From Azospirillum lipoferum 4B (GTDB taxonomy: Bacteria; Pseudomonadota; Alphaproteobacteria; Azospirillales; Azospirillaceae), in assembly GCF_000283655.1 (NCBI RefSeq), contig NC_016622.1:1128501-1192500 (forward strand): a DNA stretch of 64,000 nt, in the 5' to 3' direction. The notes beneath the pieces were generated by a model. The model searched no databases and was not told the origin of the DNA. It saw nothing but the letters and a program-made list of their open reading frames with translations. Numbering within the stretch: the first letter of the stretch is position 1; each line of letters begins with the position of its first letter. Both the position numbers and the translations under genes were made by a program. This document shows, in pieces, positions 1 through 64,000 of this stretch.

Positions 1-145
1 TGCTGACGCCCGGCGTCACGAAGGGCGTGATGTAATCCAGCGTCTCGGCGGCCAGACGTCCGGCCTTCCGCAGCGCCTCGAATCCTTCCGCGCCATGCAG
101 GACGATTCGCTTGCCTTCCTTGTCCATCAGACCGTCATCCGTCAC
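1..145 (-). CDS. map: Methionine aminopeptidase type I, N-terminal part (runs off the window)
   Basis: Only the first 48 residues are present. They contain the type I methionine aminopeptidase opening, LRKAGRLAAETLDY followed by ITPFVTPGVS. The enzyme removes the initiator methionine from nascent proteins in the cytoplasm. The chosen start is GTG at 145, because an AGAGGA ribosome binding site lies about seven bases upstream; an in-frame ATG at 127 is the alternative. The metal-binding catalytic residues lie beyond the window edge, so the call rests on the N-terminal motif. It is transcribed away from radA. Confidence 0.8.
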   Translation of the reverse strand, partial: MTDDGLMDKEGKRIVLHGAEGFEALRKAGRLAAETLDYITPFVTPGVS

Positions 146-332
146 TTAAATCCTCTTTTCCTCTTCGAACCCCTTCTCCCGCTCCGGAAGATGGGTCCGC
201 TCAAAAGCGCGCAACAAGCTATCACGCCGCCGGTCTGAAAAAAGCCCCTGCAATCCACCCCTGCAAGCATAGGATTCGGCGGATCGGCTTGCTATATGTG
301 GCGGGCCTTATCCCCATCGGACTACCAGACCT

Positions 333-1781
333 TTGGCGAAGCCCACCACCCGATATGTCTGCCAGGCCTGCGGCGCCTCCTTCCCCAAATGGGCGGGCAA
401 GTGCGACGCCTGCGGTGAATGGAACAGCCTCGTCGAAGAGGCCGCACCCGACAGCGCGCCCAAGGGGCTGGGGTCGGCCCGTGGCCGCCGCATCGACTTC
501 GTCGGCCTGCATGGCTCCACCGAGGCGCCGCCGCGGCGCATGACCGGCATCGCCGAGTTCGACCGCGTGTGCGGCGGCGGGCTGGTTCCCGGCTCGGCCA
601 TCCTGATCGGCGGCGATCCCGGCATCGGCAAATCCACCCTTCTGCTCCAGGCGATGGCCCGGCTGTCGCAGGACCACCGCTGCGCCTATGTCTCGGGCGA
701 GGAGGCGGTGGACCAAGTGCGGCTGCGCGCCCAGCGCCTGGGCTGCGCCTCGGCTCCGGTGGATCTGGCCTCGGCCACCAGCGTGCGCGACATCGTCGCT
801 TCGCTGGACGACGCCAAGGGGCCGGAGGTGATCGTCATCGATTCGATCCAGACCATGTATATGGACAATCTGGACAGCGCCCCCGGCACCGTCGCCCAGG
901 TCCGCGCCAGCGCGCAGGAGCTGATCCGCGTCGCCAAGCGGCGCGGCGTCGTCCTGCTGCTGGTCGGCCATGTGACCAAGGAAGGCATGATCGCCGGTCC
1001 CCGCGTGCTGGAGCACATGGTGGACACCGTCCTCTATTTCGAAGGCGAACGCGGTCACCAGTTCCGCATCCTGCGCGCGGTGAAGAACCGCTTCGGCCCG
1101 ACCGACGAGATCGGCGTGTTCGAGATGGGCGACAGTGGCCTCGGCGAGGTCGCCAACCCGTCCGCCCTGTTCCTTGCCGAGCGGCGCGGCGATGTGTCGG
1201 GCGCCGCCGTCTTCGCCGGGATGGAGGGCACCCGCCCCGTCCTGGTCGAGGTGCAGGCGCTGGTCGCCCCATCGCCGCTCGGCACGCCACGCCGCGCGGT
1301 GGTCGGCTGGGACTCCGCCCGCCTCGCCATGGTGCTGGCGGTGCTGGAGGCGCGCTGCGGCGTGCAGATCGGCGCCAACGACGTCTACCTGAACGTGGCC
1401 GGCGGGTTGCGTATCACCGAACCGGCCGCTGACCTTGCGGTCGCCGCGGCACTCGTCTCTTCGCTGACCGGGGAGCCTGTTCCGGCCGACGCGGTGGTGT
1501 TCGGCGAGATCGGCCTGTCCGGCGAGGTCCGCGCCGTCGGCCAGAGCGACACGAGGTTGAAGGAGGCGGCGAAGCTCGGCTTCTCCTCCGCCATCTTCCC
1601 GGCGCGGCGGACCGGCAAGAAGGGCAGCCGCGGCGACAACGGCCTGAAGACGGTGGAACTCCAGCAACTCGGCGAGTTGATGCCGCTGTTCCAGTCCCAG
1701 GGCTCCGCCGGTCGGCCACCCTCCCGTCGGCAACACGACGACAACGACACGCGCCGCTGGCGCGATGACGAGTTCATCTGA
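333..1781 (+). CDS. radA: DNA repair protein RadA
   Basis: RadA is a RecA-like branch-migration ATPase in recombinational repair. Visible features are an N-terminal C4 zinc finger (C10, C13, C24, C27), a Walker A motif GGDPGIGKST at residues 93-102, the RadA signature KNRFG near residue 251, and a C-terminal Lon-like domain. The length (482 residues) is slightly above the usual 450-460 because of a polar C-terminal tail. The start is TTG at 333, which gives the conserved MAKPTTRYVC opening. cvpA follows 42 bases later and then purF, so the three are probably cotranscribed. Confidence 0.95.
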   Translation: MAKPTTRYVCQACGASFPKWAGKCDACGEWNSLVEEAAPDSAPKGLGSARGRRIDFVGLHGSTEAPPRRMTGIAEFDRVCGGGLVPGSAILIGGDPGIGKSTLLLQAMARLSQDHRCAYVSGEEAVDQVRLRAQRLGCASAPVDLASATSVRDIVASLDDAKGPEVIVIDSIQTMYMDNLDSAPGTVAQVRASAQELIRVAKRRGVVLLLVGHVTKEGMIAGPRVLEHMVDTVLYFEGERGHQFRILRAVKNRFGPTDEIGVFEMGDSGLGEVANPSALFLAERRGDVSGAAVFAGMEGTRPVLVEVQALVAPSPLGTPRRAVVGWDSARLAMVLAVLEARCGVQIGANDVYLNVAGGLRITEPAADLAVAAALVSSLTGEPVPADAVVFGEIGLSGEVRAVGQSDTRLKEAAKLGFSSAIFPARRTGKKGSRGDNGLKTVELQQLGELMPLFQSQGSAGRPPSRRQHDDNDTRRWRDDEFI

Positions 1782-1823
1782 CGCCAACTCAACAATCGCC
1801 ATTCCAATAATCGGCACAGGGCC

Positions 1824-2513
1824 ATGGACAACCTTCCCGTCAATCCGGTGGACATCGTCGTCATCGCCGTCCTGCTTCTGGCGGCGCTGCTCGCCTTCAG
1901 CCGCGGCATGGTTGCCGAGGTGGTGTCGGTCGCCGCCTGGGCCGGCGCCGCGGTGATCACGCTCTACGCGCTGCCCCATGTCCTTCCCTATGCGCAGATC
2001 TACATCCGGTTCGAGATGCTGGCCTATGCCGCTTCCGCGGTCGGGGTGTTCATCATCGCGCTGATCGTGCTGTCGCTTCTGGGCCGCAGCCTGTCGCGCG
2101 GGGTGCAGGCCTCTGCCCTGTCGGCGCTGGACCGCACGCTGGGCTTCGCCTTCGGGCTGGTGAAGGGCGGGGTTCTGGTGTCCATCGCCTACCTGTTCTT
2201 CCTGTGGCTGGTGCCCAACCCGGCGGAACAGCCGGTCTGGCTGAAGGAGGCGAAGACCCGTCCCTTCCTGGCGATGGGGGCGGAGACGCTCTACGGCTTC
2301 GTGCCGGAAAATCTGCGCAGGGAAGGGCTGGGCCAGATGGACATGGCGCGCGACCGCGCCCGTCAGGCGATGGAGGCCAAGCAGGCGCTCGACCGCCTGT
2401 CGACGCCGGTGCCCAGCTCCGCGAAGACCGGGGGTGCGCAGGCACCAGATACCGGTTATAAGGAGCGCGATCGCGCCGAAGCAGACAGGCTGTTTCAGAA
2501 CAACGCCCGCTGA
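1824..2513 (+). CDS. cvpA: CvpA family inner-membrane protein
   Basis: This is a 229-residue membrane protein with about four hydrophobic segments in the first 155 residues (starting VDIVVIAVLLLAALLAFSRG) and a charged cytoplasmic tail. It fits the CvpA family, named for colicin V production in E. coli and usually found upstream of purF, as here. The molecular role is not settled; links to envelope stress tolerance are known for the family. It lies between radA and purF on the same strand. Confidence 0.88.
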   Translation: MDNLPVNPVDIVVIAVLLLAALLAFSRGMVAEVVSVAAWAGAAVITLYALPHVLPYAQIYIRFEMLAYAASAVGVFIIALIVLSLLGRSLSRGVQASALSALDRTLGFAFGLVKGGVLVSIAYLFFLWLVPNPAEQPVWLKEAKTRPFLAMGAETLYGFVPENLRREGLGQMDMARDRARQAMEAKQALDRLSTPVPSSAKTGGAQAPDTGYKERDRAEADRLFQNNAR

Positions 2514-2621
2514 GCTTGACCGCTCGGTTTCGGCGCTATCGACGTTTGTGGACCGTGATTCTATTCCGTTGCATGTGCTGACGCGCGCCGACGGCGCCTC
2601 TTGGACGAAGGACTTCTGGTG

Positions 2622-4070
2622 ATGCTGACGACGCATCCGTTCGACGACGACAAGCTGCGCGAAGAGTGCGGCGTGTTCGGCATCTACGGCAACCCGCAGG
2701 CGGGCGCCATCACGGCGCTGGGCCTGCACGCCCTGCAGCACCGCGGGCAGGAGGCGGCGGGTATCGTCAGCTTCGACGGCGGCCGTTTCCACCTCCAGCA
2801 CACGCTGGGACTGGTCGGCGACCATTTCAGCTCCGAAGCGATCATCGCCAAGCTGAAGGGCGCCAGCGCCATCGGCCATGTGCGCTATGCCACCACCGGC
2901 GACACCTCGATCCGCAACGTCCAGCCGCTCTATGCCGATTTCGAGTTCGGCGGCTTCGCGCTGGCCCACAACGGCAACCTGACCAACGCGCAGACCCTGC
3001 GCCGCCAGCTGGTCCGCCGCGGCTGCCTGTTCCAGTCCTCCACCGACACCGAGGTGATCGTCCACCTGATGGCGACCGCCCGCGGCGGTTCGCCGGTGGA
3101 TCGCCTGATCGAGGCGGTCCGGCAGGTCGAGGGCGCCTTCTCCCTGGTGGCGCTGACCTCCAAGGAAGTGATCGGCGTGCGTGACGCGCTCGGCGTCCGT
3201 CCGCTGGTGCTGGGCAAGCTGGGCGACACCTATATCCTGGCGAGCGAGACCTGCGCCTTCGACATCGTCGGCGCCGATTATGTCCGCGACGTCGAGCCGG
3301 GCGAGATGATCGTCATCGACGGTGACGGCATGCACAGCCTGCGCCCGTTCCAGCCGCAGCAGCGCCGCCTGTGCATCTTCGAATACATCTATTTCGCCCG
3401 TCCCGACAGCGTGATGGAGGGCACCTCCGTCTACGAGGCGCGCCAGCGCATCGGCCGTGAACTGGCCCGCGAGGCCGGCGTCCCCGCCGACGTGATCGTG
3501 CCGGTTCCCGACAGCGGCGTGCCCGCGGCGTTGGGCTATGCCCAGGAAGCCGGCGTTCCCTTCGACCTCGGCATCATCCGCAACCATTATGTCGGCCGCA
3601 CCTTCATCGAGCCGACCGACCAGATCCGCCATCTCGGCGTGAAGTTGAAGCACAACGCCAACCGCGCGATGATCGAGGGCAAGCGCGTCGTGCTGGTCGA
3701 CGACAGCATCGTCCGCGGAACCACGTCGAAGAAGATCGTCGAGATGGTGCGCGCCGCCGGGGCCAAGGAGGTGCATATGCGCATCTCCAGCCCGCCGACC
3801 TCGCACCCCTGCTTCTACGGCATCGACACGCCGGAGCAGGGCAAGCTGCTGGCCCACCGCATGACGGTGGAGCAGATGCGAGACTTCATCCAGGCCGACA
3901 GCCTTGCCTTCATCTCGCTCGACGGCCTCTATCGGGCGATGGGCGAGGAGAAGCGCGATCCGGCCAACCTCGGCTATTGCGATGCCTGCTTTACCGGCGA
4001 TTACCCGATCCCGCTGACCGACGCGCTGGAAAGTCCATCGGCAGAGGCGAACGTCCCGGTCCGCGCCTGA
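2622..4070 (+). CDS. purF: Amidophosphoribosyltransferase
   Basis: PurF makes 5-phosphoribosylamine from PRPP and glutamine, the first committed step of purine synthesis. The sequence carries the B. subtilis-type layout: a 15-residue propeptide ending LREE before the nucleophile C16 (CGVFGIYG), an Ntn glutaminase domain, a phosphoribosyltransferase domain with VVLVDDSIVRGTTS, and a C-terminal CDACFTGDYP motif supplying Fe-S cluster cysteines. I chose ATG 2622 because GAAGGA lies about nine bases upstream; a longer TTG start at 2601 is less likely. A strong terminator follows. Confidence 0.96.
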   Translation: MLTTHPFDDDKLREECGVFGIYGNPQAGAITALGLHALQHRGQEAAGIVSFDGGRFHLQHTLGLVGDHFSSEAIIAKLKGASAIGHVRYATTGDTSIRNVQPLYADFEFGGFALAHNGNLTNAQTLRRQLVRRGCLFQSSTDTEVIVHLMATARGGSPVDRLIEAVRQVEGAFSLVALTSKEVIGVRDALGVRPLVLGKLGDTYILASETCAFDIVGADYVRDVEPGEMIVIDGDGMHSLRPFQPQQRRLCIFEYIYFARPDSVMEGTSVYEARQRIGRELAREAGVPADVIVPVPDSGVPAALGYAQEAGVPFDLGIIRNHYVGRTFIEPTDQIRHLGVKLKHNANRAMIEGKRVVLVDDSIVRGTTSKKIVEMVRAAGAKEVHMRISSPPTSHPCFYGIDTPEQGKLLAHRMTVEQMRDFIQADSLAFISLDGLYRAMGEEKRDPANLGYCDACFTGDYPIPLTDALESPSAEANVPVRA

Positions 4071-4074
4071 CCTG

Positions 4075-4110
4075 AAAAAAACCCTCTCCCATCGCGGGAG
4101 AGGGTTTTTC
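4075..4110 (+). terminator. Rho-independent terminator after purF
   Basis: A-rich arm plus CCCTCTCCC pairs with GGGAGAGGG around a short loop and is followed by TTTTT. It lies five bases after the purF stop and would end the radA-cvpA-purF transcript. Confidence 0.85.
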
Positions 4111-4151
4111 ATATGTGAACGAACAATAATTCCAGGAAACGAGTCGTCCCC

Positions 4152-4859
4152 ATGTCCCGTCTCTCCGGCCGCATCGCCCTCGTCACCGGTGCCTCGCGCG
4201 GCATCGGCGCCGCCGTCGCCAAGCGCTTTGCCGCCGAAGGCGCCCATCTGGTCCTGGTCGCCCGCACCGTCGGCGGGCTGGAGGAGACCGACGATGCCAT
4301 CCAGAAGATCTCCGGCCAGTCGGCGACCCTGGTGCCGATGGATCTGCGCGACTACGACAAGATCGATCAACTCGGCCATGCGCTTTATGAGCGCTTCGGC
4401 AAGCTGGACGTGGTCGTCGGCAATGCCGGCGCGCTGGAGGCGCTCGGCCCGGTCGCACAGTATGATCCCAAGCTGTGGTCGCGGGTGATGGACCTGAACG
4501 TGACGGCGAACTATCGTCTGATCCGTTCGATGGATCCGCTCCTGCGCGCGTCGGGCACCGGTCGCGCCATCTTCGTCACCTCGGCCGCCGCAAAGGCTCC
4601 GCAGCATTACTGGATGCCCTACGGCGCCAGCAAGGCGGCGCTGGAAATGATCGTGAAGACCTATGCGATGGAGGTCGCCGGATCCAGCGTGCGCGTCAAC
4701 CTGATCGATCCGGGCGTGGTCGCGACCAAGCTGCGCACCCAGGCTTTCCCTGGCGAGGATCCGAAGAAGATCACCCAGCCGGATCAGGTGACCGAGCGAT
4801 TCGTGGAACTGGCCGAGGCCGGCTGCACGAAGCACGGCGAACTGGTTCTGGCGCAGTAA
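4152..4859 (+). CDS. Short-chain dehydrogenase/reductase (classical SDR)
   Basis: This is a 235-residue NAD(P)-dependent oxidoreductase with the classical SDR signature: TGASRGIG cofactor loop near residue 13, NAG at about 94-96, the active-site serine in VTSAAAK and the YGASK catalytic Tyr/Lys. It resembles the YciK-like group of proteobacterial SDRs, but the substrate cannot be read from the sequence. It has its own position between the purF terminator and a convergent small gene, so it is probably monocistronic. Confidence 0.88.
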   Translation: MSRLSGRIALVTGASRGIGAAVAKRFAAEGAHLVLVARTVGGLEETDDAIQKISGQSATLVPMDLRDYDKIDQLGHALYERFGKLDVVVGNAGALEALGPVAQYDPKLWSRVMDLNVTANYRLIRSMDPLLRASGTGRAIFVTSAAAKAPQHYWMPYGASKAALEMIVKTYAMEVAGSSVRVNLIDPGVVATKLRTQAFPGEDPKKITQPDQVTERFVELAEAGCTKHGELVLAQ

Positions 4860-4870
4860 TCATACCCGAT

Positions 4871-4906
4871 CCTTCCCCGCGGCCGGCAGACGCCGGGCGG
4901 GGAAGG
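4871..4906 (+). terminator. Hairpin between convergent genes
   Basis: CCTTCCCCGC pairs perfectly with GCGGGGAAGG across a 16-base loop. There is no clear U tract, so intrinsic termination is uncertain. It sits just after the SDR stop and before the end of the convergent cytochrome oxidase peptide gene. Confidence 0.4.
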
Positions 4907-4929
4907 GGAGGGCTTCCGACCTTCCCCGT

Positions 4930-5073
4930 CTACAGGGTGAAGATCGCCAGCAGAACCAGCACCGCGATGACGCCGGCGATGCTGTACTTCATGAATTTGG
5001 TGAAGGCGATCCAGGTCGCCTGATGGGTACGTACGGTCTCTTCACTGACCGGGTTGGGACTCACGGCCGCCAT
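4930..5073 (-). CDS. aa3-type cytochrome c oxidase subunit IV (small membrane peptide)
   Basis: This is a 47-residue protein with an N-terminal soluble part carrying the HxATWxxFTKF pattern and a single C-terminal transmembrane helix. This matches the bacterial aa3-type cytochrome oxidase subunit IV family (COX4_pro_2), a non-catalytic helix attached to the terminal oxidase. The start at 5073 (MAAVSPNP) has a GGAGGG ribosome binding site about nine bases upstream; a longer reading frame lacks support. No other cytochrome oxidase genes are nearby, so it is encoded apart from the main subunits. Confidence 0.8.
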   Translation of the reverse strand: MAAVSPNPVSEETVRTHQATWIAFTKFMKYSIAGVIAVLVLLAIFTL

Positions 5074-5197
5074 ATCGATCAACCCTCCAACTGTTTCTTT
5101 TGTCCGCAATTCTGACGCAGACGTACGGAAACGCAACAGATTCCGAGCGGAACCGTCAACCATGCCGGAAGGATAGGGGCCGGAAGGGAGAACCCGC

Positions 5198-5851
5198 CTA
5201 AAGGGGCGGGTTGAGAACGGTCGCCAGTTCAGGCACCGGGCCGTCGATCCGTACCAGATCGCCGTCGACGCGGGCGCGCCCCTCCGCGATCAGGCGGACG
5301 GCATGGGGATAGAGCTTGTGCTCCGCCTCCAGCACGCGGTCGGCCAGACGGTGCGCGTCGTCGCCGGGCAGGACCGGAACCGCGGCCTGGGCGATGATCG
5401 GACCATCGTCCATCGCCGGACGGACATGATGGACGGTGCAGCCATGGAAACGGACGCCGGTGGCCAGCGCCCGCTCATGGGTGTCCAGGCCCTTGAAGGA
5501 GGGCAGCAGGGACGGGTGGATGTTGATGAGCGCGTCCTGCCAGCGCCCGACGAACCAGGGCGACAGCAGGCGCATGAAGCCGGCGAGGCAGACCAACTCG
5601 ACGCCGGCCTCCCGCAGCCGGACGTCCATGGCCGCCTCAAAGGCGGGCTTGTCGCCGGGATAGTCGCGGTGGCTGACCACCGCGGTGGCGATCCCGGCTG
5701 TGGAGGCGCGCTCAAGGCCAAAGGCGTCGGCCTTGTTGGACAGCACCAGCGCGATCTCGGCCGGGAAATCCGGCGCGGCGCAGGCGTCGATCAACGCCTG
5801 GAGATTGCTGCCGCGCCCCGATATCAGGACGCCGATCTTCAACTTGCTCAT
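5198..5851 (-). CDS. purN: Phosphoribosylglycinamide formyltransferase
   Basis: PurN transfers a formyl group from 10-formyl-tetrahydrofolate to GAR in purine synthesis. The protein begins MSKLKIGVLISGRGSNLQAL and has the catalytic INIHPSLLPSF block with Asn/His and the later MDDGPII segment. Start 5851 gives the family-typical N terminus with AAGGA upstream; an upstream extension is not needed. It lies 22 bases behind purM on the same strand, forming a purMN operon that is separate from purF in this window. Confidence 0.96.
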   Translation of the reverse strand: MSKLKIGVLISGRGSNLQALIDACAAPDFPAEIALVLSNKADAFGLERASTAGIATAVVSHRDYPGDKPAFEAAMDVRLREAGVELVCLAGFMRLLSPWFVGRWQDALINIHPSLLPSFKGLDTHERALATGVRFHGCTVHHVRPAMDDGPIIAQAAVPVLPGDDAHRLADRVLEAEHKLYPHAVRLIAEGRARVDGDLVRIDGPVPELATVLNPPL

Positions 5852-5873
5852 CGAACTATCCTTGAGGCGTCCC

Positions 5874-6935
<1,062 letters not shown>

Positions 6936-6978
6936 GTTATAGGACTGGGTGCTGATGGTATCCTCGCTTGGGCTGAGC

Positions 6979-7007
6979 TATATACCGGGCCTTGGGCTCG
7001 GGCCGAA
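6979..7007 (-). promoter_or_regulatory. Possible purM promoter
   Basis: On the minus strand, TTCGGC and TATATA are separated by 17 bases, about 45 bases upstream of the purM start. The -10 element stands out in a GC-rich region. This is a pattern match only; no start site is known. Confidence 0.35.
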
Positions 7008-7032
7008 CATACTCGAATCGGAAGGCTTTGCA

Positions 7033-8445
7033 ATGCTCCACCGCCGCCGCGCGCCGCTCCTCGCCGGTCTTGCTGCCATGTCCACCGCTCTGGTCCTGAC
7101 CATGACCGGGCCGTCGGGCGCGCAGACCGGCTCCCCGCCGCCGGCCGCCGCCAATGCTGCCGCCCCTGCCGCCGCCAATGCTGCCATGCCGTCCGCCTCC
7201 GACCCCTTCGCGGTCTCCGGCGTCCGGGTCGACATCAACGGCAGCAACCCGACCACGGTCCGCGATCAGGCGATCCGCGAGGCGCAGGCCAAGGCCTGGG
7301 CGGAGCTCTACCGCCGCCTCGTCCCCGGCGGCACCCCGCCGCGCCTGTCGGACAATGAGATCGCCAAGCTGGTCCAGGGCTTCGAGATCGACGATGAAAA
7401 GGTGTCGGCCAGCCGCTATGTCGGCGCCATCACCGTGCGGTTCCGTCCCAATGCGGTGCGCGACGCGCTCGGCCAGAGCGGCGGCGCCACCCAGTATGTC
7501 GAGCCGCCGGCGCGCCCCTTCGTCGTCCTGCCGGTGACCCAGAGCGAAGGGCGCATCATCCTGTGGCAGGACCGCACCCCCTGGCGCGCGGCATGGGAAG
7601 CACGGCAGCCCGCCGCGTCCCTGGTTCCGCTGGTGCTGCCGGATGGTGAACTGTCCGACGCCCAGGCGATCAGCGGCGAGGATGCGGTCGCCGGCAATGC
7701 CGAGGCGCTGGGCCGCATCGCCCAGGCCTACAAGGCCGGCGGGGTCGTGGTCGCCCGCACCGATCTGCCGGCCAACGGCCCGGATCCGGCACGCGGCATG
7801 ACGGTGGATGTCACCCGCTACGGGCTGGACGGCACACGCGACAATCAGGTCGTGCAGGTGAAGGGCGGCAGCAGCGCCGACGACGTGCTGACCCGCGCGG
7901 TCGCGGCGGTCGGCAGCCAGCTGGACGAGTCCTGGCGGCGCGAGCACACCACCGCGACCGGTCCGGAGCAGAACACCCTGGTCCGCATTCCGTTGTCGGC
8001 GGTGAACGACTGGGTAGAGACGCGCAAGCGGCTTTCCTCCGTCAATGCGGTGACCCGGACCAACCTCATCTCCATCAGCCGCAGTGAGGCGCTGATCACC
8101 CTGACCCATCGCGGCGATCCCGAGCAGCTGGCCCAGGCGCTTGCCCGCCAGGATCTGGGCCTTGCGCGCACGGCCGCGGCGGCGCCTGCCGGTTTTCCGG
8201 CCGCCAATCCCGGCGCGCCGCTGCCGGTTCCCGCCGCCGACTGGCAGCTGACGCTGCTGCCGCGCGGGTCGGGTGCCGCATCGGCCGGCGCCGTTCCGTC
8301 CTCCGCTTCGCCGGTTGCTTCCCCGATCTCGGCCTCTCCGACCTCGCTGGCGCCGTCGGCGCCGCTCGACGCCGGCGCGCCAGTCGGCACGCTGGGCGCG
8401 CCACCGCGCAATCTGGGAACGCTGCCGGCCAAGAGCCTGCCGTGA
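7033..8445 (+). CDS. DUF2066 domain exported protein
   Basis: This is a 470-residue protein of unknown function. It has an N-terminal signal peptide (RRRAPLLAGL followed by a hydrophobic stretch ending SGAQ), then an Ala/Pro-rich linker, then the DUF2066 start FAVSGVRVDINGSN with QAIREAQAKAWAELYRRL. The C terminus is a low-complexity Ala/Ser/Pro tail. Start 7033 places the signal peptide at the N terminus; an upstream start adds a non-signal extension. Its stop overlaps the next gene's GTG by four bases, indicating translational coupling with the phosphatidyltransferase gene, an arrangement common in Rhodospirillales. Confidence 0.75.
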   Translation: MLHRRRAPLLAGLAAMSTALVLTMTGPSGAQTGSPPPAAANAAAPAAANAAMPSASDPFAVSGVRVDINGSNPTTVRDQAIREAQAKAWAELYRRLVPGGTPPRLSDNEIAKLVQGFEIDDEKVSASRYVGAITVRFRPNAVRDALGQSGGATQYVEPPARPFVVLPVTQSEGRIILWQDRTPWRAAWEARQPAASLVPLVLPDGELSDAQAISGEDAVAGNAEALGRIAQAYKAGGVVVARTDLPANGPDPARGMTVDVTRYGLDGTRDNQVVQVKGGSSADDVLTRAVAAVGSQLDESWRREHTTATGPEQNTLVRIPLSAVNDWVETRKRLSSVNAVTRTNLISISRSEALITLTHRGDPEQLAQALARQDLGLARTAAAAPAGFPAANPGAPLPVPAADWQLTLLPRGSGAASAGAVPSSASPVASPISASPTSLAPSAPLDAGAPVGTLGAPPRNLGTLPAKSLP

Positions 8446-9002
8446 GCGTTCCGAACATCATCACCTTTCTGCGCATCCTGGCGGTACCGGCCGCGATGTA
8501 CATGATCCTGACCGGCAGGATGGAGTGGGCCTTTGCCCTCTTCGTCGCCGCCGGCCTGTCCGATGCGCTGGACGGCGCCATCGCCCGCATGTTCCGGGCG
8601 CGCACGGTGCTGGGCGGCTATCTCGATCCGCTGGCCGACAAGGCGCTGATCGTCGGCGTGTACGTCGCGCTGGCCTGGGTCGGTGCGATCCCGTTGTGGC
8701 TGGCGATGATGGTGATCTTCCGCGACATCATGATCATCGGCGGCGTCATCCTGCTGTTCACGCTGAAGGAGACGCTGGCGATGCAACCGCTCTACATCAG
8801 CAAGGTGAACACGGTCGTCCAGATCGCGCTTGCTGCCGCGGTGCTGGCGCCGCCGGCATTGGGCCTGCCGGAGATTCATCTGTACGGGTGGGAAGTGGTC
8901 GATGTGCTGGTGTACGCCTGTACGGTGACCACCGTGCTGTCCGGCCTGCTGTACGCGCGGCGCGGCGCCCTGCTGTTCAACCGGCTCGGCGGTGTTCCAT
9001 GA
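8442..9002 (+). CDS. CDP-alcohol phosphatidyltransferase family membrane enzyme
   Basis: This is a 186-residue integral membrane enzyme with a perfect CDP-alcohol phosphatidyltransferase motif, DG-x2-AR-x8-G-x3-D-x3-D, seen as DGAIAR followed by GGYLDPLADK. It transfers a CDP-linked phosphatidyl group to an alcohol. The sequence fits the PgsA/cardiolipin-synthase-like subgroup, so phosphatidylglycerophosphate or cardiolipin synthesis is plausible, but the acceptor cannot be fixed. GTG start overlaps the previous stop (GTGA) and its own stop overlaps the next ATG (ATGA). Confidence 0.85.
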   Translation: MSVPNIITFLRILAVPAAMYMILTGRMEWAFALFVAAGLSDALDGAIARMFRARTVLGGYLDPLADKALIVGVYVALAWVGAIPLWLAMMVIFRDIMIIGGVILLFTLKETLAMQPLYISKVNTVVQIALAAAVLAPPALGLPEIHLYGWEVVDVLVYACTVTTVLSGLLYARRGALLFNRLGGVP

Positions 9003-10066
9003 CCGCGGCCAAGCAGCTCCGCTTCTGGCTGATCGGGCTAGGGCTGTTTGTCCTTGCCCTGTGGTTGCTGGCCGGCATGCTCCTGCCCTTCGTGGTCGGG
9101 CTGGCCATCGCCTATTTGCTCGACCCGCTGGTCGACCGGCTGGAGGCGGCGCGGCTGCCGCGCTGGCTCGGTACCACGTTGGTGTTGCTGGGATTCCTGC
9201 TGGTCCTGGTGCTGATGTCGCTGCTTCTCGTGCCGTTGGTGCAGGGGCAGATCTCTCATCTGCTGGAGGTGCTGCCGACCTACGCCACCCTGGTGAAGGA
9301 GCGGCTGATCCCGGCGCTCGACCGCTTCATCCACCGGCTTCCGGCCGACGATGTGGAGCGGCTGCGCGCCGCCGCCGGCAATTACGCAGGCGAGGTGGCG
9401 GGGATGGTGGGACGCATCGTCTCACACATCCTGTCGGGCGGGCTGGCGGTGTTCGACATCGTCACCCTGATGTTCATCACCCCCATCGTCGCCTTCTATC
9501 TGATGCGCGACTGGGACGTGATGGTGGGGAAGGTCGATTCGTGGCTGCCGCGCCAGCATGCCGAGACCGTGCGCGAGCAGGCGCGCGAGGTGAACATGAC
9601 CCTGTCCGGCTTCGTGCGCGGGCAGGCGATGGTCTGCCTCGTGCTGGGCGTCTTCTATGCGCTGGCGCTGTCGGCGGCCGGGCTGGATTTCGGGCTGGTG
9701 ATCGGCCTGATGGCCGGGATTCTGTCCTTCATTCCCTATGTCGGCAGCCTGTTCGGCTTCGTCGCCAGCACCGGGCTCGCCCTGCTGCAGTTCGACGAGC
9801 TCTGGCGGGTCGCCGTCGTGGTCGGCATCTTCCTGTTCGGGCAGGCGGTGGAGGGCAATGTCCTGACGCCGAAGCTGGTCGGCGACAAGGTTGGGCTGCA
9901 TGCGGTCTGGGTGATGTTCGCCCTGCTGGCCGGCGGCAGCCTGTTCGGATTCGTCGGCGTTCTGCTGGCGGTTCCGGTGGCTGCGGTGATCGGCGTGTTG
10001 ACCCGCTTCGCATTGCGACAGTATCTCTCAAGCCCGTACTACCGCGGCACCGACGCGGAACGCTGA
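8999..10066 (+). CDS. AI-2E transporter / PerM family membrane protein
   Basis: This is a 355-residue polytopic membrane protein with seven to eight hydrophobic segments and the family-typical region SFIPYVGSLFG near the C-terminal third, then EGNVLTPKLVGDKVGLHAVWVM. The PerM/AI-2E exporter superfamily includes TqsA and the sodium-proton antiporter-like YtnP group; the cargo is not predictable. The ATG lies in an ATGA overlap with the preceding gene. hdaA starts 13 bases after its stop. Confidence 0.85.
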   Translation: MTAAKQLRFWLIGLGLFVLALWLLAGMLLPFVVGLAIAYLLDPLVDRLEAARLPRWLGTTLVLLGFLLVLVLMSLLLVPLVQGQISHLLEVLPTYATLVKERLIPALDRFIHRLPADDVERLRAAAGNYAGEVAGMVGRIVSHILSGGLAVFDIVTLMFITPIVAFYLMRDWDVMVGKVDSWLPRQHAETVREQAREVNMTLSGFVRGQAMVCLVLGVFYALALSAAGLDFGLVIGLMAGILSFIPYVGSLFGFVASTGLALLQFDELWRVAVVVGIFLFGQAVEGNVLTPKLVGDKVGLHAVWVMFALLAGGSLFGFVGVLLAVPVAAVIGVLTRFALRQYLSSPYYRGTDAER

Positions 10067-10079
10067 TGGGTGTGTCCGC

Positions 10080-10802
10080 ATGAGCTTGCCGGCGCAGATA
10101 CCGCTCGACCTCGGGCACCGGACGGCGATGGGCTGCGAGGACTTCCTCGTGGCGTCCAGCAATGCCGACGCGGTGGCGTGGCTCGACCGCTGGCCGTCCT
10201 GGCCGGCTCCGGCGCTGACCCTGTTCGGACCGGCCGGCTGCGGCAAGACCCATCTGTCCCAGGTCTGGCGCGCCCGCAGCCATGCCGTCATCACAAGGGG
10301 CGAGTTGCTCGACTCGGGCGTGGTGCCGGCGCTGCTGGAGCCCGCCAATGCGGTGGTGGTCGAGGATGCCGACGCGGTGTCCGGCAGGCCGGAGCGGGAA
10401 GAGGCGCTGTTCCACCTCTACAATCTTGCCCGCGAGCAGCATGGCCATCTGCTTTTGCTGTCGCGCAAGGCGCCGTCGCGCTGGCGCACGCGGCTGGCCG
10501 ACCTGCGGTCCCGCATCAAGGGGGCGCCGGCGGTCGAGGTTCGTCCGCCCGACGACGCGCTGCTTGCCGCCGTGCTGGTGAAGCTGTTCGCCGACCGGCA
10601 ATTGCGACCGGGGCTGGAGGTCATCACCTATCTGCTGGCACGGATGGAGCGGTCGCTCGACTTCGCCCGCCGGCTGGTGGCGGCACTGGACCACGCCTCG
10701 CTCGCCGCCCATCGCGGGGTGACCGTGCCACTGGCGCGCGAGGTCCTTTCGGAACTGCAACGGACGGAACCGCAACGATCCGGTTCCAAAACGACCCGCT
10801 GA
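10080..10802 (+). CDS. hdaA: DnaA regulatory inactivator homolog HdaA
   Basis: This 240-residue DnaA-like AAA protein is expected to work with the DNA polymerase sliding clamp to promote DnaA-ATP hydrolysis and prevent re-initiation. It begins with a clamp-binding motif QIPLDL at residues 6-11, followed by Walker A GPAGCGKT at about 50-57 and a Walker B-like VVVEDADAV. It lacks the DnaA DNA-binding domain IV, as expected. The upstream PerM-family gene is the usual neighbour in alphaproteobacteria. Confidence 0.9.
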   Translation: MSLPAQIPLDLGHRTAMGCEDFLVASSNADAVAWLDRWPSWPAPALTLFGPAGCGKTHLSQVWRARSHAVITRGELLDSGVVPALLEPANAVVVEDADAVSGRPEREEALFHLYNLAREQHGHLLLLSRKAPSRWRTRLADLRSRIKGAPAVEVRPPDDALLAAVLVKLFADRQLRPGLEVITYLLARMERSLDFARRLVAALDHASLAAHRGVTVPLAREVLSELQRTEPQRSGSKTTR

Positions 10803-10823
10803 GAACATAAGGAAGGGACGAGC

Positions 10824-11603
10824 ATGGATCTGGGTATCGCCGGCCGCCGCGCCATCGTCTGCGCCGCCAGCAAGGGGCTGGGCCGTGCCTGCGCCTTCGC
10901 GCTGGCCCGCGAGGGCGTGCATGTCACCCTGACCGCCCGCAGCGCCGATGCGCTGGAGGCCACGGCGGAGGAAATCCGCAAGGCGACCGGCGTCACCGTG
11001 ACGACCGCCCCCGGCGACATCACGACGGAAGAGGGACGGGCCGCGGCACTCGCCGCCTGTCCGGAGCCGGACATCCTGGTCAACAATGCCGGCGGGCCGC
11101 CGCCCGGCGATTTCCACGACTGGGACCGCGAGGACTGGATCCGCGCGCTGGACGCCAACATGCTGGCGCCGATCTTCCTGATCAAGGCGACGGTGGACGG
11201 GATGATCGCCCGCCGCTTCGGGCGGATCGTCAACATCACCTCGGCCGCGGTGCGGGCACCGATTCCGATCCTCGGTTTGTCGAACGGTGCGCGCAGCGGG
11301 CTGACCGGATTCGTCGCCGGCCTGTCGCGCCAGACGGTGAAGCACAACGTCACCATCAACAACCTGCTGCCCGGCCCGTTCGAGACCGACCGCCTGCGCA
11401 AGACCATGGAGGGCGGAGCCAAGGCCGCCGGCCGCAGCATCGACGAAGAGATGGACCTCCGCCGCAAGGGAAACCCCGCCGGGCGATTCGGGGATCCGGA
11501 GGAGTTCGGGGCAGCCTGTGCCTTCCTCTGCGCGGCGAGTTCCGGTTTCATGACCGGCCAGAACATCCTTTTGGACGGCGGAGCCTATCCGGGCACCATG
11601 TAA
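10824..11603 (+). CDS. Atypical short-chain dehydrogenase (no YxxxK)
   Basis: This is a 259-residue SDR fold protein starting 21 bases after hdaA. The dinucleotide loop reads CAASKGLG rather than TGxxxGxG, NNAGG is intact, and serine is present in NITSAAVR. Where the catalytic YxxxK should be, the sequence reads LGLSNGARSGLTG, so the usual Tyr and Lys are absent. This is a recognised divergent FabG-like subgroup often labelled 3-oxoacyl-ACP reductase; activity and substrate are uncertain. The C terminus has the FLCAASSGFMTGQNILLDGG motif typical of FabG-like proteins. Confidence 0.82.
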   Translation: MDLGIAGRRAIVCAASKGLGRACAFALAREGVHVTLTARSADALEATAEEIRKATGVTVTTAPGDITTEEGRAAALAACPEPDILVNNAGGPPPGDFHDWDREDWIRALDANMLAPIFLIKATVDGMIARRFGRIVNITSAAVRAPIPILGLSNGARSGLTGFVAGLSRQTVKHNVTINNLLPGPFETDRLRKTMEGGAKAAGRSIDEEMDLRRKGNPAGRFGDPEEFGAACAFLCAASSGFMTGQNILLDGGAYPGTM

Positions 11604-11717
11604 AGGGGCGGTCGAGGGACGGGAAAGCCCCCGCGTCTCAAGTTTGTCCCTCCAATTCGCATCAAAATCCGCCCATCGTCACAGGCCATTAAGAAACGAC
11701 CGCGGGAAGGGGGCTTC

Positions 11718-11761
11718 GGCACCGCTTCCCCGGTCCGCCGGTTCGCAAGCGCGGCGGTGCC
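11718..11761 (+). other. Inverted repeat in the leader of the MarR-type gene
   Basis: GGCACCGC at 11718-11725 is the exact complement of GCGGTGCC at 11754-11761. It lies about 45 bases upstream of the regulator start and could form a leader hairpin; no T tract follows. The rest of the 200-base gap shows nothing definite. Confidence 0.35.
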
Positions 11762-11804
11762 GCAGAGACCGGACAACGGCTGAAAAGCCACTGGCACAGG
11801 AACG

Positions 11805-12293
11805 ATGAGCATGCAGCAGAGCGTGGCGGTCCCCGCGGTCTACACCGACCTTGGCCGCGTCATGGAAAGCATCACCCGCCGCTTCCTCGACGTGCTTCGG
11901 ATGGAGCTGGCCCGGATCGGCGTGACCGACCTCAGCCCGACGCAGGCCCTGATGCTGCTGCACATCGGCACCGAGGAACTGTCGGTCCGCGATCTGCTGG
12001 AGCGCGGCTATTACCTGGGCTCCAACGCCTCCTACAATCTGAAGCATCTGGTGGAAGCCGGCTATGTCGACCGCAGCCCGTCACTGCGCGACCGGCGGGC
12101 CGCGCGGCTCAAGCTGTCGGAACAGGGGCTGGCCACCTGCGAGGCGCTGAAGAAGCTGGAAGCGGCGCGGGCCGACAGCCTGCTGCGCAGCGACAGCGAC
12201 GGCGCCGATTTCGAGACCACCTACCGCACGCTGCGGCGGCTGGAGCGCGCCTGGACCGACCTGATCCGCTACGACGACGCCGATCCGGCCTGA
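11805..12293 (+). CDS. MarR-type winged-helix regulator (LdtR-like)
   Basis: This 162-residue protein has a winged helix with the recognition region YLGSNASYNLKHLVEAGYVD and wing DRRAARLKLSEQG. This region closely follows the LdtR group of alphaproteobacterial MarR proteins, which in Liberibacter and Sinorhizobium controls an L,D-transpeptidase gene and stress responses. No L,D-transpeptidase gene is adjacent here, so the target is unknown. It is preceded by an inverted repeat and followed by a short membrane peptide gene. Confidence 0.82.
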   Translation: MSMQQSVAVPAVYTDLGRVMESITRRFLDVLRMELARIGVTDLSPTQALMLLHIGTEELSVRDLLERGYYLGSNASYNLKHLVEAGYVDRSPSLRDRRAARLKLSEQGLATCEALKKLEAARADSLLRSDSDGADFETTYRTLRRLERAWTDLIRYDDADPA

Positions 12294-12473
12294 ATTCCGG
12301 CTGGAAATTTTCGAGCGTCCGACACGTAATCTTATACTCACCTACCTGTTCGATCTGTGTCCGGAAGGGAACAATCGGGCTCATAACGGGAACATAGGCA
12401 GAACTATGCGGTTGCCGTTCGGCGTCCGTTCTGGTAGCCATACTGGAACAAGACGCGAACAATGGAGGTTGGC

Positions 12474-12572
12474 ATGTCGGTTCTGGCTTTCCTGCGTGAA
12501 TGCATGACCCTCGCCCTGTTCCTCGCCGTGCTCTATGGCTGGGCAACGGTCGGGCCGATTCTGATCGGCTGA
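12474..12572 (+). CDS. 32-residue predicted membrane peptide
   Basis: A short reading frame starts MSVLAFLRECMTL and continues through one hydrophobic helix to a GPILIG end. It has a strong ribosome binding site (GGAGG, about seven bases before ATG), which makes it more convincing than its size alone. No family is recognised. It lies between the LdtR-like regulator and the AAA ATPase gene on the same strand, and could be a small inner-membrane protein. Confidence 0.6.
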   Translation: MSVLAFLRECMTLALFLAVLYGWATVGPILIG

Positions 12573-12777
12573 GCGGGCCTATGGCGTCGGGGCGGCAGCC
12601 CCGTCGGAAGAGGTCCCCGAACGAGGGATGCCGCGTCGGTATTATATCCGAAATCCCAGCCCACCCCGGCCGGCACAGCGCTTACATCGTGAACACGCGG
12701 AACCGTTCCTGGCCCGACAGAGAAGCCGAAAGGGGAACGGCTCCGCGAACGCCGACAACGCGTGGGGATTGGGACGG

Positions 12778-14454
12778 ATGCGGAATTTCTTTCGGAAGCG
12801 TCGCTCGGCCGCTGTGGCGGACGAACGGATGCCGGCGGCTGGCGGTGCGGGTCTCGGCGGTAGCGGACTTGGTGGCGGCCCGGCCGGCAGCGGCCTTGCT
12901 GGAAACGGTCCCTCCGGCAGTGGAATGGGCATGACCGGACCGGGAATGTCTGGGCCGGGGATCTCAGGCCCTGGGCCTGCCGCCGCCAACTTCCCCAATA
13001 CACCCGGATTCTCCCGGCCCGGCGGGACGCTCCTGCGTCCGGTCGACGGGGGGCATGGCGGAGGACTGGGACGCGGCGGGTTCGAGGCGATGCGCGGTCC
13101 CGCAGCACCGCGTCAGCCCGACATCATCGACAACGACGCCACCGGCGACCGCCGCGGCCACATGTTCCCGCAGCCCGGCGGGCGCGACGCAGAAAGCGAG
13201 CACGACCTGCCGCGCTTCACCATGTCGGTCAACGGCGGCTATCGCGGCGGCATGGGCGCCAACGCGCCCGCCATGCTGAAGGGCCTGACGCCGGAGCTGA
13301 ACGGCCTGCTGCGCGAAGCCTTCACCCCGACCCGGCCGAAGCAGCAGTTGAACGGGCTGTTCATCGGCCGCAACGACACGCTCCGCCGCATCATCTCGGC
13401 AATCGAGGAGGAGAGGGCGCATGTCATCCTGTATGGCGACCGCGGCCGCGGCAAGACCTCCGTCGCCAATGCGATCGAGAAGATCGCCGGGCAGGCCGGC
13501 TATCTGTCGTTGAAGCTGACCTGCAGCGGCGAACTGAGCTTCGAGGACATCTTCAGGCACTTCCTGAAGAAGATTCCTTCCACCTATTACCGCTCCGCGC
13601 TCGACAACCCGTTCGCGGCCCGTCGCAACTTCGCCAGCCTGAACGAGCTGCTGCCGGACGGCACCTTCAGCGTCACCGAACTGAACGAGGTGCTGGCTGG
13701 CATCCACGCCACCCATGTGTTGCTGATCCTGGACGAGTACGACCGCGTCCTGGACGAGGATTTCCGCAACAAGCTGGCGGAGCTGTTCAAGAACCTGACC
13801 GACAGCTCGATCCCCGTCACCCTGCTGGTGGTCGGCGTCGCCGAGAATCTGGACCAGTTGCTGGGCAAGCATCCGTCGATCCAGCGGTCGCTGGTGCCGG
13901 TGCATCTGCCGCTGATGACCGATCAGGAGATCGGCCGGCTGATCCAGGCCGGTGCCCAGAATGCCGGGATCGAGTTCGCGCCCGACGTGGTGCGGCGGAT
14001 CGCCGAGTTCGTGCGCGGGCTGCCTTACTACGCCCAGCTTCTCGGCCTGCATGCGGCGCGCAGCGCCGTCAGCCGCGGCAGCAAGCTGGTGGAGCGGCCG
14101 GATCTGGCCTATGCCGTCGCCCGCTGCCTGCAGGAGGCCGAGCGCGGCATCGTCGAGAGCTATGCCCGCGCGCTGGCCGCCGACCGCCGTGCGGAGCTGG
14201 AGGACGCGCTGCTGGCCGCCGCCCTGTGCCCGGCGGATGCCTATGGCGTGTTCGACCCCGACGATCTGGCGGGCGAAAGCGGCGAGTTGCCGAGTGCCGC
14301 GACGCTGGACCTGCTGAAACGCCTGACCCGCGAGGACCATGGCGGCGTCCTGGCCCCGATGGTGGAGCCGGGCCTGGAACGGTACCGCTTCCGCAATCAG
14401 ATGATGCGTCAGTACGTCCTGATGCGTCAGGCGAGCGAGCGCGGCCAGATCTGA
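12778..14454 (+). CDS. Orc1/Cdc6-like AAA ATPase with Gly-rich N-terminal region
   Basis: This is a protein of about 558 residues with two parts. The first 170 residues are disordered, with Gly/Ser/Pro repeats such as GSGLGGG and SGPGISGPGP. From about residue 195 follows an AAA_16/Orc-like ATPase: RPKQQLNGLFIGR entry, Walker A GDRGRGKTS, Walker B LLILDEYDRV, and a C-terminal winged-helix-like part. Such proteins are conserved in Rhodospirillales without known function. I prefer ATG 12778 (MRNFFRKRRS) to an upstream start at 12628, which would add 50 non-conserved residues. A terminator follows. Confidence 0.75.
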   Translation: MRNFFRKRRSAAVADERMPAAGGAGLGGSGLGGGPAGSGLAGNGPSGSGMGMTGPGMSGPGISGPGPAAANFPNTPGFSRPGGTLLRPVDGGHGGGLGRGGFEAMRGPAAPRQPDIIDNDATGDRRGHMFPQPGGRDAESEHDLPRFTMSVNGGYRGGMGANAPAMLKGLTPELNGLLREAFTPTRPKQQLNGLFIGRNDTLRRIISAIEEERAHVILYGDRGRGKTSVANAIEKIAGQAGYLSLKLTCSGELSFEDIFRHFLKKIPSTYYRSALDNPFAARRNFASLNELLPDGTFSVTELNEVLAGIHATHVLLILDEYDRVLDEDFRNKLAELFKNLTDSSIPVTLLVVGVAENLDQLLGKHPSIQRSLVPVHLPLMTDQEIGRLIQAGAQNAGIEFAPDVVRRIAEFVRGLPYYAQLLGLHAARSAVSRGSKLVERPDLAYAVARCLQEAERGIVESYARALAADRRAELEDALLAAALCPADAYGVFDPDDLAGESGELPSAATLDLLKRLTREDHGGVLAPMVEPGLERYRFRNQMMRQYVLMRQASERGQI

Positions 14455-14479
14455 TCCATCCCCGATCAGGCCGTCCTTC

Positions 14480-14516
14480 GGCCCTTCCCCGGCAACGGGG
14501 GAGGGCCACTCTTTTT
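14480..14516 (+). terminator. Rho-independent terminator after the AAA ATPase gene
   Basis: GCCCTTCCCC pairs with a GGGGGAGGGC arm across a short loop, and CTTTTT follows closely. It sits between convergent genes, 25 bases after the ATPase stop. Confidence 0.7.
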
Positions 14517-14529
14517 CAGGGGAGCCGCG

Positions 14530-15354
14530 TTACAGATAGGCGGCGCGGCGTCTGCCGGTGGCCTTCTGCCACGACCATTCGACGACCGCGCTCATCAGCC
14601 GCTCCAGCCCCGGCTTCACCTCGGCCGCCAGATCGGGGCGGAACCGGTAGGGAGCATCCTCGTCCATATAGGTGGACTGGGTCAGCTCCAGCTGGATGGC
14701 GTGGATGTTCTCGTCCGGCTTGCCGTAGCTGCGGATGATGTAGCCGCCGCGCATGCGGCCGTTCAATGCGGCAGAGTAACGTTCCGATGCCGAAAGGACA
14801 TTCATCAGACGGGCGACCAGCGGCTGTGCGGCGCTGCTGCCGTCGCCGGTCCCCAGGTTGAAGTCGGGCAGGGTGCCGTCGAAGAAGCGCGGAACCCGGC
14901 TGCGCACGGAATGGGCGTCGAACAGCACCGCGACCCCGAAGCGGTCGCGCAGGGCGCGCAGCTCGCTGTGCAGCTGGTCGTGATAGGGGCGCCAGTAGGC
15001 GCCGACCCGCCGTTCGATCTCCGTCCGGTCGGGCTCGTGGCCGGGGCGATAGATCGGCGCACGGTCGAAGCTGGTCAGCGGGCAGAGTTCCGTCGGATCG
15101 AGGCCGGGCTGGGCGACGAGACCGTTGGGATCGCGGTTCAGGTCCACCACGTAGCGCGAACAGAGCGCTGTCAGGAAACCGATTCCGAGCGCAGGGGCGA
15201 AATGATACAACCGGTCAAGGTGCCGGTCGACATCGGGCTGCGCCAGCCCGTGTTCCGTCATCGTCGCGGCGATGTCCGGTGGAATCAGGGTCCCGACATG
15301 CGGAATGCTGAGCAGGACCGGCGTTTCGCCTGGCTGGAAGCGGAAGGTTTCCAT
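14530..15354 (-). CDS. N-formylglutamate amidohydrolase family protein
   Basis: This is a 274-residue zinc hydrolase of the N-formylglutamate deformylase family, which releases formate from N-formyl-L-glutamate in histidine breakdown. Visible motifs are LLSIPHVGTLIPP, YVVDLNRDPNG, LFDAHSVRSRVP and the C-terminal QLELTQSTYMDE. No other hut genes are in the window, so a role outside histidine use is possible. It is convergent with the AAA ATPase gene. Confidence 0.85.
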   Translation of the reverse strand: METFRFQPGETPVLLSIPHVGTLIPPDIAATMTEHGLAQPDVDRHLDRLYHFAPALGIGFLTALCSRYVVDLNRDPNGLVAQPGLDPTELCPLTSFDRAPIYRPGHEPDRTEIERRVGAYWRPYHDQLHSELRALRDRFGVAVLFDAHSVRSRVPRFFDGTLPDFNLGTGDGSSAAQPLVARLMNVLSASERYSAALNGRMRGGYIIRSYGKPDENIHAIQLELTQSTYMDEDAPYRFRPDLAAEVKPGLERLMSAVVEWSWQKATGRRRAAYL

Positions 15355-15722
15355 GGCTCGTCTCGTTACGGGAACGGCTGGCTCAGGGCTGTGTGCAGTG
15401 CGGCAGCGACAGCCGGTGGACTATGGGGCGCGTTGCCGTATTCCGTCAAACACATTGCGTTTTATTGAAACCTGCGGTGACGGCGCACAAGGTGACCCTG
15501 TCCTTCCGAACCGCATTCCCTACCAACGCGCACCGAATTGGCCGTTGACCGGACGCTCGACTTGCCGGACACTCCCGCGAAATCGGCGACCGCCCGGCAG
15601 AAGGCGGCGCCCAGCACCGGATCGAGCTGTCCCCCGGCGACCGGACCGAAGACTTCCAAAACACACGGCGCCCCGATTTCGCAGCCCCGGTGACGAAGCA
15701 ACGCAGCAGGGGAGAAGCGACC
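15355..15722. other. Intergenic stretch without a recognisable gene
   Basis: About 370 bases separate the divergent formylglutamate hydrolase gene from the first gene of the polysaccharide block. I see no RNA gene, repeat or convincing short reading frame. A locally AT-rich patch (GCGTTTTATTGAAACC near 15460) could hold promoters for the divergent genes. Confidence 0.4.
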
Positions 15723-16226
15723 ATGAACACCGCCACCCGTCTTGGCGCGGCCATGCCCGGCCGGCGCCAGATCTTGTTGCCGCTCGCGCTGGCACCCGTC
15801 GCCGGCTGGGCGGTATGGGCCGCCGGCACAGCCGATGCGCCCAGCCACCCCGCCGGACCCTTCCACCTGCCGCTGGACGAGACCACGGCGCTGTGGCGCG
15901 ACCTCGGCGCGGTCCGGCTGGGGGGCCTTGCCGGCGATCCGCAGTTTCCGGTCAAGGTCTCCGCCCTGGACGGCCGTACCGTCACCGTCCGCGGCTTCAT
16001 GGTTCCGCTGACCGGCGGCACCGCCCACAACCGCTTCATCCTGTCCGCCAATCCGATGGGCTGCCCCGCCTGCGAAAGCCCCGGACCGGCCGGCATGATG
16101 CATGTCCACTCCTCCATCGCCTTACCCTCCACCAGGGAACCGGTGACGCTGACCGGCACCCTGCGCCTGCGTCCGCAGGAAGGGCTCTTCTACCGGTTGG
16201 ATCGCGCCGAACAGCGCTGGGCCTGA
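15723..16226 (+). CDS. Exported protein of unknown function (DUF3299-like)
   Basis: This is a 167-residue protein with a signal-like N terminus, GRRQILLPLALAPVAG, which has a twin-arginine flavour. The mature part contains VRGFMVPLTGG, a CxxC in MGCPACESPG and MMHVHSS, a pattern reminiscent of DUF3299 proteins that carry similar Cys/His segments. Metal binding is possible but inferred. ATG 15723 has GGGGAGAAG upstream, which decides the start. It lies 31 bases before the polymerase-like gene and opens the polysaccharide block. Confidence 0.6.
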   Translation: MNTATRLGAAMPGRRQILLPLALAPVAGWAVWAAGTADAPSHPAGPFHLPLDETTALWRDLGAVRLGGLAGDPQFPVKVSALDGRTVTVRGFMVPLTGGTAHNRFILSANPMGCPACESPGPAGMMHVHSSIALPSTREPVTLTGTLRLRPQEGLFYRLDRAEQRWA

Positions 16227-16257
16227 CCCGCAAGGCCGCTACGCCGCCGGTGCGGCG

Positions 16258-17481
16258 GTGACGGCGGCGACCGGGCTTCCCCTGGCTTCGGCGGCGGCCA
16301 TGGCGGCGGCACTGCTGCTGTATGGCGGCGTCAGCGTTCCGGCGCCGCCGTCCCTGCGCTGGGGCGAGGCCGCCATCGGCCTGCTGATCCTGCTGTCCAT
16401 CGGCTGGAGACGGCCCCTGATGGTGGCGACCGGCCATGCCCTGCGCGACTCGGGCGATGCGGCCTGGATGCCCGTTGCGGTCGCCGCGCTGGGCTGGCTG
16501 CTGTGGGTGCCGCTGCTGCGTGGGGCGTCGCTGGGCTGGGAGGCGGCGGACATCCTGCGCGACGTGGTGCCGCTGTTCTATCTGTTCCTGCCCGTGCTGC
16601 TGGTTCCCGCGTTGCGGCGCGCCGGCGCCTGGGCTGTGCGCCTTCTGGCCGGCGGGCTGGCGCTTGCCGGGCTGCTGCTGGCCTTGCGCTGGTGGAAGCA
16701 GGCGGATTGGGGGTTCGGTGCCGTCGGCACGCGGGCGATGGCGGATGGGGGTTCCTATCTGCTGAATGCCCCATCGGTGCTGTTCGCCGCGGTGGCGTTG
16801 CCGGCGCTGGCGCTTTCGCTGGCGGCGGCCGGGGGATCGTTCAGGCGCTGGATCCCGGCACTCGCCTGCGCCGCCGGGGGAGCGCTCTGCCTCGGCGCCC
16901 TGGCGGGGGCCGTCCACCGCACCGCCCTGGGGCTGGCGGCGCTGTCGCTGGCGATGGTCGCCCTGTGGTGGGTGCGGCGGCGCCCCTGGCTGGCGGTGCC
17001 GCTGCTGCTGGCGGCCGGCTTCGTCGTCCTGCCCGCCGGGGATGCGCTGGTCGGGGCCTGGCAACAGGTGGCGGAGAAGACCCGGCTGACCGGGGCCAAC
17101 ACGCGCTGGGAGGAAGCGGCGGCGGTGATCGACCATGCCGTCTCGTCGCCCTGGGCCCTGCTGTTCGGCGATGGGTGGGGAGCGCGGATCGCGAATCCGG
17201 CCGTCGGTGGATGGCGGGTCAGCTACACCCACACGCTGGTCAGCTACAGCCTGTTGAAGACCGGGCTTCTGGGCATGCTGGCGCTTGCAGCCTATCTGTG
17301 CGCCCTGGTCCGTCCCTGGCGCCGCCTGCTGGCCGAGGATCCGCCGCTGGCCATGGCGGTGGTGCCGCCACTGCTCATGGCGCTCTGCCTCCATACCAGT
17401 TTCAAGTATCTCGACACCGGCGTCATCCTGTCGCTGATGCTTTTGGCGTCCGAACTCAGGAAAGGGTTGTCCGAGCCATAG
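16258..17481 (+). CDS. O-antigen ligase/polymerase-like membrane protein
   Basis: This is a 407-residue protein made of about ten to eleven hydrophobic helices with a larger non-membrane loop late in the sequence (EKTRLTGANTRWEEAAAVI to GDGWGARIANP). This is the layout of Wzy polymerases and WaaL ligases, which link sugar repeats in the periplasm. The loop carries arginine and histidine residues typical of the group (R in TRW, H in YTHT). Neighbouring glycosyltransferase and Wzz-like genes support a role in polymerising exopolysaccharide. Start GTG 16258 is uncertain. Confidence 0.7.
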   Translation: MTAATGLPLASAAAMAAALLLYGGVSVPAPPSLRWGEAAIGLLILLSIGWRRPLMVATGHALRDSGDAAWMPVAVAALGWLLWVPLLRGASLGWEAADILRDVVPLFYLFLPVLLVPALRRAGAWAVRLLAGGLALAGLLLALRWWKQADWGFGAVGTRAMADGGSYLLNAPSVLFAAVALPALALSLAAAGGSFRRWIPALACAAGGALCLGALAGAVHRTALGLAALSLAMVALWWVRRRPWLAVPLLLAAGFVVLPAGDALVGAWQQVAEKTRLTGANTRWEEAAAVIDHAVSSPWALLFGDGWGARIANPAVGGWRVSYTHTLVSYSLLKTGLLGMLALAAYLCALVRPWRRLLAEDPPLAMAVVPPLLMALCLHTSFKYLDTGVILSLMLLASELRKGLSEP

Positions 17482-17500
17482 AGCGCAAGCATACTTTCGC

Positions 17501-18766
17501 GTGCAATTCAGGCTTTGGTGCGCTGTGACGCTCGGCAGACCTTCCATCCTGTTCGTCAATCGGGTGTTCCCGCCGGACCGCGGGGCGACCGGGCGTTGCC
17601 TTCACGATCTGGCGACCCGTATGGCGGCTGCGGGCTGGCGGGTCACGGTGGTCGCGGATGGCGCGGAGTCGCGCGTCGATTCGCCGGCGGGCATCGCGCT
17701 CCATCGGACCGGCGGCAATGTGCCGGAAGGGGAGCGGCCGGACGCCCGCGCGTATCTCGACTCGCTGTGCCGACTGACCGGCCTCGCCCTGCGCCTGCCG
17801 CGCCACGACGTGGTGGTGACGATGACCGACCCGCCGATGCTGGCGCTTGCCGGGCCGATGTTGGCTGCACGCCACGGCGCGGCATCGCTGCACTGGTGCC
17901 AGGATCTCTATCCGGATCTGCTGCCGGTGCTGGGGGTGCGCATGCCGTCGATTCTCCGCCGGCTCGCCGGGCGGGGCATAGCCCGGGCATTGCGCCGTCA
18001 CGACGGTGTGATCGCAATCGGACGCTGCATGCGCGACCGGATCGCGGCCATGGGCGTGAAGGGGGAGCGGCTGTGCCTTCTGCCCAACTGGCCCGATCCC
18101 GTCATCCGCCCTCTGCCAAAGCCGGGGAACGGATTCCGCAACTTGCCGGGGGGCTTGGAAGGTGAAAGCCGCTTTCTGGTCGCCTATTCCGGCACGCTCG
18201 GCCTCGCCCACCCGATGGACGGCGTGGTGGAGGCGGCGGCACGGCTGCAGGACAGCGACCCGACCATCCTGTTCCTGCTGATCGGGGAGGGGCGGGGATT
18301 CGCCGCGGTGGAGGGGGAGGCGCGTCGCCGTGGCCTGCGCAACCTGCGGCGCATACCCTGGCAGCCGGCCGACCGGCTGGCGGAGAGCCTGTCGACCGCC
18401 GACCTGCATCTCGTGACGATGCACCCGGCGGCGGAAGGGATGCTGGTGCCGAGCAAGCTGGTCGGCGTCCAGGCGGTGGGGCGCCCCTGCCTGTTCCTGG
18501 GGCCACGGGGGAGCGAAGCCGCCGCGCGGGTCGGCGGCTGCGGACTCGTCATCGATCCGTTCGACGGTGCTGCCATCGCCGATGCGGTCCGCTCCTATGC
18601 CGCCGATCCGCTGCGTTGCGCGGCAGAGGGCGCGCACGCCGCCCGCCAATCCGCCGCCTGGACGGCCGACGGCGCGGCAACCGCCTTCGCCGCTATCGCC
18701 GAACGCCTGCTGCCGGCGCGGCGGATCACCCCGCCGATGATCGCAAGGCCACTGCACAATGCCTGA
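17501..18766 (+). CDS. Glycosyltransferase family 4 (GT-B fold)
   Basis: This is a protein of about 420 residues with the two Rossmann domains of GT4 enzymes. N-terminal ILFVNRVFPPDRGATGR is the acceptor side, and LVAYSGTLGLAHPMDGVVEA and the late PSKLVGVQAVGRPCLF belong to the nucleotide-sugar domain. It would transfer a sugar onto a lipid-linked intermediate at the cytoplasmic membrane. The GTG at 17525 (eight residues shorter) fits the family start better; neither has a clear ribosome binding site. Its end overlaps the Wzz-like gene by eight bases. Confidence 0.82.
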   Translation: MQFRLWCAVTLGRPSILFVNRVFPPDRGATGRCLHDLATRMAAAGWRVTVVADGAESRVDSPAGIALHRTGGNVPEGERPDARAYLDSLCRLTGLALRLPRHDVVVTMTDPPMLALAGPMLAARHGAASLHWCQDLYPDLLPVLGVRMPSILRRLAGRGIARALRRHDGVIAIGRCMRDRIAAMGVKGERLCLLPNWPDPVIRPLPKPGNGFRNLPGGLEGESRFLVAYSGTLGLAHPMDGVVEAAARLQDSDPTILFLLIGEGRGFAAVEGEARRRGLRNLRRIPWQPADRLAESLSTADLHLVTMHPAAEGMLVPSKLVGVQAVGRPCLFLGPRGSEAAARVGGCGLVIDPFDGAAIADAVRSYAADPLRCAAEGAHAARQSAAWTADGAATAFAAIAERLLPARRITPPMIARPLHNA

Positions 18767-19739
18767 CGGCGCGCTGACTCACCCCGACGCCATGACGCTG
18801 CGGCTCCCCATGACGGATGGGGGGGGCGATCTCCGCCGCCTTGTGCGCATCCTGCGGCAGGGCTGGCGCTGGCTTCTGGCCGGTGGGTTCGGCGGCATCG
18901 CGCTTGCGGTCTGCGCGCTGTGGCTGGTTACGCCGGCCTATACGGCGGCGATGGTGATCGGCCCGACCGCACGGGTCGGGTCCGCCGCCATGGGTGCGCG
19001 CGTGCCGACGCTGAGCGGACGCGACTCCGCCGCGATGGCCGAGCCGGGTGCCGGCGACGAATCGCTGTCCGACTTCGCCCGCTATCTGGAACTGTTCGGT
19101 TCCGGCCCGGTGGCGGAACAGCTGGCGCGCGATCCCAGGCCGCTGCAGGCCCTGTTCCCGGACCGCTGGGACGCGGAGACGCAACGCTGGCGCCCTCCCC
19201 TGGGAGTGATTCCGGCGGTGAAGCGCACGCTGCTGGCGCTGGTCGGCCGGCAGGATTGGGTGGAACCGGACGGGGAGCGGGTGGCACGCGCCCTGCGCGA
19301 CCGGCTGGTGATCGACATGCTGCGCTCGGGACCGATGCGGCGGATCACCCTGCGCCATTCCGACCGTGCCACGGCGCTCGACCTGCTGGGCCGCGTCGCC
19401 GCCGCCACCGACGCCCATTTGCGGGCGGAGGCGGCACGGCGCAGCGCCGCCCAGATCGCCCACATCAAGGACCGGCTGGGTGCCGTCACCGTGGCCGAGC
19501 ACCGGCAGGCCTTGAGCGACCTGCTGCTGGACCAGGAGCGCGTGGCGATGATGATCGGGGTCGATCTGCCCTTCGCCGCCGACATGATCCAGCCGCCCGG
19601 CGCCGCCGCCCTGCCGGACTGGCCGAATCCGGCGGTGGTGGTGCCGCTGGCGGGACTGGCCGGTTTGATCGCCGCCTGCTTCTGCCTCTCCGCCCGCCAT
19701 GCCCTGCGGGATGGATGCGCGGGGGAGGCGGCGCGATGA
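18759..19739 (+). CDS. Wzz/GumC-like polysaccharide chain-length protein
   Basis: This is a 326-residue protein with a first transmembrane helix near residues 37-60 (WLLAGGFGGIALAVCALWL), a periplasmic part with a helical region, and a second helix near 295-315 followed by a short cytoplasmic tail. This is the Wzz/PCP topology. The C-terminal tyrosine-kinase (Wzc) domain is absent, so it is a PCP-1 or short PCP-2 type. It overlaps both neighbours by a few bases, implying tight coupling to the two glycosyltransferases. Confidence 0.72.
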   Translation: MPDGALTHPDAMTLRLPMTDGGGDLRRLVRILRQGWRWLLAGGFGGIALAVCALWLVTPAYTAAMVIGPTARVGSAAMGARVPTLSGRDSAAMAEPGAGDESLSDFARYLELFGSGPVAEQLARDPRPLQALFPDRWDAETQRWRPPLGVIPAVKRTLLALVGRQDWVEPDGERVARALRDRLVIDMLRSGPMRRITLRHSDRATALDLLGRVAAATDAHLRAEAARRSAAQIAHIKDRLGAVTVAEHRQALSDLLLDQERVAMMIGVDLPFAADMIQPPGAAALPDWPNPAVVVPLAGLAGLIAACFCLSARHALRDGCAGEAAR

Positions 19740-20719
19740 CCCGGATTCCCGTTTCCGTCGTGGTGATGACCCGCAACGAGGCTGTGAACCTCGGCCCTTG
19801 CCTGATGGCGCTGACCCGCTTTGCCGAGTGCTTCGTGGTCGACAGCGGCAGCGACGACGGGACGCCGGACATCGCCCGATCCTGTGGCGCGAAACTGGTG
19901 CGTTTCACCTGGAACGGCCGCTATCCCAAGAAGAAGCAATGGTGTCTGGACAATCTGCCGCTGGCCCATGACTGGGTGCTGTTCGTCGATGCGGACGAAC
20001 GGCCGACCGTGGCATTGATCGAGGAGATCGTCGGTCTGATGGCGGGCAGTCCGCGCCATTCCGCCTATTGGATCGATGGCCGTCCGGTCCTGCGCGGCCG
20101 GGTTTTGCGCTTCGGCTGCTGGAACCGCAAGCTGGCTCTGCTCCACCGCCGCCAAGTCCGCTTTCCCGATCAGCCGGACCTGGATGTCGCCGCCATGTGG
20201 GAGGTGGAGGGCCATTACCAGCCGCTGGTCGCCGGCACGACGGGACGGCTGCGGCACCCGATGGACCATGGCGATGCCAAGCCGCCGTCAGCCTGGTTCG
20301 ACCGGCACAACCGCTATTCCGACTGGGAGGCGGCCTTGCGTGCCGACGGCCGGATGGAGCGGTTGATCGATGGCGAGCCCGCCGATGGCGGCTTCTGGCG
20401 CCGGCGAACGCTGAAGCGATTGTTTCAGCGCCTGCCCGGCCGTCCGCTCTGGGCCTTCCTGCATGCCTATGTGCTGCGCCTGGGCGTCCTAGACGGCACA
20501 GCGGGGCTGGATCACGCGTTGGGACGCGCGTTCTATTATTGGCAGGTCGGGCTCAAGATGCGGGCTGCCGTTCAGGCTCAGGCTTCCGCCGCGCGCCTTC
20601 CGTCGGGCCGCTCATCTTCGCCGAGCGCTTATTCCTCGACCAGTGCGATGCGGTCGCCGCCCAGCGCCTTCAGCAGGTCGAAGGTGCGCTTGCGCACGCC
20701 CGGATCCTCGATCCGGTAA
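19736..20719 (+). CDS. Glycosyltransferase family 2
   Basis: This is a 327-residue GT-A protein. It starts in an ATGA overlap with the Wzz-like gene and reads VVVMTRNEAVNLGPCL, then VVDSGSDDGT and the metal-binding DxD in LFVDADERP, followed by the QWCLDNLPLAHDW region typical of WaaE/KdtX-like enzymes. The last 30 residues are read antisense to the end of the convergent PraR-like gene (91-base overlap), and look like unconserved tail. It likely adds a sugar to the exopolysaccharide repeat or lipid A core. Confidence 0.82.
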   Translation: MTRIPVSVVVMTRNEAVNLGPCLMALTRFAECFVVDSGSDDGTPDIARSCGAKLVRFTWNGRYPKKKQWCLDNLPLAHDWVLFVDADERPTVALIEEIVGLMAGSPRHSAYWIDGRPVLRGRVLRFGCWNRKLALLHRRQVRFPDQPDLDVAAMWEVEGHYQPLVAGTTGRLRHPMDHGDAKPPSAWFDRHNRYSDWEAALRADGRMERLIDGEPADGGFWRRRTLKRLFQRLPGRPLWAFLHAYVLRLGVLDGTAGLDHALGRAFYYWQVGLKMRAAVQAQASAARLPSGRSSSPSAYSSTSAMRSPPSAFSRSKVRLRTPGSSIR

Positions 20720-21096
20720 TAGGCACGGACCAGCTCCAGCGTTTCACGGCGGGCCATCGATTCGAACTCGTCGGTCTCGCTCGGGCTTTCGGCCGGCGCC
20801 TCGGCGGTGAGCTGGTCGGGCGACGGCATGTCGTCGAAGAAGTAGCTGACCGGCACGCCAAGAACCTGGGAAAGGTTGTAGAGGCGGCTGGCGCTGATGC
20901 GGTTGGAGCCGCGCTCGTATTTCTGCAGCTGCTGGAAGGTGATCCCGACCGCCTCGCCCAGCTTCTCCTGGCTCAGGCCGAGCAGGGTGCGGCGAAGCCG
21001 CAGGCGGGCACCGACATGAATGTCGATGGGGTTGGGACCTTCGCCGCGGCGCGACAGAGTGTGGGCGGGGGCGAGTTTGGTCTTGGTCGCGCTCAT
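20629..21096 (-). CDS. XRE-family transcriptional regulator (PraR-like)
   Basis: This is a 155-residue regulator with a Cro/C1 helix-turn-helix at about residues 25-85: HVGARLRLRRTLLGLSQEKLG, ITFQQLQKYERGSNRISASR and LSQVLGVPVSYFFDDM. The pattern matches the PraR/PhrR group of alphaproteobacteria, which represses biofilm, attachment and phage-tail-like genes in rhizobia. A Glu-rich C-terminal part follows. Its location inside the polysaccharide locus, between convergent glycosyltransferase blocks, suggests but does not prove that it controls surface polysaccharide. Confidence 0.82.
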   Translation of the reverse strand: MSATKTKLAPAHTLSRRGEGPNPIDIHVGARLRLRRTLLGLSQEKLGEAVGITFQQLQKYERGSNRISASRLYNLSQVLGVPVSYFFDDMPSPDQLTAEAPAESPSETDEFESMARRETLELVRAYYRIEDPGVRKRTFDLLKALGGDRIALVEE

Positions 21097-21230
21097 AAGT
21101 CGTACCTCGAAGGGAAAGCCAGAGGGAAGGCGCCGCGAGAATGCTTAGTTCAGAAAGTAAATTCTATGCAACCATTTGTGCGCATCAACGGTCCGTTTGG
21201 GTGGATGTGGGAAGCCACACGCGAAAGACA

Positions 21231-22025
21231 TTAAGTTTCCGGGCATCGGAAACGTAATTTCGCGTAAGCCGTGGGAAAAAGTTGACGCCCTGCCAGTGCG
21301 ACTCGCTGCAACGCGGTGATCGCCGCCGCAAACAGCGGGCGCTGGCCCAACTGCATGCGCCGAATCGCTTCCTGTTCACGCCGGCCGGTGGCGGCATCGC
21401 GCTGAGACAGGCCACCGGGGGCGAACAGACAGATGGGCCACCGCAGCCGGATAGCCGGTCCGCGACCCAGGGCGCCAAGCGTGAAGGCATAGTCGGCCGC
21501 GATCCTGAAAGCGGGGTCGAAACGAAGCCTTGCCAGGGCAGGTACGCTGTAGATCATGGCCTGATGATGCGTGAACATGCCGAAAGCCGCCCAGCGGTGG
21601 GACCGCGCGCGCTTCAACAGGATACGTCCGTCGCTCTGCCGCTCCAGCGCATCGCCGTAAAGGAGGGCGGCGCCGGGATGGCGGCCGATCGCCTGCAGCA
21701 ACCGCATGGCGCTGTCCGCCGCGGCCAGCCGGTCGCCGGCATTCAGGAACAGCACATGGCTGAATCCGAGGCGCCGGGCGGCATCGAGCCCATCGTTCAT
21801 CGCCGCATAGAGCCCCCGATCCAGGGCGGACCGCCACCAGACCGTTTGGTCGGCATGGTCCGCCAGCCATTCGGCGGTGCCGTCGGTGGAGCCGCCGTCG
21901 GCGACCAGCCAGGCGACCTGCGGTCCCAACTGCCCCTTCAGGCTGTCATGGGTATCGATCAGGCCGGCGCGGTCGTTACGAACCACCGTCAGAATGGCGA
22001 GGCGGAGAGGGGATACCTTGCTCAT
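21231..22025 (-). CDS. Glycosyltransferase family 2 (WcaA/WcaE-like)
   Basis: This is a 264-residue GT-A enzyme. Motifs are LAILTVVRNDRAGL at the N terminus, VADGGSTDGT, and FLNAGDRL in place of the usual DxD region, which is the pattern of WcaE/AmsE-like transferases. It overlaps the stop of the export protein gene by four bases (ATGA), so it is translated from the same message. The cluster context points to exopolysaccharide repeat-unit assembly. Confidence 0.8.
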   Translation of the reverse strand: MSKVSPLRLAILTVVRNDRAGLIDTHDSLKGQLGPQVAWLVADGGSTDGTAEWLADHADQTVWWRSALDRGLYAAMNDGLDAARRLGFSHVLFLNAGDRLAAADSAMRLLQAIGRHPGAALLYGDALERQSDGRILLKRARSHRWAAFGMFTHHQAMIYSVPALARLRFDPAFRIAADYAFTLGALGRGPAIRLRWPICLFAPGGLSQRDAATGRREQEAIRRMQLGQRPLFAAAITALQRVALAGRQLFPTAYAKLRFRCPET

Positions 22026-24997
22026 CGCGCGATCACCGAAACGGAAGCGGCGGTGATGGCAAGCTGGCTCAGGATGTTGCCGAAGGTCTTGGCGACGTCG
22101 AGCCCATCGAAGGGCCGCGGGTCGCGCGGCACCACCAGCATGGAGCCGGGCGGTATCGTTTCCACCCGATGGTTCCAGGAGGACAAGGCCAGACTACGCG
22201 CCCTGCCGTCGGGCAGGATCAGGAAGCTGCGTCCGGTATCGGCATCACGGGTCGGACCTCCTGCCTCGCTCAGGTAATCCTCCGCGCTCTTGCCGCTGAC
22301 GAACTGGGCGGCGGTGGGGTGCAGGACCTCGCCGGCGACCGCGACGGTCAGCGGCCGCTTGGGGATCACGATGCGGTCGTCGGGTTCCAGCAGCGGATCC
22401 AACTCGGGCCGTGTGCGCAGGACCGCAGGATCCGCCTCCACCACCACGCGGCCCAGCGGTTCCGCACCGCGAAGCTGGGCGGCGAGCTGCCGCGCCAGCG
22501 CGACATTTTCCGCCTTCACCGGCTCGCCCTTTTCCACTTCCAGGGCCAGCGTGCGTTCCAGTTCCCGCGCCTGACGCTGGAACTGCTCCTTCTCGCGGCG
22601 GCGCTCGCTCTCGCGGGTCAGGACGGCTCCGGCCGGATAGGCGTCTTCCAGCAGGCCGCCGGCCCGTGCGATCAGGGAGGACAGCGTCTCGCCGCGCCCG
22701 ATATCGTAGCGGCCGGGCCGGCGCACCGCCCCATCGATGGCGACCGCACGCGACTCGAGCGCCTGTGGCCGCGGATTGACCCGCAACGCGTCGCCGGGAC
22801 CGGCCATGCGCGTGCCGTCGCGCCCGAGATCGACGATGCTGCGGCTGCCGGTCACTGCCGTGAGCTCCGCTGCGGCCGGATCGGCATCGGCCGACAGCCC
22901 GCCCGCGACGGCGACCAGTGCGGACAGCGGCGTGCGGTCGGCGACCGGATAGCCGCCGGGATCGCGTACCGCGCCGCGCACCTGCACCGTCCGCTCGCCG
23001 ATCAGCGCGACGATGGCGGGATCGAGCAGTGCGGCCAGCATCGGCGGTTCGTCCGCCGCCTCGGCCTCGGCCGATTCGGCGGAGGTCGCATTTGTGCCGG
23101 CATCGGTGGGTTTGACCAGACTGCGGATATCCTCCGCGGCGAACAGGTGGATGCGGTCGCCGTCGGCAAGTCCACGGTCGGCACGCCCGGCAGCGACCTC
23201 CTGCGGCGAGAAGGGCAGATAGACACGGGTCAGGCTGCGCCGGTCGTAACGCTCGACGATCCCCAGCAGCGGATAGACATCGCGCTTCAGGGCTTTCCCC
23301 TCCGCCAGCGCGCCGCGCAAGGTCGTTCCCGCCGTCAGGCGGCGCGTGCCGGGACGGCGGACATGGCCGATCAGCTCGTATTGCGGTGCATCCGATTCGA
23401 CGATTGTCTCGCCGGCGCCGCCCTTCTCTGGGGTGGCGGCGCCAGCGACCGGATAGAAGCCCGGGCGCGGCACGCCGGACAGGCGAAGCACCGCATGGCG
23501 GAGCGCCAGGGGAAGCAGGTCGGGCACGGCGGCGAACAGTGGCGGGCAAGGCATGCGCGCGCCGGTCAGCCCGGCAGCGGCGCGTGCCTGCGGGCCGGTG
23601 GCGAGCGGTCCATCCGGTTCGGCGGCAAGGCTGCGGGCCAGCGCGACCAGACCGGGGCAGGCGCCCTCCGGCGGTTGCCGCTCCCCGCGAAGCAAGGCCA
23701 GCACCGGCTCCGCGGTCAGGAAATCGATGTCGCTCGCCCCGAGCACATGGAGGATATCGCCCTCGGCCAACCTGCGGCGGTCGCGCCCGTTCAGCACGGC
23801 GGAGAGATCGACCGGGTGGAGGGTTCGCGATCCCGTGGCCGAGTTGCCGGTGGCCGAGTCGCCGGTCTCCAATGCCGCGAACGGCAGATAGGGGGCGGGC
23901 CGCAGATCGCTGCGGGAGAGCAGTCCGCCAATGGTCCCGGACTGCGGAAGGGCGCGCGGGCCGGGGCGCAGGACATGTCCCTCCAGCCGCACCTCGTCGC
24001 GGCGGTCTTCGCGCAACGGGGCGAACAGCAGCAGGTCGCCGTCGCCGAACCGGCGGGTATTGGCGTCCGCGATCTCCTCGGTGGTTTCCTCGCCGGATGG
24101 ACCGATGCCGAAGCGCAGCAGCCGGGCGCGGCCGGGTCGCAACGCCCCGCCGGCCAGATCGCGCAATTCGGCGGCCGACAGCTGACCGCCGCCGGGAGGC
24201 AGCTCATAGATGCCCGGCCTCCTGACCGGACCGGCGATGCCGACCGTGGCGCCCAGTGGCGGAACGAACAGGCGGTCGCCGTCGCGCAACGGCCGATCGG
24301 CATTGCCGGCCTCCCCGGCCAACTGCAGGGCATACAGGTCCACGGCGATGCTGCCGCCTGCGCGCATCAGGCGGATGGCACGCAGGCTGCCGCTCCGCTC
24401 CACGCCGCCGGCCGCCGACAGGGCGTCGAGAGCGGTGGCGAAGGCGCTGACCTCCTGCCGGCCCGGGTTCCGCACGGCACCGGTGACCACCACGCCGATC
24501 CGCCGAACCTCCGCCAGGGTCGCGAAAGCTTCGGTGTTGGGCCAGGTGGCGGCAACCGCGGCGGCAAGTTCCCGCCGGAGGGCGTCCAGCGACAGGCCCG
24601 CGGCGGTGACCGGGCGGAGGTCATCCACCACCAGCTGGCCGTTGCGGTCGATGGCGAAGCGTTTGCTGAACGACTTCTGGCCGCGCAGAGTCACCGTCAC
24701 GGCATCGCCGGTGTTCAGCACATAGTCGCCCTGAACCGCACCCGGTGCGCTTTCGTCGGTGACTGCCGAAACGCGGGCGGGGGCGAACAGGTCATAGCCG
24801 AACTGACGCAGCGGTTCGCCGGCGCGGGCGGAAAAGGCGGCTTCCAGAGCTGAGGCGGAGGGCGGCAAAAGACCATCGCTTCGCGTCGGCCCGGCGGCCA
24901 ACACGGCGAACGCCCACAGCAAAGGCACCGTCCCCGGCGCCAAACGGGCGAATATCCTGCACGCAGCAGACAGCATCGATGTCAAATATCCGGCCAT
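22022..24997 (-). CDS. Polysaccharide export protein with about seven SLBB repeats
   Basis: This is a 991-residue exported protein. A signal peptide spans about residues 1-40. A Poly_export domain follows (DYVLNTGDAVTVTLRGQK, residues about 90-165), then a string of SLBB units, each beginning with a G-V-R-x-P-G-like motif: GAVRNPGR, GPVRRPGI, GHVLRPGP, GHVRRPGT, GAVRDPGG, GAVRRPGR and GEVLHPT. E. coli Wza is 379 residues, so this is far longer. It probably forms the outer-membrane/periplasmic export channel for the locus polysaccharide. No Wza-style lipobox is evident. Confidence 0.82.
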   Translation of the reverse strand: MAGYLTSMLSAACRIFARLAPGTVPLLWAFAVLAAGPTRSDGLLPPSASALEAAFSARAGEPLRQFGYDLFAPARVSAVTDESAPGAVQGDYVLNTGDAVTVTLRGQKSFSKRFAIDRNGQLVVDDLRPVTAAGLSLDALRRELAAAVAATWPNTEAFATLAEVRRIGVVVTGAVRNPGRQEVSAFATALDALSAAGGVERSGSLRAIRLMRAGGSIAVDLYALQLAGEAGNADRPLRDGDRLFVPPLGATVGIAGPVRRPGIYELPPGGGQLSAAELRDLAGGALRPGRARLLRFGIGPSGEETTEEIADANTRRFGDGDLLLFAPLREDRRDEVRLEGHVLRPGPRALPQSGTIGGLLSRSDLRPAPYLPFAALETGDSATGNSATGSRTLHPVDLSAVLNGRDRRRLAEGDILHVLGASDIDFLTAEPVLALLRGERQPPEGACPGLVALARSLAAEPDGPLATGPQARAAAGLTGARMPCPPLFAAVPDLLPLALRHAVLRLSGVPRPGFYPVAGAATPEKGGAGETIVESDAPQYELIGHVRRPGTRRLTAGTTLRGALAEGKALKRDVYPLLGIVERYDRRSLTRVYLPFSPQEVAAGRADRGLADGDRIHLFAAEDIRSLVKPTDAGTNATSAESAEAEAADEPPMLAALLDPAIVALIGERTVQVRGAVRDPGGYPVADRTPLSALVAVAGGLSADADPAAAELTAVTGSRSIVDLGRDGTRMAGPGDALRVNPRPQALESRAVAIDGAVRRPGRYDIGRGETLSSLIARAGGLLEDAYPAGAVLTRESERRREKEQFQRQARELERTLALEVEKGEPVKAENVALARQLAAQLRGAEPLGRVVVEADPAVLRTRPELDPLLEPDDRIVIPKRPLTVAVAGEVLHPTAAQFVSGKSAEDYLSEAGGPTRDADTGRSFLILPDGRARSLALSSWNHRVETIPPGSMLVVPRDPRPFDGLDVAKTFGNILSQLAITAASVSVIAR

Positions 24998-25180
24998 TCA
25001 CCCGCTTTCGGCGAGCAAAAATTGATGAACACTATCGAATGCATTCGACCGGAAGGCAATGGTCAGCATCCAGGGCGCCATGCAAAAGGGCGGCATCCGT
25101 GCGCATGGGGGTGAGGCTATCATGCGCCGTCCGCCCGCCGCGCTGCCGCGGCGGGACGGTGGAGCGGCCAAGCACCGGCA

Positions 25181-26248
25181 ATGGACGCCGGAAAACACAA
25201 GGATGCCAGTGGCGTGATCGTCATCCACAGCGAAGAGCACCGGCTGCAGGCCGGACGGTCCGAACTCAACGACGGCCAGCTCGTCCCCTGTTACGAGAAG
25301 CCGGCGCGCGCCGACATCGTGCGGGCGCGGATCGAGGCGGTTGGGCTGGGACCCATCGTCGAACCCACCCGTCACGGCCTGGCTCCGCTGGAGCGGGTGC
25401 ATGACGCCGGCTATCTCGGCTTCCTCCAGACCGCCTGGGACGAGTGGGTGGAGGAGCATGGCGCCGACATCGATGCGCTGCCGCTGAACTGGGTGGCGCC
25501 GGGCATGTCGCGGCGGCGGGTGCCGCGGTCCATCGACGGGCGACTCGGCTTCTATTCCTTCGATGCCGGGACACCGATCACCGCCGGCACCTGGCGGGCG
25601 GCGACCGCCGCGGCGGACAGCGCGCTGACCGGCACCGACCGGCTGCGGGCCGGCGACCGCAGCGCCTTCGCACTCTGCCGGCCGCCGGGCCACCATGCCG
25701 GGCATGCGTTCTACGGCGGCTACTGCTTCCTGAACAATGCGGCCGTCGCGGCGCAGTCCTTGCGCGACGGCGGGGCCGCGCGGGTGGCGGTGCTGGACGT
25801 CGATTACCATCACGGCAACGGCACGCAGGAGATCTTCTGGGAACGCGGCGACGTGCTGTTCGTGTCGATCCACGCCGACCCGCTCGACGAGTTCCCCTAT
25901 TTCTGCGGTCATGCCGACGAGACCGGCGCCGGGGCGGGCGAGGGGGCGAACCTGAACCTGACGCTGCCCTGGGGCACCGACTGGACGGGCTACTCCCAGG
26001 CGCTGGCCGCGGCGGCAGCGCGAATCCGGGGGTTCGGGGCCGACGCGCTGGTGCTGTCGCTGGGCGCGGACACCTATGGCGGCGATCCGATCTCCCGCTT
26101 CCGGCTGCTGTCGGAGGATTTCCTGCGCATGGGGTCCGCCATCGCCGGCATCGGTCTGCCGACGCTGTTCGTGCTGGAAGGCGGCTATGCCGTCGACGAT
26201 CTCGGCGTGAACGTCGCCAATGTGCTGACCGGCTTCGAGCAGGGGTGA
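25181..26248 (+). CDS. Acetylpolyamine amidohydrolase / histone-deacetylase family protein
   Basis: This is a zinc deacetylase of the arginase/HDAC fold, about 350 residues. Catalytic elements are visible: CRPPGHHAGHAFYGGYCFLNN (tandem His), DVDYHHGNGTQEIFW (Asp/His zinc and charge relay), SIHADP, and LSLGADTYGGDP with a late VLEGGYAVDDLG. Homologues of this type remove acetyl groups from acetylpolyamines. GTG 25214 (MIVIHSEEHRLQ start) is an equally good start and fits the family better. The neighbour carbamoylputrescine amidase supports a polyamine role. Confidence 0.85.
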   Translation: MDAGKHKDASGVIVIHSEEHRLQAGRSELNDGQLVPCYEKPARADIVRARIEAVGLGPIVEPTRHGLAPLERVHDAGYLGFLQTAWDEWVEEHGADIDALPLNWVAPGMSRRRVPRSIDGRLGFYSFDAGTPITAGTWRAATAAADSALTGTDRLRAGDRSAFALCRPPGHHAGHAFYGGYCFLNNAAVAAQSLRDGGAARVAVLDVDYHHGNGTQEIFWERGDVLFVSIHADPLDEFPYFCGHADETGAGAGEGANLNLTLPWGTDWTGYSQALAAAAARIRGFGADALVLSLGADTYGGDPISRFRLLSEDFLRMGSAIAGIGLPTLFVLEGGYAVDDLGVNVANVLTGFEQG

Positions 26249-26345
26249 GCGGAACCTGAGAGGACGAGTCGGTCTTTCCGTTGCCGGTGCGGCCGATTCG
26301 TCCTAAATTGAATGGAGAACCGGACCCTTCTCGAGGATGTGGGCG

Positions 26346-26972
26346 GTGGCCGCCGACCTATCCATCTCCAGCCTGTCCATCGGGACCTATGCCACTCCGC
26401 GCAGCCAGCCGGCGCGGGGGGAGGGCAGGAGCGCGTCCGGCGCCAAGGACGGCGGTGGGTCCGCCGGGCCGACCGACACGGTCGCGCTGTCCGACGCCGC
26501 CCAGCAGCAGGTCCAGAAGCTAAAGCAGGTCGACGCGAATGTCCGCCAGCATGAGGCGGCGCATCAGGCGGCCGGCGGCAGCCATGCCGGCGGCGCGTCC
26601 TTCACCTACACGCGCGGGCCGGACGGCAAGAACTACGCCACCGGGGGCGAGGTTCCGATCGACGTCAGCACCGAGTCGGAGCCGGCCGCAACCATCGCCA
26701 AGATGGAGCAGGTGAAAGCGGCTGCCCTCGCCCCGTCCGATCCGTCGCCGCAGGACATGAGAGTTGCCGCCCAAGCCGATGCTGCGAAGCTGAAGGCTCA
26801 GGCGGAACTGCGCCGGCAAGGCGGAGAAGGACAAGGTGGAGAGGGGCAAGGTGGAGAAGGGCAGGGGCGAGAGCGGCAGAGCGCGGACTCCCCGGCCGGA
26901 CGTGCCGCCGCGGCCTACGGAGCGGCACAGTCCCTGGGCTATGCCCAGTCGGGCAGGGGGCTGACGGTCTGA
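26346..26972 (+). CDS. SprA-like putative zinc metalloprotease
   Basis: This is a protein of about 208 residues with the SprA-family catalytic segment: RQHEAAHQAAGG gives an HExxH zinc site (HEAAH), followed by GGASFTYTRGPDGKNYATGGEVPIDV. The tail is Gly/Glu/Gln-rich with a perfect GGEGQ triple repeat. GTG 26346 lies about nine bases after a GAGGA site and is preferred over ATG 26337. There is no signal peptide. The family is thought to be a protease or related hydrolase, so activity is inferred from the motif only. Confidence 0.72.
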   Translation: MAADLSISSLSIGTYATPRSQPARGEGRSASGAKDGGGSAGPTDTVALSDAAQQQVQKLKQVDANVRQHEAAHQAAGGSHAGGASFTYTRGPDGKNYATGGEVPIDVSTESEPAATIAKMEQVKAAALAPSDPSPQDMRVAAQADAAKLKAQAELRRQGGEGQGGEGQGGEGQGRERQSADSPAGRAAAAYGAAQSLGYAQSGRGLTV

Positions 26973-27002
26973 CGTGGGGCGGCGATGGGGCCGCCGCGAC
27001 GC

Positions 27003-27911
27003 TCAGCGCCGCGGCGTCGTTTCTCCATCCAGGGTCAGCAGCGCGCCGTACAGGTCCGGACGGCGGTCGCGGAAGACGCCCCAGGAGGCGCGCTGGGCGG
27101 CGATGCGGTCGAGGTCGAAGGTCGCGGTCAGCACCGTCCGGCTTTCGCGGTCGGCCTGCGCCACGATCTCGCCCTGCGGCCCGGCGATGAAGGACGAGCC
27201 GTAGAAGGTCAGCGCGCAGCTTTCCCCCTGTTCCACCCCGACGCGGTTGGAAGCGACGAGCGGCATCAGGTTGGCGCCGGCATGGCCCTGCATCACCCGG
27301 GTCCAATGACCCTGGCTGTCGATGGAGGAGTCCTGCGGCTCCGATCCGATGGCGGTCGGGTAGAGCAGGATTTCCGCCCCCTTCAGCGCCATGATCCGGG
27401 CGGTTTCCGGAAACCACTGGTCCCAGCAGATGGCGCAGCCGACGGTGGCGTAGCGGGTCCTGAACACCGGGATGCCGGTGTCGCCGGGGCTGAAATAGAA
27501 CTTCTCCTGATAGCCCGGTCCGTCCGGGATGTGGGACTTGCGATAGATGCCCAGCAGGCTGCCGTCGGCATCCACCATTGCCACCGAGTTGTAATAGGCG
27601 TTGCGCGCCTTTTCGAAGAAGCTGACGGGGATCACCACCGACAGCTCGCGCGCCAGCGACTGCATCCGTCCGATCACCGGATGGCCTTCGGCCGGTGCGG
27701 CGAGGTCGAACAGCGACTGCTTCTGATCCTTGCAGAAATAAGGGGTCTCGAACAGTTCCTGCGGCAGGATGATCTGCGCGCCCTTTGCAGCAGCCTCCCG
27801 AATCAGCGATTCGACGCCGTCGACGTTGGCGGCACGGTCCCAGCTGCAGGCCATCTGGGTGGCGGCGACGGTGACGGTACGGGACGGGGGGACGGTCGGC
27901 GAAGCGGTCAT
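27003..27911 (-). CDS. aguB: N-carbamoylputrescine amidase
   Basis: This nitrilase-superfamily enzyme hydrolyses N-carbamoylputrescine to putrescine, CO2 and ammonia in the agmatine route. The Glu-Lys-Cys triad is visible: E in PQELFETPYF, K in YRKSHIPDGPGYQEKFYF, and C in GCAICWDQWFPE. DGPGYQEKFYFSPGDTG is characteristic of AguB. The start at 27911 (MTASPTVPPS) has CAGGAG upstream; a longer frame would read through non-conserved sequence. agmatine deiminase is not in the window. Convergent with the SprA-like gene. Confidence 0.93.
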   Translation of the reverse strand: MTASPTVPPSRTVTVAATQMACSWDRAANVDGVESLIREAAAKGAQIILPQELFETPYFCKDQKQSLFDLAAPAEGHPVIGRMQSLARELSVVIPVSFFEKARNAYYNSVAMVDADGSLLGIYRKSHIPDGPGYQEKFYFSPGDTGIPVFRTRYATVGCAICWDQWFPETARIMALKGAEILLYPTAIGSEPQDSSIDSQGHWTRVMQGHAGANLMPLVASNRVGVEQGESCALTFYGSSFIAGPQGEIVAQADRESRTVLTATFDLDRIAAQRASWGVFRDRRPDLYGALLTLDGETTPRR

Positions 27912-28457
27912 TGCGGTCGCTGGCTCCTGTTGCGGCAAGTGACTGTGGAGAGTGACACCTGTGTGACCAAAGGTCGCGGCGGATACAAGCGGCAGCGTTG
28001 GGCTCTGCTGGATTTTAGCGAAATGTTCACATTTCACCGGCTCGACGACACGATTTACCAAATAAAAACGGCCCAAAAGGTAATCTTCGCGACCTGCATC
28101 ATATGCGGATATGGCGGGCAGCGCTTGATCCGAAAAGAACGCTTCCACACAAGGCGGCTATGCACCGTATCGGTGCCACTGTTCTGCTTAAGCTGGATGG
28201 AAACTGCCGAACCCTTGACGGACATATCATTGCATGCCTGCGACCGATGGCTGCGCAATTGATTTGCGCTTTGCACACAGCACGTTATGATTGGATGACG
28301 CAGCCAGGACCATTCGTGTCAAGGTGGTATCACCTGGAAGGCATGGATCCGACCGACGCTTTGCCGCCAGGTACCCTCACGGGCAACCGCCCGGCGCTTG
28401 CACCCGGTGGGCGGGAATGGTTGTTGGATTGGTAACGACGGCAGAGAGATTGTCGGT
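27912..28457. other. Long intergenic region upstream of aguB and a MarR gene
   Basis: About 545 bases separate the divergent aguB and MarR genes. The stretch is noticeably more AT-rich than its surroundings (for example TTTACCAAATAAAAACGG near 28055). Reading frames in it look like noise: no family match and no good start site. It probably holds regulatory sequence for one or both genes; no specific operator could be assigned. Confidence 0.5.
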
Positions 28458-28973
28458 ATGGAGGCGTCTGTCAAGGGGTGGGAGCCGGAGCGCCCCGACG
28501 GTTCGGAGGATGCGGCCGGTTCGGCCGACGGTGCTTTATCGTTCGTCGTCCGTGACGTGAACCGCGCATTCGCCCGCGCTCTGCAGACGCGCATCGCACG
28601 ATCGGGCGTCAGCATGGGGCAATGGTTCTTCCTGCGCGCCCTGTGGGAGGAGGACGGCCTGACCCAACGCGAACTCAGCCACCGCGTCGGCATGATGGAG
28701 CCGACCACCGTCACCGCCGTCAACGTGATGGAAGGGCAGGGTCTGGTCCAGCGCGTGCGCAACAGCCACGACCGCCGCAAGATGAACATCTTCCTGACCG
28801 ACAAGGGCCGGGCGCTTCGCGATTCGATGATGCCCAGCGCGTCGGAAATCGCTCAGCTCGCCATTCAGGGCATCACGCCGGACGAGCTGGATCTGACGCT
28901 GGACGTGCTGCGCCGGGTCGGCGCAAACCTCAACGCCGCAGCGGCGTCCGCCCGCGACGGCGAGGACGAGTGA
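28458..28973 (+). CDS. MarR family transcriptional regulator
   Basis: This is a 171-residue winged-helix regulator. The MarR region is clear: MGQWFFLRALWEEDGLTQRELS, the recognition helix MMEPTTVTAVNVMEGQGLVQR and the wing DRRKMNIFLTDKGRALRD. An acidic, Ser-rich N-terminal extension precedes the domain. The chosen ATG 28458 gives MEASVKGWEPE; upstream in-frame starts are less likely. The target is unknown, and the convergent pentapeptide gene is probably not in its operon. Confidence 0.85.
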   Translation: MEASVKGWEPERPDGSEDAAGSADGALSFVVRDVNRAFARALQTRIARSGVSMGQWFFLRALWEEDGLTQRELSHRVGMMEPTTVTAVNVMEGQGLVQRVRNSHDRRKMNIFLTDKGRALRDSMMPSASEIAQLAIQGITPDELDLTLDVLRRVGANLNAAAASARDGEDE

Positions 28974-28975
28974 AC

Positions 28976-29001
28976 CGGGCGGCCTTCCGCCGCCCTTTTC
29001 G
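28976..29001 (+). terminator. Rho-independent terminator after the MarR gene
   Basis: GGGCGGC and GCCGCCC form a perfect seven-base stem with a five-base loop, followed by TTTT. It begins three bases after the MarR stop and also faces the convergent pentapeptide gene. Confidence 0.8.
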
Positions 29002-29018
29002 ATAGACGTAAAGCGACC

Positions 29019-30335
29019 TCAATCGTCGTCCGGGTCGGGCGGCGGCGGCAGGCTGGCGCCGGTCAGATTCGCTCCGGTGAACTTGGCGTCACGGATATTC
29101 GCGTCGCTCAGGATCGCGCCGGTCAGGTTGGCATTGGCGAAATCGCAGCCCGACAGGTTGGCTCCGCGCAGATTGGTGCGGACGCAGGACGCGTCGGTCA
29201 GCCGCGCGCCCGTCAGGTTCGCCGCCCACAGCCGTCCGGTCGGCTGACCGTCCGGCCCCTTGATGTCGACCCAGCCGATGCCGGCCCCGTCCAGCCGCAC
29301 CCCATCCATGTTGGCGCCGCGCAGATTGGCGCCGTCCAGGATTGCGCCGCCGAGGTCGGCGCCGGCCAGCACCGCTTCGGAGATGTCGCACATGATCAGC
29401 AACGCCTCGCGCAGCTTGGCGCCGCTGAGGTTGGCGCGCTTCAGATTGGCACCGGACAGATTTACGCCAGACAGATCGATGTGGCTGAGATCGGCGCCGG
29501 CCAAATCGGCCCGCGCACCCATCGTGCCGTTGGTGTTGATCCAGGTGTAATGGCTGTGCAGGGCCTGCTGGATCTGGACGGAGAAATTGTCGGCCGACCG
29601 CGCCAGATTGGCGCCGGTGGTGTCGGCCCCGGCCAGATCGGCACCTTCCAGCTTGGCACCCTGCAGGTCGGCATTGCGCAGGTTGGCGCCGGCCAGCATC
29701 GCGCCGGTGAGGTTGGCGTCGCGCAGAACGGCACCCTGCAGGTTCACGCCCGACAGGTTGCTGCCGCGCAGATCGGCGCGGGCGAGGTTGCAGCTTTTCA
29801 TGCTGGCCCGCATCAGCGTGGCGCCGGTCAGCAGCGCGCCCTCGCAATCGGCACCGTTCATCGACACGTCGGTCAGGTCCGCACCCGACAGGTTGGCGTT
29901 GTTCAGCGACGCGTCGTCGAAATCGGTGCCCGACAGGTCGGATCGGACGAAATCCAGCCCCTTGCCGCCCTTGCTTCCGCCCGGCCCGCCATAGAGCAGG
30001 GCGCCGCCGCGCAGGTCGGCCTCCTTCAGAATGGCGCGCTTCATCTTGGCGCCGCGCATGTGGGCGCCGCGCAGGTCGGCACGGTACAGGTTGCAGCCGG
30101 ACAGATCGGCCTTGGTCAGATGGGCGGCGAACAGATCCGCGGTGCTGAGATTGGCGTTGGACAGGTCGCAGTGGGACAGGTTGGCACCTGACAGTTTGCC
30201 CTGCGCCAGATTGACGCCGGAGAGGTTTGAGCCTTCCATGTTCGCCATGGTCAGGTTGGCGCGCGAGCCGCCCGACTTGTTTTTCAGCCAGCGCTCGTGC
30301 TTCTCCAGCACGGCAACCAACTCGTGCGGTGTCAT
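29019..30335 (-). CDS. Pentapeptide-repeat protein
   Basis: This is a 438-residue protein whose body is pentapeptide repeats of the A(D/N)Lxx type (for example GANLS, ADLSG, ANLRG) in several blocks, forming a right-handed quadrilateral beta helix. Two interruptions are visible, one near residues 112-128 (GGPGGSKGGKG) and one near 250-275 (QIQQALHSHYTW). The N terminus has a short helical cap, LVAVLEKHERWLKNKSGGSRANL. Some family members protect DNA gyrase, but nothing here shows that. The C terminus ends in PPPPDPDDD. Confidence 0.88.
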   Translation of the reverse strand: MTPHELVAVLEKHERWLKNKSGGSRANLTMANMEGSNLSGVNLAQGKLSGANLSHCDLSNANLSTADLFAAHLTKADLSGCNLYRADLRGAHMRGAKMKRAILKEADLRGGALLYGGPGGSKGGKGLDFVRSDLSGTDFDDASLNNANLSGADLTDVSMNGADCEGALLTGATLMRASMKSCNLARADLRGSNLSGVNLQGAVLRDANLTGAMLAGANLRNADLQGAKLEGADLAGADTTGANLARSADNFSVQIQQALHSHYTWINTNGTMGARADLAGADLSHIDLSGVNLSGANLKRANLSGAKLREALLIMCDISEAVLAGADLGGAILDGANLRGANMDGVRLDGAGIGWVDIKGPDGQPTGRLWAANLTGARLTDASCVRTNLRGANLSGCDFANANLTGAILSDANIRDAKFTGANLTGASLPPPPDPDDD

Positions 30336-30512
30336 CGGCCCTGTCCGGTCTGTCTGATTGCGTGGTCCATCGATAGACCAGTGTCCTAAAATAATCTATG
30401 CCAAAGGTTAAGGCCGCTTTCAGTGCGTGAACGGCTTGGCGCGGCGGCGCCCGCGCCCCATCTCGGGGACGTCGGGCACCGGACCGCCTGTCATAGCAAG
30501 GAGTTGGGGATC

Positions 30513-31232
30513 ATGTCGGGTGGACACACGCTTGCGGCGTTCGACACCGAATTGGCGGAGCTGCGGACCGCCATCGACCGTATGGGCGAGCTGGTGGAGC
30601 GGCAGGTCGGGCTTGCGCTCGATTCGCTGGCCGGTCCGGACGCCGATATCGCGGGCGAGGTACTGAAGGGCGACGCCGAGATCGACCATCTGGAGATGGA
30701 GGTGGAGGCGATGACCGTCCGCATGCTGGCTCTGCGCCAGCCGATGGCCAAGGACCTGCGCGAGATCGTCGCGGCGTTGAAGATCGCCTCCAACCTGGAA
30801 CGGATGGGCGATTTCGCCGGCTCCGTCGCCAAGCGGGCGGTCACGCTCTCCACCCTGCCGGTGGCGCCGCCGGTCGCCTCGCTGGTCCGGATGGGCCGCA
30901 TGGTCCAGGCGATGATCGGCGACATGCGCCGCGCCTACACCGAACAGAACGCCGATCTGGCCGCTTCCGTCCGCGATTGCGACGGGGAGGTCGATGCCGC
31001 CTATACCGCGCTGTTCCGCGAATTCCTGACCTACATGATGGAAACGCCGGCCCAGATCACCGGCTGCACCCATCTGCTGTTCGCCGCCAAGTCGATCGAG
31101 CGAATCGGCGACCATGCCACCAACGTGGCGGAGAACATCAGCTTCCTGGTCAAGGGCCGCCTGCCCTCGGACGAGCGCCGCAAGGAGGACCTCAGCAGCT
31201 ACGCCGTCGCTCCGCCGCCGGAACAGGCGTGA
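30513..31232 (+). CDS. phoU: Phosphate transport system regulator PhoU
   Basis: This is a 239-residue all-helical protein with two PhoU repeats, each ending in a metal-binding motif: EIVAALKIASNLERMGDFA near residue 90 and LLFAAKSIERIGDHATNVAENI near 195. It modulates signalling between the Pst transporter and the PhoR/PhoB pair. ATG 30513 (MSGGHTLAAFD) has AAGGAG about nine bases upstream, so the longer frame is rejected. The usual pstSCAB and phoB genes are absent next to it here. Confidence 0.93.
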   Translation: MSGGHTLAAFDTELAELRTAIDRMGELVERQVGLALDSLAGPDADIAGEVLKGDAEIDHLEMEVEAMTVRMLALRQPMAKDLREIVAALKIASNLERMGDFAGSVAKRAVTLSTLPVAPPVASLVRMGRMVQAMIGDMRRAYTEQNADLAASVRDCDGEVDAAYTALFREFLTYMMETPAQITGCTHLLFAAKSIERIGDHATNVAENISFLVKGRLPSDERRKEDLSSYAVAPPPEQA

Positions 31233-31233
31233 A

Positions 31234-31438
31234 CAAAGCCCCTCTCCCCTTGCGGGGCGGGATCGGCCAAACGCCAACGGCGTTTTGCCGACCCGCGGGT
31301 TGGGGTGAGGGGGCAAAAATCGTTAGTTTCCAACGGTCTGCGACCGGCTACACCCCTCATCCCAACCCTTCTCCCGCAAGGGGAGAAGGGCTTCCAGCAG
31401 CGCAACGCCGTCACTCGAATTCCCAAATGCAATTGCCC
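31234..31438. repeat. Dispersed intergenic repeat, copy 1
   Basis: A 79-base segment at 31234-31312 is base-for-base identical to 47895-47973. Farther on (31402-31438) the sequence CGCAACGCCGTCACTCGAAT, ending in CCCAAATGCAATTGCC, matches the right end of the second copy. Between them are hairpins built from CCTTCTCCCGCAAGGGGAG-type arms. The unit resembles the REP-like mobile intergenic repeats seen in Azospirillum genomes. It lies in the phoU-trpE(G) gap. Confidence 0.8.
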
Positions 31439-31459
31439 TGGAGGCATGAACGCCGGGGC

Positions 31460-31488
31460 TTGACAGCCGGCCGCGGCTTGTGGTGCGC
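31460..31488 (+). promoter_or_regulatory. Predicted trp promoter
   Basis: A perfect TTGACA lies at 31460-31465. A 17-base spacer places the -10 window at 31483-31488, where the sequence is GC-rich and weak. A transcript from here would begin near 31496, at the leader-peptide ATG itself, as in Sinorhizobium meliloti trpL where the leader is translated from an almost leaderless start. The -35 is solid, the rest is inference. Confidence 0.5.
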
Positions 31489-31496
31489 TTGTGGAC

Positions 31497-31574
31497 ATGA
31501 CCAAGTCCTCGCCCCTCCTGTCGCAGCATTGGTGGTGGCCCGTCTCCAACGGGCCGGCCTGGCGACGCGTGTGA
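31497..31574 (+). CDS. trpL: trp operon leader peptide, 25 residues with WWW
   Basis: The reading frame ATG to TGA encodes MTKSSPLLSQHWWWPVSNGP and then AWRRV, with three consecutive Trp codons (31530-31538) and a fourth at residue 22. This is the hallmark of Trp-controlled attenuation. It lies 150 bases before trpE(G) and overlaps the attenuator structures. In S. meliloti the equivalent peptide also acts in trans on its own. There is no clear ribosome binding site, consistent with leaderless translation. Confidence 0.88.
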   Translation: MTKSSPLLSQHWWWPVSNGPAWRRV

Positions 31575-31626
31575 ACGTGGATTGACGACAAAAGGCCGCC
31601 CGGTGCATCCGGAGCGGCCTTTTTTC
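31537..31626 (+). promoter_or_regulatory. trpE(G) transcription attenuator
   Basis: Three alternative structures fit. Segment 1 (GGCCCGT, 31537-31543) pairs with segment 2 (ACGGGCC, 31549-31555). Segment 2 (31551-31560) can instead pair with segment 3 (31593-31601) as antiterminator. Segment 3 (AGGCCGC at 31593) with segment 4 (GCGGCCT, 31614-31620) followed by TTTTTT is the terminator. A ribosome stalled on the Trp codons would cover segment 1 and favour readthrough into trpE(G). Confidence 0.88.
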
Positions 31627-31724
31627 CTGACCCGGCAGCGGGTCATCCGACGGAAAGACGGACAGGCAGGCGGAAGCACCGTGCGGCGTCACCAGCAAGA
31701 CGCCCGAACCGGAGCCCCGCCGCC

Positions 31725-33986
31725 ATGACGCCCTCCCATCTCTTTCCCTCCCACATCTTCCTGGCCGATCCCGCTTTTCTCGACCCGTTCGCCACCACGA
31801 CCGGGGGCGGGCTGGAAGTGTGCCGCACCGGTGAGCCGGTGGGGATCGCAGATGCACTCGAAACGCTCGCCACGGCGCTGGACGAGCGGCGCGGCCTGCT
31901 GCTGTCCGGCGGGGTGGAGGCACCCGGCCGCTACCGTCGCCAAGCGATGGGCTTCGTCGACCCGCCCCTGTCGGTGACCGCCCGCGGCCGAACGGTGCGG
32001 ATCGACGCGCTGAATCCGCGCGGCCGCCTTCTGCTGCCCGCCATCGCCAGCGCACTCGACGGGCATGAGGCGCTGGCCGGGCTGGAGGTGACGGCCGGCC
32101 GCATCACCGCACTCGTCCGCCGGCCGACGGGCGTCTTTGCGGAGGAGGAGCGCAGCCGCCAGCCATCGGTCTTCAGCGTGCTGCGGGCGTCGATGGCGCT
32201 GTTCGCCTGCGCGGACGAGCCGTTCCTGGGCCTCTACGGCGCCTTCGGCTACGACCTCGCCTTCCAGTTCGAACCGATCCGGCGCCGGCTGGAGCGGCCG
32301 GACGACCAGCGCGATCTCGTGCTGTACCTGCCCGACCGGCTGCTGGTCGTCGACCACGGCGCCGGGGTGGCCCGCCGCTTCGCTTACGAGTTCGTGGTGG
32401 ACGGCACGTCCACCGAGGGGGTTGCCGGCGGCGGCCGGACCCATGCCTACCGCCCCGACACCAACGCCGCCGCGGGGTGCGACCATGTGCCCGGCGAGTA
32501 CCAGCAGGCGGTGCGGGCGGCGAAGGAGGCCTTCCGCCGCGGCGACCTGTTCGAGGTGGTTCCCGGCCAGACCTTTGCCGAGCCCTGCGCCGACAGCCCC
32601 TCCACCGTCTTCCGCCGCCTGCGTGCCGCCAATCCCGCCCCCTACGAGGCGCTGATCAATCTGGGTGATGGCGAGTTCCTGGTCGCCGCCAGCCCGGAGA
32701 TGTATGTCCGCGTCGGCACCGGTCCCATGGCCGGGCGGGTGGAGACCTGTCCGATCTCCGGCACGGTGGCGCGCGGTGCCGACGCGCTGGGCGACGCGGC
32801 ACAGATCCTGACGCTGCTGAACTCCGCCAAGGACGCGGCGGAGCTGACCATGTGCACCGACGTCGACCGCAACGACAAGGCGCGGGTGTGCGAGCCCGGC
32901 TCGGTCCGGGTGGTCGGCCGGCGGATGATCGAGCTGTACTCTCGCCTGATCCACACGGTCGACCATGTGGAAGGACGGCTGCGCGACGGATTCGATGCGC
33001 TGGACGCCTTCCTCTCCCACAGCTGGGCGGTCACGGTGACCGGAGCGCCGAAGCGCTGGGCCATGCAGTTCCTGGAGGACACCGAACGGTCGCCGCGCCG
33101 CTGGTATGGCGGAGCCTTCGGCCGCATCGGCTTCGACGGCGGGATGGACACCGGCCTGACGCTGCGCACCATCCGCATGAAGGACGGGGTCGCCTTCGTC
33201 CGTGCCGGCGCGACGCTGCTGTCCGACAGCGACCCGGAGGCGGAAGATGCCGAATGCCGCCTGAAGGCCTCCGCCTTCCTCGACGCTGTGCGGGGGAAGG
33301 GAGCGTCGCCGAAGCTGGCGCTGGTTGCCGCCGCGGCATCCTCCGCCGCCCGGCGGAGCGGGGAGGGGCGGCGGGTGCTGCTGGTCGACCATGACGACAG
33401 CTTCGTCCACACGCTGGCCGATTATTTCCGCCGGACCGGGGCGATGGTGACGACTCTGCGCCACGGCCATGCGCGGGCGGCGCTGCGGGACGACCCGCCC
33501 GACCTGCTGGTGCTGTCGCCTGGGCCCGGACGTCCTGAGGACTTCGACGTCGGCGGCAGCGTACGAACGGCCTTGGAGCTCGGCGTTCCGGTATTCGGGG
33601 TCTGCCTGGGTCTGCAGGGGATGGCGGAAAGCTTCGGCGCGACGTTGGACCGCTTGCCGGAGCCGATGCACGGCAAGGCCTCCTCCCTGATCCACCAGGG
33701 CTGCGGGCTGTTCGAGGGACTGCCGCAGGGAATGCGGGTCGGCCGTTACCATTCGCTGGTCGCAAAGCGCGACAGCCTGCCGCCTGACCTGCGCGTCACG
33801 GCCGAGACGGAGGACGGAACCGTGATGGCGATCGAGCACCGGACGCTGCCGCTGGCCGCCGTGCAGTTCCATCCCGAATCGATCCTGACGCTCGACGGCG
33901 GCCATGGGCTGGCGCTGATCGACACCGTGATGGCGACGCTGGCGACGCGCGGCGGCAGGCTGCCGGAACGGGAGGAGGCGGCCTGA
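31725..33986 (+). CDS. trpE(G): Anthranilate synthase, fused TrpE-TrpG
   Basis: This 753-residue fusion makes anthranilate from chorismate and glutamine. The TrpE part (about residues 1-520) contains FEVVPGQTFAEP, CPISGTVARGAD, DVDRNDKARVCEPGS and GGAFGRIGFDGGMDTGLTLR, the chorismate-binding region. The TrpG part (from about 545) has LLVDHDDSFVHTLADYFR, the nucleophile in GVCLGLQGM (C near 627) and the HPE of AVQFHPESI. The fused form is typical of rhizobia and Azospirillum. It is controlled by the attenuator upstream. It ends convergent to a histidine kinase. Confidence 0.96.
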   Translation: MTPSHLFPSHIFLADPAFLDPFATTTGGGLEVCRTGEPVGIADALETLATALDERRGLLLSGGVEAPGRYRRQAMGFVDPPLSVTARGRTVRIDALNPRGRLLLPAIASALDGHEALAGLEVTAGRITALVRRPTGVFAEEERSRQPSVFSVLRASMALFACADEPFLGLYGAFGYDLAFQFEPIRRRLERPDDQRDLVLYLPDRLLVVDHGAGVARRFAYEFVVDGTSTEGVAGGGRTHAYRPDTNAAAGCDHVPGEYQQAVRAAKEAFRRGDLFEVVPGQTFAEPCADSPSTVFRRLRAANPAPYEALINLGDGEFLVAASPEMYVRVGTGPMAGRVETCPISGTVARGADALGDAAQILTLLNSAKDAAELTMCTDVDRNDKARVCEPGSVRVVGRRMIELYSRLIHTVDHVEGRLRDGFDALDAFLSHSWAVTVTGAPKRWAMQFLEDTERSPRRWYGGAFGRIGFDGGMDTGLTLRTIRMKDGVAFVRAGATLLSDSDPEAEDAECRLKASAFLDAVRGKGASPKLALVAAAASSAARRSGEGRRVLLVDHDDSFVHTLADYFRRTGAMVTTLRHGHARAALRDDPPDLLVLSPGPGRPEDFDVGGSVRTALELGVPVFGVCLGLQGMAESFGATLDRLPEPMHGKASSLIHQGCGLFEGLPQGMRVGRYHSLVAKRDSLPPDLRVTAETEDGTVMAIEHRTLPLAAVQFHPESILTLDGGHGLALIDTVMATLATRGGRLPEREEAA

Positions 33987-33995
33987 GAGGGGACA

Positions 33996-34029
33996 CCGGG
34001 GGAACGTGGCGCGCTGCCCGCTCCCCCGG
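33996..34029 (+). terminator. Possible hairpin between trpE(G) and the kinase gene
   Basis: CCGGGGGA at 33996-34003 pairs perfectly with TCCCCCGG at 34022-34029 around an 18-base loop. There is no T tract, so it is a weak candidate for termination of either convergent gene. Confidence 0.3.
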
Positions 34030-34039
34030 CTGCACGCGG

Positions 34040-35416
34040 TCACACCGGCAGCCGGATCACCGCGCGCAGGCCGCCATAGGGGCTGTCGTCCAGCGTGATG
34101 TCGCCGCCATGGCTGCGCGCCACGTCGCGGGCGATGGTCAGCCCCAGGCCCGAACCGCCGGTGTCCAGGTTGCGGCTGCTGTCGACGCGGAAGAAGGGCT
34201 TGAACACGTCTTCGCGCAGATAGGGCGGGATGCCGGGGCCGTCGTCGTCGACGGTGATCTCGATCACCCCCTCCTTCCGTTCGGCCTTGACCCAGGCGGT
34301 GCCGGCATGGCGACCGGCATTGACCAGAAGGTTGGCGATGCAGCGGCGGACCGCGTTGGGCCGCAACGGCAGGAGCAGCCCCTCCGGCGCCGACAGCGTC
34401 ACCTCCGTCCCGTCGCGCCGGGCGCCGGAGGCGACCTCGTTCAGAAGCCGGGTCAGGTCGGTCGGCTGCACCGCCTCGGTCCCTTCGCCGCGGGCGAAGG
34501 CAAGATAGCCCTCGATCATCTGCTCCATCTCGGCGACGTCGGCCTTCAGCTCCTCCACCTCGGGGTCGAGGTCGGGATGCTCGATCATGTCCAGCGCCAG
34601 CTTCATCCGGGTCAGCGGGGTGCGCAGGTCGTGGCTGACGCCGGCCAGCATCTCCGTCCGCTGGTTCATCTGGCGCTGGATGCGTTCGCGCATCAGCAGG
34701 AAGGCGGAGGCCGCCTGCCGCACCTCCGTCGCCCCTTCCATCTTGAAGTTGGAGACGTCGCGGCCCTTGCCCAGCGCGTCGGCGGCGATGGCCAGCCGCT
34801 TGATCGGGCGGATCTGGTTGCGCATGAACAGGATCGCCACGGCGAACAGCACCACGGCCGACCCGACCATCCACAGGATGAAGATGTAGCTGGTCGGCGT
34901 GAACAGGCGGCGTTCCGGCGACATCACCGACAGGACCCCGTCGGCCATCTGCACCCGGATCTCGTACCATTCCCGCGCGACGCGGGTGTTGATGGCGAAG
35001 GGGCGGCCGATCCGTTCATCCAGCGCCTTGCCGAGCGTGCGTTCCAGCAGGCCGCTCAACTGGCGGCGCCGATCCGGCAGGAGCTGCCCCGGCTCCACCG
35101 TCACGATCAGATCGGTGGTGCGGGCTATGGTGGCCAGCGTCCAGTCACGCCCTTCCTGCGACGGGTCGTGCTCGATCATGGCGATCACGGTGGCGATGTC
35201 GCCGGCCACGGCATAGGCCAGACGGTTGGTCACCGTGTCCCAATGGCGGTCGTAGAAGATCCAGGTCGCCACCGCCTGGGCCAGGATCACCGGCGTGACG
35301 ATGATCAGCAGCGTCCGGCCGAACAGGGTGCGCGGCAGGAACCGCTTCAGGAACGGCGTGCGCCGCCGCCGTTCGGCCCGCCGGGCCGCGACCGTCCGCT
35401 CCGATGCCGCCGTCAA
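34040..35416 (-). CDS. EnvZ-like sensor histidine kinase
   Basis: This is a 458-residue membrane kinase. The first transmembrane helix is near residues 31-53, a periplasmic sensor part of about 110 residues follows, then a second helix (about 178-198), a HAMP domain and the phosphoacceptor H262 in SHDLRTPLTRMKLALDMIE. The ATPase domain shows NLLVNAGRHA, DDGPGIP and GGSGLGLTIARD. It overlaps the response regulator's stop by four bases, giving a coupled pair with it. The alphaproteobacterial relatives are called OmpR/EnvZ-like; the stimulus is unknown. Confidence 0.9.
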   Translation of the reverse strand: MTAASERTVAARRAERRRRTPFLKRFLPRTLFGRTLLIIVTPVILAQAVATWIFYDRHWDTVTNRLAYAVAGDIATVIAMIEHDPSQEGRDWTLATIARTTDLIVTVEPGQLLPDRRRQLSGLLERTLGKALDERIGRPFAINTRVAREWYEIRVQMADGVLSVMSPERRLFTPTSYIFILWMVGSAVVLFAVAILFMRNQIRPIKRLAIAADALGKGRDVSNFKMEGATEVRQAASAFLLMRERIQRQMNQRTEMLAGVSHDLRTPLTRMKLALDMIEHPDLDPEVEELKADVAEMEQMIEGYLAFARGEGTEAVQPTDLTRLLNEVASGARRDGTEVTLSAPEGLLLPLRPNAVRRCIANLLVNAGRHAGTAWVKAERKEGVIEITVDDDGPGIPPYLREDVFKPFFRVDSSRNLDTGGSGLGLTIARDVARSHGGDITLDDSPYGGLRAVIRLPV

Positions 35417-36114
35417 GGATCGGGCCTCAGCACATACCCCTCGCCGCGGACGGTGTGGAGATAGCGCGGCTCGCGCGGGTCGGCCTCGATCTTGCGGCGA
35501 AGGCGGGTGACCTGGACGTCGACGGTGCGGGCGTTGCCGGCGACCTTGCTGCGCTCCGTCAGCTCCTCGCGCGTGAAGGTGACGCCGGGGGAGGCGGCGA
35601 GGATGCGCAGAAGGCTCGCCTCCGCCGTGGTCAGGCGGATCACTTCGTCGCCTTGGCGCAGTTCGTCCCGGTCGGGCAGATAGGTCAGGGGGCCGAGCCT
35701 AACCGGCACGGCGGGCGGTGCCGCCGGTTCCGGCGCGCGCGCGGCCTGCCGGCGCAGGATGGAGTTGATGCGCAGCAGAAGTTCGCGCGGGTTGAAGGGC
35801 TTGGCGAGATAGTCGTCGGCCCCGGCCTCCAGCCCGGCGATGCGGTCGTCCGGCTCGTCGCGGGCGGTCAGCAGCAGGATCGGCAGATCGCGCTCGCGCC
35901 GCAGCGACTCGGTCAGCGACAGCCCGGATTCGCCCGGCATCATGATGTCGAGCACCAGCAGGTCGAAGGCCAGCCCGCCCAGTTGCGCGCGGGCATCCGC
36001 GGCGTCACGCGCGGTGCTGACCAGAAAGCCGTTGCCGGCAAGATACTTGCGCAGAAGCTCGCGCAGGCGGGTGTCGTCGTCGACGACCAGGATATGAGGC
36101 TGATCTTCGGTCAT
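35413..36114 (-). CDS. OmpR family response regulator
   Basis: This is a 233-residue regulator with a receiver domain (phosphorylated D56 in LLVLDIMMPG, K in YLAKPFNPRELLLR) and a C-terminal OmpR-type winged helix (NARTVDVQVTRLRRKIEADP, TVRGEGYVLRP). It is the upstream gene of the two-component pair and is cotranscribed with the kinase. No target promoter can be read from the window. Confidence 0.93.
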   Translation of the reverse strand: MTEDQPHILVVDDDTRLRELLRKYLAGNGFLVSTARDAADARAQLGGLAFDLLVLDIMMPGESGLSLTESLRRERDLPILLLTARDEPDDRIAGLEAGADDYLAKPFNPRELLLRINSILRRQAARAPEPAAPPAVPVRLGPLTYLPDRDELRQGDEVIRLTTAEASLLRILAASPGVTFTREELTERSKVAGNARTVDVQVTRLRRKIEADPREPRYLHTVRGEGYVLRPDP

Positions 36115-36282
36115 GGCGCGACTATAACGCGTGTCCCCGCAATCGACATAGTGGCACCATGTGGGAGGCTACGTGGGTGAGCATGGCGGGCAGTCGTGTA
36201 AGCGGTTGGCCGTTTTGCCCCCGTTCCGTGTTACCCTCCATATGTCCTTCTCAGAGGACCGAGAGACACAGGAGCGATCACG

Positions 36283-36561
36283 ATGGCCTACGACCACAGG
36301 TCCAACGACCCCCGGGACCTGGACGCCCAAGACCTCGCCGAAATGACCCGCAACTTCCTTGCGAAGGGCGGCAACATCGTTCAATGCCCGCCGGGCGCTT
36401 CCGAAAACGTGGTGTACCGCAAGGGCGGCTTCCGCCGCCGCACCCCCAATGACGCCAAGGCCGCCGCCGACAAGCCGGCGGACACCAACAGCGCGGAGGC
36501 CGGCGCCAAGGATGCCGGCCCGGCAGCGCCGGAGGCGAAGACGGGGTCGGGCGCCGGCTGA
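36283..36561 (+). CDS. Small conserved hypothetical protein
   Basis: This is a 92-residue soluble protein with a strong ribosome binding site (AGGAG before the ATG). The first half is compact and basic: NDPRDLDAQDLAEMTRNFL and ENVVYRKGGFRRRTP. The second half is an Ala/Asp/Glu-rich tail that looks disordered. I do not recognise a domain. It is divergent from the OmpR-type regulator and convergent with a MarR gene. Confidence 0.65.
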   Translation: MAYDHRSNDPRDLDAQDLAEMTRNFLAKGGNIVQCPPGASENVVYRKGGFRRRTPNDAKAAADKPADTNSAEAGAKDAGPAAPEAKTGSGAG

Positions 36562-36582
36562 GGCGTTTTCAGCGTCGCGTTT

Positions 36583-37095
36583 TCAGCGTTTCGCGGCAAG
36601 ACGGGCAGGGGGAACGGGCGGTGCGAATTTCGCGCGGTCCCCCTCGTCCAGCATGCCCATCATCACCTTGCGGAATCCCTCCACCGCCTCCGCACCGGCC
36701 ATGCGGTAGGCGCGGGCGATGCGCTGACGCTGGGTCTCGGACAGCTGGCGCTCCAGCTCCACGCCCTTTTCCGTCAGCTCCAGCAGACGTTGCCGCCGGT
36801 CGCGGGCGCCGGTCTGCTGGTCGATGAAGCCCTGGCGCACCAGTTCGCCCAGCACGCGCGACAGGCTCTGCTTGGTGATCTTCAGGATCGCCAGCAGTTC
36901 CGACACGGTGATCCTGGGATAGCGGCCGACGAAATAGATCACGCGGTGGTGCGCGCGGCCGAAGCCGATCTCCGCCAGAATTTCGTCCGGTTCGGCGGTG
37001 AATTCGCGATAGGCGTAGAAAAGCAGCTCCATCCCGGTACGGAGTTCCTCCTCGCGGAGGAAGAGCTGGTTCACGCCCGCTTTCAGGTCAGCCAT
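36583..37095 (-). CDS. MarR family transcriptional regulator
   Basis: This is a 170-residue winged-helix protein. Conserved features are LFYAYREFTAEPDEILAEIG, GRAHHRVIYFVGRYPRITVSE, the recognition region ITKQSLSRVLGELVRQGFID and wing GARDRRQRLLELTEKG. It belongs to an alphaproteobacterial group often found beside OmpR-type regulators and branched-chain aminotransferase genes. A 16-base palindrome 22 bases upstream of its start is a likely autoregulatory operator. Confidence 0.87.
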   Translation of the reverse strand: MADLKAGVNQLFLREEELRTGMELLFYAYREFTAEPDEILAEIGFGRAHHRVIYFVGRYPRITVSELLAILKITKQSLSRVLGELVRQGFIDQQTGARDRRQRLLELTEKGVELERQLSETQRQRIARAYRMAGAEAVEGFRKVMMGMLDEGDRAKFAPPVPPARLAAKR

Positions 37096-37116
37096 GGCGA
37101 CGCGGTTGGTTCGATT

Positions 37117-37132
37117 TGTTCTAATTAGGACA
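37117..37132. promoter_or_regulatory. Palindromic operator candidate for the MarR gene
   Basis: TGTTCTAATTAGGACA is a 16-base near-palindrome with one mismatched pair in eight (centre CTAATTAG perfect). MarR proteins usually bind 16-20 base palindromes near their own promoter. Position and symmetry are seen; binding is inferred. Confidence 0.5.
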
Positions 37133-37383
37133 GCGACTCAGACATAAACAATCGCACGTCCGGTTACAAGAACAAGCTCGTTCAGGTGAGCGGCTTTTCC
37201 CCCGCCGCTCGGGCGCCTTGGCATGGGCCGGGTGCTACACGATGTCCCTGAGGGCCGCCATGGGTGGGTGCACCGGTCGGGTGAGTGGAAATTCCGCGGC
37301 GGGCTTGGTATGGGCTGTGGTCACGAGAGGCAAAGAACGTTCCACAAGTTCCCATATAAAGCCGAGACAAGAAGGAAACGACC

Positions 37384-38139
37384 ATGACCGCAAGACGGAA
37401 GCTGATCGCCGGAAACTGGAAGATGAACGGGTTGAAGGCCGACGGGCTGGATCTCGCCTCCGACCTTGCCGGGCGGCTGAAGGGCGCCGGCCCGGTCGCC
37501 TTCGACATGCTGGTCTGCCCGCCCTTCCCGCTGCTGTTCCCGGTGGGGGAGGCGATTGCCGACAGCCCGCTGGCGCTGGGCGGCCAGGATTGCGCGCCCA
37601 AGACCTCCGGCGCTCACACCGGCGACGTGGCCCCGACCATGCTGAAGGATGCCGGCTGCCGCTTCGTCATCCTCGGCCATTCGGAGCGCCGCGCCGACCA
37701 TGGCGAGAGTGATTCCATGGTCAACGCCAAGGCCGTCGCCGCCCATAAGGAGGGTCTGGTCGCCATCGTCTGCGTCGGCGAGACGGAGGCGCAGCGCGAT
37801 GCCGGACAAGCCGACGCCGTGGTGTCGGGCCAGCTCGCCGGCTCCATCCCCGCCGGTGCGACTGCGGAGAACACCGTCATCGCCTATGAGCCGGTCTGGG
37901 CCATCGGCACCGGCAAGACCGCGACTCCGGACGATGTGAAGGCGATGCACGCCCATATCCGGGCCGAGCTGGCCGGCAAGATCGCCGATCCGGACAAGGT
38001 GCGCATCCTCTACGGCGGTTCGGTCAAGCCGGGCAATGCGGCGGAGTTGATGGCGGTGGAGAATGTCGACGGCGCGCTGGTCGGCGGTGCGTCGCTGAAG
38101 GCCGACGATTTCTGGGGCATCGCAACCGCCTGCCGTTGA
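37384..38139 (+). CDS. tpiA: Triosephosphate isomerase
   Basis: TpiA interconverts dihydroxyacetone phosphate and glyceraldehyde 3-phosphate. All catalytic blocks are intact: GNWKMN (Lys), ILGHSERR (His) and [14 protein letters not shown] (Glu, followed by the flexible loop), with the phosphate-binding GGSV and LVGGASL at the end. The 251-residue length is normal. AAGGAAACGACC precedes ATG 37384. secG and pyrG follow downstream, a common order in alphaproteobacteria. Confidence 0.97.
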
Positions 38140-38253
38140 TGCCCCCGTTGCGTGCGACATGGAACCATCCGGTGTCAGCCATGCCGCCAATGGATACGGC
38201 ATAGGTATTTTGGCGCTGGCATATCGCGCGGCTCCGCGGTACAAACAGTGGGC

Positions 38254-38300
38254 GCGCGCCACGGGCCCTTAAGACGGCCTGTGGCGCGCTATTCGATTTT
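38254..38300 (+). terminator. Strong hairpin between tpiA and secG
   Basis: A nine-base perfect stem GCGCGCCAC/GTGGCGCGC extends inward through GGGCC/GGCCT pairs, giving about 14 base pairs with an eight-base loop. ATTCGATTTTTGGG follows. It looks like a terminator after tpiA, though the T run is short and it also sits in the secG leader. Confidence 0.6.
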
Positions 38301-38326
38301 TGGGATGGGTGTGGGGTGAGCATCGC

Positions 38327-38668
38327 ATGGAATCGGTGATTCTGGTTATTCACCTGCTGATCGCCATAGGGCTGGTCGGCGTGATCCTGATCCAGCGGTC
38401 GGAAGGCGGCGGGCTCGGCATCGGCGGCGGCACCATGGGCGGCATGATGAGCACCCGCGGAACGGCCAATCTGCTGACGCGGACCACCGGCATCCTGGCC
38501 GCCTGCTTCTTCGCCACCAGCATCGTGCTGGCGATCCTGGCCGGCGGGCATTCCCGCCCGTCGTCGATCATCGACAGCCTGCCGGCGGGTCCCGCGCAGT
38601 CGACCGCTCCGGCGGCCCCGGCGCAGCCTGCCGCTCCGGCCCAACCCGCGCCGCCGGTGGCCCAGTAA
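38327..38668 (+). CDS. secG: Preprotein translocase subunit SecG
   Basis: SecG is a small subunit of the SecYEG translocon. This 113-residue protein has the family layout: a first hydrophobic helix (VILVIHLLIAIGLVGVILIQRSEGG), the conserved GGGLG and MGGMMSTRGTANLLTRTT segment, a second helix (ILAACFFATSIVLAILAG) and an Ala/Pro-rich C-terminal tail. ATG 38327 has GGGGTGAG upstream; the longer frame is rejected. It lies between tpiA and pyrG. Confidence 0.95.
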   Translation: MESVILVIHLLIAIGLVGVILIQRSEGGGLGIGGGTMGGMMSTRGTANLLTRTTGILAACFFATSIVLAILAGGHSRPSSIIDSLPAGPAQSTAPAAPAQPAAPAQPAPPVAQ

Positions 38669-38705
38669 AGGGATCATCCCAGCAGCGCACGGGTACGAGC
38701 GAACA

Positions 38706-38740
38706 GCGAGGCGGCCTCCCCGAAGCCGCCTCTTTCTTTT
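38706..38740 (+). terminator. Rho-independent terminator after secG
   Basis: GAGGCGGC at 38708-38715 pairs with GCCGCCTC at 38725-38732 over a nine-base loop, followed by TTTCTTTT. It begins about 40 bases after the secG stop. Confidence 0.85.
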
Positions 38741-38742
38741 GA

Positions 38743-40566
<1,824 letters not shown>

Positions 40567-40610
40567 GGGGGTGGGGGTCAACAAACGTTCGAGCATCGGC
40601 GCTGAATTGG

Positions 40611-40630
40611 CCCCGCCCCAAAAGGCGGGG
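40611..40630 (+). other. Short hairpin after pyrG
   Basis: CCCCGCC and GGCGGGG form a perfect seven-base stem with a six-base loop about 45 bases after the pyrG stop. There is no T run downstream on this strand. It may be a weak terminator or lie in the 5' leader of the next gene. Confidence 0.35.
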
Positions 40631-40692
40631 TGACCGTGGCCGAATCCGCTCCATATCAGGGGCGGATTTGCCAACGGGAGGATGAGAGCGCC

Positions 40693-41400
40693 ATGTCCGA
40701 GGTGATGATCGATGCCGCCGACGGCGGCCGCTTTTCGGCTTATGTCGCCAAGCCCACGGTGACTTCGGCCGGCAGGCTGGCCGGCGGATTGGTGGTGATC
40801 CAAGAGATCTTCGGCGTCAACGCGGTGATGCGCGAGCTGTGCGAGTGGTATGCCTCGCAGGGCTTCCTGGCGGTGTGCCCCGACCTGTTCTGGCGCCAGC
40901 AGCCGGGCGTGCAGCTCACCGACAAGACGCAGGAAGAATGGAACCAGGCCTTCGCCCTGATGAACGGCATGGACCAGGACAAGGCGGTTGAGGACCTGAA
41001 GGCGGCGCTGTCCTGGGTCCGCGGGCAGGAGGGCTGCACCGGCAAGGCCGGCAGCGTCGGCTATTGCCTGGGCGGCCGGCTGGCCTTCATGATGGCGACG
41101 CGGTCGGACGCCGACGCCAATGTCGGCTATTACGGCGTCGGGCTGGAAGGGCTGCTGGGCGAGGCCGACAGGATCGCTAGGCCGCTGCTTCTGCACGTCG
41201 CGGAGAACGACAAGTTCTCCAGCCCCGACAAGCGCGATGCCCTGCTGGCCGGCGTGAAGGGCAACAGGTGGGTGACCGCCAAGGTCTATCCCGGCATGGA
41301 CCACGCCTTCGCCCGGCCGGGCGGCGAGCATTACGACCGGGATGCGGCCGACGAGGCGAACCGGCTGACGGTGGAGTTCTTCCGCACGCATCTGGGGTGA
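40693..41400 (+). CDS. Dienelactone hydrolase family protein
   Basis: This is a 235-residue alpha/beta hydrolase of the dienelactone type. The nucleophile is cysteine in SVGYCLGGRLAF, with Asp in HVAENDKFSSP and His in GMDHAFARPGGEHY. Such enzymes cleave lactones in aromatic degradation, though many relatives have other esters as substrate. ATG 40693 (MSEVMIDAADG) has GGGAGG upstream. No catechol-pathway genes are nearby. Confidence 0.88.
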   Translation: MSEVMIDAADGGRFSAYVAKPTVTSAGRLAGGLVVIQEIFGVNAVMRELCEWYASQGFLAVCPDLFWRQQPGVQLTDKTQEEWNQAFALMNGMDQDKAVEDLKAALSWVRGQEGCTGKAGSVGYCLGGRLAFMMATRSDADANVGYYGVGLEGLLGEADRIARPLLLHVAENDKFSSPDKRDALLAGVKGNRWVTAKVYPGMDHAFARPGGEHYDRDAADEANRLTVEFFRTHLG

Positions 41401-41405
41401 CATTT

Positions 41406-41525
41406 GCCCCCTCCCTAGCCCTCCCCCGCTACGCGGGAGAGGGAACTCCGCCGCTCCGCTGCATAACTCCTGCAAGCATCCTACCCCCTCCACCGCCAAA
41501 GGCGGGGGAGGGATGGGGAGGGGGC
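41406..41525. repeat. Dispersed intergenic repeat of a second family, copy 1
   Basis: GCCCCCTCCCTAGCCCTCCC at the left and GGGGAGGGATGGGGAGGG at the right flank an internal stretch with GGGAGAGGGAACTCCGCCGC and AAGCATCCTACCCCCTC. The same architecture recurs at 58242-58366. The ends are inverted repeats of each other, so the element would fold into a long hairpin. Confidence 0.75.
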
Positions 41526-41610
41526 ATTCCGCTTTGCACTTCAACTTGCCGCCCAGCATTGACGCCGCCCGCCATTGACCGTCCCCCCATTTAATGGGAT
41601 GCAAAGGTCC

Positions 41611-41639
41611 ACGGGCGCCCTCTCGCCCGTTTTCGTTTT
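41611..41639 (+). other. Terminator-like hairpin in the kdsA leader
   Basis: ACGGGCG pairs with CGCCCGT over a six-base loop and is followed by TTTCGTTTT, ending right before the kdsA GGAG ribosome binding site. It could terminate transcripts from upstream or act as an attenuator of kdsA. Confidence 0.5.
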
Positions 41640-41650
41640 GGAGCACTCCG

Positions 41651-42478
41651 ATGACCACGCCGCGCGCCGTTCAGATCGGCGACCTGACCATTGCCAACGA
41701 CCGCCCCTTCGTCCTGATCGCCGGCCCCTGCCAGATGGAAAGCCGCGACCATGCGCTGGAGACCGCGTCCGCGCTGGTGGAGATGACCAAGGCGCTGGGC
41801 ATGGGGCTGATCTACAAGTCGAGCTTCGACAAGGCCAATCGCACCTCCATCGCCACCGCGCGCGGTCTGGGCATGGACAAGGCTCTGCCGATCTTCGCGG
41901 AAATCCGCGAGCGCTTCGGCTGCCCGGTCATCACCGACGTGCATGAGTCCAGCCAGTGCGCCCCGGTCGCCGAGGCGGTGGACGTGCTGCAGATCCCGGC
42001 CTTCCTCTGCCGGCAGACCGACCTGCTGATCGCCGCCGCGGAGACCGGCCGGGCGGTGAACGTCAAGAAGGGCCAGTTCCTGGCGCCGTGGGACATGAAG
42101 AATGTCGCCGCCAAGCTGGTCGCCTCTGGCAACGAGCGCGTGCTGCTGTGCGAGCGCGGCGCCAGCTTCGGTTACAACACGCTGGTGTCGGACATGCGCT
42201 CCCTGCCGATCATGGCGGAGACCGGCTTCCCGGTGGTGTTCGACGCCACCCATTCCGTCCAGCAGCCGGGCGGGCAGGGCACGACCTCGGGCGGGCAGCG
42301 GGAATTCGTGCCGGTGCTGGCCCGTGCGGCCATCGCGGTCGGCGTCGCCGCCGTCTTCATGGAAACGCATGAGAACCCGGACTGCGCCCCCAGCGATGGC
42401 CCCAACATGGTCCCGCTGACGGACATGCCGGCCCTTCTGGCGAAGCTGCAGGCCTTCGACCGTCTGGCGAAGTCCTAA
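41651..42478 (+). CDS. kdsA: 3-deoxy-8-phosphooctulonate synthase (KDO8P synthase)
   Basis: KdsA condenses PEP with arabinose 5-phosphate for lipid A core KDO. The protein (275 residues) has [47 protein letters not shown] and [19 protein letters not shown]. The cysteine in AGPC, where E. coli has asparagine, indicates the metal-dependent class. GGAG precedes ATG 41651 by seven bases. It sits downstream of pyrG with one gene between, as often seen in this order. Confidence 0.95.
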
Positions 42479-42553
42479 AAACGCTTAATTTGGCAGGGAA
42501 GCGGCGCCGTGCTTGACTGGCGCCTCTTCCGCTTCAGCCGTTCGGGGGCGAGC

Positions 42554-43024
42554 ATGACGTTCGGTCGGGGTATTCGCGGTGCCGTGATGGCGCTCCTGCT
42601 GCTGGTGGCCGCCTTTCCGGCGGTGGCGCTGGAAAGCTTCCAGAAATCCAAGCTGACCGTGGAAACGGCGGGCGGCGGCAAGTTCCGCTTCACCGTCGAA
42701 CTGGCCTTGACCCCCGGCCAGCAGGCGCAGGGCCTGATGTACCGCCAGTCGATGCCGGCCGATGCCGGAATGCTGTTCGTCTACGACCGGGTGCAGCCGG
42801 CCAGCTTCTGGATGAAGAACACGCTGATCCCGCTGGACATGCTGTTCATCGCCGCCGATGGCCGCATCGTGAACATCCACGAGCGTGCGGTGCCGGAATC
42901 GCTGGACTCCGTCAGTTCCGACGGCCCGGTGAAGGCGATCCTGGAATTGAACGGAGGCATGGCGTCACGGCTGGGCATCCGCCCCGGCGACCGCGTGGTG
43001 TCCCCCGACATCACGAAACCGTAA
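42554..43024 (+). CDS. Exported DUF192 family protein
   Basis: This is a 156-residue protein with a signal peptide (RGAVMALLLLVAAFPAVA) and the DUF192 domain: VELALTPGQQAQGLMYRQSM, AGMLFVYDRVQPASFWMKNT and PLDMLFIAADGRIVNIHE. The function is unknown. ATG 42554 places the signal peptide at the N terminus; a GTG at 42509 would put 15 extra residues before it. It follows kdsA by about 75 bases. Confidence 0.83.
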   Translation: MTFGRGIRGAVMALLLLVAAFPAVALESFQKSKLTVETAGGGKFRFTVELALTPGQQAQGLMYRQSMPADAGMLFVYDRVQPASFWMKNTLIPLDMLFIAADGRIVNIHERAVPESLDSVSSDGPVKAILELNGGMASRLGIRPGDRVVSPDITKP

Positions 43025-43105
43025 ACGGAAAGACGATCCCCCGCCCATGACTTTCGCTTAAACTCCCCCAGATTCATCGCGCGGAGTACGGCGCGGAGGG
43101 CAGGC

Positions 43106-44752
43106 ATGGCGAGGGGCGCAGGCAGGCGGGCGGCGATCGTGATCGGGGTGGCGCTCAGCGCCGCGGCCGGCCTTTCCGCGTATGTCATGCTGGCGCGTGC
43201 CGAGCCGGGGCCGGCCTACCGGCTGGCAAGGGTCGAGCAGGGGCCGCTGGTCAGCGCGATCACCGCCACCGGAACCATGAGCGCCCTGGTGACGGTGGAG
43301 GTCAGTTCCCAGCTCTCCGGTCAGATCGCGGAGCTCTATGCCGACTTCAACAGCCGCGTCACCAGCGGCCAGATCCTCGCCCGCCTGAACGGCGACCAGC
43401 TTGCCGCCCGGTTGGCGCAAGCCGGCGCCGACGTCGATTCCGCCAGGGCGTCCCTGCTCCAACAGCAGGCCCTGCAGGACAAGGCGCGCGCCGACCTCGC
43501 CAGTGCCAAGGCCAGCGTCGCCAATGCCGATGCACAGATCCTGCGCGCCGACCTTGCCCTGCGCGATGCCGAACGCGACCTGCGGCGCCGGCGCGACCTG
43601 CAGGGCCGCGGGGTGGTGGCCGCCGCCGACCTCGAAAAGGCGGAGACCGCCGCTCACAGCGCCCAGGCCCAGCTGGTCGCCGCCCGCGCCCAGAAGCGGC
43701 AGGCGGAGGCGGCGGAATCCTCCGCGCAAGCCTCGCTGGCCGTCGCCGCAGCCCAGGTGGAGGTCGCCCGCGCCCAGGTGGCCCAGCGCGAGGCCGCTCT
43801 GCAATTGGTCCGCGTCGACCTGAACCGGTCCGTCATCCGCTCCCCCATCGACGGGGTGGTGGTGAACCGCGCGGTCAGCACCGGCCAGACGGTGGCGGCC
43901 AGCCTGTCCGCACCCACCCTGTTCACCATCGCCCAGGATCTGCGGCAGATGGAGGTGCTGGCCAACATCGACGAGGCCGACATCGGCCGGGTGCGCGAAG
44001 GCATGCCGGTGCGTTTCACCGTGAACGCCTTCCCCGGCGACAGCTTCACCGGCCGGGTGGCCCAGGTGCGGCTGGCGCCGAAGGAGGATTTGACCGTCGT
44101 CACCTACATCGTCGTCATCACGGTCGAGAATCCGGAACTGCGGCTGCTGCCGGGCATGACCGCCAATCTGCGCATCACGGTGGACGAGCGCCCGTCGGCG
44201 GTGAAGCTGCCCAATGCCGCCCTGCGCTTCCGCCCGCCGGGCGTCGAGATCGCGGGCGAGGCGCCGGCCCCCACCACCGGCGGTCCGAACGGGGGCCGTG
44301 GAGCCGCGGCGCTGGAGGCCGCAGCCAAGCGGGTGGTGGATGGGCTGAAGCTGGACGAGGGCAAGCGCCGCGACATCGCCGCCCTGATCGCCGAGGCGCG
44401 CGAACGCTTCACCGCGCTGGACGCCGAAGGGGGCGATCCCGAACGCCGCCGGGCGGAAGCGAACGCCATCCGCACCGCGACCCTGGAAAGGATGGCCGCA
44501 CTGCTGGAGCCTGCGCAGCGCGACCGCTTCGATGCGCTGGTGGAGCCCGGCCGGGCGGCGGAGGCTACGCGCACCGTCTGGGTTCCCGGCCCCGGCAACG
44601 GCAGTCCTGTCGGCGTGCCGGTCCGGCTCGGCATCGGCGACGGCAGCTTTACGGAGGTGGTGTCCGGCGATCTGCGCGCCGGGCAGGAGGTCATCACCGG
44701 CATCCTGTCCCCCGACCGCGACACCCGCCGGGGACCGCGCCTTGGCTTCTGA
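43106..44752 (+). CDS. MacA-like periplasmic adaptor of a tripartite efflux system
   Basis: This is a 548-residue HlyD/MacA adaptor: an N-terminal membrane anchor, lipoyl halves (VEVSSQLSGQIAELYADFNS and NRSVIRSPIDGVVV), a long coiled coil with LLQQQALQDKARADL, and the beta-barrel region after residue 280. Unusually, residues 391-483 insert a helical stretch (GGPNGGRGAAALEA to EPAQRDRFDAL) resembling the LTxxQ/CpxP-Spy helical family, before the C-terminal membrane-proximal part. It leads the three-gene exporter; the ATPase starts 11 bases inside its end. Confidence 0.85.
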   Translation: MARGAGRRAAIVIGVALSAAAGLSAYVMLARAEPGPAYRLARVEQGPLVSAITATGTMSALVTVEVSSQLSGQIAELYADFNSRVTSGQILARLNGDQLAARLAQAGADVDSARASLLQQQALQDKARADLASAKASVANADAQILRADLALRDAERDLRRRRDLQGRGVVAAADLEKAETAAHSAQAQLVAARAQKRQAEAAESSAQASLAVAAAQVEVARAQVAQREAALQLVRVDLNRSVIRSPIDGVVVNRAVSTGQTVAASLSAPTLFTIAQDLRQMEVLANIDEADIGRVREGMPVRFTVNAFPGDSFTGRVAQVRLAPKEDLTVVTYIVVITVENPELRLLPGMTANLRITVDERPSAVKLPNAALRFRPPGVEIAGEAPAPTTGGPNGGRGAAALEAAAKRVVDGLKLDEGKRRDIAALIAEARERFTALDAEGGDPERRRAEANAIRTATLERMAALLEPAQRDRFDALVEPGRAAEATRTVWVPGPGNGSPVGVPVRLGIGDGSFTEVVSGDLRAGQEVITGILSPDRDTRRGPRLGF

Positions 44753-45454
44753 TCTTCCGCCGCCCCTGATCGCCGTCGAGAATCTCTCCCGCCACTATCG
44801 CATGGGACCGCAGACCGTCCATGCGCTGGACGACGTCACCGTCGCCATCGGCCGCGGCGAGTTCGTCGCCGTGATGGGGCCCTCCGGATCCGGCAAATCC
44901 ACCTTCATGAACCTGCTGGGCTGTCTGGACCGTCCCGATGCCGGCCATTATCGCCTGGACGGGCGGGAGGTCGCCGGCCTCTCCTCCGACGCGCTGGCGT
45001 CGGTGCGGAACCGCAGCATCGGCTTCGTTTTCCAGTCCTTCAACTTGCTGCCGCGGCAGACGGCGCTCGCCAACGTCATGCTGCCGATGGTCTATGCCGG
45101 CGTCGGCCATGCCGAACGGGCGGAGCGGGCACTGGCCGCGCTCGACGCGGTCGGCTTGCGGGAGCGGGCAGGGCATCGGCCGACCCAGCTTTCCGGCGGT
45201 CAGCAGCAGCGGGTCGCCATTGCCCGCGCCCTGGTCAACGACCCGCTCCTGCTTCTGGCCGACGAGCCGACCGGGGCGCTCGACAGCGCCACCAGCCTGG
45301 AGATCATCGCCCTGTTCCAGCGGCTGAACCGCCGCGGCATCACCGTGGTTCTGGTGACCCACGAAGCGGAGGTGGCGCGCTTCGCCGCCCGTGTCCTGCA
45401 GTTCCGCGACGGCCGGCTGATCGACGACCTGCGCCAGGATGCGGAGGTGGCGGC

Positions 45455-45458
<4 letters not shown>
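44742..45458 (+). CDS. MacB-type ABC transporter ATP-binding protein
   Basis: This is a 238-residue ATPase of the macrolide/lipoprotein exporter class (LolD/MacB N-part). Motifs are Walker [11 protein letters not shown]-loop [12 protein letters not shown], signature [16 protein letters not shown], Walker [13 protein letters not shown] and H-loop VTHE. TTG 44742 overlaps the end of the adaptor gene by 11 bases, with GGGGA about eight bases upstream; no better start is present. It is fused in E. coli MacB to the permease but is separate here. Confidence 0.92.
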
Positions 45459-46687
<1,229 letters not shown>

Positions 46688-47073
46688 CCGCGAAGTCGGC
46701 AGCCGAATCGCCAGCCAAGCCCACCATCCGCGCATCGCTGCGCGTCAGCCACAGCGCCGCGCGGGCGATCCATGCCGCCTCCCGCGGTGCGGCGAGCAGC
46801 GCCGGCCGTCGTTCCGCCACCACCCGCGCCAGCGCCAGGACGGAGGTCGCGGCATGCCGTTTGGCGAGGTCGATCTGGCCGATGGCGGGATCGAGCGTTG
46901 CGCGCAGAGGACCGCCGCCCATCGGCGCCACGACATCCACCGCCGCACCGGCGCGCAGCAGGCGATGGGCGAGCTCGACCGCCGCCTGCCGGTCCGGCCG
47001 GTCGCCCAGGTCGGGCAGGAAGAGGGCGACGGCGAATGGAGCGGGGGTGAGCGACGGCAACGAACGGGTCCAA

Positions 47074-47105
47074 AAATCTGTTGAAGGGGGAAATCTGTTG
47101 AGGGG
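47074..47105. repeat. Short tandem direct repeat
   Basis: AAATCTGTTGAAGGGG is followed after one base by AAATCTGTTGAGGGG, differing by a single deleted A. It sits in the poorly conserved 5' part of the minus-strand fragment, between macB-like and tRNA-Pro genes. Confidence 0.6.
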
Positions 47106-47232
47106 CTGATGGTCAGCGACCGAACGCCGCACCGGATGCCCGGCACGGCAGGCGGGATGGAGAAAGACCGCGAAACCGATGCGCCCTTCGCTTGCCGTGG
47201 GCGTGGCGTTCGTGTATCTCACATCGCGGCGA

Positions 47233-47310
47233 CGGGGCGTAGCGCAGTCTGGTCAGCGCGCCAGTTTTGGGTACTGGAGGCCCCCGGTTCGAATCCGGGC
47301 GCCCCGACCA
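47233..47310 (+). tRNA. tRNA-Pro (TGG)
   Basis: A complete cloverleaf: acceptor CGGGGCG pairs with CGCCCCG before an encoded ACCA end. The anticodon stem CCAGT/ACTGG encloses the loop TTTGGGT with anticodon TGG. The T-loop reads GGTTCGAATCC. Confidence 0.95.
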
Positions 47311-47385
47311 TCGCCGAGGGACAAAACCGCGTCCAAGCCGTAAGCGCCAGGACGCATCCGCAGCATTTGGGGAGACGAGCGAGCC

Positions 47386-47682
47386 ATGAATGTCCGGATC
47401 TATCAGCCGAGCAAGACGGCCATGCAGTCCGGCCGGGCCAAGACTCACCGTTGGATGCTGGATTACGAGATCGAGACGCCGCGCCGTCCGGAGCCGCTGA
47501 TGGGCTGGACCAGCTCCGGCGACACGCTGAACCAGGTGCGCCTGTCCTTCGAGACCAAGGAAGAGGCCATCGCGTTCGCGGAGCGTGAGGGCTGGAACTA
47601 CACCGTTCAGGAAGCCCCGGTTCGCCGCGTCCGTCCGCGCAACTACGCCGACAATTTCCGCACCGACCGCCCGCGCTTCTGA
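47386..47682 (+). CDS. NADH dehydrogenase accessory subunit (NDUFS4/18 kDa-like)
   Basis: This is a 98-residue protein of the ETC complex I subunit conserved region family, the bacterial homologue of mitochondrial NDUFS4. It reads MNVRIYQPSKTAMQSGRA, WMLDYEIETPRRPEPLMGWT and the signature GDTLNQVRLSFETKEEAIAF followed by REGWNY. It is a supernumerary subunit typical of alphaproteobacterial complex I. The gene stands between tRNA-Pro and tRNA-Arg, away from the nuo operon. Confidence 0.93.
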   Translation: MNVRIYQPSKTAMQSGRAKTHRWMLDYEIETPRRPEPLMGWTSSGDTLNQVRLSFETKEEAIAFAEREGWNYTVQEAPVRRVRPRNYADNFRTDRPRF

Positions 47683-47712
47683 TCGCGGCCGCCGACGCGG
47701 GATCCGGGATAA

Positions 47713-47789
47713 GGCCCCATAGCTCAGTTGGATAGAGCAGCCGCCTTCTAAGCGGCAGGTCGCTGGTTCGAATCCAGCTGGGGTCGCCA
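47713..47789 (+). tRNA. tRNA-Arg (TCT)
   Basis: A complete cloverleaf with acceptor GGCCCCA paired with TGGGGTC and an encoded GCCA end. The anticodon stem GCCGC/GCGGC encloses CTTCTAA, giving anticodon TCT. A strong terminator follows. Confidence 0.95.
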
Positions 47790-47813
47790 TCTCGGCAAGC
47801 CAATGCAGAACAG

Positions 47814-47843
47814 GAAAAAGCCCCGCTCCGGCGGGGCTTTTTG
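47814..47843 (+). terminator. Rho-independent terminator after tRNA-Arg
   Basis: AAAAAGCCCCGC pairs with GCGGGGCTTTTT around a short loop. The stem is perfect and ends in a T tract, about 25 bases after the tRNA. Confidence 0.9.
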
Positions 47844-47864
47844 CGTTGTCGCCATCGTTGAGCA

Positions 47865-48012
47865 GGGCAATTGCATTTGGAGTTCGTTCGCACGCAAAGC
47901 CCCTCTCCCCTTGCGGGGCGGGATCGGCCAAACGCCAACGGCGTTTTGCCGACCCGCGGGTTGGGGTGAGGGGACGCAACGCCGTCACTCGAGTTCCCAA
48001 ATGCGATAGCCA
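47865..48012. repeat. Dispersed intergenic repeat, copy 2 with inverted ends
   Basis: Contains the 79-base block 47895-47973, identical to 31234-31312. It is bounded on the left by GGGCAATTGCATTTGGAG and on the right by CTCGAGTTCCCAAATGCGA, which are inverted relatives of each other, so this copy has terminal inverted repeats. It sits between tRNA-Arg and tRNA-Lys. Confidence 0.8.
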
Positions 48013-48236
48013 TGGCGGATCGAGGCTGGAGCGTACGCTACCGGCTGGTATGTCGTCAGACTGGCGTGTTCCCAAGCCGCCATATGCGTCCCGTAGAGCC
48101 GCTAGGAGCATTCGGCTGCCGCCGCCCACAATACCCTCGGAGCCCATCGACGGCGCTCCCAGACCCTTCGCCGGTGGCTGTGCCACGGCGTTCCGGTCAA
48201 GCGCCCGGCTTCGTGCCCCAAATGCTCCCCGGAACG
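48013..48236. other. Intergenic stretch before tRNA-Lys, no gene seen
   Basis: Together with the repeat just upstream, this leaves about 390 bases without a gene between the tRNA-Arg terminator and the tRNA-Lys terminator. Apart from the repeat I see no reading frame with support and no RNA gene. Confidence 0.4.
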
Positions 48237-48264
48237 CAAAAGGGGCCGCCGAAGCGACCCCTTG
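48237..48264 (-). terminator. Rho-independent terminator after tRNA-Lys
   Basis: Read on the minus strand, GGGGTCGC and GGCGGCCCC form a stem around a TTC-type loop, followed by TTTT. It is about 25 bases beyond the 3' end of the tRNA. Confidence 0.75.
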
Positions 48265-48289
48265 AGGAAGGCTAAAGCCTTGAATTGGT

Positions 48290-48365
48290 TGGTGATCCGG
48301 GTGGGATTCGAACCCACGGCCACATGATTAAAAGTCACGTGCTCTACCGACTGAGCTACCGGATC
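48290..48365 (-). tRNA. tRNA-Lys (TTT)
   Basis: On the minus strand, GATCCGG pairs with CCGGATC, followed by A and an encoded CCA. The anticodon stem CGTGA/TCATG encloses CTTTTAA, giving anticodon TTT. The D-arm is GTAGCTCAGTCGGTAGAGC and the T-arm contains GGTTCGAATCC. Confidence 0.95.
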
Positions 48366-48505
48366 ATCCAGCGCGAAGGTGGCGAACAGCCCCCCGCCGG
48401 AAGTGGGCGCACCATAGAAAGACGCGCTCCAAAGGTCAACCATGGGCTTGATGGAAAATGCAGGATTTTCTCTTCAAGGCCATGGCCGGCACATGACCGG
48501 AAAGG

Positions 48506-49069
48506 TCAGGTCTGGTTGGTCGTCGGGGTCGTGCCATTGCCGGCCTCGAACGCGAAGCGTTCGGCCAGCCGTTCCGCGACGCGGGGCGAGACGAAGTGGC
48601 GGATGTCGCCGCCCAGACGCCCGATCTCCTTCACGAAGCGGGAGGAGATGAACTGGTGCTTCTCCGACGACATCAGGAAGATCGTCTCGACCTTCGGATT
48701 CAGCCGCGCGTTCATGCCCGCCATCTGGAACTCGTATTCGAAGTCCGAGACGGCGCGCAGGCCGCGGATGATGACTCTGGCGTTCATCTCGATGGCGAAA
48801 TGCATCAGCAGATTGTCGAACGCCCGCACCTCGATGCTGGCCCCGCCGGCGTTCAGCGCGGCCACGTCCTCGCGAACCATGGCGACCCGCTCGTCCGTGG
48901 AGTAGAGCGGCCCTTTGCCGGCATTCCGGGCGACGCCGATGATCAGGTGGTCGACCTGACGGGCGGCGCGCTGGATGATGTCCATGTGACCGTTGGTGAT
49001 CGGATCGAAGGTGCCGGGATAGACACCGATTCGACGACCCTGGCTGGTCTCGGTCTGGCTGGTCGCCAT
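48506..49069 (-). CDS. coaD: Phosphopantetheine adenylyltransferase
   Basis: CoaD makes dephospho-CoA from 4'-phosphopantetheine and ATP, the fourth step of CoA synthesis. Motifs are VYPGTFDPITNGHMDII (HxGH-type site), IIRGLRAVSDFEYEFQMA, and SSEKHQFISSRFVKEI. The length of 187 residues is normal with a short C-terminal extension. It follows gyrA by 23 bases, so gyrA-coaD is one operon. Confidence 0.96.
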   Translation of the reverse strand: MATSQTETSQGRRIGVYPGTFDPITNGHMDIIQRAARQVDHLIIGVARNAGKGPLYSTDERVAMVREDVAALNAGGASIEVRAFDNLLMHFAIEMNARVIIRGLRAVSDFEYEFQMAGMNARLNPKVETIFLMSSEKHQFISSRFVKEIGRLGGDIRHFVSPRVAERLAERFAFEAGNGTTPTTNQT

Positions 49070-49092
49070 AAGTTCCCCTTTAGGCCCGTCCG

Positions 49093-51930
49093 TTATTCGT
49101 TCGGCCCGGCGGTACCGCCGGCATCGCCGACCGACCCGTCCGAACCGTTGGCGTCACCGCCGGTCTCAACGCCAGTCTCAACGCCGGTGTCGACACCGGT
49201 CTCCCCGGCGCCGTTCTCGCCCACACCATTCTCGCCGTCTTCCTCGGCGATGGTGGCGACGGAAACCACGCGCTCGTCCGCCCCTACGCGGAACAGCGTG
49301 ACACCCAGCGTCTTCCGGCCGGCCACCCGCACGTCGTGCAGCGGCATGCGGATCACCTGGCCGCCGTTGGTCACCATCATCACCTGATGGTTCGATTCGA
49401 CGGGGAAGGCGGCGACGATGGACCCGTTGCGCTCGCCCATCTCCATGTTCCAGATGCCCTGGCCCCCGCGACCGGCGATGCGGTACTCGTAGGACGAGCT
49501 GCGCTTGCCATAGCCGCGGTCGGAGACGGTCAGAATATACTGTTCCTTTTGTTTCAGTTCTTCGTACCGCTCCTGCGTCAGGGTGACGCTGTCCGCCGGC
49601 ACCTCATCGGCTTCCGGCGCGGCCTCGCCCTCCATCTCCAGCCCTTCGTCGCGCTTCATCTTGAAGAAGGCGGCACGTTCCTCGGGCGTGGCGTCGACAT
49701 GGGTCAGGATCGACAGCGACACCACCTCGTCCCCGTCGGCCAGCTTGATGCCGCGCACACCGGTGGAGGTGCGGCCGGCGAAGACGCGCACGTCGTCGAC
49801 CGGGAAGCGGATGCACTTGCCGCCGCGGGTCGCCAGCAGCACGTCGTCGGCCTCCGAGCAGGTGTGGACGCCGATCAGCCGCTCGCCTTCCTCTTCCAGC
49901 TTCATGGCGATCAGGCCGTTGGAGCGGATGTTGGCGAAGTCCGACATGCGGTTGCGGCGCACATTGCCCTTAGACGTGGCGAAGACGACGTGCAGATCGG
50001 CCCAGACGGCCTCGTCCTCCGGCAACGGCAGGACGGTGGTGATGGTTTCCCCGTCGATCAGCGGCAGCAGGTTGACGAAGGCCTTGCCGCGCGCCTGCGG
50101 GTTGCCCAGCGGCAGGCGGTAGACCTTCAGCTTGTAGACCATGCCGCGGTTCGAGAAGAGCAGCAGCGGCGTGTGGGTGTTGGCGACGAACAGGTCGCTG
50201 ACCGCGTCCTCCGCCTTCATCGACATGCCGGCGCGGCCCTTGCCGCCGCGCTTCTGCGCCCGGTAGGTCGACAGCGGCACCCGCTTCACATAGCCGGACT
50301 GGCTGACGGTGACGACCATGTCCTCGCGCTGGATCAGGTCCTCGATGTCGGCCTCGAACTCCAGATCCTGGATTTCGGTGCGGCGCGGGTTGCCGAACCG
50401 CTCCTTCATCTCCACCAGCTCGTCGCGCAGGATCCCCATCAGCTTCGGCCGGTTGGCGAGCGTGGCGAGGAAATCGGCGATCTGGTCGGTGACGTCGGTC
50501 AGCTCGGCGCCGATCTTGTCGCGCTCCAGCCCGGTCAGGCGGTGCAGACGCAGGTCGAGGATGGCGCGGGCCTGGACTTCCGACAGGCGGTAGGTGCCCT
50601 GTTCGCTGACGCCGCGGCCGGGCTCGTCGATCAGCTCGATCAGCGGACCGACGTCGTGAACCGGCCATTCGCGGTTCATCATTTCTTCGCGCGCCCAGAC
50701 CGGATCGGGGGCGCTGCGGATCAGCTCGATCATTGCGTCCAGGTTGGCGACGGCGACCGCCAGACCGACCAAGGTGTGCGCCCGCTCGCGGGCCTTGCCC
50801 AGCAGGAACTCGGTCCGGCGGGTGATGACCTGCTCGCGGAAGCGGATGAAGGCGGCGATGATCTGCTGGAGATGCATCAGCTCCGGACGGCCGCCGTTCA
50901 GCGCCAGCATGTTGACGCCGAAGGAGGTCTGGAGCTGGGTGTGGCGGAACAGCTGCGCCAGCACCACGTCGGGAACCGCGTCTCGCTTCAGCTCGATCAC
51001 CACGCGCACGCCGTCGCGGTCGGACTCGTCACGCAGATCGGAGATGCCCTCGATGATCTTGTCGTTCACGACCTCGCCGATGCGTTCCATCAGCTTGGCC
51101 TTGTTGACCTGATAGGGGATCTCGGTCGCGACGATGGCGGTGCGGTCCTTGCGCACCTCCTCGAAATGGGTCTTGGCACGCAGGATGATCGAACCGCGCC
51201 CGGTCTGCAGCGCCGCCCGGCTGCCCGACCGGCCCAGGATCAGGCCGCCCGTCGGGAAATCGGGGCCGGGTACATGCTCCATCAGCTCTTCGAGCGTGAT
51301 TTCGGGATTGTCGATATAGGCGCAGCAGGCGTCGATCACCTCGCCCAGATTGTGGGTCGGGATGTTGGTCGCCATGCCGACGGCGATGCCGCCGGCGCCG
51401 TTCACCAGCAGGTTCGGGAAGCGCGCCGGGACGACGGTGGGCTCGCGGCCCGAATCGTCGTAGCTGGCCTGGAAGTCGATGGTGTCCTTGTCGATGTCGT
51501 CCAGCAGCGCTTCCGCCGCCTTGGCAAGCCGCGCCTCGGTGTAGCGCATGGCCGCCGGCGGGTCGCCGTCCATCGAACCGAAATTGCCCTGTCCGTCGAT
51601 CAGCGGCAGGCGCATGGAGAAGTCCTGCGCCATGCGGACCATGGCGTCGTAGATCGCGCTGTCGCCGTGCGGGTGGTATTTACCCATCACGTCGCCGACG
51701 ATGCGCGCCGACTTCTTATAGGGCTTGGTCGAATCGTACCCGCCCTCCTTCATCGCATAGAGGATGCGCCGGTGCACCGGCTTCAGCCCGTCGCGGACGT
51801 CGGGCAGGGCACGGCTCACGATCACGCTCATCGCGTAGTCGAGATACGATTTCCGCATCTCGTCTTCGATGTTGATCGGCGCGATGTCGGAGGCGGGAGG
51901 AAGGGGCGTGTTGCTCAAGCGGACACTCAT
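49093..51930 (-). CDS. gyrA: DNA gyrase subunit A
   Basis: GyrA (945 residues) carries the catalytic Tyr130 in AMRYTEARL and the quinolone-determining region [10 protein letters not shown], with wild-type Ser91 and Asp95 at the E. coli 83/87 positions. The C-terminal beta-pinwheel has the GyrA box QKRGGKG. The last 45 residues are an acidic low-complexity tail with [10 protein letters not shown]-type repeats, longer than usual. A near-consensus promoter lies about 75 bases upstream. Confidence 0.97.
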
Positions 51931-52001
51931 TTTTCCAAGGTGCCGCCGCTTGCGGATCCGCGGCAGTCACTGGCCTTGCGGGCCGAAAGTTTTGCCCAGG
52001 A

Positions 52002-52030
52002 AATATAGCAACTCTCGCAATTGCACACAA
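52002..52030 (-). promoter_or_regulatory. Predicted gyrA promoter
   Basis: On the minus strand, TTGTGT and TATATT are separated by exactly 17 bases, about 70-100 bases upstream of the gyrA start. It is the best sigma70-like match in the region. Confidence 0.55.
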
Positions 52031-52053
52031 TGATTCGGGGCCGGAAAGCCGGT

Positions 52054-53412
52054 TCAGCGCCGGCTCAGACGCGCGAATCGCAGTGAGAGGATCGTCACGG
52101 ACACCAGGCTGGCGATCAGGATTCCCTCGAAAAGCCCATGGGCGCCGTGGCCGAGACCGAAAACCAGGAAGGCCGACACCGGAATCATCACCACCGCGTA
52201 GGAGAAGAAATGCAGCGCGGTCGGGACCCAGGCGTCATGCCGGCCGCGCAGTGCGTTCGCCATCACCGTCTGGCCGCCGTCGGCGATCAGGATCCAGGCG
52301 GCGAAGGCGATCAGCGGCACCACCGCCTCCAGCAGCTCCGGATCGTTGGTGTAGATGGCGCCCAGCGCCTCGGGCAGGCTGCGGTAGAGGATGCCGACGC
52401 AGGCCAGGATGGCGCTGGTGACGCCCAGCCCGGTCCAGCCCGCCAGCGCCATGTCGCTGCGGTCGCCGCGGCCAAAGGCCACGCCCACCCGCACCGCCGT
52501 CGCCGATGCCAGCCCGACCGCCGCCATGAAGGGCAGGGCGGTCAGGTTCAGGCCCACCGTGTAGGCGGCCAGCGCCAGCGGAGAGATCATGCCGGCGAAC
52601 AGGCCGAGTGCGGCGAAGGCGCCGCTTTCCACCCCAATGCTGAGCCCGGCGGCATAGCCGAGATGGCGCTGGCGCGCAGCACCGCTCCACCAGTCCGACA
52701 CCGGCAGGCGGACCTGCCAGCGGTCATGGTCGCGCATCCACCAGACATAGGCGACCAGCCCCAACCCCATGCCCCAGCGCACGATGGTGGTCGCCCAGGC
52801 CGACCCGACTGCGCCCAGCGGCTCCAGCCCGACATGCCCCCAGACAAGCGCCCAGGCCAGCGCGGCGTTGACGATGTTGCCGATCACCATGGCGACCATG
52901 CCCGGCAGCGGCCGCTTGATGCCCTCCAGGAAGAAGCCGGTGGTGATGTACAGCATCATGCCGGGTGCGCCGAGCCCCAGCACCGCCAGCACATGGGCGC
53001 CGCCCGCCGCCATGTCCGGCGTCTGGCCGCCCGCCTGGAACAGCGGATCCCCCGGCAGCGAGACCAGAGCGAACAGCACGCCCAGCAGCAGCGCGTAGGG
53101 AATGGACCGGCGCCATGCCCGCCCGCACTCCGCATCGTTGCCGGCGCCGAAGGCGTGGGCGGCGATCATCACCGTGCCCATCAGCAGCCCGACGCCGGTG
53201 CCGACCATGATGTTGCCCGGCAGATGGGCCAGCCCGTAATAGGCCAGCTCCTGCGCCGAATAGCGGCCGACGATGGCAGTGTCGACCGCCATCATCACCA
53301 TCAGCCCGGCGCGGGAGACGATGACCGGCGCCGCCAGCCGCAGCAGCTCGCCGATATGGGCGGCGAGGCGCGCGCGCAACGGCTCGGGCGTGGGCAGGGT
53401 GGCGGTGCTCAT
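52054..53412 (-). CDS. MATE family efflux transporter
   Basis: This is a 452-residue multidrug exporter with about twelve transmembrane helices in two homologous halves. MATE-typical segments are PVIVSRAGLMVMMAVDTAIVG near the N terminus, LAHLPGNIMVGTGVGLLMG, and ALPFMAAVGLASATAVRVG at the start of the second half. Start 53412 (MSTATLPTP) is chosen because the upstream extension is not conserved. It exports organic cations or other drugs using an ion gradient; the substrate is unknown. Confidence 0.9.
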   Translation of the reverse strand: MSTATLPTPEPLRARLAAHIGELLRLAAPVIVSRAGLMVMMAVDTAIVGRYSAQELAYYGLAHLPGNIMVGTGVGLLMGTVMIAAHAFGAGNDAECGRAWRRSIPYALLLGVLFALVSLPGDPLFQAGGQTPDMAAGGAHVLAVLGLGAPGMMLYITTGFFLEGIKRPLPGMVAMVIGNIVNAALAWALVWGHVGLEPLGAVGSAWATTIVRWGMGLGLVAYVWWMRDHDRWQVRLPVSDWWSGAARQRHLGYAAGLSIGVESGAFAALGLFAGMISPLALAAYTVGLNLTALPFMAAVGLASATAVRVGVAFGRGDRSDMALAGWTGLGVTSAILACVGILYRSLPEALGAIYTNDPELLEAVVPLIAFAAWILIADGGQTVMANALRGRHDAWVPTALHFFSYAVVMIPVSAFLVFGLGHGAHGLFEGILIASLVSVTILSLRFARLSRR

Positions 53413-53686
53413 GACGGGACCTGTGTCGGCATTGGGGGATGCGGCCTTCGCCGCGCCGCCGGACCGTACCGGCTGGCCGGAAAGCGGGCAGGCTGCGCAA
53501 AAGCCGGTCATCTTGCCCGGTGGACGTACCGCGTCAAGACTTTCGGGCGCCTCGAAAGGACCGTTGCGTTCCCTGCATGGCCGGAGGGGCAGTTGCGGAA
53601 CCAAGCCGCCGCCGCCCCGTTGTCAGAAACAGAGACGAACGACGCCCGGACAGCCACTCATCCCCCCTTCACACCGGAGAGACGCC

Positions 53687-53872
53687 ATGCACCACGCCAA
53701 GAACCGCCGGCAGCGCGCCACTGCCCGCGCCATCCCGTTCCCCGCGCGTGAAGTGGTGATCCTGACCTTCCTGATGGCGCTGGCAGCCATGCTGACCGGT
53801 TGCAACACGGTGGAAGGCGCCGGACAGGACGTGCAGTCCGGCGGCCGGGCGATCGAACGAACCGCCGATTGA
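53687..53872 (+). CDS. Entericidin A/B family lipoprotein
   Basis: This is a 61-residue protein. A basic N terminus (MHHAKNRRQRATARA) leads into a hydrophobic stretch ending at the lipobox LTGC, after which the mature lipoprotein would read CNTVEGAGQDVQSGGRAIER. This matches the entericidin family, small envelope lipoproteins with toxin/antidote roles in E. coli and stress links elsewhere. A GGAG site precedes ATG 53687. A proline-rich peptide gene follows. Confidence 0.82.
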   Translation: MHHAKNRRQRATARAIPFPAREVVILTFLMALAAMLTGCNTVEGAGQDVQSGGRAIERTAD

Positions 53873-53913
53873 GGCGTTATCCGAAGACGATTCCCGCCCC
53901 AGGAGTGTTTCGA

Positions 53914-54102
53914 ATGAGCGAACCGCAGAAGCCGTCCACCCCCGGCGAGATTCCGCCGCCGTCCAACCCGAACCCGCCGCAGCCCGACCGCCCGACCACG
54001 CCCGACCCCTATCCGGTGCCCGACAACCCCGGCATCCTGCCGGAAGTCCCGCCGCCGGCCGACGAACCGATGCCGGGCATGCCGAACCCGACGACCGCGT
54101 GA
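53914..54102 (+). CDS. Small proline-rich peptide
   Basis: This is a 62-residue protein, about one third proline, with repeats such as PSNPNPPQPDRP and PDPYPVPDNPG. There is no signal peptide or hydrophobic region. AGGAG lies about eight bases before ATG 53914, which supports translation. Function is unknown. It is in tandem with the entericidin-like gene, 41 bases away. Confidence 0.65.
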   Translation: MSEPQKPSTPGEIPPPSNPNPPQPDRPTTPDPYPVPDNPGILPEVPPPADEPMPGMPNPTTA

Positions 54103-54109
54103 CGGTAGC

Positions 54110-54131
54110 GAGGGGGCGCATTCGCCCCCTC
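54110..54131 (+). terminator. Hairpin between convergent genes
   Basis: GAGGGGGCG and CGCCCCCTC form a perfect nine-base stem with a four-base loop. There is no T tract, but it separates the proline-rich peptide gene from the convergent hydrolase gene. Confidence 0.45.
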
Positions 54132-54936
54132 AACCCACCTCCGCCATCGCCTCCGCCGAGACCCATTGCTCGACCCGCTCGGCGGCCGACTGCCAGTCCT
54201 GTTCCAGCATCATTGCGTGCCCCATCCCCGGCATGAAGACCGGATGGGTGTTCAGCGCCATCGCGGTTGCGATCACTTCCGCGCGCGGGAACAGCAGATC
54301 CTCCTCCGCACCCATCACCATCACCGGCGTGTCGCGCGGCGGCAGCACGGGGAAGGGGATCCAGCCGCCGATGTCCAGCAGGACCCGGCGCGATTCCTCC
54401 TGCAGAAAGGCCTCGTACCTGGCGGCCTCATCGCGCGGCATCTTGTCGGAGAACATCGCCCGGCGGATTGCGTCCGGATCGATGGCCTTCTCGCCGAAGG
54501 TGGTCAGCATCGCCATCTGCTGGAACACATAAGGCGACCTCCAGGCCAACCCCATGGTGGAGGACCACAGGCCATAGGGCGGGGCTGACGCCATCAGCAC
54601 GCCGCCGGCAAAGCGGCGCTTGGCCAACGCGCGCTGCACCACCATGCCGCCCATGGAATGGCCGATCAGCACCGGCGGCGACGACAGGCCGTCCGCCGCC
54701 TGCAGCACGTCGTCCACATAATCGGCGATGCCGAACTCATGCAGACGGTCGCGCCCCTCGCTGTTGCCATGGCCGCGCAGGGAGACGGCATGCGCCTCCC
54801 ACCCGCGCGCGGCGAACCAGGGCAGGAACTTGGCATCCCAGATCCAGGCGCCGCTGAAGGCACCGTGAACGAACAGGAGCGGCGGCGCCTTCGGCGTACC
54901 GGCGGGACGGCGGCTGATGATTTCCAGGCTGGACAT
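54130..54936 (-). CDS. Alpha/beta hydrolase
   Basis: This is a 268-residue alpha/beta hydrolase. LLFVHGAFSGAWIWDAKFLP supplies the oxyanion region, GHSMGGMV the nucleophile serine, VMGAEEDLLFP the acid and GMGHAMMLE the histidine. Start 54936 gives MSSLEIISRRPAG. The group includes esterases and lipases; substrate is unknown. It is convergent with the proline-rich gene and divergent from the cupin. Confidence 0.88.
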   Translation of the reverse strand: MSSLEIISRRPAGTPKAPPLLFVHGAFSGAWIWDAKFLPWFAARGWEAHAVSLRGHGNSEGRDRLHEFGIADYVDDVLQAADGLSSPPVLIGHSMGGMVVQRALAKRRFAGGVLMASAPPYGLWSSTMGLAWRSPYVFQQMAMLTTFGEKAIDPDAIRRAMFSDKMPRDEAARYEAFLQEESRRVLLDIGGWIPFPVLPPRDTPVMVMGAEEDLLFPRAEVIATAMALNTHPVFMPGMGHAMMLEQDWQSAAERVEQWVSAEAMAEVG

Positions 54937-55128
54937 CGGATCGCGGTTCCTGATTTTGCGTTGCAACAAGCATGGCGGGCCAGAGGGTGCCTGTCCAGCC
55001 GCGGCCCCCTCAACCCTGATCCGCAGCCCCGATCCGCAGCCCCGATCCGTCTGGGGACTTGCACAGTTTGACGGCGCCGGTTCGGTTTGCGACAGTCCGG
55101 ACCCGCAAAGCCAATCCGGAGACCGCCC

Positions 55129-55590
55129 GTGTCGAATCCGCCGGTCATCGATCCTGCCGCCCTGACCGCCGACACCGGCGCCACCGACTATCCGCAGCCC
55201 TTCCGGGCGCAGGTGGCCGGGCGGCACCGGGTTGCGCTGGGCGATCCGCTGGGGCTGACCAATTTCGGCGTCAACCTGACCCGGCTGGCTCCCGGTGCGT
55301 CATCCGCCCTGCGCCACTGGCACAGCCGCCAGGACGAATTCGTCTTTGTGGTGGACGGCGAGCTGACCCTGGTCACCGACGCGGGCGAGACCCTGCTGAC
55401 CGCCGGCATGTGCGCCGGTTTCCCGCATGGCGTCGCCGACGGCCACCGCCTGATCAACCGCAGCAGCCGGCCGGCCAGCTACCTGGAGGTCGGCGACCGC
55501 AGCGGCGGCGACGAGGTCAGCTATTCCGACGAGGACATGGTCTGGCGCGACGGCGCCTATCGCCACCGCGACGGGACGCCCTGGGAATGA
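55129..55590 (+). CDS. Cupin domain protein
   Basis: This is a 153-residue single-cupin protein with both cupin motifs, LRHWHSRQDEFVFVVDGELTL (metal-binding His-His-Glu) and GFPHGVADGHRLINRS. GTG 55129 is decided by a CGGAGA site seven bases upstream. Its stop is overlapped by the ATG of cobU, so it may be carried in the cob operon message. Function is unknown. Confidence 0.82.
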   Translation: MSNPPVIDPAALTADTGATDYPQPFRAQVAGRHRVALGDPLGLTNFGVNLTRLAPGASSALRHWHSRQDEFVFVVDGELTLVTDAGETLLTAGMCAGFPHGVADGHRLINRSSRPASYLEVGDRSGGDEVSYSDEDMVWRDGAYRHRDGTPWE

Positions 55591-56126
55591 CTGCAGGGGG
55601 AATGAATGCGGACCTGACCCTGGTTCTCGGCGGCGCCCGCTCCGGCAAGAGCCGCTATGCCGAAGGGCTGGTGACTGCGCTGGTCGGTCCGCGTGTCTAC
55701 ATCGCCACCTCGCAAATCTGGGACGCGGAGATGGCGGAGCGGGTGGCGAAGCACCGCGACGACCGCGGCCCCGACTGGACGACGGTGGAGGAGCCGCGCG
55801 ACCTGACCGGCGCGCTCCGCCGCCACGCTGCCGACGGCACCGGCGTGCTGGTCGATTGCCTGACCCTGTGGCTGACCAACCTGATGATGGCGGAGGCCGA
55901 CATCGCGGCGGAGACCGCGGCGCTGGTGGAGCTTCTGCCGACGCTGCCCGGCCGGGTGGTCCTGGTTTCCAACGAGGTCGGGCTCGGCATCGTTCCCGAC
56001 AATGCGCTGGCGCGCCGCTTCCGCGACCATGCCGGCCGCCTGCACCAATCCATTGCGGCCGTTGCGCCGCGCGTCGTGCTGACCGTCGCCGGTTTGCCGA
56101 TGTTCGTGAAGGGAACCCCCGCATGA
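55587..56126 (+). CDS. cobU: Adenosylcobinamide kinase / guanylyltransferase
   Basis: This bifunctional enzyme phosphorylates adenosylcobinamide and then adds GMP, in late cobalamin synthesis. The P-loop is LVLGGARSGKSRYAE at the N terminus, with LVDCLTLWLTNLMM and VLVSNEVGLGIVPDN downstream. The 179-residue length is normal. ATG 55587 overlaps the cupin stop (ATGA); the next ATG at 55602 is possible. It is followed by cobO and cobQ in overlapping or nearly overlapping order. Confidence 0.95.
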   Translation: MTAGGMNADLTLVLGGARSGKSRYAEGLVTALVGPRVYIATSQIWDAEMAERVAKHRDDRGPDWTTVEEPRDLTGALRRHAADGTGVLVDCLTLWLTNLMMAEADIAAETAALVELLPTLPGRVVLVSNEVGLGIVPDNALARRFRDHAGRLHQSIAAVAPRVVLTVAGLPMFVKGTPA

Positions 56127-56746
56127 CCGACAACACGGTCGATACCGACGAACTGAACCGCCGCCATGCCGAAAAGATGAAGCGGCGCAAGGCGTTGCAG
56201 GAGCGGGCGCTCGCCTCCAAGACGGTGGAGAAGGGCCTGCTGATGGTCCACACCGGCAAGGGCAAGGGCAAGTCGACCGCGGCCTTCGGCCTGATGATGC
56301 GGGCCGTCGGCCATGGCATGCGGGTGGGCATGGTGCAGTTCGTCAAGGGCGCCTGGTCCACCGGCGAAACGGTGGCGCTGGAGCGCTTCGAGGATCTGGT
56401 CGATTTCCACACGATGGGCGAGGGCTTCACCTGGGATACCCAGGACCGCGCCCGCGACATCGCCGCCGCCGAGGCCGCCTGGGCCAAGGCCAAGGAGTTG
56501 ATGGCCGACCCGCGCTATCGCCTGATCGTGCTGGACGAGCTGAACATCGTGCTGCGCATGGATTATCTGCCGCTGGAGGAGGTGCTGGCGACGCTGGCCG
56601 CCCGCCGGCCGGACCTGCATGTCTGCATCACCGGCCGCAACGCCAAGCCGGATCTGATCGCCGCCGCCGACCTCGTCACCGAGATGACGCTGGTCAAGCA
56701 CCCGTTCGAGGCCGGGGTGAAGGCCCAGGCCGGCATCGAGTTCTAA
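56123..56746 (+). CDS. cobO: Cob(I)yrinic acid a,c-diamide adenosyltransferase
   Basis: CobO/BtuR transfers adenosyl from ATP to the corrin cobalt. The P-loop is [18 protein letters not shown], followed by [15 protein letters not shown] and [14 protein letters not shown]. The 207-residue length fits. Its start overlaps cobU by four bases (ATGA) and cobQ begins four bases after its stop, so the three are cotranscribed. Confidence 0.95.
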
Positions 56747-56750
56747 GGCC

Positions 56751-58226
56751 ATGCCGTTGAAGGCTATGCAGTCTCGCGCGATCATGCTGCAGGGCACCGG
56801 CTCCGACGTCGGCAAGTCTCTGCTGGTGGCCGGACTGTGCCGTGCGCTGGTGCGGCGCGGGCTGACCGTCCGGCCGTTCAAGCCGCAGAACATGTCCAAC
56901 AACGCCGCGGTGACGGCGGACGGCGGCGAGATCGGCCGCGCCCAGGCGCTCCAGGCGCGGGCCTGCGGCGTGGCGCCCAGCGTCCACATGAACCCGGTGC
57001 TGCTGAAGCCGCAGTCGGACATCGGCAGCCAGATTGTGGTGCGCGGCGTGGTGGTAGGCACCGCACGCGCCGCCGACTATCAGGCGCGCAAGCGCGAACT
57101 GCTGGGCACCGTCCTGGACAGCTTCGAGCGGCTCAAGGCCGAGGCCGACATCGTGGTGGTGGAGGGTGCCGGCAGCCCGGCCGAGGTCAATCTGCGGGCC
57201 GGCGACATCGCCAACATGGGCTTTGCCACCGCCGCCGACGTGCCGGTTCTCCTGGTCGGCGACATCGACCGCGGCGGCGTGATCGCCAGTCTGGTCGGCA
57301 CCCACGCACTTCTACCGAAATCTGAGCAGGAGCGTATCAAGGGCTTTCTTATCAACAAGTTCCGCGGCGATGTTCGCCTGTTCGATGAAGGGCTGCGGAT
57401 CATCGAAAGCCACACCGGCTGGCGCGGATTCGGCGTGGTGCCCTGGCTGAAGGAGGCGGCGACCCTGCCGGCGGAGGATGCGGTCGCGCTCGACCGGCCA
57501 CGGGCTGCGGGTGACGGAGCATTGCGGATCGCGGTGCCGATGCTGTCGCGGATCGCCAATTTCGACGACTTCGACCCGCTGGCGCAGGAGCCCGGCGTCG
57601 CCCTGACCATGGTGCGTCCGGGCCAGCCGCTGCCGGGAGACGCCGATCTGGTGATCCTGCCCGGCACCAAGGCGACGATTGCCGACCTTGCCTTCCTGCG
57701 GGCGCAGGGCTGGGACATCGACCTGCTGGCCCATTGGCGGCGCGGGGGGCGGGTGCTGGGGATCTGCGGCGGCTATCAAATGCTGGGGCGGCGCATCGCC
57801 GATCCCGACGGCATCGAAGGCCAGCCGGGCGAGGCCGCCGGGCTCGGTCTGCTGGATGTCGAGACGGTGCTGAAGGGTCCGAAGGTGCTGGAGGAAGCCC
57901 GCGGGCGGGAGCGCCGCACCGGCGCGGCGGTGGCGGGGTACGAGATGCACATGGGCCGCACCGACGGGCCGGACCGGGCGCGGTCGATGCTGGAGCTTGC
58001 CGATGGCGCGACGGACGGCGCGGAGTCGGCGGACGGCCGGGTCGCCGGCTGCTACCTGCACGGGCTGTTCGGCGCGGACGGCTTCCGTGCGGCCTATTTG
58101 CGGGGAATGGGCAGCGGGTCCGAACTGGCTTATGGGGTGGCTGTGGAGCGGGCGCTGGATGCGGTCGCGGATCGGCTGGAGAGTGTGGTGGATGTGGAGG
58201 GGTTGCTGGCGGTCGCGGAGGGGTGA
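56751..58226 (+). CDS. cobQ: Cobyric acid synthase
   Basis: CobQ amidates four side chains of adenosylcobyrinic acid diamide using glutamine. The N-terminal synthetase has [14 protein letters not shown] and [16 protein letters not shown]. The glutaminase domain has the nucleophile in [11 protein letters not shown] and the late His in [12 protein letters not shown]. Length 491 residues is normal. It ends the cob operon and is followed by a dispersed repeat. Confidence 0.95.
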
Positions 58227-58241
58227 GGTATCGGTGCTGAT

Positions 58242-58366
58242 GCCCCCTCCCTAACCCTCCCCCGCCTTTGGCGGGAGAGGGAACTCCGCCGCATATTTGT
58301 AAACGTCACCTGTCAAGCATCCTACCCCCTCTACCGCCGAAGGCGGGGGAGGGATGGGGAGGGGGC
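58242..58366. repeat. Dispersed intergenic repeat of the second family, copy 2
   Basis: GCCCCCTCCCTAACCCTCCC on the left and GGGGAGGGATGGGGAGGG on the right frame the element, with an internal GGGAGAGGGAACTCCGCCGC and AAGCATCCTACCCCCTC, as at 41406-41525. The middle differs between copies (CATATTTGTAAACGTCACC here). It lies between cobQ and ispH. Confidence 0.75.
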
Positions 58367-58391
58367 AACAACCAAAATGGCGCCTCTCCCC

Positions 58392-59369
58392 TCAAACCGT
58401 CTCCCGCTCCACCGATAACGCGCGCGGCAGCTTGAAGACGATGTTCTCGGTCGCGGTGCGCAGTTCCTCCACCGTCACGTCGAATCGCGCGCGTGCCGCC
58501 TCGATGACTTCCTCCACCAGCACTTCCGGTGCCGACGCGCCGGCGGTGATGCCGAGCCGGGAGACACCGGCCAGCGCGTTCCAGTCGATCTCGGCGGCGC
58601 GCTGGACCAGCTGGGCGGCCGGGCAGCCGTGGATCTTCGCCACCTCCACCAGCCGCTTGGAGTTGGAGGAGTTCGGCGCGCCGAGAACCAGCAGCGCGTC
58701 CACCTTCGGCGCGATGGCCTTCACCGCCGCCTGACGGTTGGTGGTGGCGTAGCAGATGTCCTCCTTCTTCGGACCGGCGATGGCGGGGAAGCGGGCCTGG
58801 AGCGCGGCCAGGATCTCCGTCGTCTCATCCACCGACAGCGTGGTCTGGGTGGCGTAGGCGAGGTTCTCAGGATCACGGACCTCCAGCGTCGCCACGTCGG
58901 CCACCGTCTCCACCAGCACGACGGCACCGTCGGGCAGCTGACCCATGGTGCCGATCACCTCCGGATGTCCGGCATGGCCGATCAGGACGATCTGGCGACC
59001 GTCCTCGAAATGGCGTTCGGCCTCGCGGTGGACCTTGCTGACCAGCGGGCAGGTGGCGTCGAGATAGAACAGGCCGCGCGCCTCCGCCGCCTGCGGCACC
59101 GATTTCGGCACGCCATGGGCGGAGAACACCACCGGGCGGCCATCCGGCACCTCGGTCAGTTCGTCGACGAAGACGGCGCCCTTGGCTTCCAGGCTTTCGA
59201 CCACGAATCGGTTGTGGACGATCTCGTGCCGGACATAGACCGGCGCCCCGAAGCGGTCCAATGCGGTCTCGACGATCTGGATCGCCCGGTCCACGCCGGC
59301 GCAAAAGCCGCGCGGTGCGGCCAGCAGGATCGTCAAGGGCTGGAGTGCCGGGGAATTGGTGGTGGTCAT
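58392..59369 (-). CDS. ispH: 4-hydroxy-3-methylbut-2-enyl diphosphate reductase
   Basis: IspH is the last enzyme of the MEP pathway to isopentenyl diphosphate. The three cluster cysteines are C23 ([12 protein letters not shown]), C107 ([12 protein letters not shown]) and C206 ([13 protein letters not shown]), with the E-x-T-x-N region TTNRQAAV. Start 59369 ([10 protein letters not shown]) is the normal length; the longer frame adds unrelated sequence. Confidence 0.96.
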
Positions 59370-59522
59370 ATGCGCTGTTCCGCCCTTGCGTGGAAGACGT
59401 GCCCTAAGGTGGCCCTGTGCCGAACCGTCGCAAGGGATAGAACCGCCGCGCGGTCTTGTGCCGGTCAAGCTGGGACACTAAAGTCGCGATCCAACAGCCC
59501 GTTAACCGATCAGGCCGAACCG

Positions 59523-60125
59523 ATGGACCGCCGCGACCGTAAACTAGGAACCCCCGCCCGGAAAAGCCCGCTGGCGTCCCTGATGCGTAAGAGCCGCCCT
59601 GCGCTGCTCGCCGCCGGGGCCGTTGCGGTGCTGTCCGGCTGTTCCGGCATGGGCCTTGGACCGAACGACGCGGCGGAAGCGGCGCTGGCCTGCCCCAAGG
59701 TCAACATCGTCCGCGACCTCCAGGAGGTCGCGGTCTTCCGCCCCGGCGGCAAGGATCTGACCGATCTGGAATCGCGCGCGGCGCTGGTCGACTACACCGG
59801 CAACTGCGAATACACCAGCAGCGGCGTCACGGTGAACGTGAACGTCTTCCTGGTGGCCGAGCGCGGCCCGGCCCTGCAGGGCAACACCGCCAAGTACCAG
59901 TATTTCGTGGCGCTGGCCCAGCCGGACGACACGCTGGTGTCGAAGGCCTATTTCGACACCGACGTGACCTTCGTCACCGGCCAGCCGCGCGCCGGCACCA
60001 GGGAAGAGCTGGCCCCGAAGATTCCGCTGCCCAAGGATGGCAACGCCAAGGACTGGAAGATCTATCTCGGTTTCCAGCTGACGCCGGAACAGCTGGAGTT
60101 CAACCGGACGCAGGTGAAGAAGTAA
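59523..60125 (+). CDS. Probable lipoprotein of unknown function
   Basis: This is a 200-residue protein, or 180 from the second ATG at 59583, where MRKSRPALLAAGAVAVLSGC gives a textbook lipoprotein signal with LSGC. The body contains KVNIVRDLQEVAVFRPGG, NVFLVAERGPALQGNTAKYQ and the end PEQLEFNRTQVKK. No family is recognised with confidence. The 59583 start fits a signal peptide best. Confidence 0.75.
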   Translation: MDRRDRKLGTPARKSPLASLMRKSRPALLAAGAVAVLSGCSGMGLGPNDAAEAALACPKVNIVRDLQEVAVFRPGGKDLTDLESRAALVDYTGNCEYTSSGVTVNVNVFLVAERGPALQGNTAKYQYFVALAQPDDTLVSKAYFDTDVTFVTGQPRAGTREELAPKIPLPKDGNAKDWKIYLGFQLTPEQLEFNRTQVKK

Positions 60126-60141
60126 GAATCTGCGATAAATT

Positions 60142-60195
60142 ATTGATGGCTTCACGTGCATGTGTTGAAAATGTTAGGAGCGTGAAGCCATCAAT
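60142..60195. promoter_or_regulatory. Perfect 15-bp inverted repeat in front of the OLD-like gene
   Basis: ATTGATGGCTTCACG at 60142-60156 is the exact reverse complement of CGTGAAGCCATCAAT at 60181-60195, with a 24-base spacer. A TTGAAA in the spacer and a CATCAAT in the right arm are spaced about like -35 and -10 elements. It could be an operator or the terminator of the upstream lipoprotein gene. Confidence 0.6.
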
Positions 60196-60228
60196 GATGC
60201 GAACCGCAGCTATTCCGAGAATGTTTCC

Positions 60229-61983
60229 ATGATTAACTTTCTGAAAGTAACAAATTTTCGCCAGTTTCAGAGCTTCTCTGTCAAGCTAAAAAAAGGAAAT
60301 ATTCTGGTCGGCCCGAATAACGCTGGTAAATCTTCTTTGTTAGATGCTTTCAGGATACTTGAAGCATGCTTGCGTTATGCAAAGACAAAAAATCCAGAGG
60401 CTATTGATGTGTATGGCCATGGAGTTTTCCGGGGTTATCGCCTCCCTGAAACAACTATTCCAGTAAAATTGGCGAATATAACGCGAGATTATAGCGACGA
60501 AGATGCTATCCTAGAATTTCGAACCTCAAATGGAGTGGATATATATATTCGTCTTCACCACAGCAAGCGAGCCACATTTTATATCGATGCCCCTGGCTTC
60601 AAGACCCATACGAGCAAGAGTTTTAGAGAGGCTTGCGCAATTGATTTCGTCATAGTTCCAACTCTTTCCCCGCTGGAAATGGAGGAAAGGTTTGTTGAAG
60701 ACGAAACAATACGTAGAAATGAGGGCACCCGCACCTCCAGTAGGCATCTTAGGAACGTTTGGTATAGGAAAAGAGATGAAGAATTTAGTCAATTCCGAAA
60801 AGATGTATCTGATGCATGGCCAGGAATTTCTATTTCGAAACCTGAAATTGGGAACTCCATTCCCAGAATAGTTGATATGTACTATAGTGAAAACAGAGTT
60901 GAGCGTGAAGTTAGTTGTGCGGGATTTGGTTTTCAGGTCTGGTTGCAAATACTCACCCATCTGACCAGAGGGCTTCCTGGGGCGACGCTCATCATTGATG
61001 AACCTGACATATATCTTCATCCAGATCTGCAAAAAAGGTTGCTAAAGACCATTTCGGAACGATATGAGCAATTTATTATGGCTACTCATTCTGTCGAAAT
61101 AATAAATGATGCAGATGTTTCAGATATAGTGTCTATAAGTAAGAATTATAGATCAGGAAAACGAATAAGCACAGATGAAGATTATATTAAGCTCCATCGC
61201 TATATTGGGTCATCGGAGAATACTGATTTTGCTCGATTAGCTCGATCAAAGAAGGTTATTTTCGTTGAGGGTAAAGATGGAAAATTAATCAGAAAGCTGG
61301 CAAAGAAAATTGGGTTAGTTAATCTATCTGATGAGCAGAATACGCCTATTATTCAGCTGGGTGGCTTTTCGCAATGGCGTCGTGCCGCTGATGCAATCTG
61401 GGCCTTCCGCAACGTTTTATCACTTGAAATCGAAGCCTTCTGTTTATTTGATCGAGACTATCGCTGTAAAGAAGAGGTTTCTGAATTTGTCAACGATCTT
61501 GAGGGGCGCGGAATATCCTGTGAAGTCTTGGTGGGAAAAGAAATCGAAAATCATATCTTAATTGAGAACGCTTTGTTGAGAGCTATTCGAAAGCGCGTGA
61601 CCCAACGGGGTGGTGAGGCCGAATCTCTAGACGAGAAAATTTTACGTTCTATCATTATAGAAATCTCCTCTGATATGGAAGAGAGCGTGAGGGCCAATAG
61701 AGCTAAACACTACACAGATTACTTTGAAAAGAGAGAGCCAGGCGTTGATCGTTCTTCAATACTGCTAAGGCATGGAAAATTATTTTCCGGAGATTGGAAA
61801 AAATACAGTGAAAAGATTTTGATGCTGCCGGGAAAGGAAATGCTGTCAAGAATAAATGAAAAAATTCAATCTCAATTACAGGTGAGTCTCACCGAATCTA
61901 TGATAATTGACGCAATTAACGTTGACGAGATTGACCCTGATTTTTTGCGAATATTACAGAGGCTCGATGCTTTTTGCTTGTAG
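60229..61983 (+). CDS. OLD-family ATPase-TOPRIM endonuclease, likely horizontally acquired
   Basis: This is a 584-residue two-domain protein. The N-terminal ABC-type ATPase has Walker A GPNNAGKS (28-35), Walker B LIIDEPDIYLHPD near 253 and the switch histidine in MATHSVEI. The C-terminal TOPRIM domain has the acidic sites VEGKD (near 346) and FDRDYR (near 408). This is the single-protein OLD nuclease layout, known from anti-phage and anti-plasmid defence. The gene is markedly AT-rich with AGA/ATA-type codons unlike its neighbours. No helicase or restriction partner gene is beside it. Confidence 0.85.
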   Translation: MINFLKVTNFRQFQSFSVKLKKGNILVGPNNAGKSSLLDAFRILEACLRYAKTKNPEAIDVYGHGVFRGYRLPETTIPVKLANITRDYSDEDAILEFRTSNGVDIYIRLHHSKRATFYIDAPGFKTHTSKSFREACAIDFVIVPTLSPLEMEERFVEDETIRRNEGTRTSSRHLRNVWYRKRDEEFSQFRKDVSDAWPGISISKPEIGNSIPRIVDMYYSENRVEREVSCAGFGFQVWLQILTHLTRGLPGATLIIDEPDIYLHPDLQKRLLKTISERYEQFIMATHSVEIINDADVSDIVSISKNYRSGKRISTDEDYIKLHRYIGSSENTDFARLARSKKVIFVEGKDGKLIRKLAKKIGLVNLSDEQNTPIIQLGGFSQWRRAADAIWAFRNVLSLEIEAFCLFDRDYRCKEEVSEFVNDLEGRGISCEVLVGKEIENHILIENALLRAIRKRVTQRGGEAESLDEKILRSIIIEISSDMEESVRANRAKHYTDYFEKREPGVDRSSILLRHGKLFSGDWKKYSEKILMLPGKEMLSRINEKIQSQLQVSLTESMIIDAINVDEIDPDFLRILQRLDAFCL

Positions 61984-62034
61984 AATACCTGTACTATGGG
62001 GCACCGACCATCTCGCCGTCGCCGAACCCCCCAA

Positions 62035-62063
62035 TTGACAAACCTGTCTATTCGCGACAGTGT
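62035..62063 (+). promoter_or_regulatory. Predicted gcv operon promoter
   Basis: A perfect TTGACA lies at 62035-62040, 17 bases before a weak -10 window (CAGTGT). It is about 45 bases upstream of the riboswitch, which fits a promoter for the gcv operon. Confidence 0.45.
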
Positions 62064-62085
62064 GCCGCCATCACGCCGATGATCC

Positions 62086-62310
62086 CTCGCGGGAGAGATC
62101 GTCCGGGAGCTTGTCGCAAATCGGCAGGTTCGCGGGCGGCGCCGAAGGAGCAACCGCCCCCGGAAACTCTCAGGCAAAAGGACCGCAAGGGGATAAGGCA
62201 ACTCTGGAAAGCAGCCTCGGCGCCCAGTCGCCGCGACTCACCGAAGGAGTAAACCGGGTGCCCGGCTCGACCGGGCGGCGGTGAATCTCTCAGGTCCAAG
62301 ACAGAGGGGG
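62086..62310 (+). promoter_or_regulatory. Tandem glycine riboswitch
   Basis: Two glycine aptamers lie in tandem. Aptamer 1 contains GCCGAAGGAGCAACCGCC and GGAAACTCTCAGGCAAAAGG. Aptamer 2 contains CACCGAAGGAGTAAACCGGG and GTGAATCTCTCAGGTCCAAG. The pair directly precedes gcvT, as in other bacteria where glycine turns on the cleavage operon. Confidence 0.93.
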
Positions 62311-62364
62311 CAGCTTCCTGCGCCGATCCCGGCGTGGGCGCTAGAACCCTGTCGGAGGACCCGC

Positions 62365-63477
62365 GTGACCGAGGCCGCAACCGCTCTCAAGACCACTCCG
62401 CTGCACGCGCTCCATGTCGAGCTTGGCGCCCGCATGGTGCCCTTCGCCGGCTATGACATGCCGGTGCAGTATCCGCTGGGCATCCTGAAGGAGCACCAGC
62501 ACACCCGCGAGAAGGCCGGGCTGTTCGACGTGTCCCACATGGGCCAGGTCCGCCTGACCGGTGACGATCCCGCCGCCGCCCTGGAAACGCTGGTCCCCGG
62601 CGACATCAAGGGGCTGGCGCAGGGCCGCATGCGCTACACGCTGTTCCTGAACGAGCAGGGCGGCATCCTCGACGACCTGATGGTGACCAATGCCGGCGAC
62701 CATTTGTTCCTGGTGGTGAACGCCGCCTGCAAGGAGCAGGATGTCGCCCATCTGCGCGAGAAACTGGCCGGCAAGGCCGAGGTGGAGCTGCTTGACGATC
62801 TGGCGCTGATGGCGCTCCAGGGTCCGATGGCGGCCGAGGTGATGGCCCGCTTCGTGCCGGAAGCCGCCACCATGAAGTTCATGAGCTACCTGTCCGCCAC
62901 CTTCAAGGGTGTGCCGGTGATCCTGACCCGCTCCGGCTACACCGGCGAGGATGGCTACGAGATCTCCTGCGACAAGGCCGATGCGGAGATGATCGCCCGC
63001 GCGCTGCTGGCGGAATCCGAAGTCGAGGCGATCGGGCTGGGTGCGCGCGACTCGCTGCGGCTGGAGGCCGGGCTCTGCCTCTACGGCCACGACATCGACA
63101 CCACCACGACGCCGGTCGAAGGCGCGCTGGAATGGACGCTGCCGAAGCGCCGCCGCGCCGAGGGCGGTTTCCCCGGCTACGACATCATCCACCGGCAACT
63201 GACCGAGGGCGCCACGCGCCGCCGCGTCGGCATCCAGCCGGAAGGCCGCCAGCCGGCCCGCGAGCACACGGAAATCCAGGACGCCAACGGCACCCGTATC
63301 GGCGAGATCACCAGCGGCGGCTTCGGCCCGACCGCCGGTGCGCCGGTCGCCATGGGCTATGTCGACATCGCGAACTCCGCGGTGGGCACGCCGCTGACGC
63401 TGGTGGTGCGCGGCAAGCCGCTGCCCGCCCGCGTCGCCGCCACGCCCTTCGTGCCGCAACGCTATTACCGGGGCTGA
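62365..63477 (+). CDS. gcvT: Aminomethyltransferase (glycine cleavage T protein)
   Basis: GcvT transfers the methylene unit from the lipoyl H protein to tetrahydrofolate. The protein (370 residues) shows LFDVSHMGQVRLTG, GGILDDLMVTNAGDHLFLV, RSGYTGEDGYEI, and the end AATPFVPQRYYRG. GTG 62365 is chosen because GGAGGA lies about six bases upstream; a longer frame would read through riboswitch sequence. gcvH and gcvPA follow. Confidence 0.95.
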   Translation: MTEAATALKTTPLHALHVELGARMVPFAGYDMPVQYPLGILKEHQHTREKAGLFDVSHMGQVRLTGDDPAAALETLVPGDIKGLAQGRMRYTLFLNEQGGILDDLMVTNAGDHLFLVVNAACKEQDVAHLREKLAGKAEVELLDDLALMALQGPMAAEVMARFVPEAATMKFMSYLSATFKGVPVILTRSGYTGEDGYEISCDKADAEMIARALLAESEVEAIGLGARDSLRLEAGLCLYGHDIDTTTTPVEGALEWTLPKRRRAEGGFPGYDIIHRQLTEGATRRRVGIQPEGRQPAREHTEIQDANGTRIGEITSGGFGPTAGAPVAMGYVDIANSAVGTPLTLVVRGKPLPARVAATPFVPQRYYRG

Positions 63478-63528
63478 CGCCTCGGATCCCCGACCACAAG
63501 CAACCGTGTTGAACAGGGAATCCTTCAG

Positions 63529-63903
63529 ATGACCAAGAAATTCACCAAGGACCACGAGTGGGTTCAGGTCGACGGCGACGTCGCCACCGTCGGCGTCACC
63601 GATTTCGCCCAGAGCCAGCTGGGCGACGTGGTGTTCGTCGAGCTGCCCGAGCCCGGCCGCGAGCTGGAGCAGGGCAAGGAAGCCGCCGTCGTCGAATCGG
63701 TGAAGGCTGCCAGCGACGTCTACGCCCCGGTCTCCGGCACCGTCATCGAGGCCAACCAGGCCCTGGTTGACGACCCGTCGATGGTCAACAGCGCCGCCGA
63801 GGGTGAGGGCTGGTTCTTCAAGATCCAGTTGAAGGACGCCTCCGAACTCGATGGTCTGATGGACGAATCGGCCTACAATGCCTTCGTGGAGGAATCCCAC
63901 TAA
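63529..63903 (+). CDS. gcvH: Glycine cleavage system H protein
   Basis: GcvH carries the lipoyl arm that shuttles the aminomethyl group. The lipoylated residue is K59 in [10 protein letters not shown]. The protein (124 residues) begins [12 protein letters not shown] and contains [22 protein letters not shown]. It is 51 bases behind gcvT and gcvPA begins one base after its stop. Confidence 0.97.
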
Positions 63904-63904
63904 C

Positions 63905-64000
63905 ATGCGTTACCTGCCCCTGACCGAGGCCGACCGGCAGTCCATGCTGGAGGCCGTCCGCGCAACATCGGTCGAAGACCTGTTCCGCGATGTTCCAAAG
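63905..64000 (+). CDS. gcvPA: Glycine dehydrogenase subunit 1, N terminus (runs off the window)
   Basis: Only the first 32 residues are present: [20 protein letters not shown] and [12 protein letters not shown]. This is the typical start of the alpha chain of the two-subunit PLP-dependent P protein, rather than the single-chain GcvP. It follows gcvH in the same operon. Confidence 0.88.

Follow-up and report, generated by a model that had tools for sequence, protein, structure and literature searches.

Stand-alone OLD proteins (Class 1) and fused AriA–AriB proteins are both described kinds of enzyme (PMC10568477, PMC9122126), the single-gene AriA–AriB fusions of the PARIS system being on record in PMC9122126. 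Class 1 OLD proteins are reported from 0.45% of bacterial genomes (PMC13261556), and 11 uncharacterised OLD clades, U1–U11, are reported in PMC12796447. The ligands given for OLD nucleases are a glutamate and a DxD motif for metal A, an acidic residue four positions past that glutamate and an S/T-x-E motif for metal B, together with a lysine or arginine (PMC7049728). Cleavage of tRNA is shown for AriB in PMC12409363, and P2 Old is cited as a tRNA cutter in PMC13261556.

The window analysed here, a stretch of 64,000 nucleotides from Azospirillum lipoferum 4B, carries an ORF of 584 aa (60229..61983, + strand, ATG start) that encodes an ABC/AAA_21 ATPase head (residues about 1–310, + strand) and a TOPRIM nuclease half (residues about 311–584, + strand), both delimited by Pfam and structure models. 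The gene is of foreign origin, stands alone and occurs sporadically. It belongs to a family of stand-alone ATPase–TOPRIM enzymes intermediate between Class 1 OLD and fused PARIS. Our preferred reading, held with somewhat better than even confidence, is that of a stand-alone, horizontally moved antiphage effector, in which an SMC/Rad50-like ATPase head is joined to an AriB/DUF4435-type, two-metal TOPRIM nuclease that is predicted to cut when triggered by infection.

Catalytic motifs and relation to described enzymes

The protein matched the Pfam families AAA_21 (4.9e-23, 83.1 bits, cut-off 27) and AAA_15 (2.7e-21, 77.1 bits), and reached OLD-like_TOPRIM at 3.5e-4 and 21.5 bits, under its cut-off of 23.2. 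Several PADLOC models matched almost equally (NsnB 85, GajA 81.7, AriA 81.5, Old 79.5 and AriAB 73.5 bits), and none of the best 25 of the 143 families matched at E ≤ 1 was specific. All NCBIfam matches listed lay far under their cut-offs, and the best PHROGs match, at 111.7 bits, was to a family whose function is unknown. No family-specific curated model was found in Pfam, PADLOC, NCBIfam or PHROGs, and no description of the ATPase–TOPRIM family among the literature results listed, although the family may be one of the U1–U11 clades of PMC12796447. The first-pass annotation had proposed an undescribed system, which agrees with the lack of a specific curated model but goes too far in that the stand-alone OLD and fused AriA–AriB kinds are already described.

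The H-loop, Walker A and Walker B of an N-terminal ABC ATPase can all be recognised in the sequence. Walker A reads GPNNAGKS (residues 28–35; 60310..60333, + strand), with G28, N30, N31, G33, K34 and S35 present in 75/75 aligned family members, and Walker B with the DE box reads IDEPDIYLH (residues 256–264; 60994..61020, + strand), in which D257, E258 and H264 are likewise found in 75/75. H287 is identical in 75/75. A further motif, GFGFQVWL (residues 232–239; 60922..60945, + strand), has G232, G234, Q236 and W238 invariant in the 75 members and, by its position, is probably the ABC signature.

The nuclease half contains a first TOPRIM acidic motif, VEGKD (61264..61278, + strand; E347 in 75/75, D350 in 73/75), and a DRDYR motif (61450..61464, + strand; D408 in 75/75, D410 in 74/75), and E416 is the same in 74/75 members. 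Both E438 and E440 of a KEIEN motif (61537..61551, + strand) are conserved in 75/75; the motif aligns with the IEN of DUF4435 proteins and may correspond, in a DUF4435-like form, to the S/T-x-E motif for metal B in OLD nucleases. In a PGK motif (61828..61836, + strand) that aligns with the GK of DUF4435 proteins, K536 (75/75) is the candidate catalytic lysine. Each OLD metal ligand would therefore have a positional counterpart in the family, with the acid after the first glutamate at +3 and not at +4. In the AlphaFold model, strand 342–347 ends in E347 and strand 402–407 precedes D408, so that the acids are placed as a TOPRIM requires. A misalignment of these acids, envisaged in the first-pass annotation, is thus at odds with both the strand positions and their conservation in 73–75 of 75 members. 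Both catalytic cores are conserved and, as had been annotated for this lone ORF (Walker A, DE box and TOPRIM acids), intact. The predicted full-chain model, at a pTM of 0.67, does not fix reliably how the two halves pack against each other.

Like PARIS (AriA–AriB), the window protein combines an AAA_21/AAA_15 ATPase with a TOPRIM nuclease. Structure comparison of the predicted model gave AriB as the nearest solved nuclease to the nuclease half, which could be aligned along its length with DUF4435 and had no match in the viral structure library at E ≤ 0.001. The protein differs from PARIS fusions in several respects. Pfam DUF4435 is missing from its matches at E ≤ 1 and is reached at E ≤ 0.001 by 1/75 family members, so that 74/75 miss it. 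The AriAB model gives 73.5 bits to the window protein but 363.6 to L199, the sole locus to pass E ≤ 1e-40 among 249 genomes; it spans 694 positions compared with the 584 aa of the window protein. On the tree L199 lies outside the family, but on a very long branch.

The protein might instead be an ordinary Class 1 OLD DNA nuclease that degrades DNA at ends or nicks against phages blocking RecBCD-like repair, as proposed for P2 Old, which we consider plausible but unlikely. Class 1 OLD proteins (P2 Old, T. scotoductus OLD and E. coli YbjD) are likewise solo, combine an ATPase with a TOPRIM domain and have a counterpart for each metal ligand. The family differs from them by its EIEN and PGK motifs and by a nuclease half nearer to AriB, and it stands apart from the Old-like rows on a tree in which P2 Old itself is not a row. 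The OLD-like assignment made in the first pass therefore holds for the presence of ATPase and TOPRIM in one chain, whereas in its nuclease half the protein is more similar to AriB/DUF4435 than to Old or GajA.

The Gabija protein GajA (Class 2 OLD) also has an ATPase and a TOPRIM domain, and its profiles match weakly, but the window gene has no adjoining GajB-like helicase (by eye). Among the relatives' loci, a RecD-like helicase occurs within eight genes in 3/84 and adjoins the gene in 1/84, with a UvrD_C_2 domain in L129. The retron Eco8 OLD effector (Class 3) is matched weakly, at 45.6 bits where the cut-off is 250, and no reverse transcriptase gene was seen by eye around the window gene.

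The insert and its slot in the genus

Comparison with genus genomes places the whole foreign insert at 60127..62018, with an uncertainty of at most 5 bases at the left edge and about 10–15 at the right. Genus-genome matches extend 1–5 bases beyond the stop codon of the upstream gene (TAA, 60123–60125) and restart at 62019–62034 in the best genus genomes; a common nonamer, read by eye, may put the right edge from 62008. Since the flank matches break at both sides, the insert begins at about 60127 and ends between 62008 and 62018. In the nearest genome (G001) the upstream gene is 95% identical and the match ends one base after the stop codon. The upstream flank was matched in 45/45 genus genomes (in G027 by a short, weak match only) and the downstream flank in 44/45; the flank also matched four Azospirillum plasmid records, with four records in the 90–95% identity band.

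The GC content is 0.37–0.44 across 60200–61999 (400-bp windows) compared with 0.64–0.73 in the flanks (57000–59999 and 62000–63999). The first-pass annotation had described an AT-rich stretch confined to the gene, at 60126–61990, followed by a glycine riboswitch; these coordinates are off by no more than about 30 bases, and the aptamer lies at 62080–62195 (RF00504, 65.7 bits), the sole Rfam match at gathering cut-offs in 58000–64000. The upstream gene is an ORF of 178 aa (start chosen by us) with no NCBIfam match at E ≤ 1e-20 and no Pfam match at E ≤ 0.001; its start, read by eye, resembles a signal peptide with a lipobox, and it looks like a lipoprotein gene. An inverted repeat of 18 bp (60139..60198; 94% complementary, 24-nt loop) at the insert's left edge forms 17 pairs, compared with a maximum of 8 among 30 shuffles. 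No similar palindrome was found upstream of the 28 homologues examined, which rules it out as a family feature, and it had no match in the plasmid records. A promoter scan gave nine sites against 3.5 expected, its three + strand sites all lying within the ATPase–TOPRIM gene.

Across the genus, the site that separates the lipoprotein-like gene from the glycine riboswitch is a slot of varying content (loci L051–L080). The interval between the flank matches was read in 22 genus genomes, the three longest gaps over their first 1500 bases. It measures 36–185 bp in 10/22 and 334 bp in 1/22, and in 11/22 it spans 1.0–2.2 kb with other cargo. In 8/22 this cargo is an ORF of 275–280 aa on the opposite strand, and one genus genome each has a 242-aa ORF at GC 0.37, a methyltransferase-like ORF (by eye) and another small ORF. 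The insert takes the place of a short interval that, by eye, bears a palindrome pair in several close relatives. A full-length copy of the 584-aa protein was found in 0/45 genus genomes searched. Twelve weak matches among 100 relatives' genomes (best 31 bits, three in the genus) were rejected as copies of the gene, being partial matches in other frames. The gene is thus not one that all relatives carry at this place, in line with the foreign insertion originally proposed.

Family distribution, neighbours and traces of insertion

Scans of genome contigs and viral contigs yielded no relative when the window protein was the single query sequence; relatives were recovered instead with two-row and five-row alignments as queries. 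Two full-length relatives at 32–33% identity occur on Cupriavidus replicons in the plasmid search (13 records matched), one of them broken by a stop. Among viral contigs, one relative at 37% identity was found in a 46-kb contig and one at 34% in a 16-kb contig. With the two-row model, 2/398 phylum genomes carry full-length members (about 600 bits) and 16 have any match at E ≤ 1e-10, of which eight belong to one genome family, f83. The five-row model recovered 168 relatives in the genome collection; the 80 of these that were listed have hosts including Proteobacteria, Bacteroidota, Acidobacteria, Planctomycetes and two archaea. The 75-row alignment (A3) comprises 72 of the 80 listed genome loci, the window, L101 and L184. 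It leaves out L124, L137, L145, L148, L163, L173, L174 and L177 (stops, cut or short frames), L183 (on the contig of L101), and L102 and L185, which are viral and partial; L015, L085 and L086, outside A3, were added to a 78-row tree.

A quick comparison tree, which has several long branches and SH-aLRT as its only support values, puts 26 family rows and 10 rows from the PADLOC Old model each on one side of a branch (98, 99). Its groups exclude L204, L212, L209, L192, L195 and L094 (stop, fragment or no frame recovered) and hold no rows from the GajA model PDLC00075 or the retron model NF038234, which matched nothing at the thresholds applied, and no control either, and are therefore no evidence of absence. 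A second unnamed ATPase–TOPRIM family, F83 (L087–L093, L095 and L096, with L091 on a long branch), was also observed. It is the sister of the family on the tree (92), and the nuclease halves of the two align over 229 columns at E 4.5e-14, but the two-row family model matches F83 weakly (98.6 bits or less, where true members reach 600). By these sequence comparisons the family is resolved as a clade of its own beside F83.

Near relatives are found in different orders on the 78-row tree, e.g., L111 and L113, and transfer is therefore likely to be frequent. The family gene has a mean GC of 0.454 compared with 0.603 in its flanks, and is more than 5 points lower in 73/82 loci with enough flank. 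This foreign composition, the placement of close relatives in different orders and the sporadic occurrence (full-length in 0/45 genus and 2/398 phylum-sample genomes) argue against a housekeeping or repair ATPase–nuclease with no role in conflict. Such a housekeeping function, which would accord with ATPase heads resembling Rad50, SMC and RecF and with the part in cell-cycle progression reported for the OLD-family protein Cran1 (PMC12796447), is very improbable.

In the surroundings of 84 loci, 1078 ORFs were called with a simple ORF caller, and no constant partner gene was found across these loci in the 25 largest of 46 shared groups. The largest were generic ABC ATPases at positions 5–8 (eight loci), lepA (six) and carB (four), followed by a short-chain dehydrogenase (four), response regulators (three) and a RecD-like helicase (three); L119 and L176 have a generic dehydrogenase-like pair at ±1. 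Nor was any GajB-like, reverse transcriptase or restriction gene seen by eye among the ORFs of 56000–64000 in the window, and the gene is solo, as annotated in the first pass. In L170 (9127–9912) and L086 (3323–4111), a 262-aa protein with a sub-threshold HSDR_N_2 match (24.3 of 25 bits) is encoded directly upstream and is possibly a second component in that lineage.

Orthologous neighbours (at least 40% identity over at least 150 aa, at loci whose family proteins are less than 75% identical) were shared between loci in 11/83 cases at ±1 compared with 5/631 at ±2 to 8 (Fisher p 7.6e-8, a value to be taken as a guide, since the loci are non-independent and shared genes are enriched in core genes). 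All 11 point their 3′ ends at the family gene: carB (L110, L170, L179), lepA (L107, L125, L133, L136), thyX (L112, L134) and uvrB (L122, L180). One of the five further out is carB in L130. Among all neighbours of at least 150 aa, the 3′ end is toward the gene in 58/83 at ±1 and in 340/631 further out. Names were checked for lepA (L107), carB (L110, L179), smc (L105), thyX (L112), nadA (L139), uvrA (L138), uvrB (L122, L180), class II ribonucleotide reductase (L115), dCTP deaminase (L114) and the RecD-like helicase (L129), and the remaining ones were assigned by likeness. On the 78-row tree, lepA and carB each adjoin the gene in three separate lineages and uvrB in two. The two thyX loci are sisters, and the two with smc (L105, L085) are nearly identical. 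In L112 and L134, thyX and the family gene point the same way and overlap by four bases, as would fit translational coupling.

This recurrent adjacency to the same core-gene 3′ ends in separate lineages would favour a selfish single-gene element, whose homing-endonuclease-like nuclease drives its own insertion behind conserved genes and whose effect on phages is secondary. The neighbours also include thyX, dcd and nrdJ, the kind of gene that homing nucleases choose. In L139, the 52 bases that end nadA, its stop codon included (9822–9873), are perfectly repeated beyond the family gene (12001–12052); this doubling of the nadA 3′ end delimits a unit of 2,179 bp with the family gene alone and no integrase, again as such an element would have it. 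In the archaeal L179, a 197-base 3′ piece of carB occurs twice at 90% identity, 3.3 kb apart (6061–6255 and 9334–9530), and the unit holds the family gene and a PIN-domain gene. Pairs of similar family genes, moreover, have DNA in common little beyond the gene: L121/L123 share 3 bases before and 23 after it, L159/L175 share 324 and 38, and L111/L113 and L123/L126 behave likewise. Other pairs, such as L160/L164 and L132/L133, have longer common DNA and share their sites.

Against such an element, a target repeat is absent at most loci, the window included. A direct repeat of at least 32 bits within 2.5 kb across the gene was found in 9/74 loci compared with 3/74 mismatched pairs (highest 34.2), and clear target-gene duplications in L139 and L179 only among the 74 loci. 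When 19 core-gene neighbours were compared with the far flank, L139 and L179 scored far above shuffles, L115 (32 against a shuffle maximum of 28) and L170 (29 against 26) barely, and 15 not. The L170 match to a duplicated carB end was rejected as a gapped chance match inside another gene. Co-converted 3′ ends gave no clear signal (mean GC difference −0.02 over the last 150 bases of 17 neighbour genes). Such traces would equally be left by integrases that act in trans or by homologous recombination. We consider the selfish element very improbable.

Other repeats were noted near family genes, none of them a core-gene target. L175 has a 47-bp, 91% direct repeat (9819–9865 and 12890–12936) whose first copy ends a resolvase-like ORF (by eye), and L151 has many palindrome repeats. 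In L130, where carB lies five ORF positions upstream, identical inverted copies of 1,042 bp (7495–8536 and 11898–12939) lie on either side of the family gene, an arrangement like that of a composite transposon. L178, L126, L145 and L159 contain short repeats.

Predicted mode of action and its meaning

As a stand-alone antiphage effector, the protein is predicted to work through its ATPase heads, which would dimerise on ATP and keep the nuclease in check. A signal linked to infection may then alter the state of the heads, candidates being an inhibitor of host defence from the phage, DNA ends or a depletion of nucleotides. Two-gene PARIS sets its nuclease free, a switch that is excluded here because both halves are in one chain. 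The TOPRIM dimer would cut nucleic acid, with host tRNA a more probable substrate than DNA (as for AriB and, reportedly, P2 Old), and growth would be arrested ahead of phage release. The gene itself would spread as a small unit, often landing behind the stop codons of conserved genes.

It is conceivable, if rather improbable, that the family forms a minimal, integrase-less one-gene mobile unit aimed at the stop-codon ends of a few housekeeping genes (lepA, carB, uvrB, thyX, smc, nadA) in bacteria and archaea, with its own nuclease helping it to spread. If this is true, defence and homing would be two faces of one enzyme. The bias toward core-gene 3′ ends in separate lineages is unexplained and testable, and it raises the question of how a single gene can move widely without a visible integrase and with almost no plasmid or phage record carrying it. 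Isolated OLD genes are described as among the least understood of a large defence superfamily (PMC13261556). Because an AriB-like nuclease is seemingly joined here to its ATPase in one short chain, the family may allow a PARIS-like switch to be studied without partner release.
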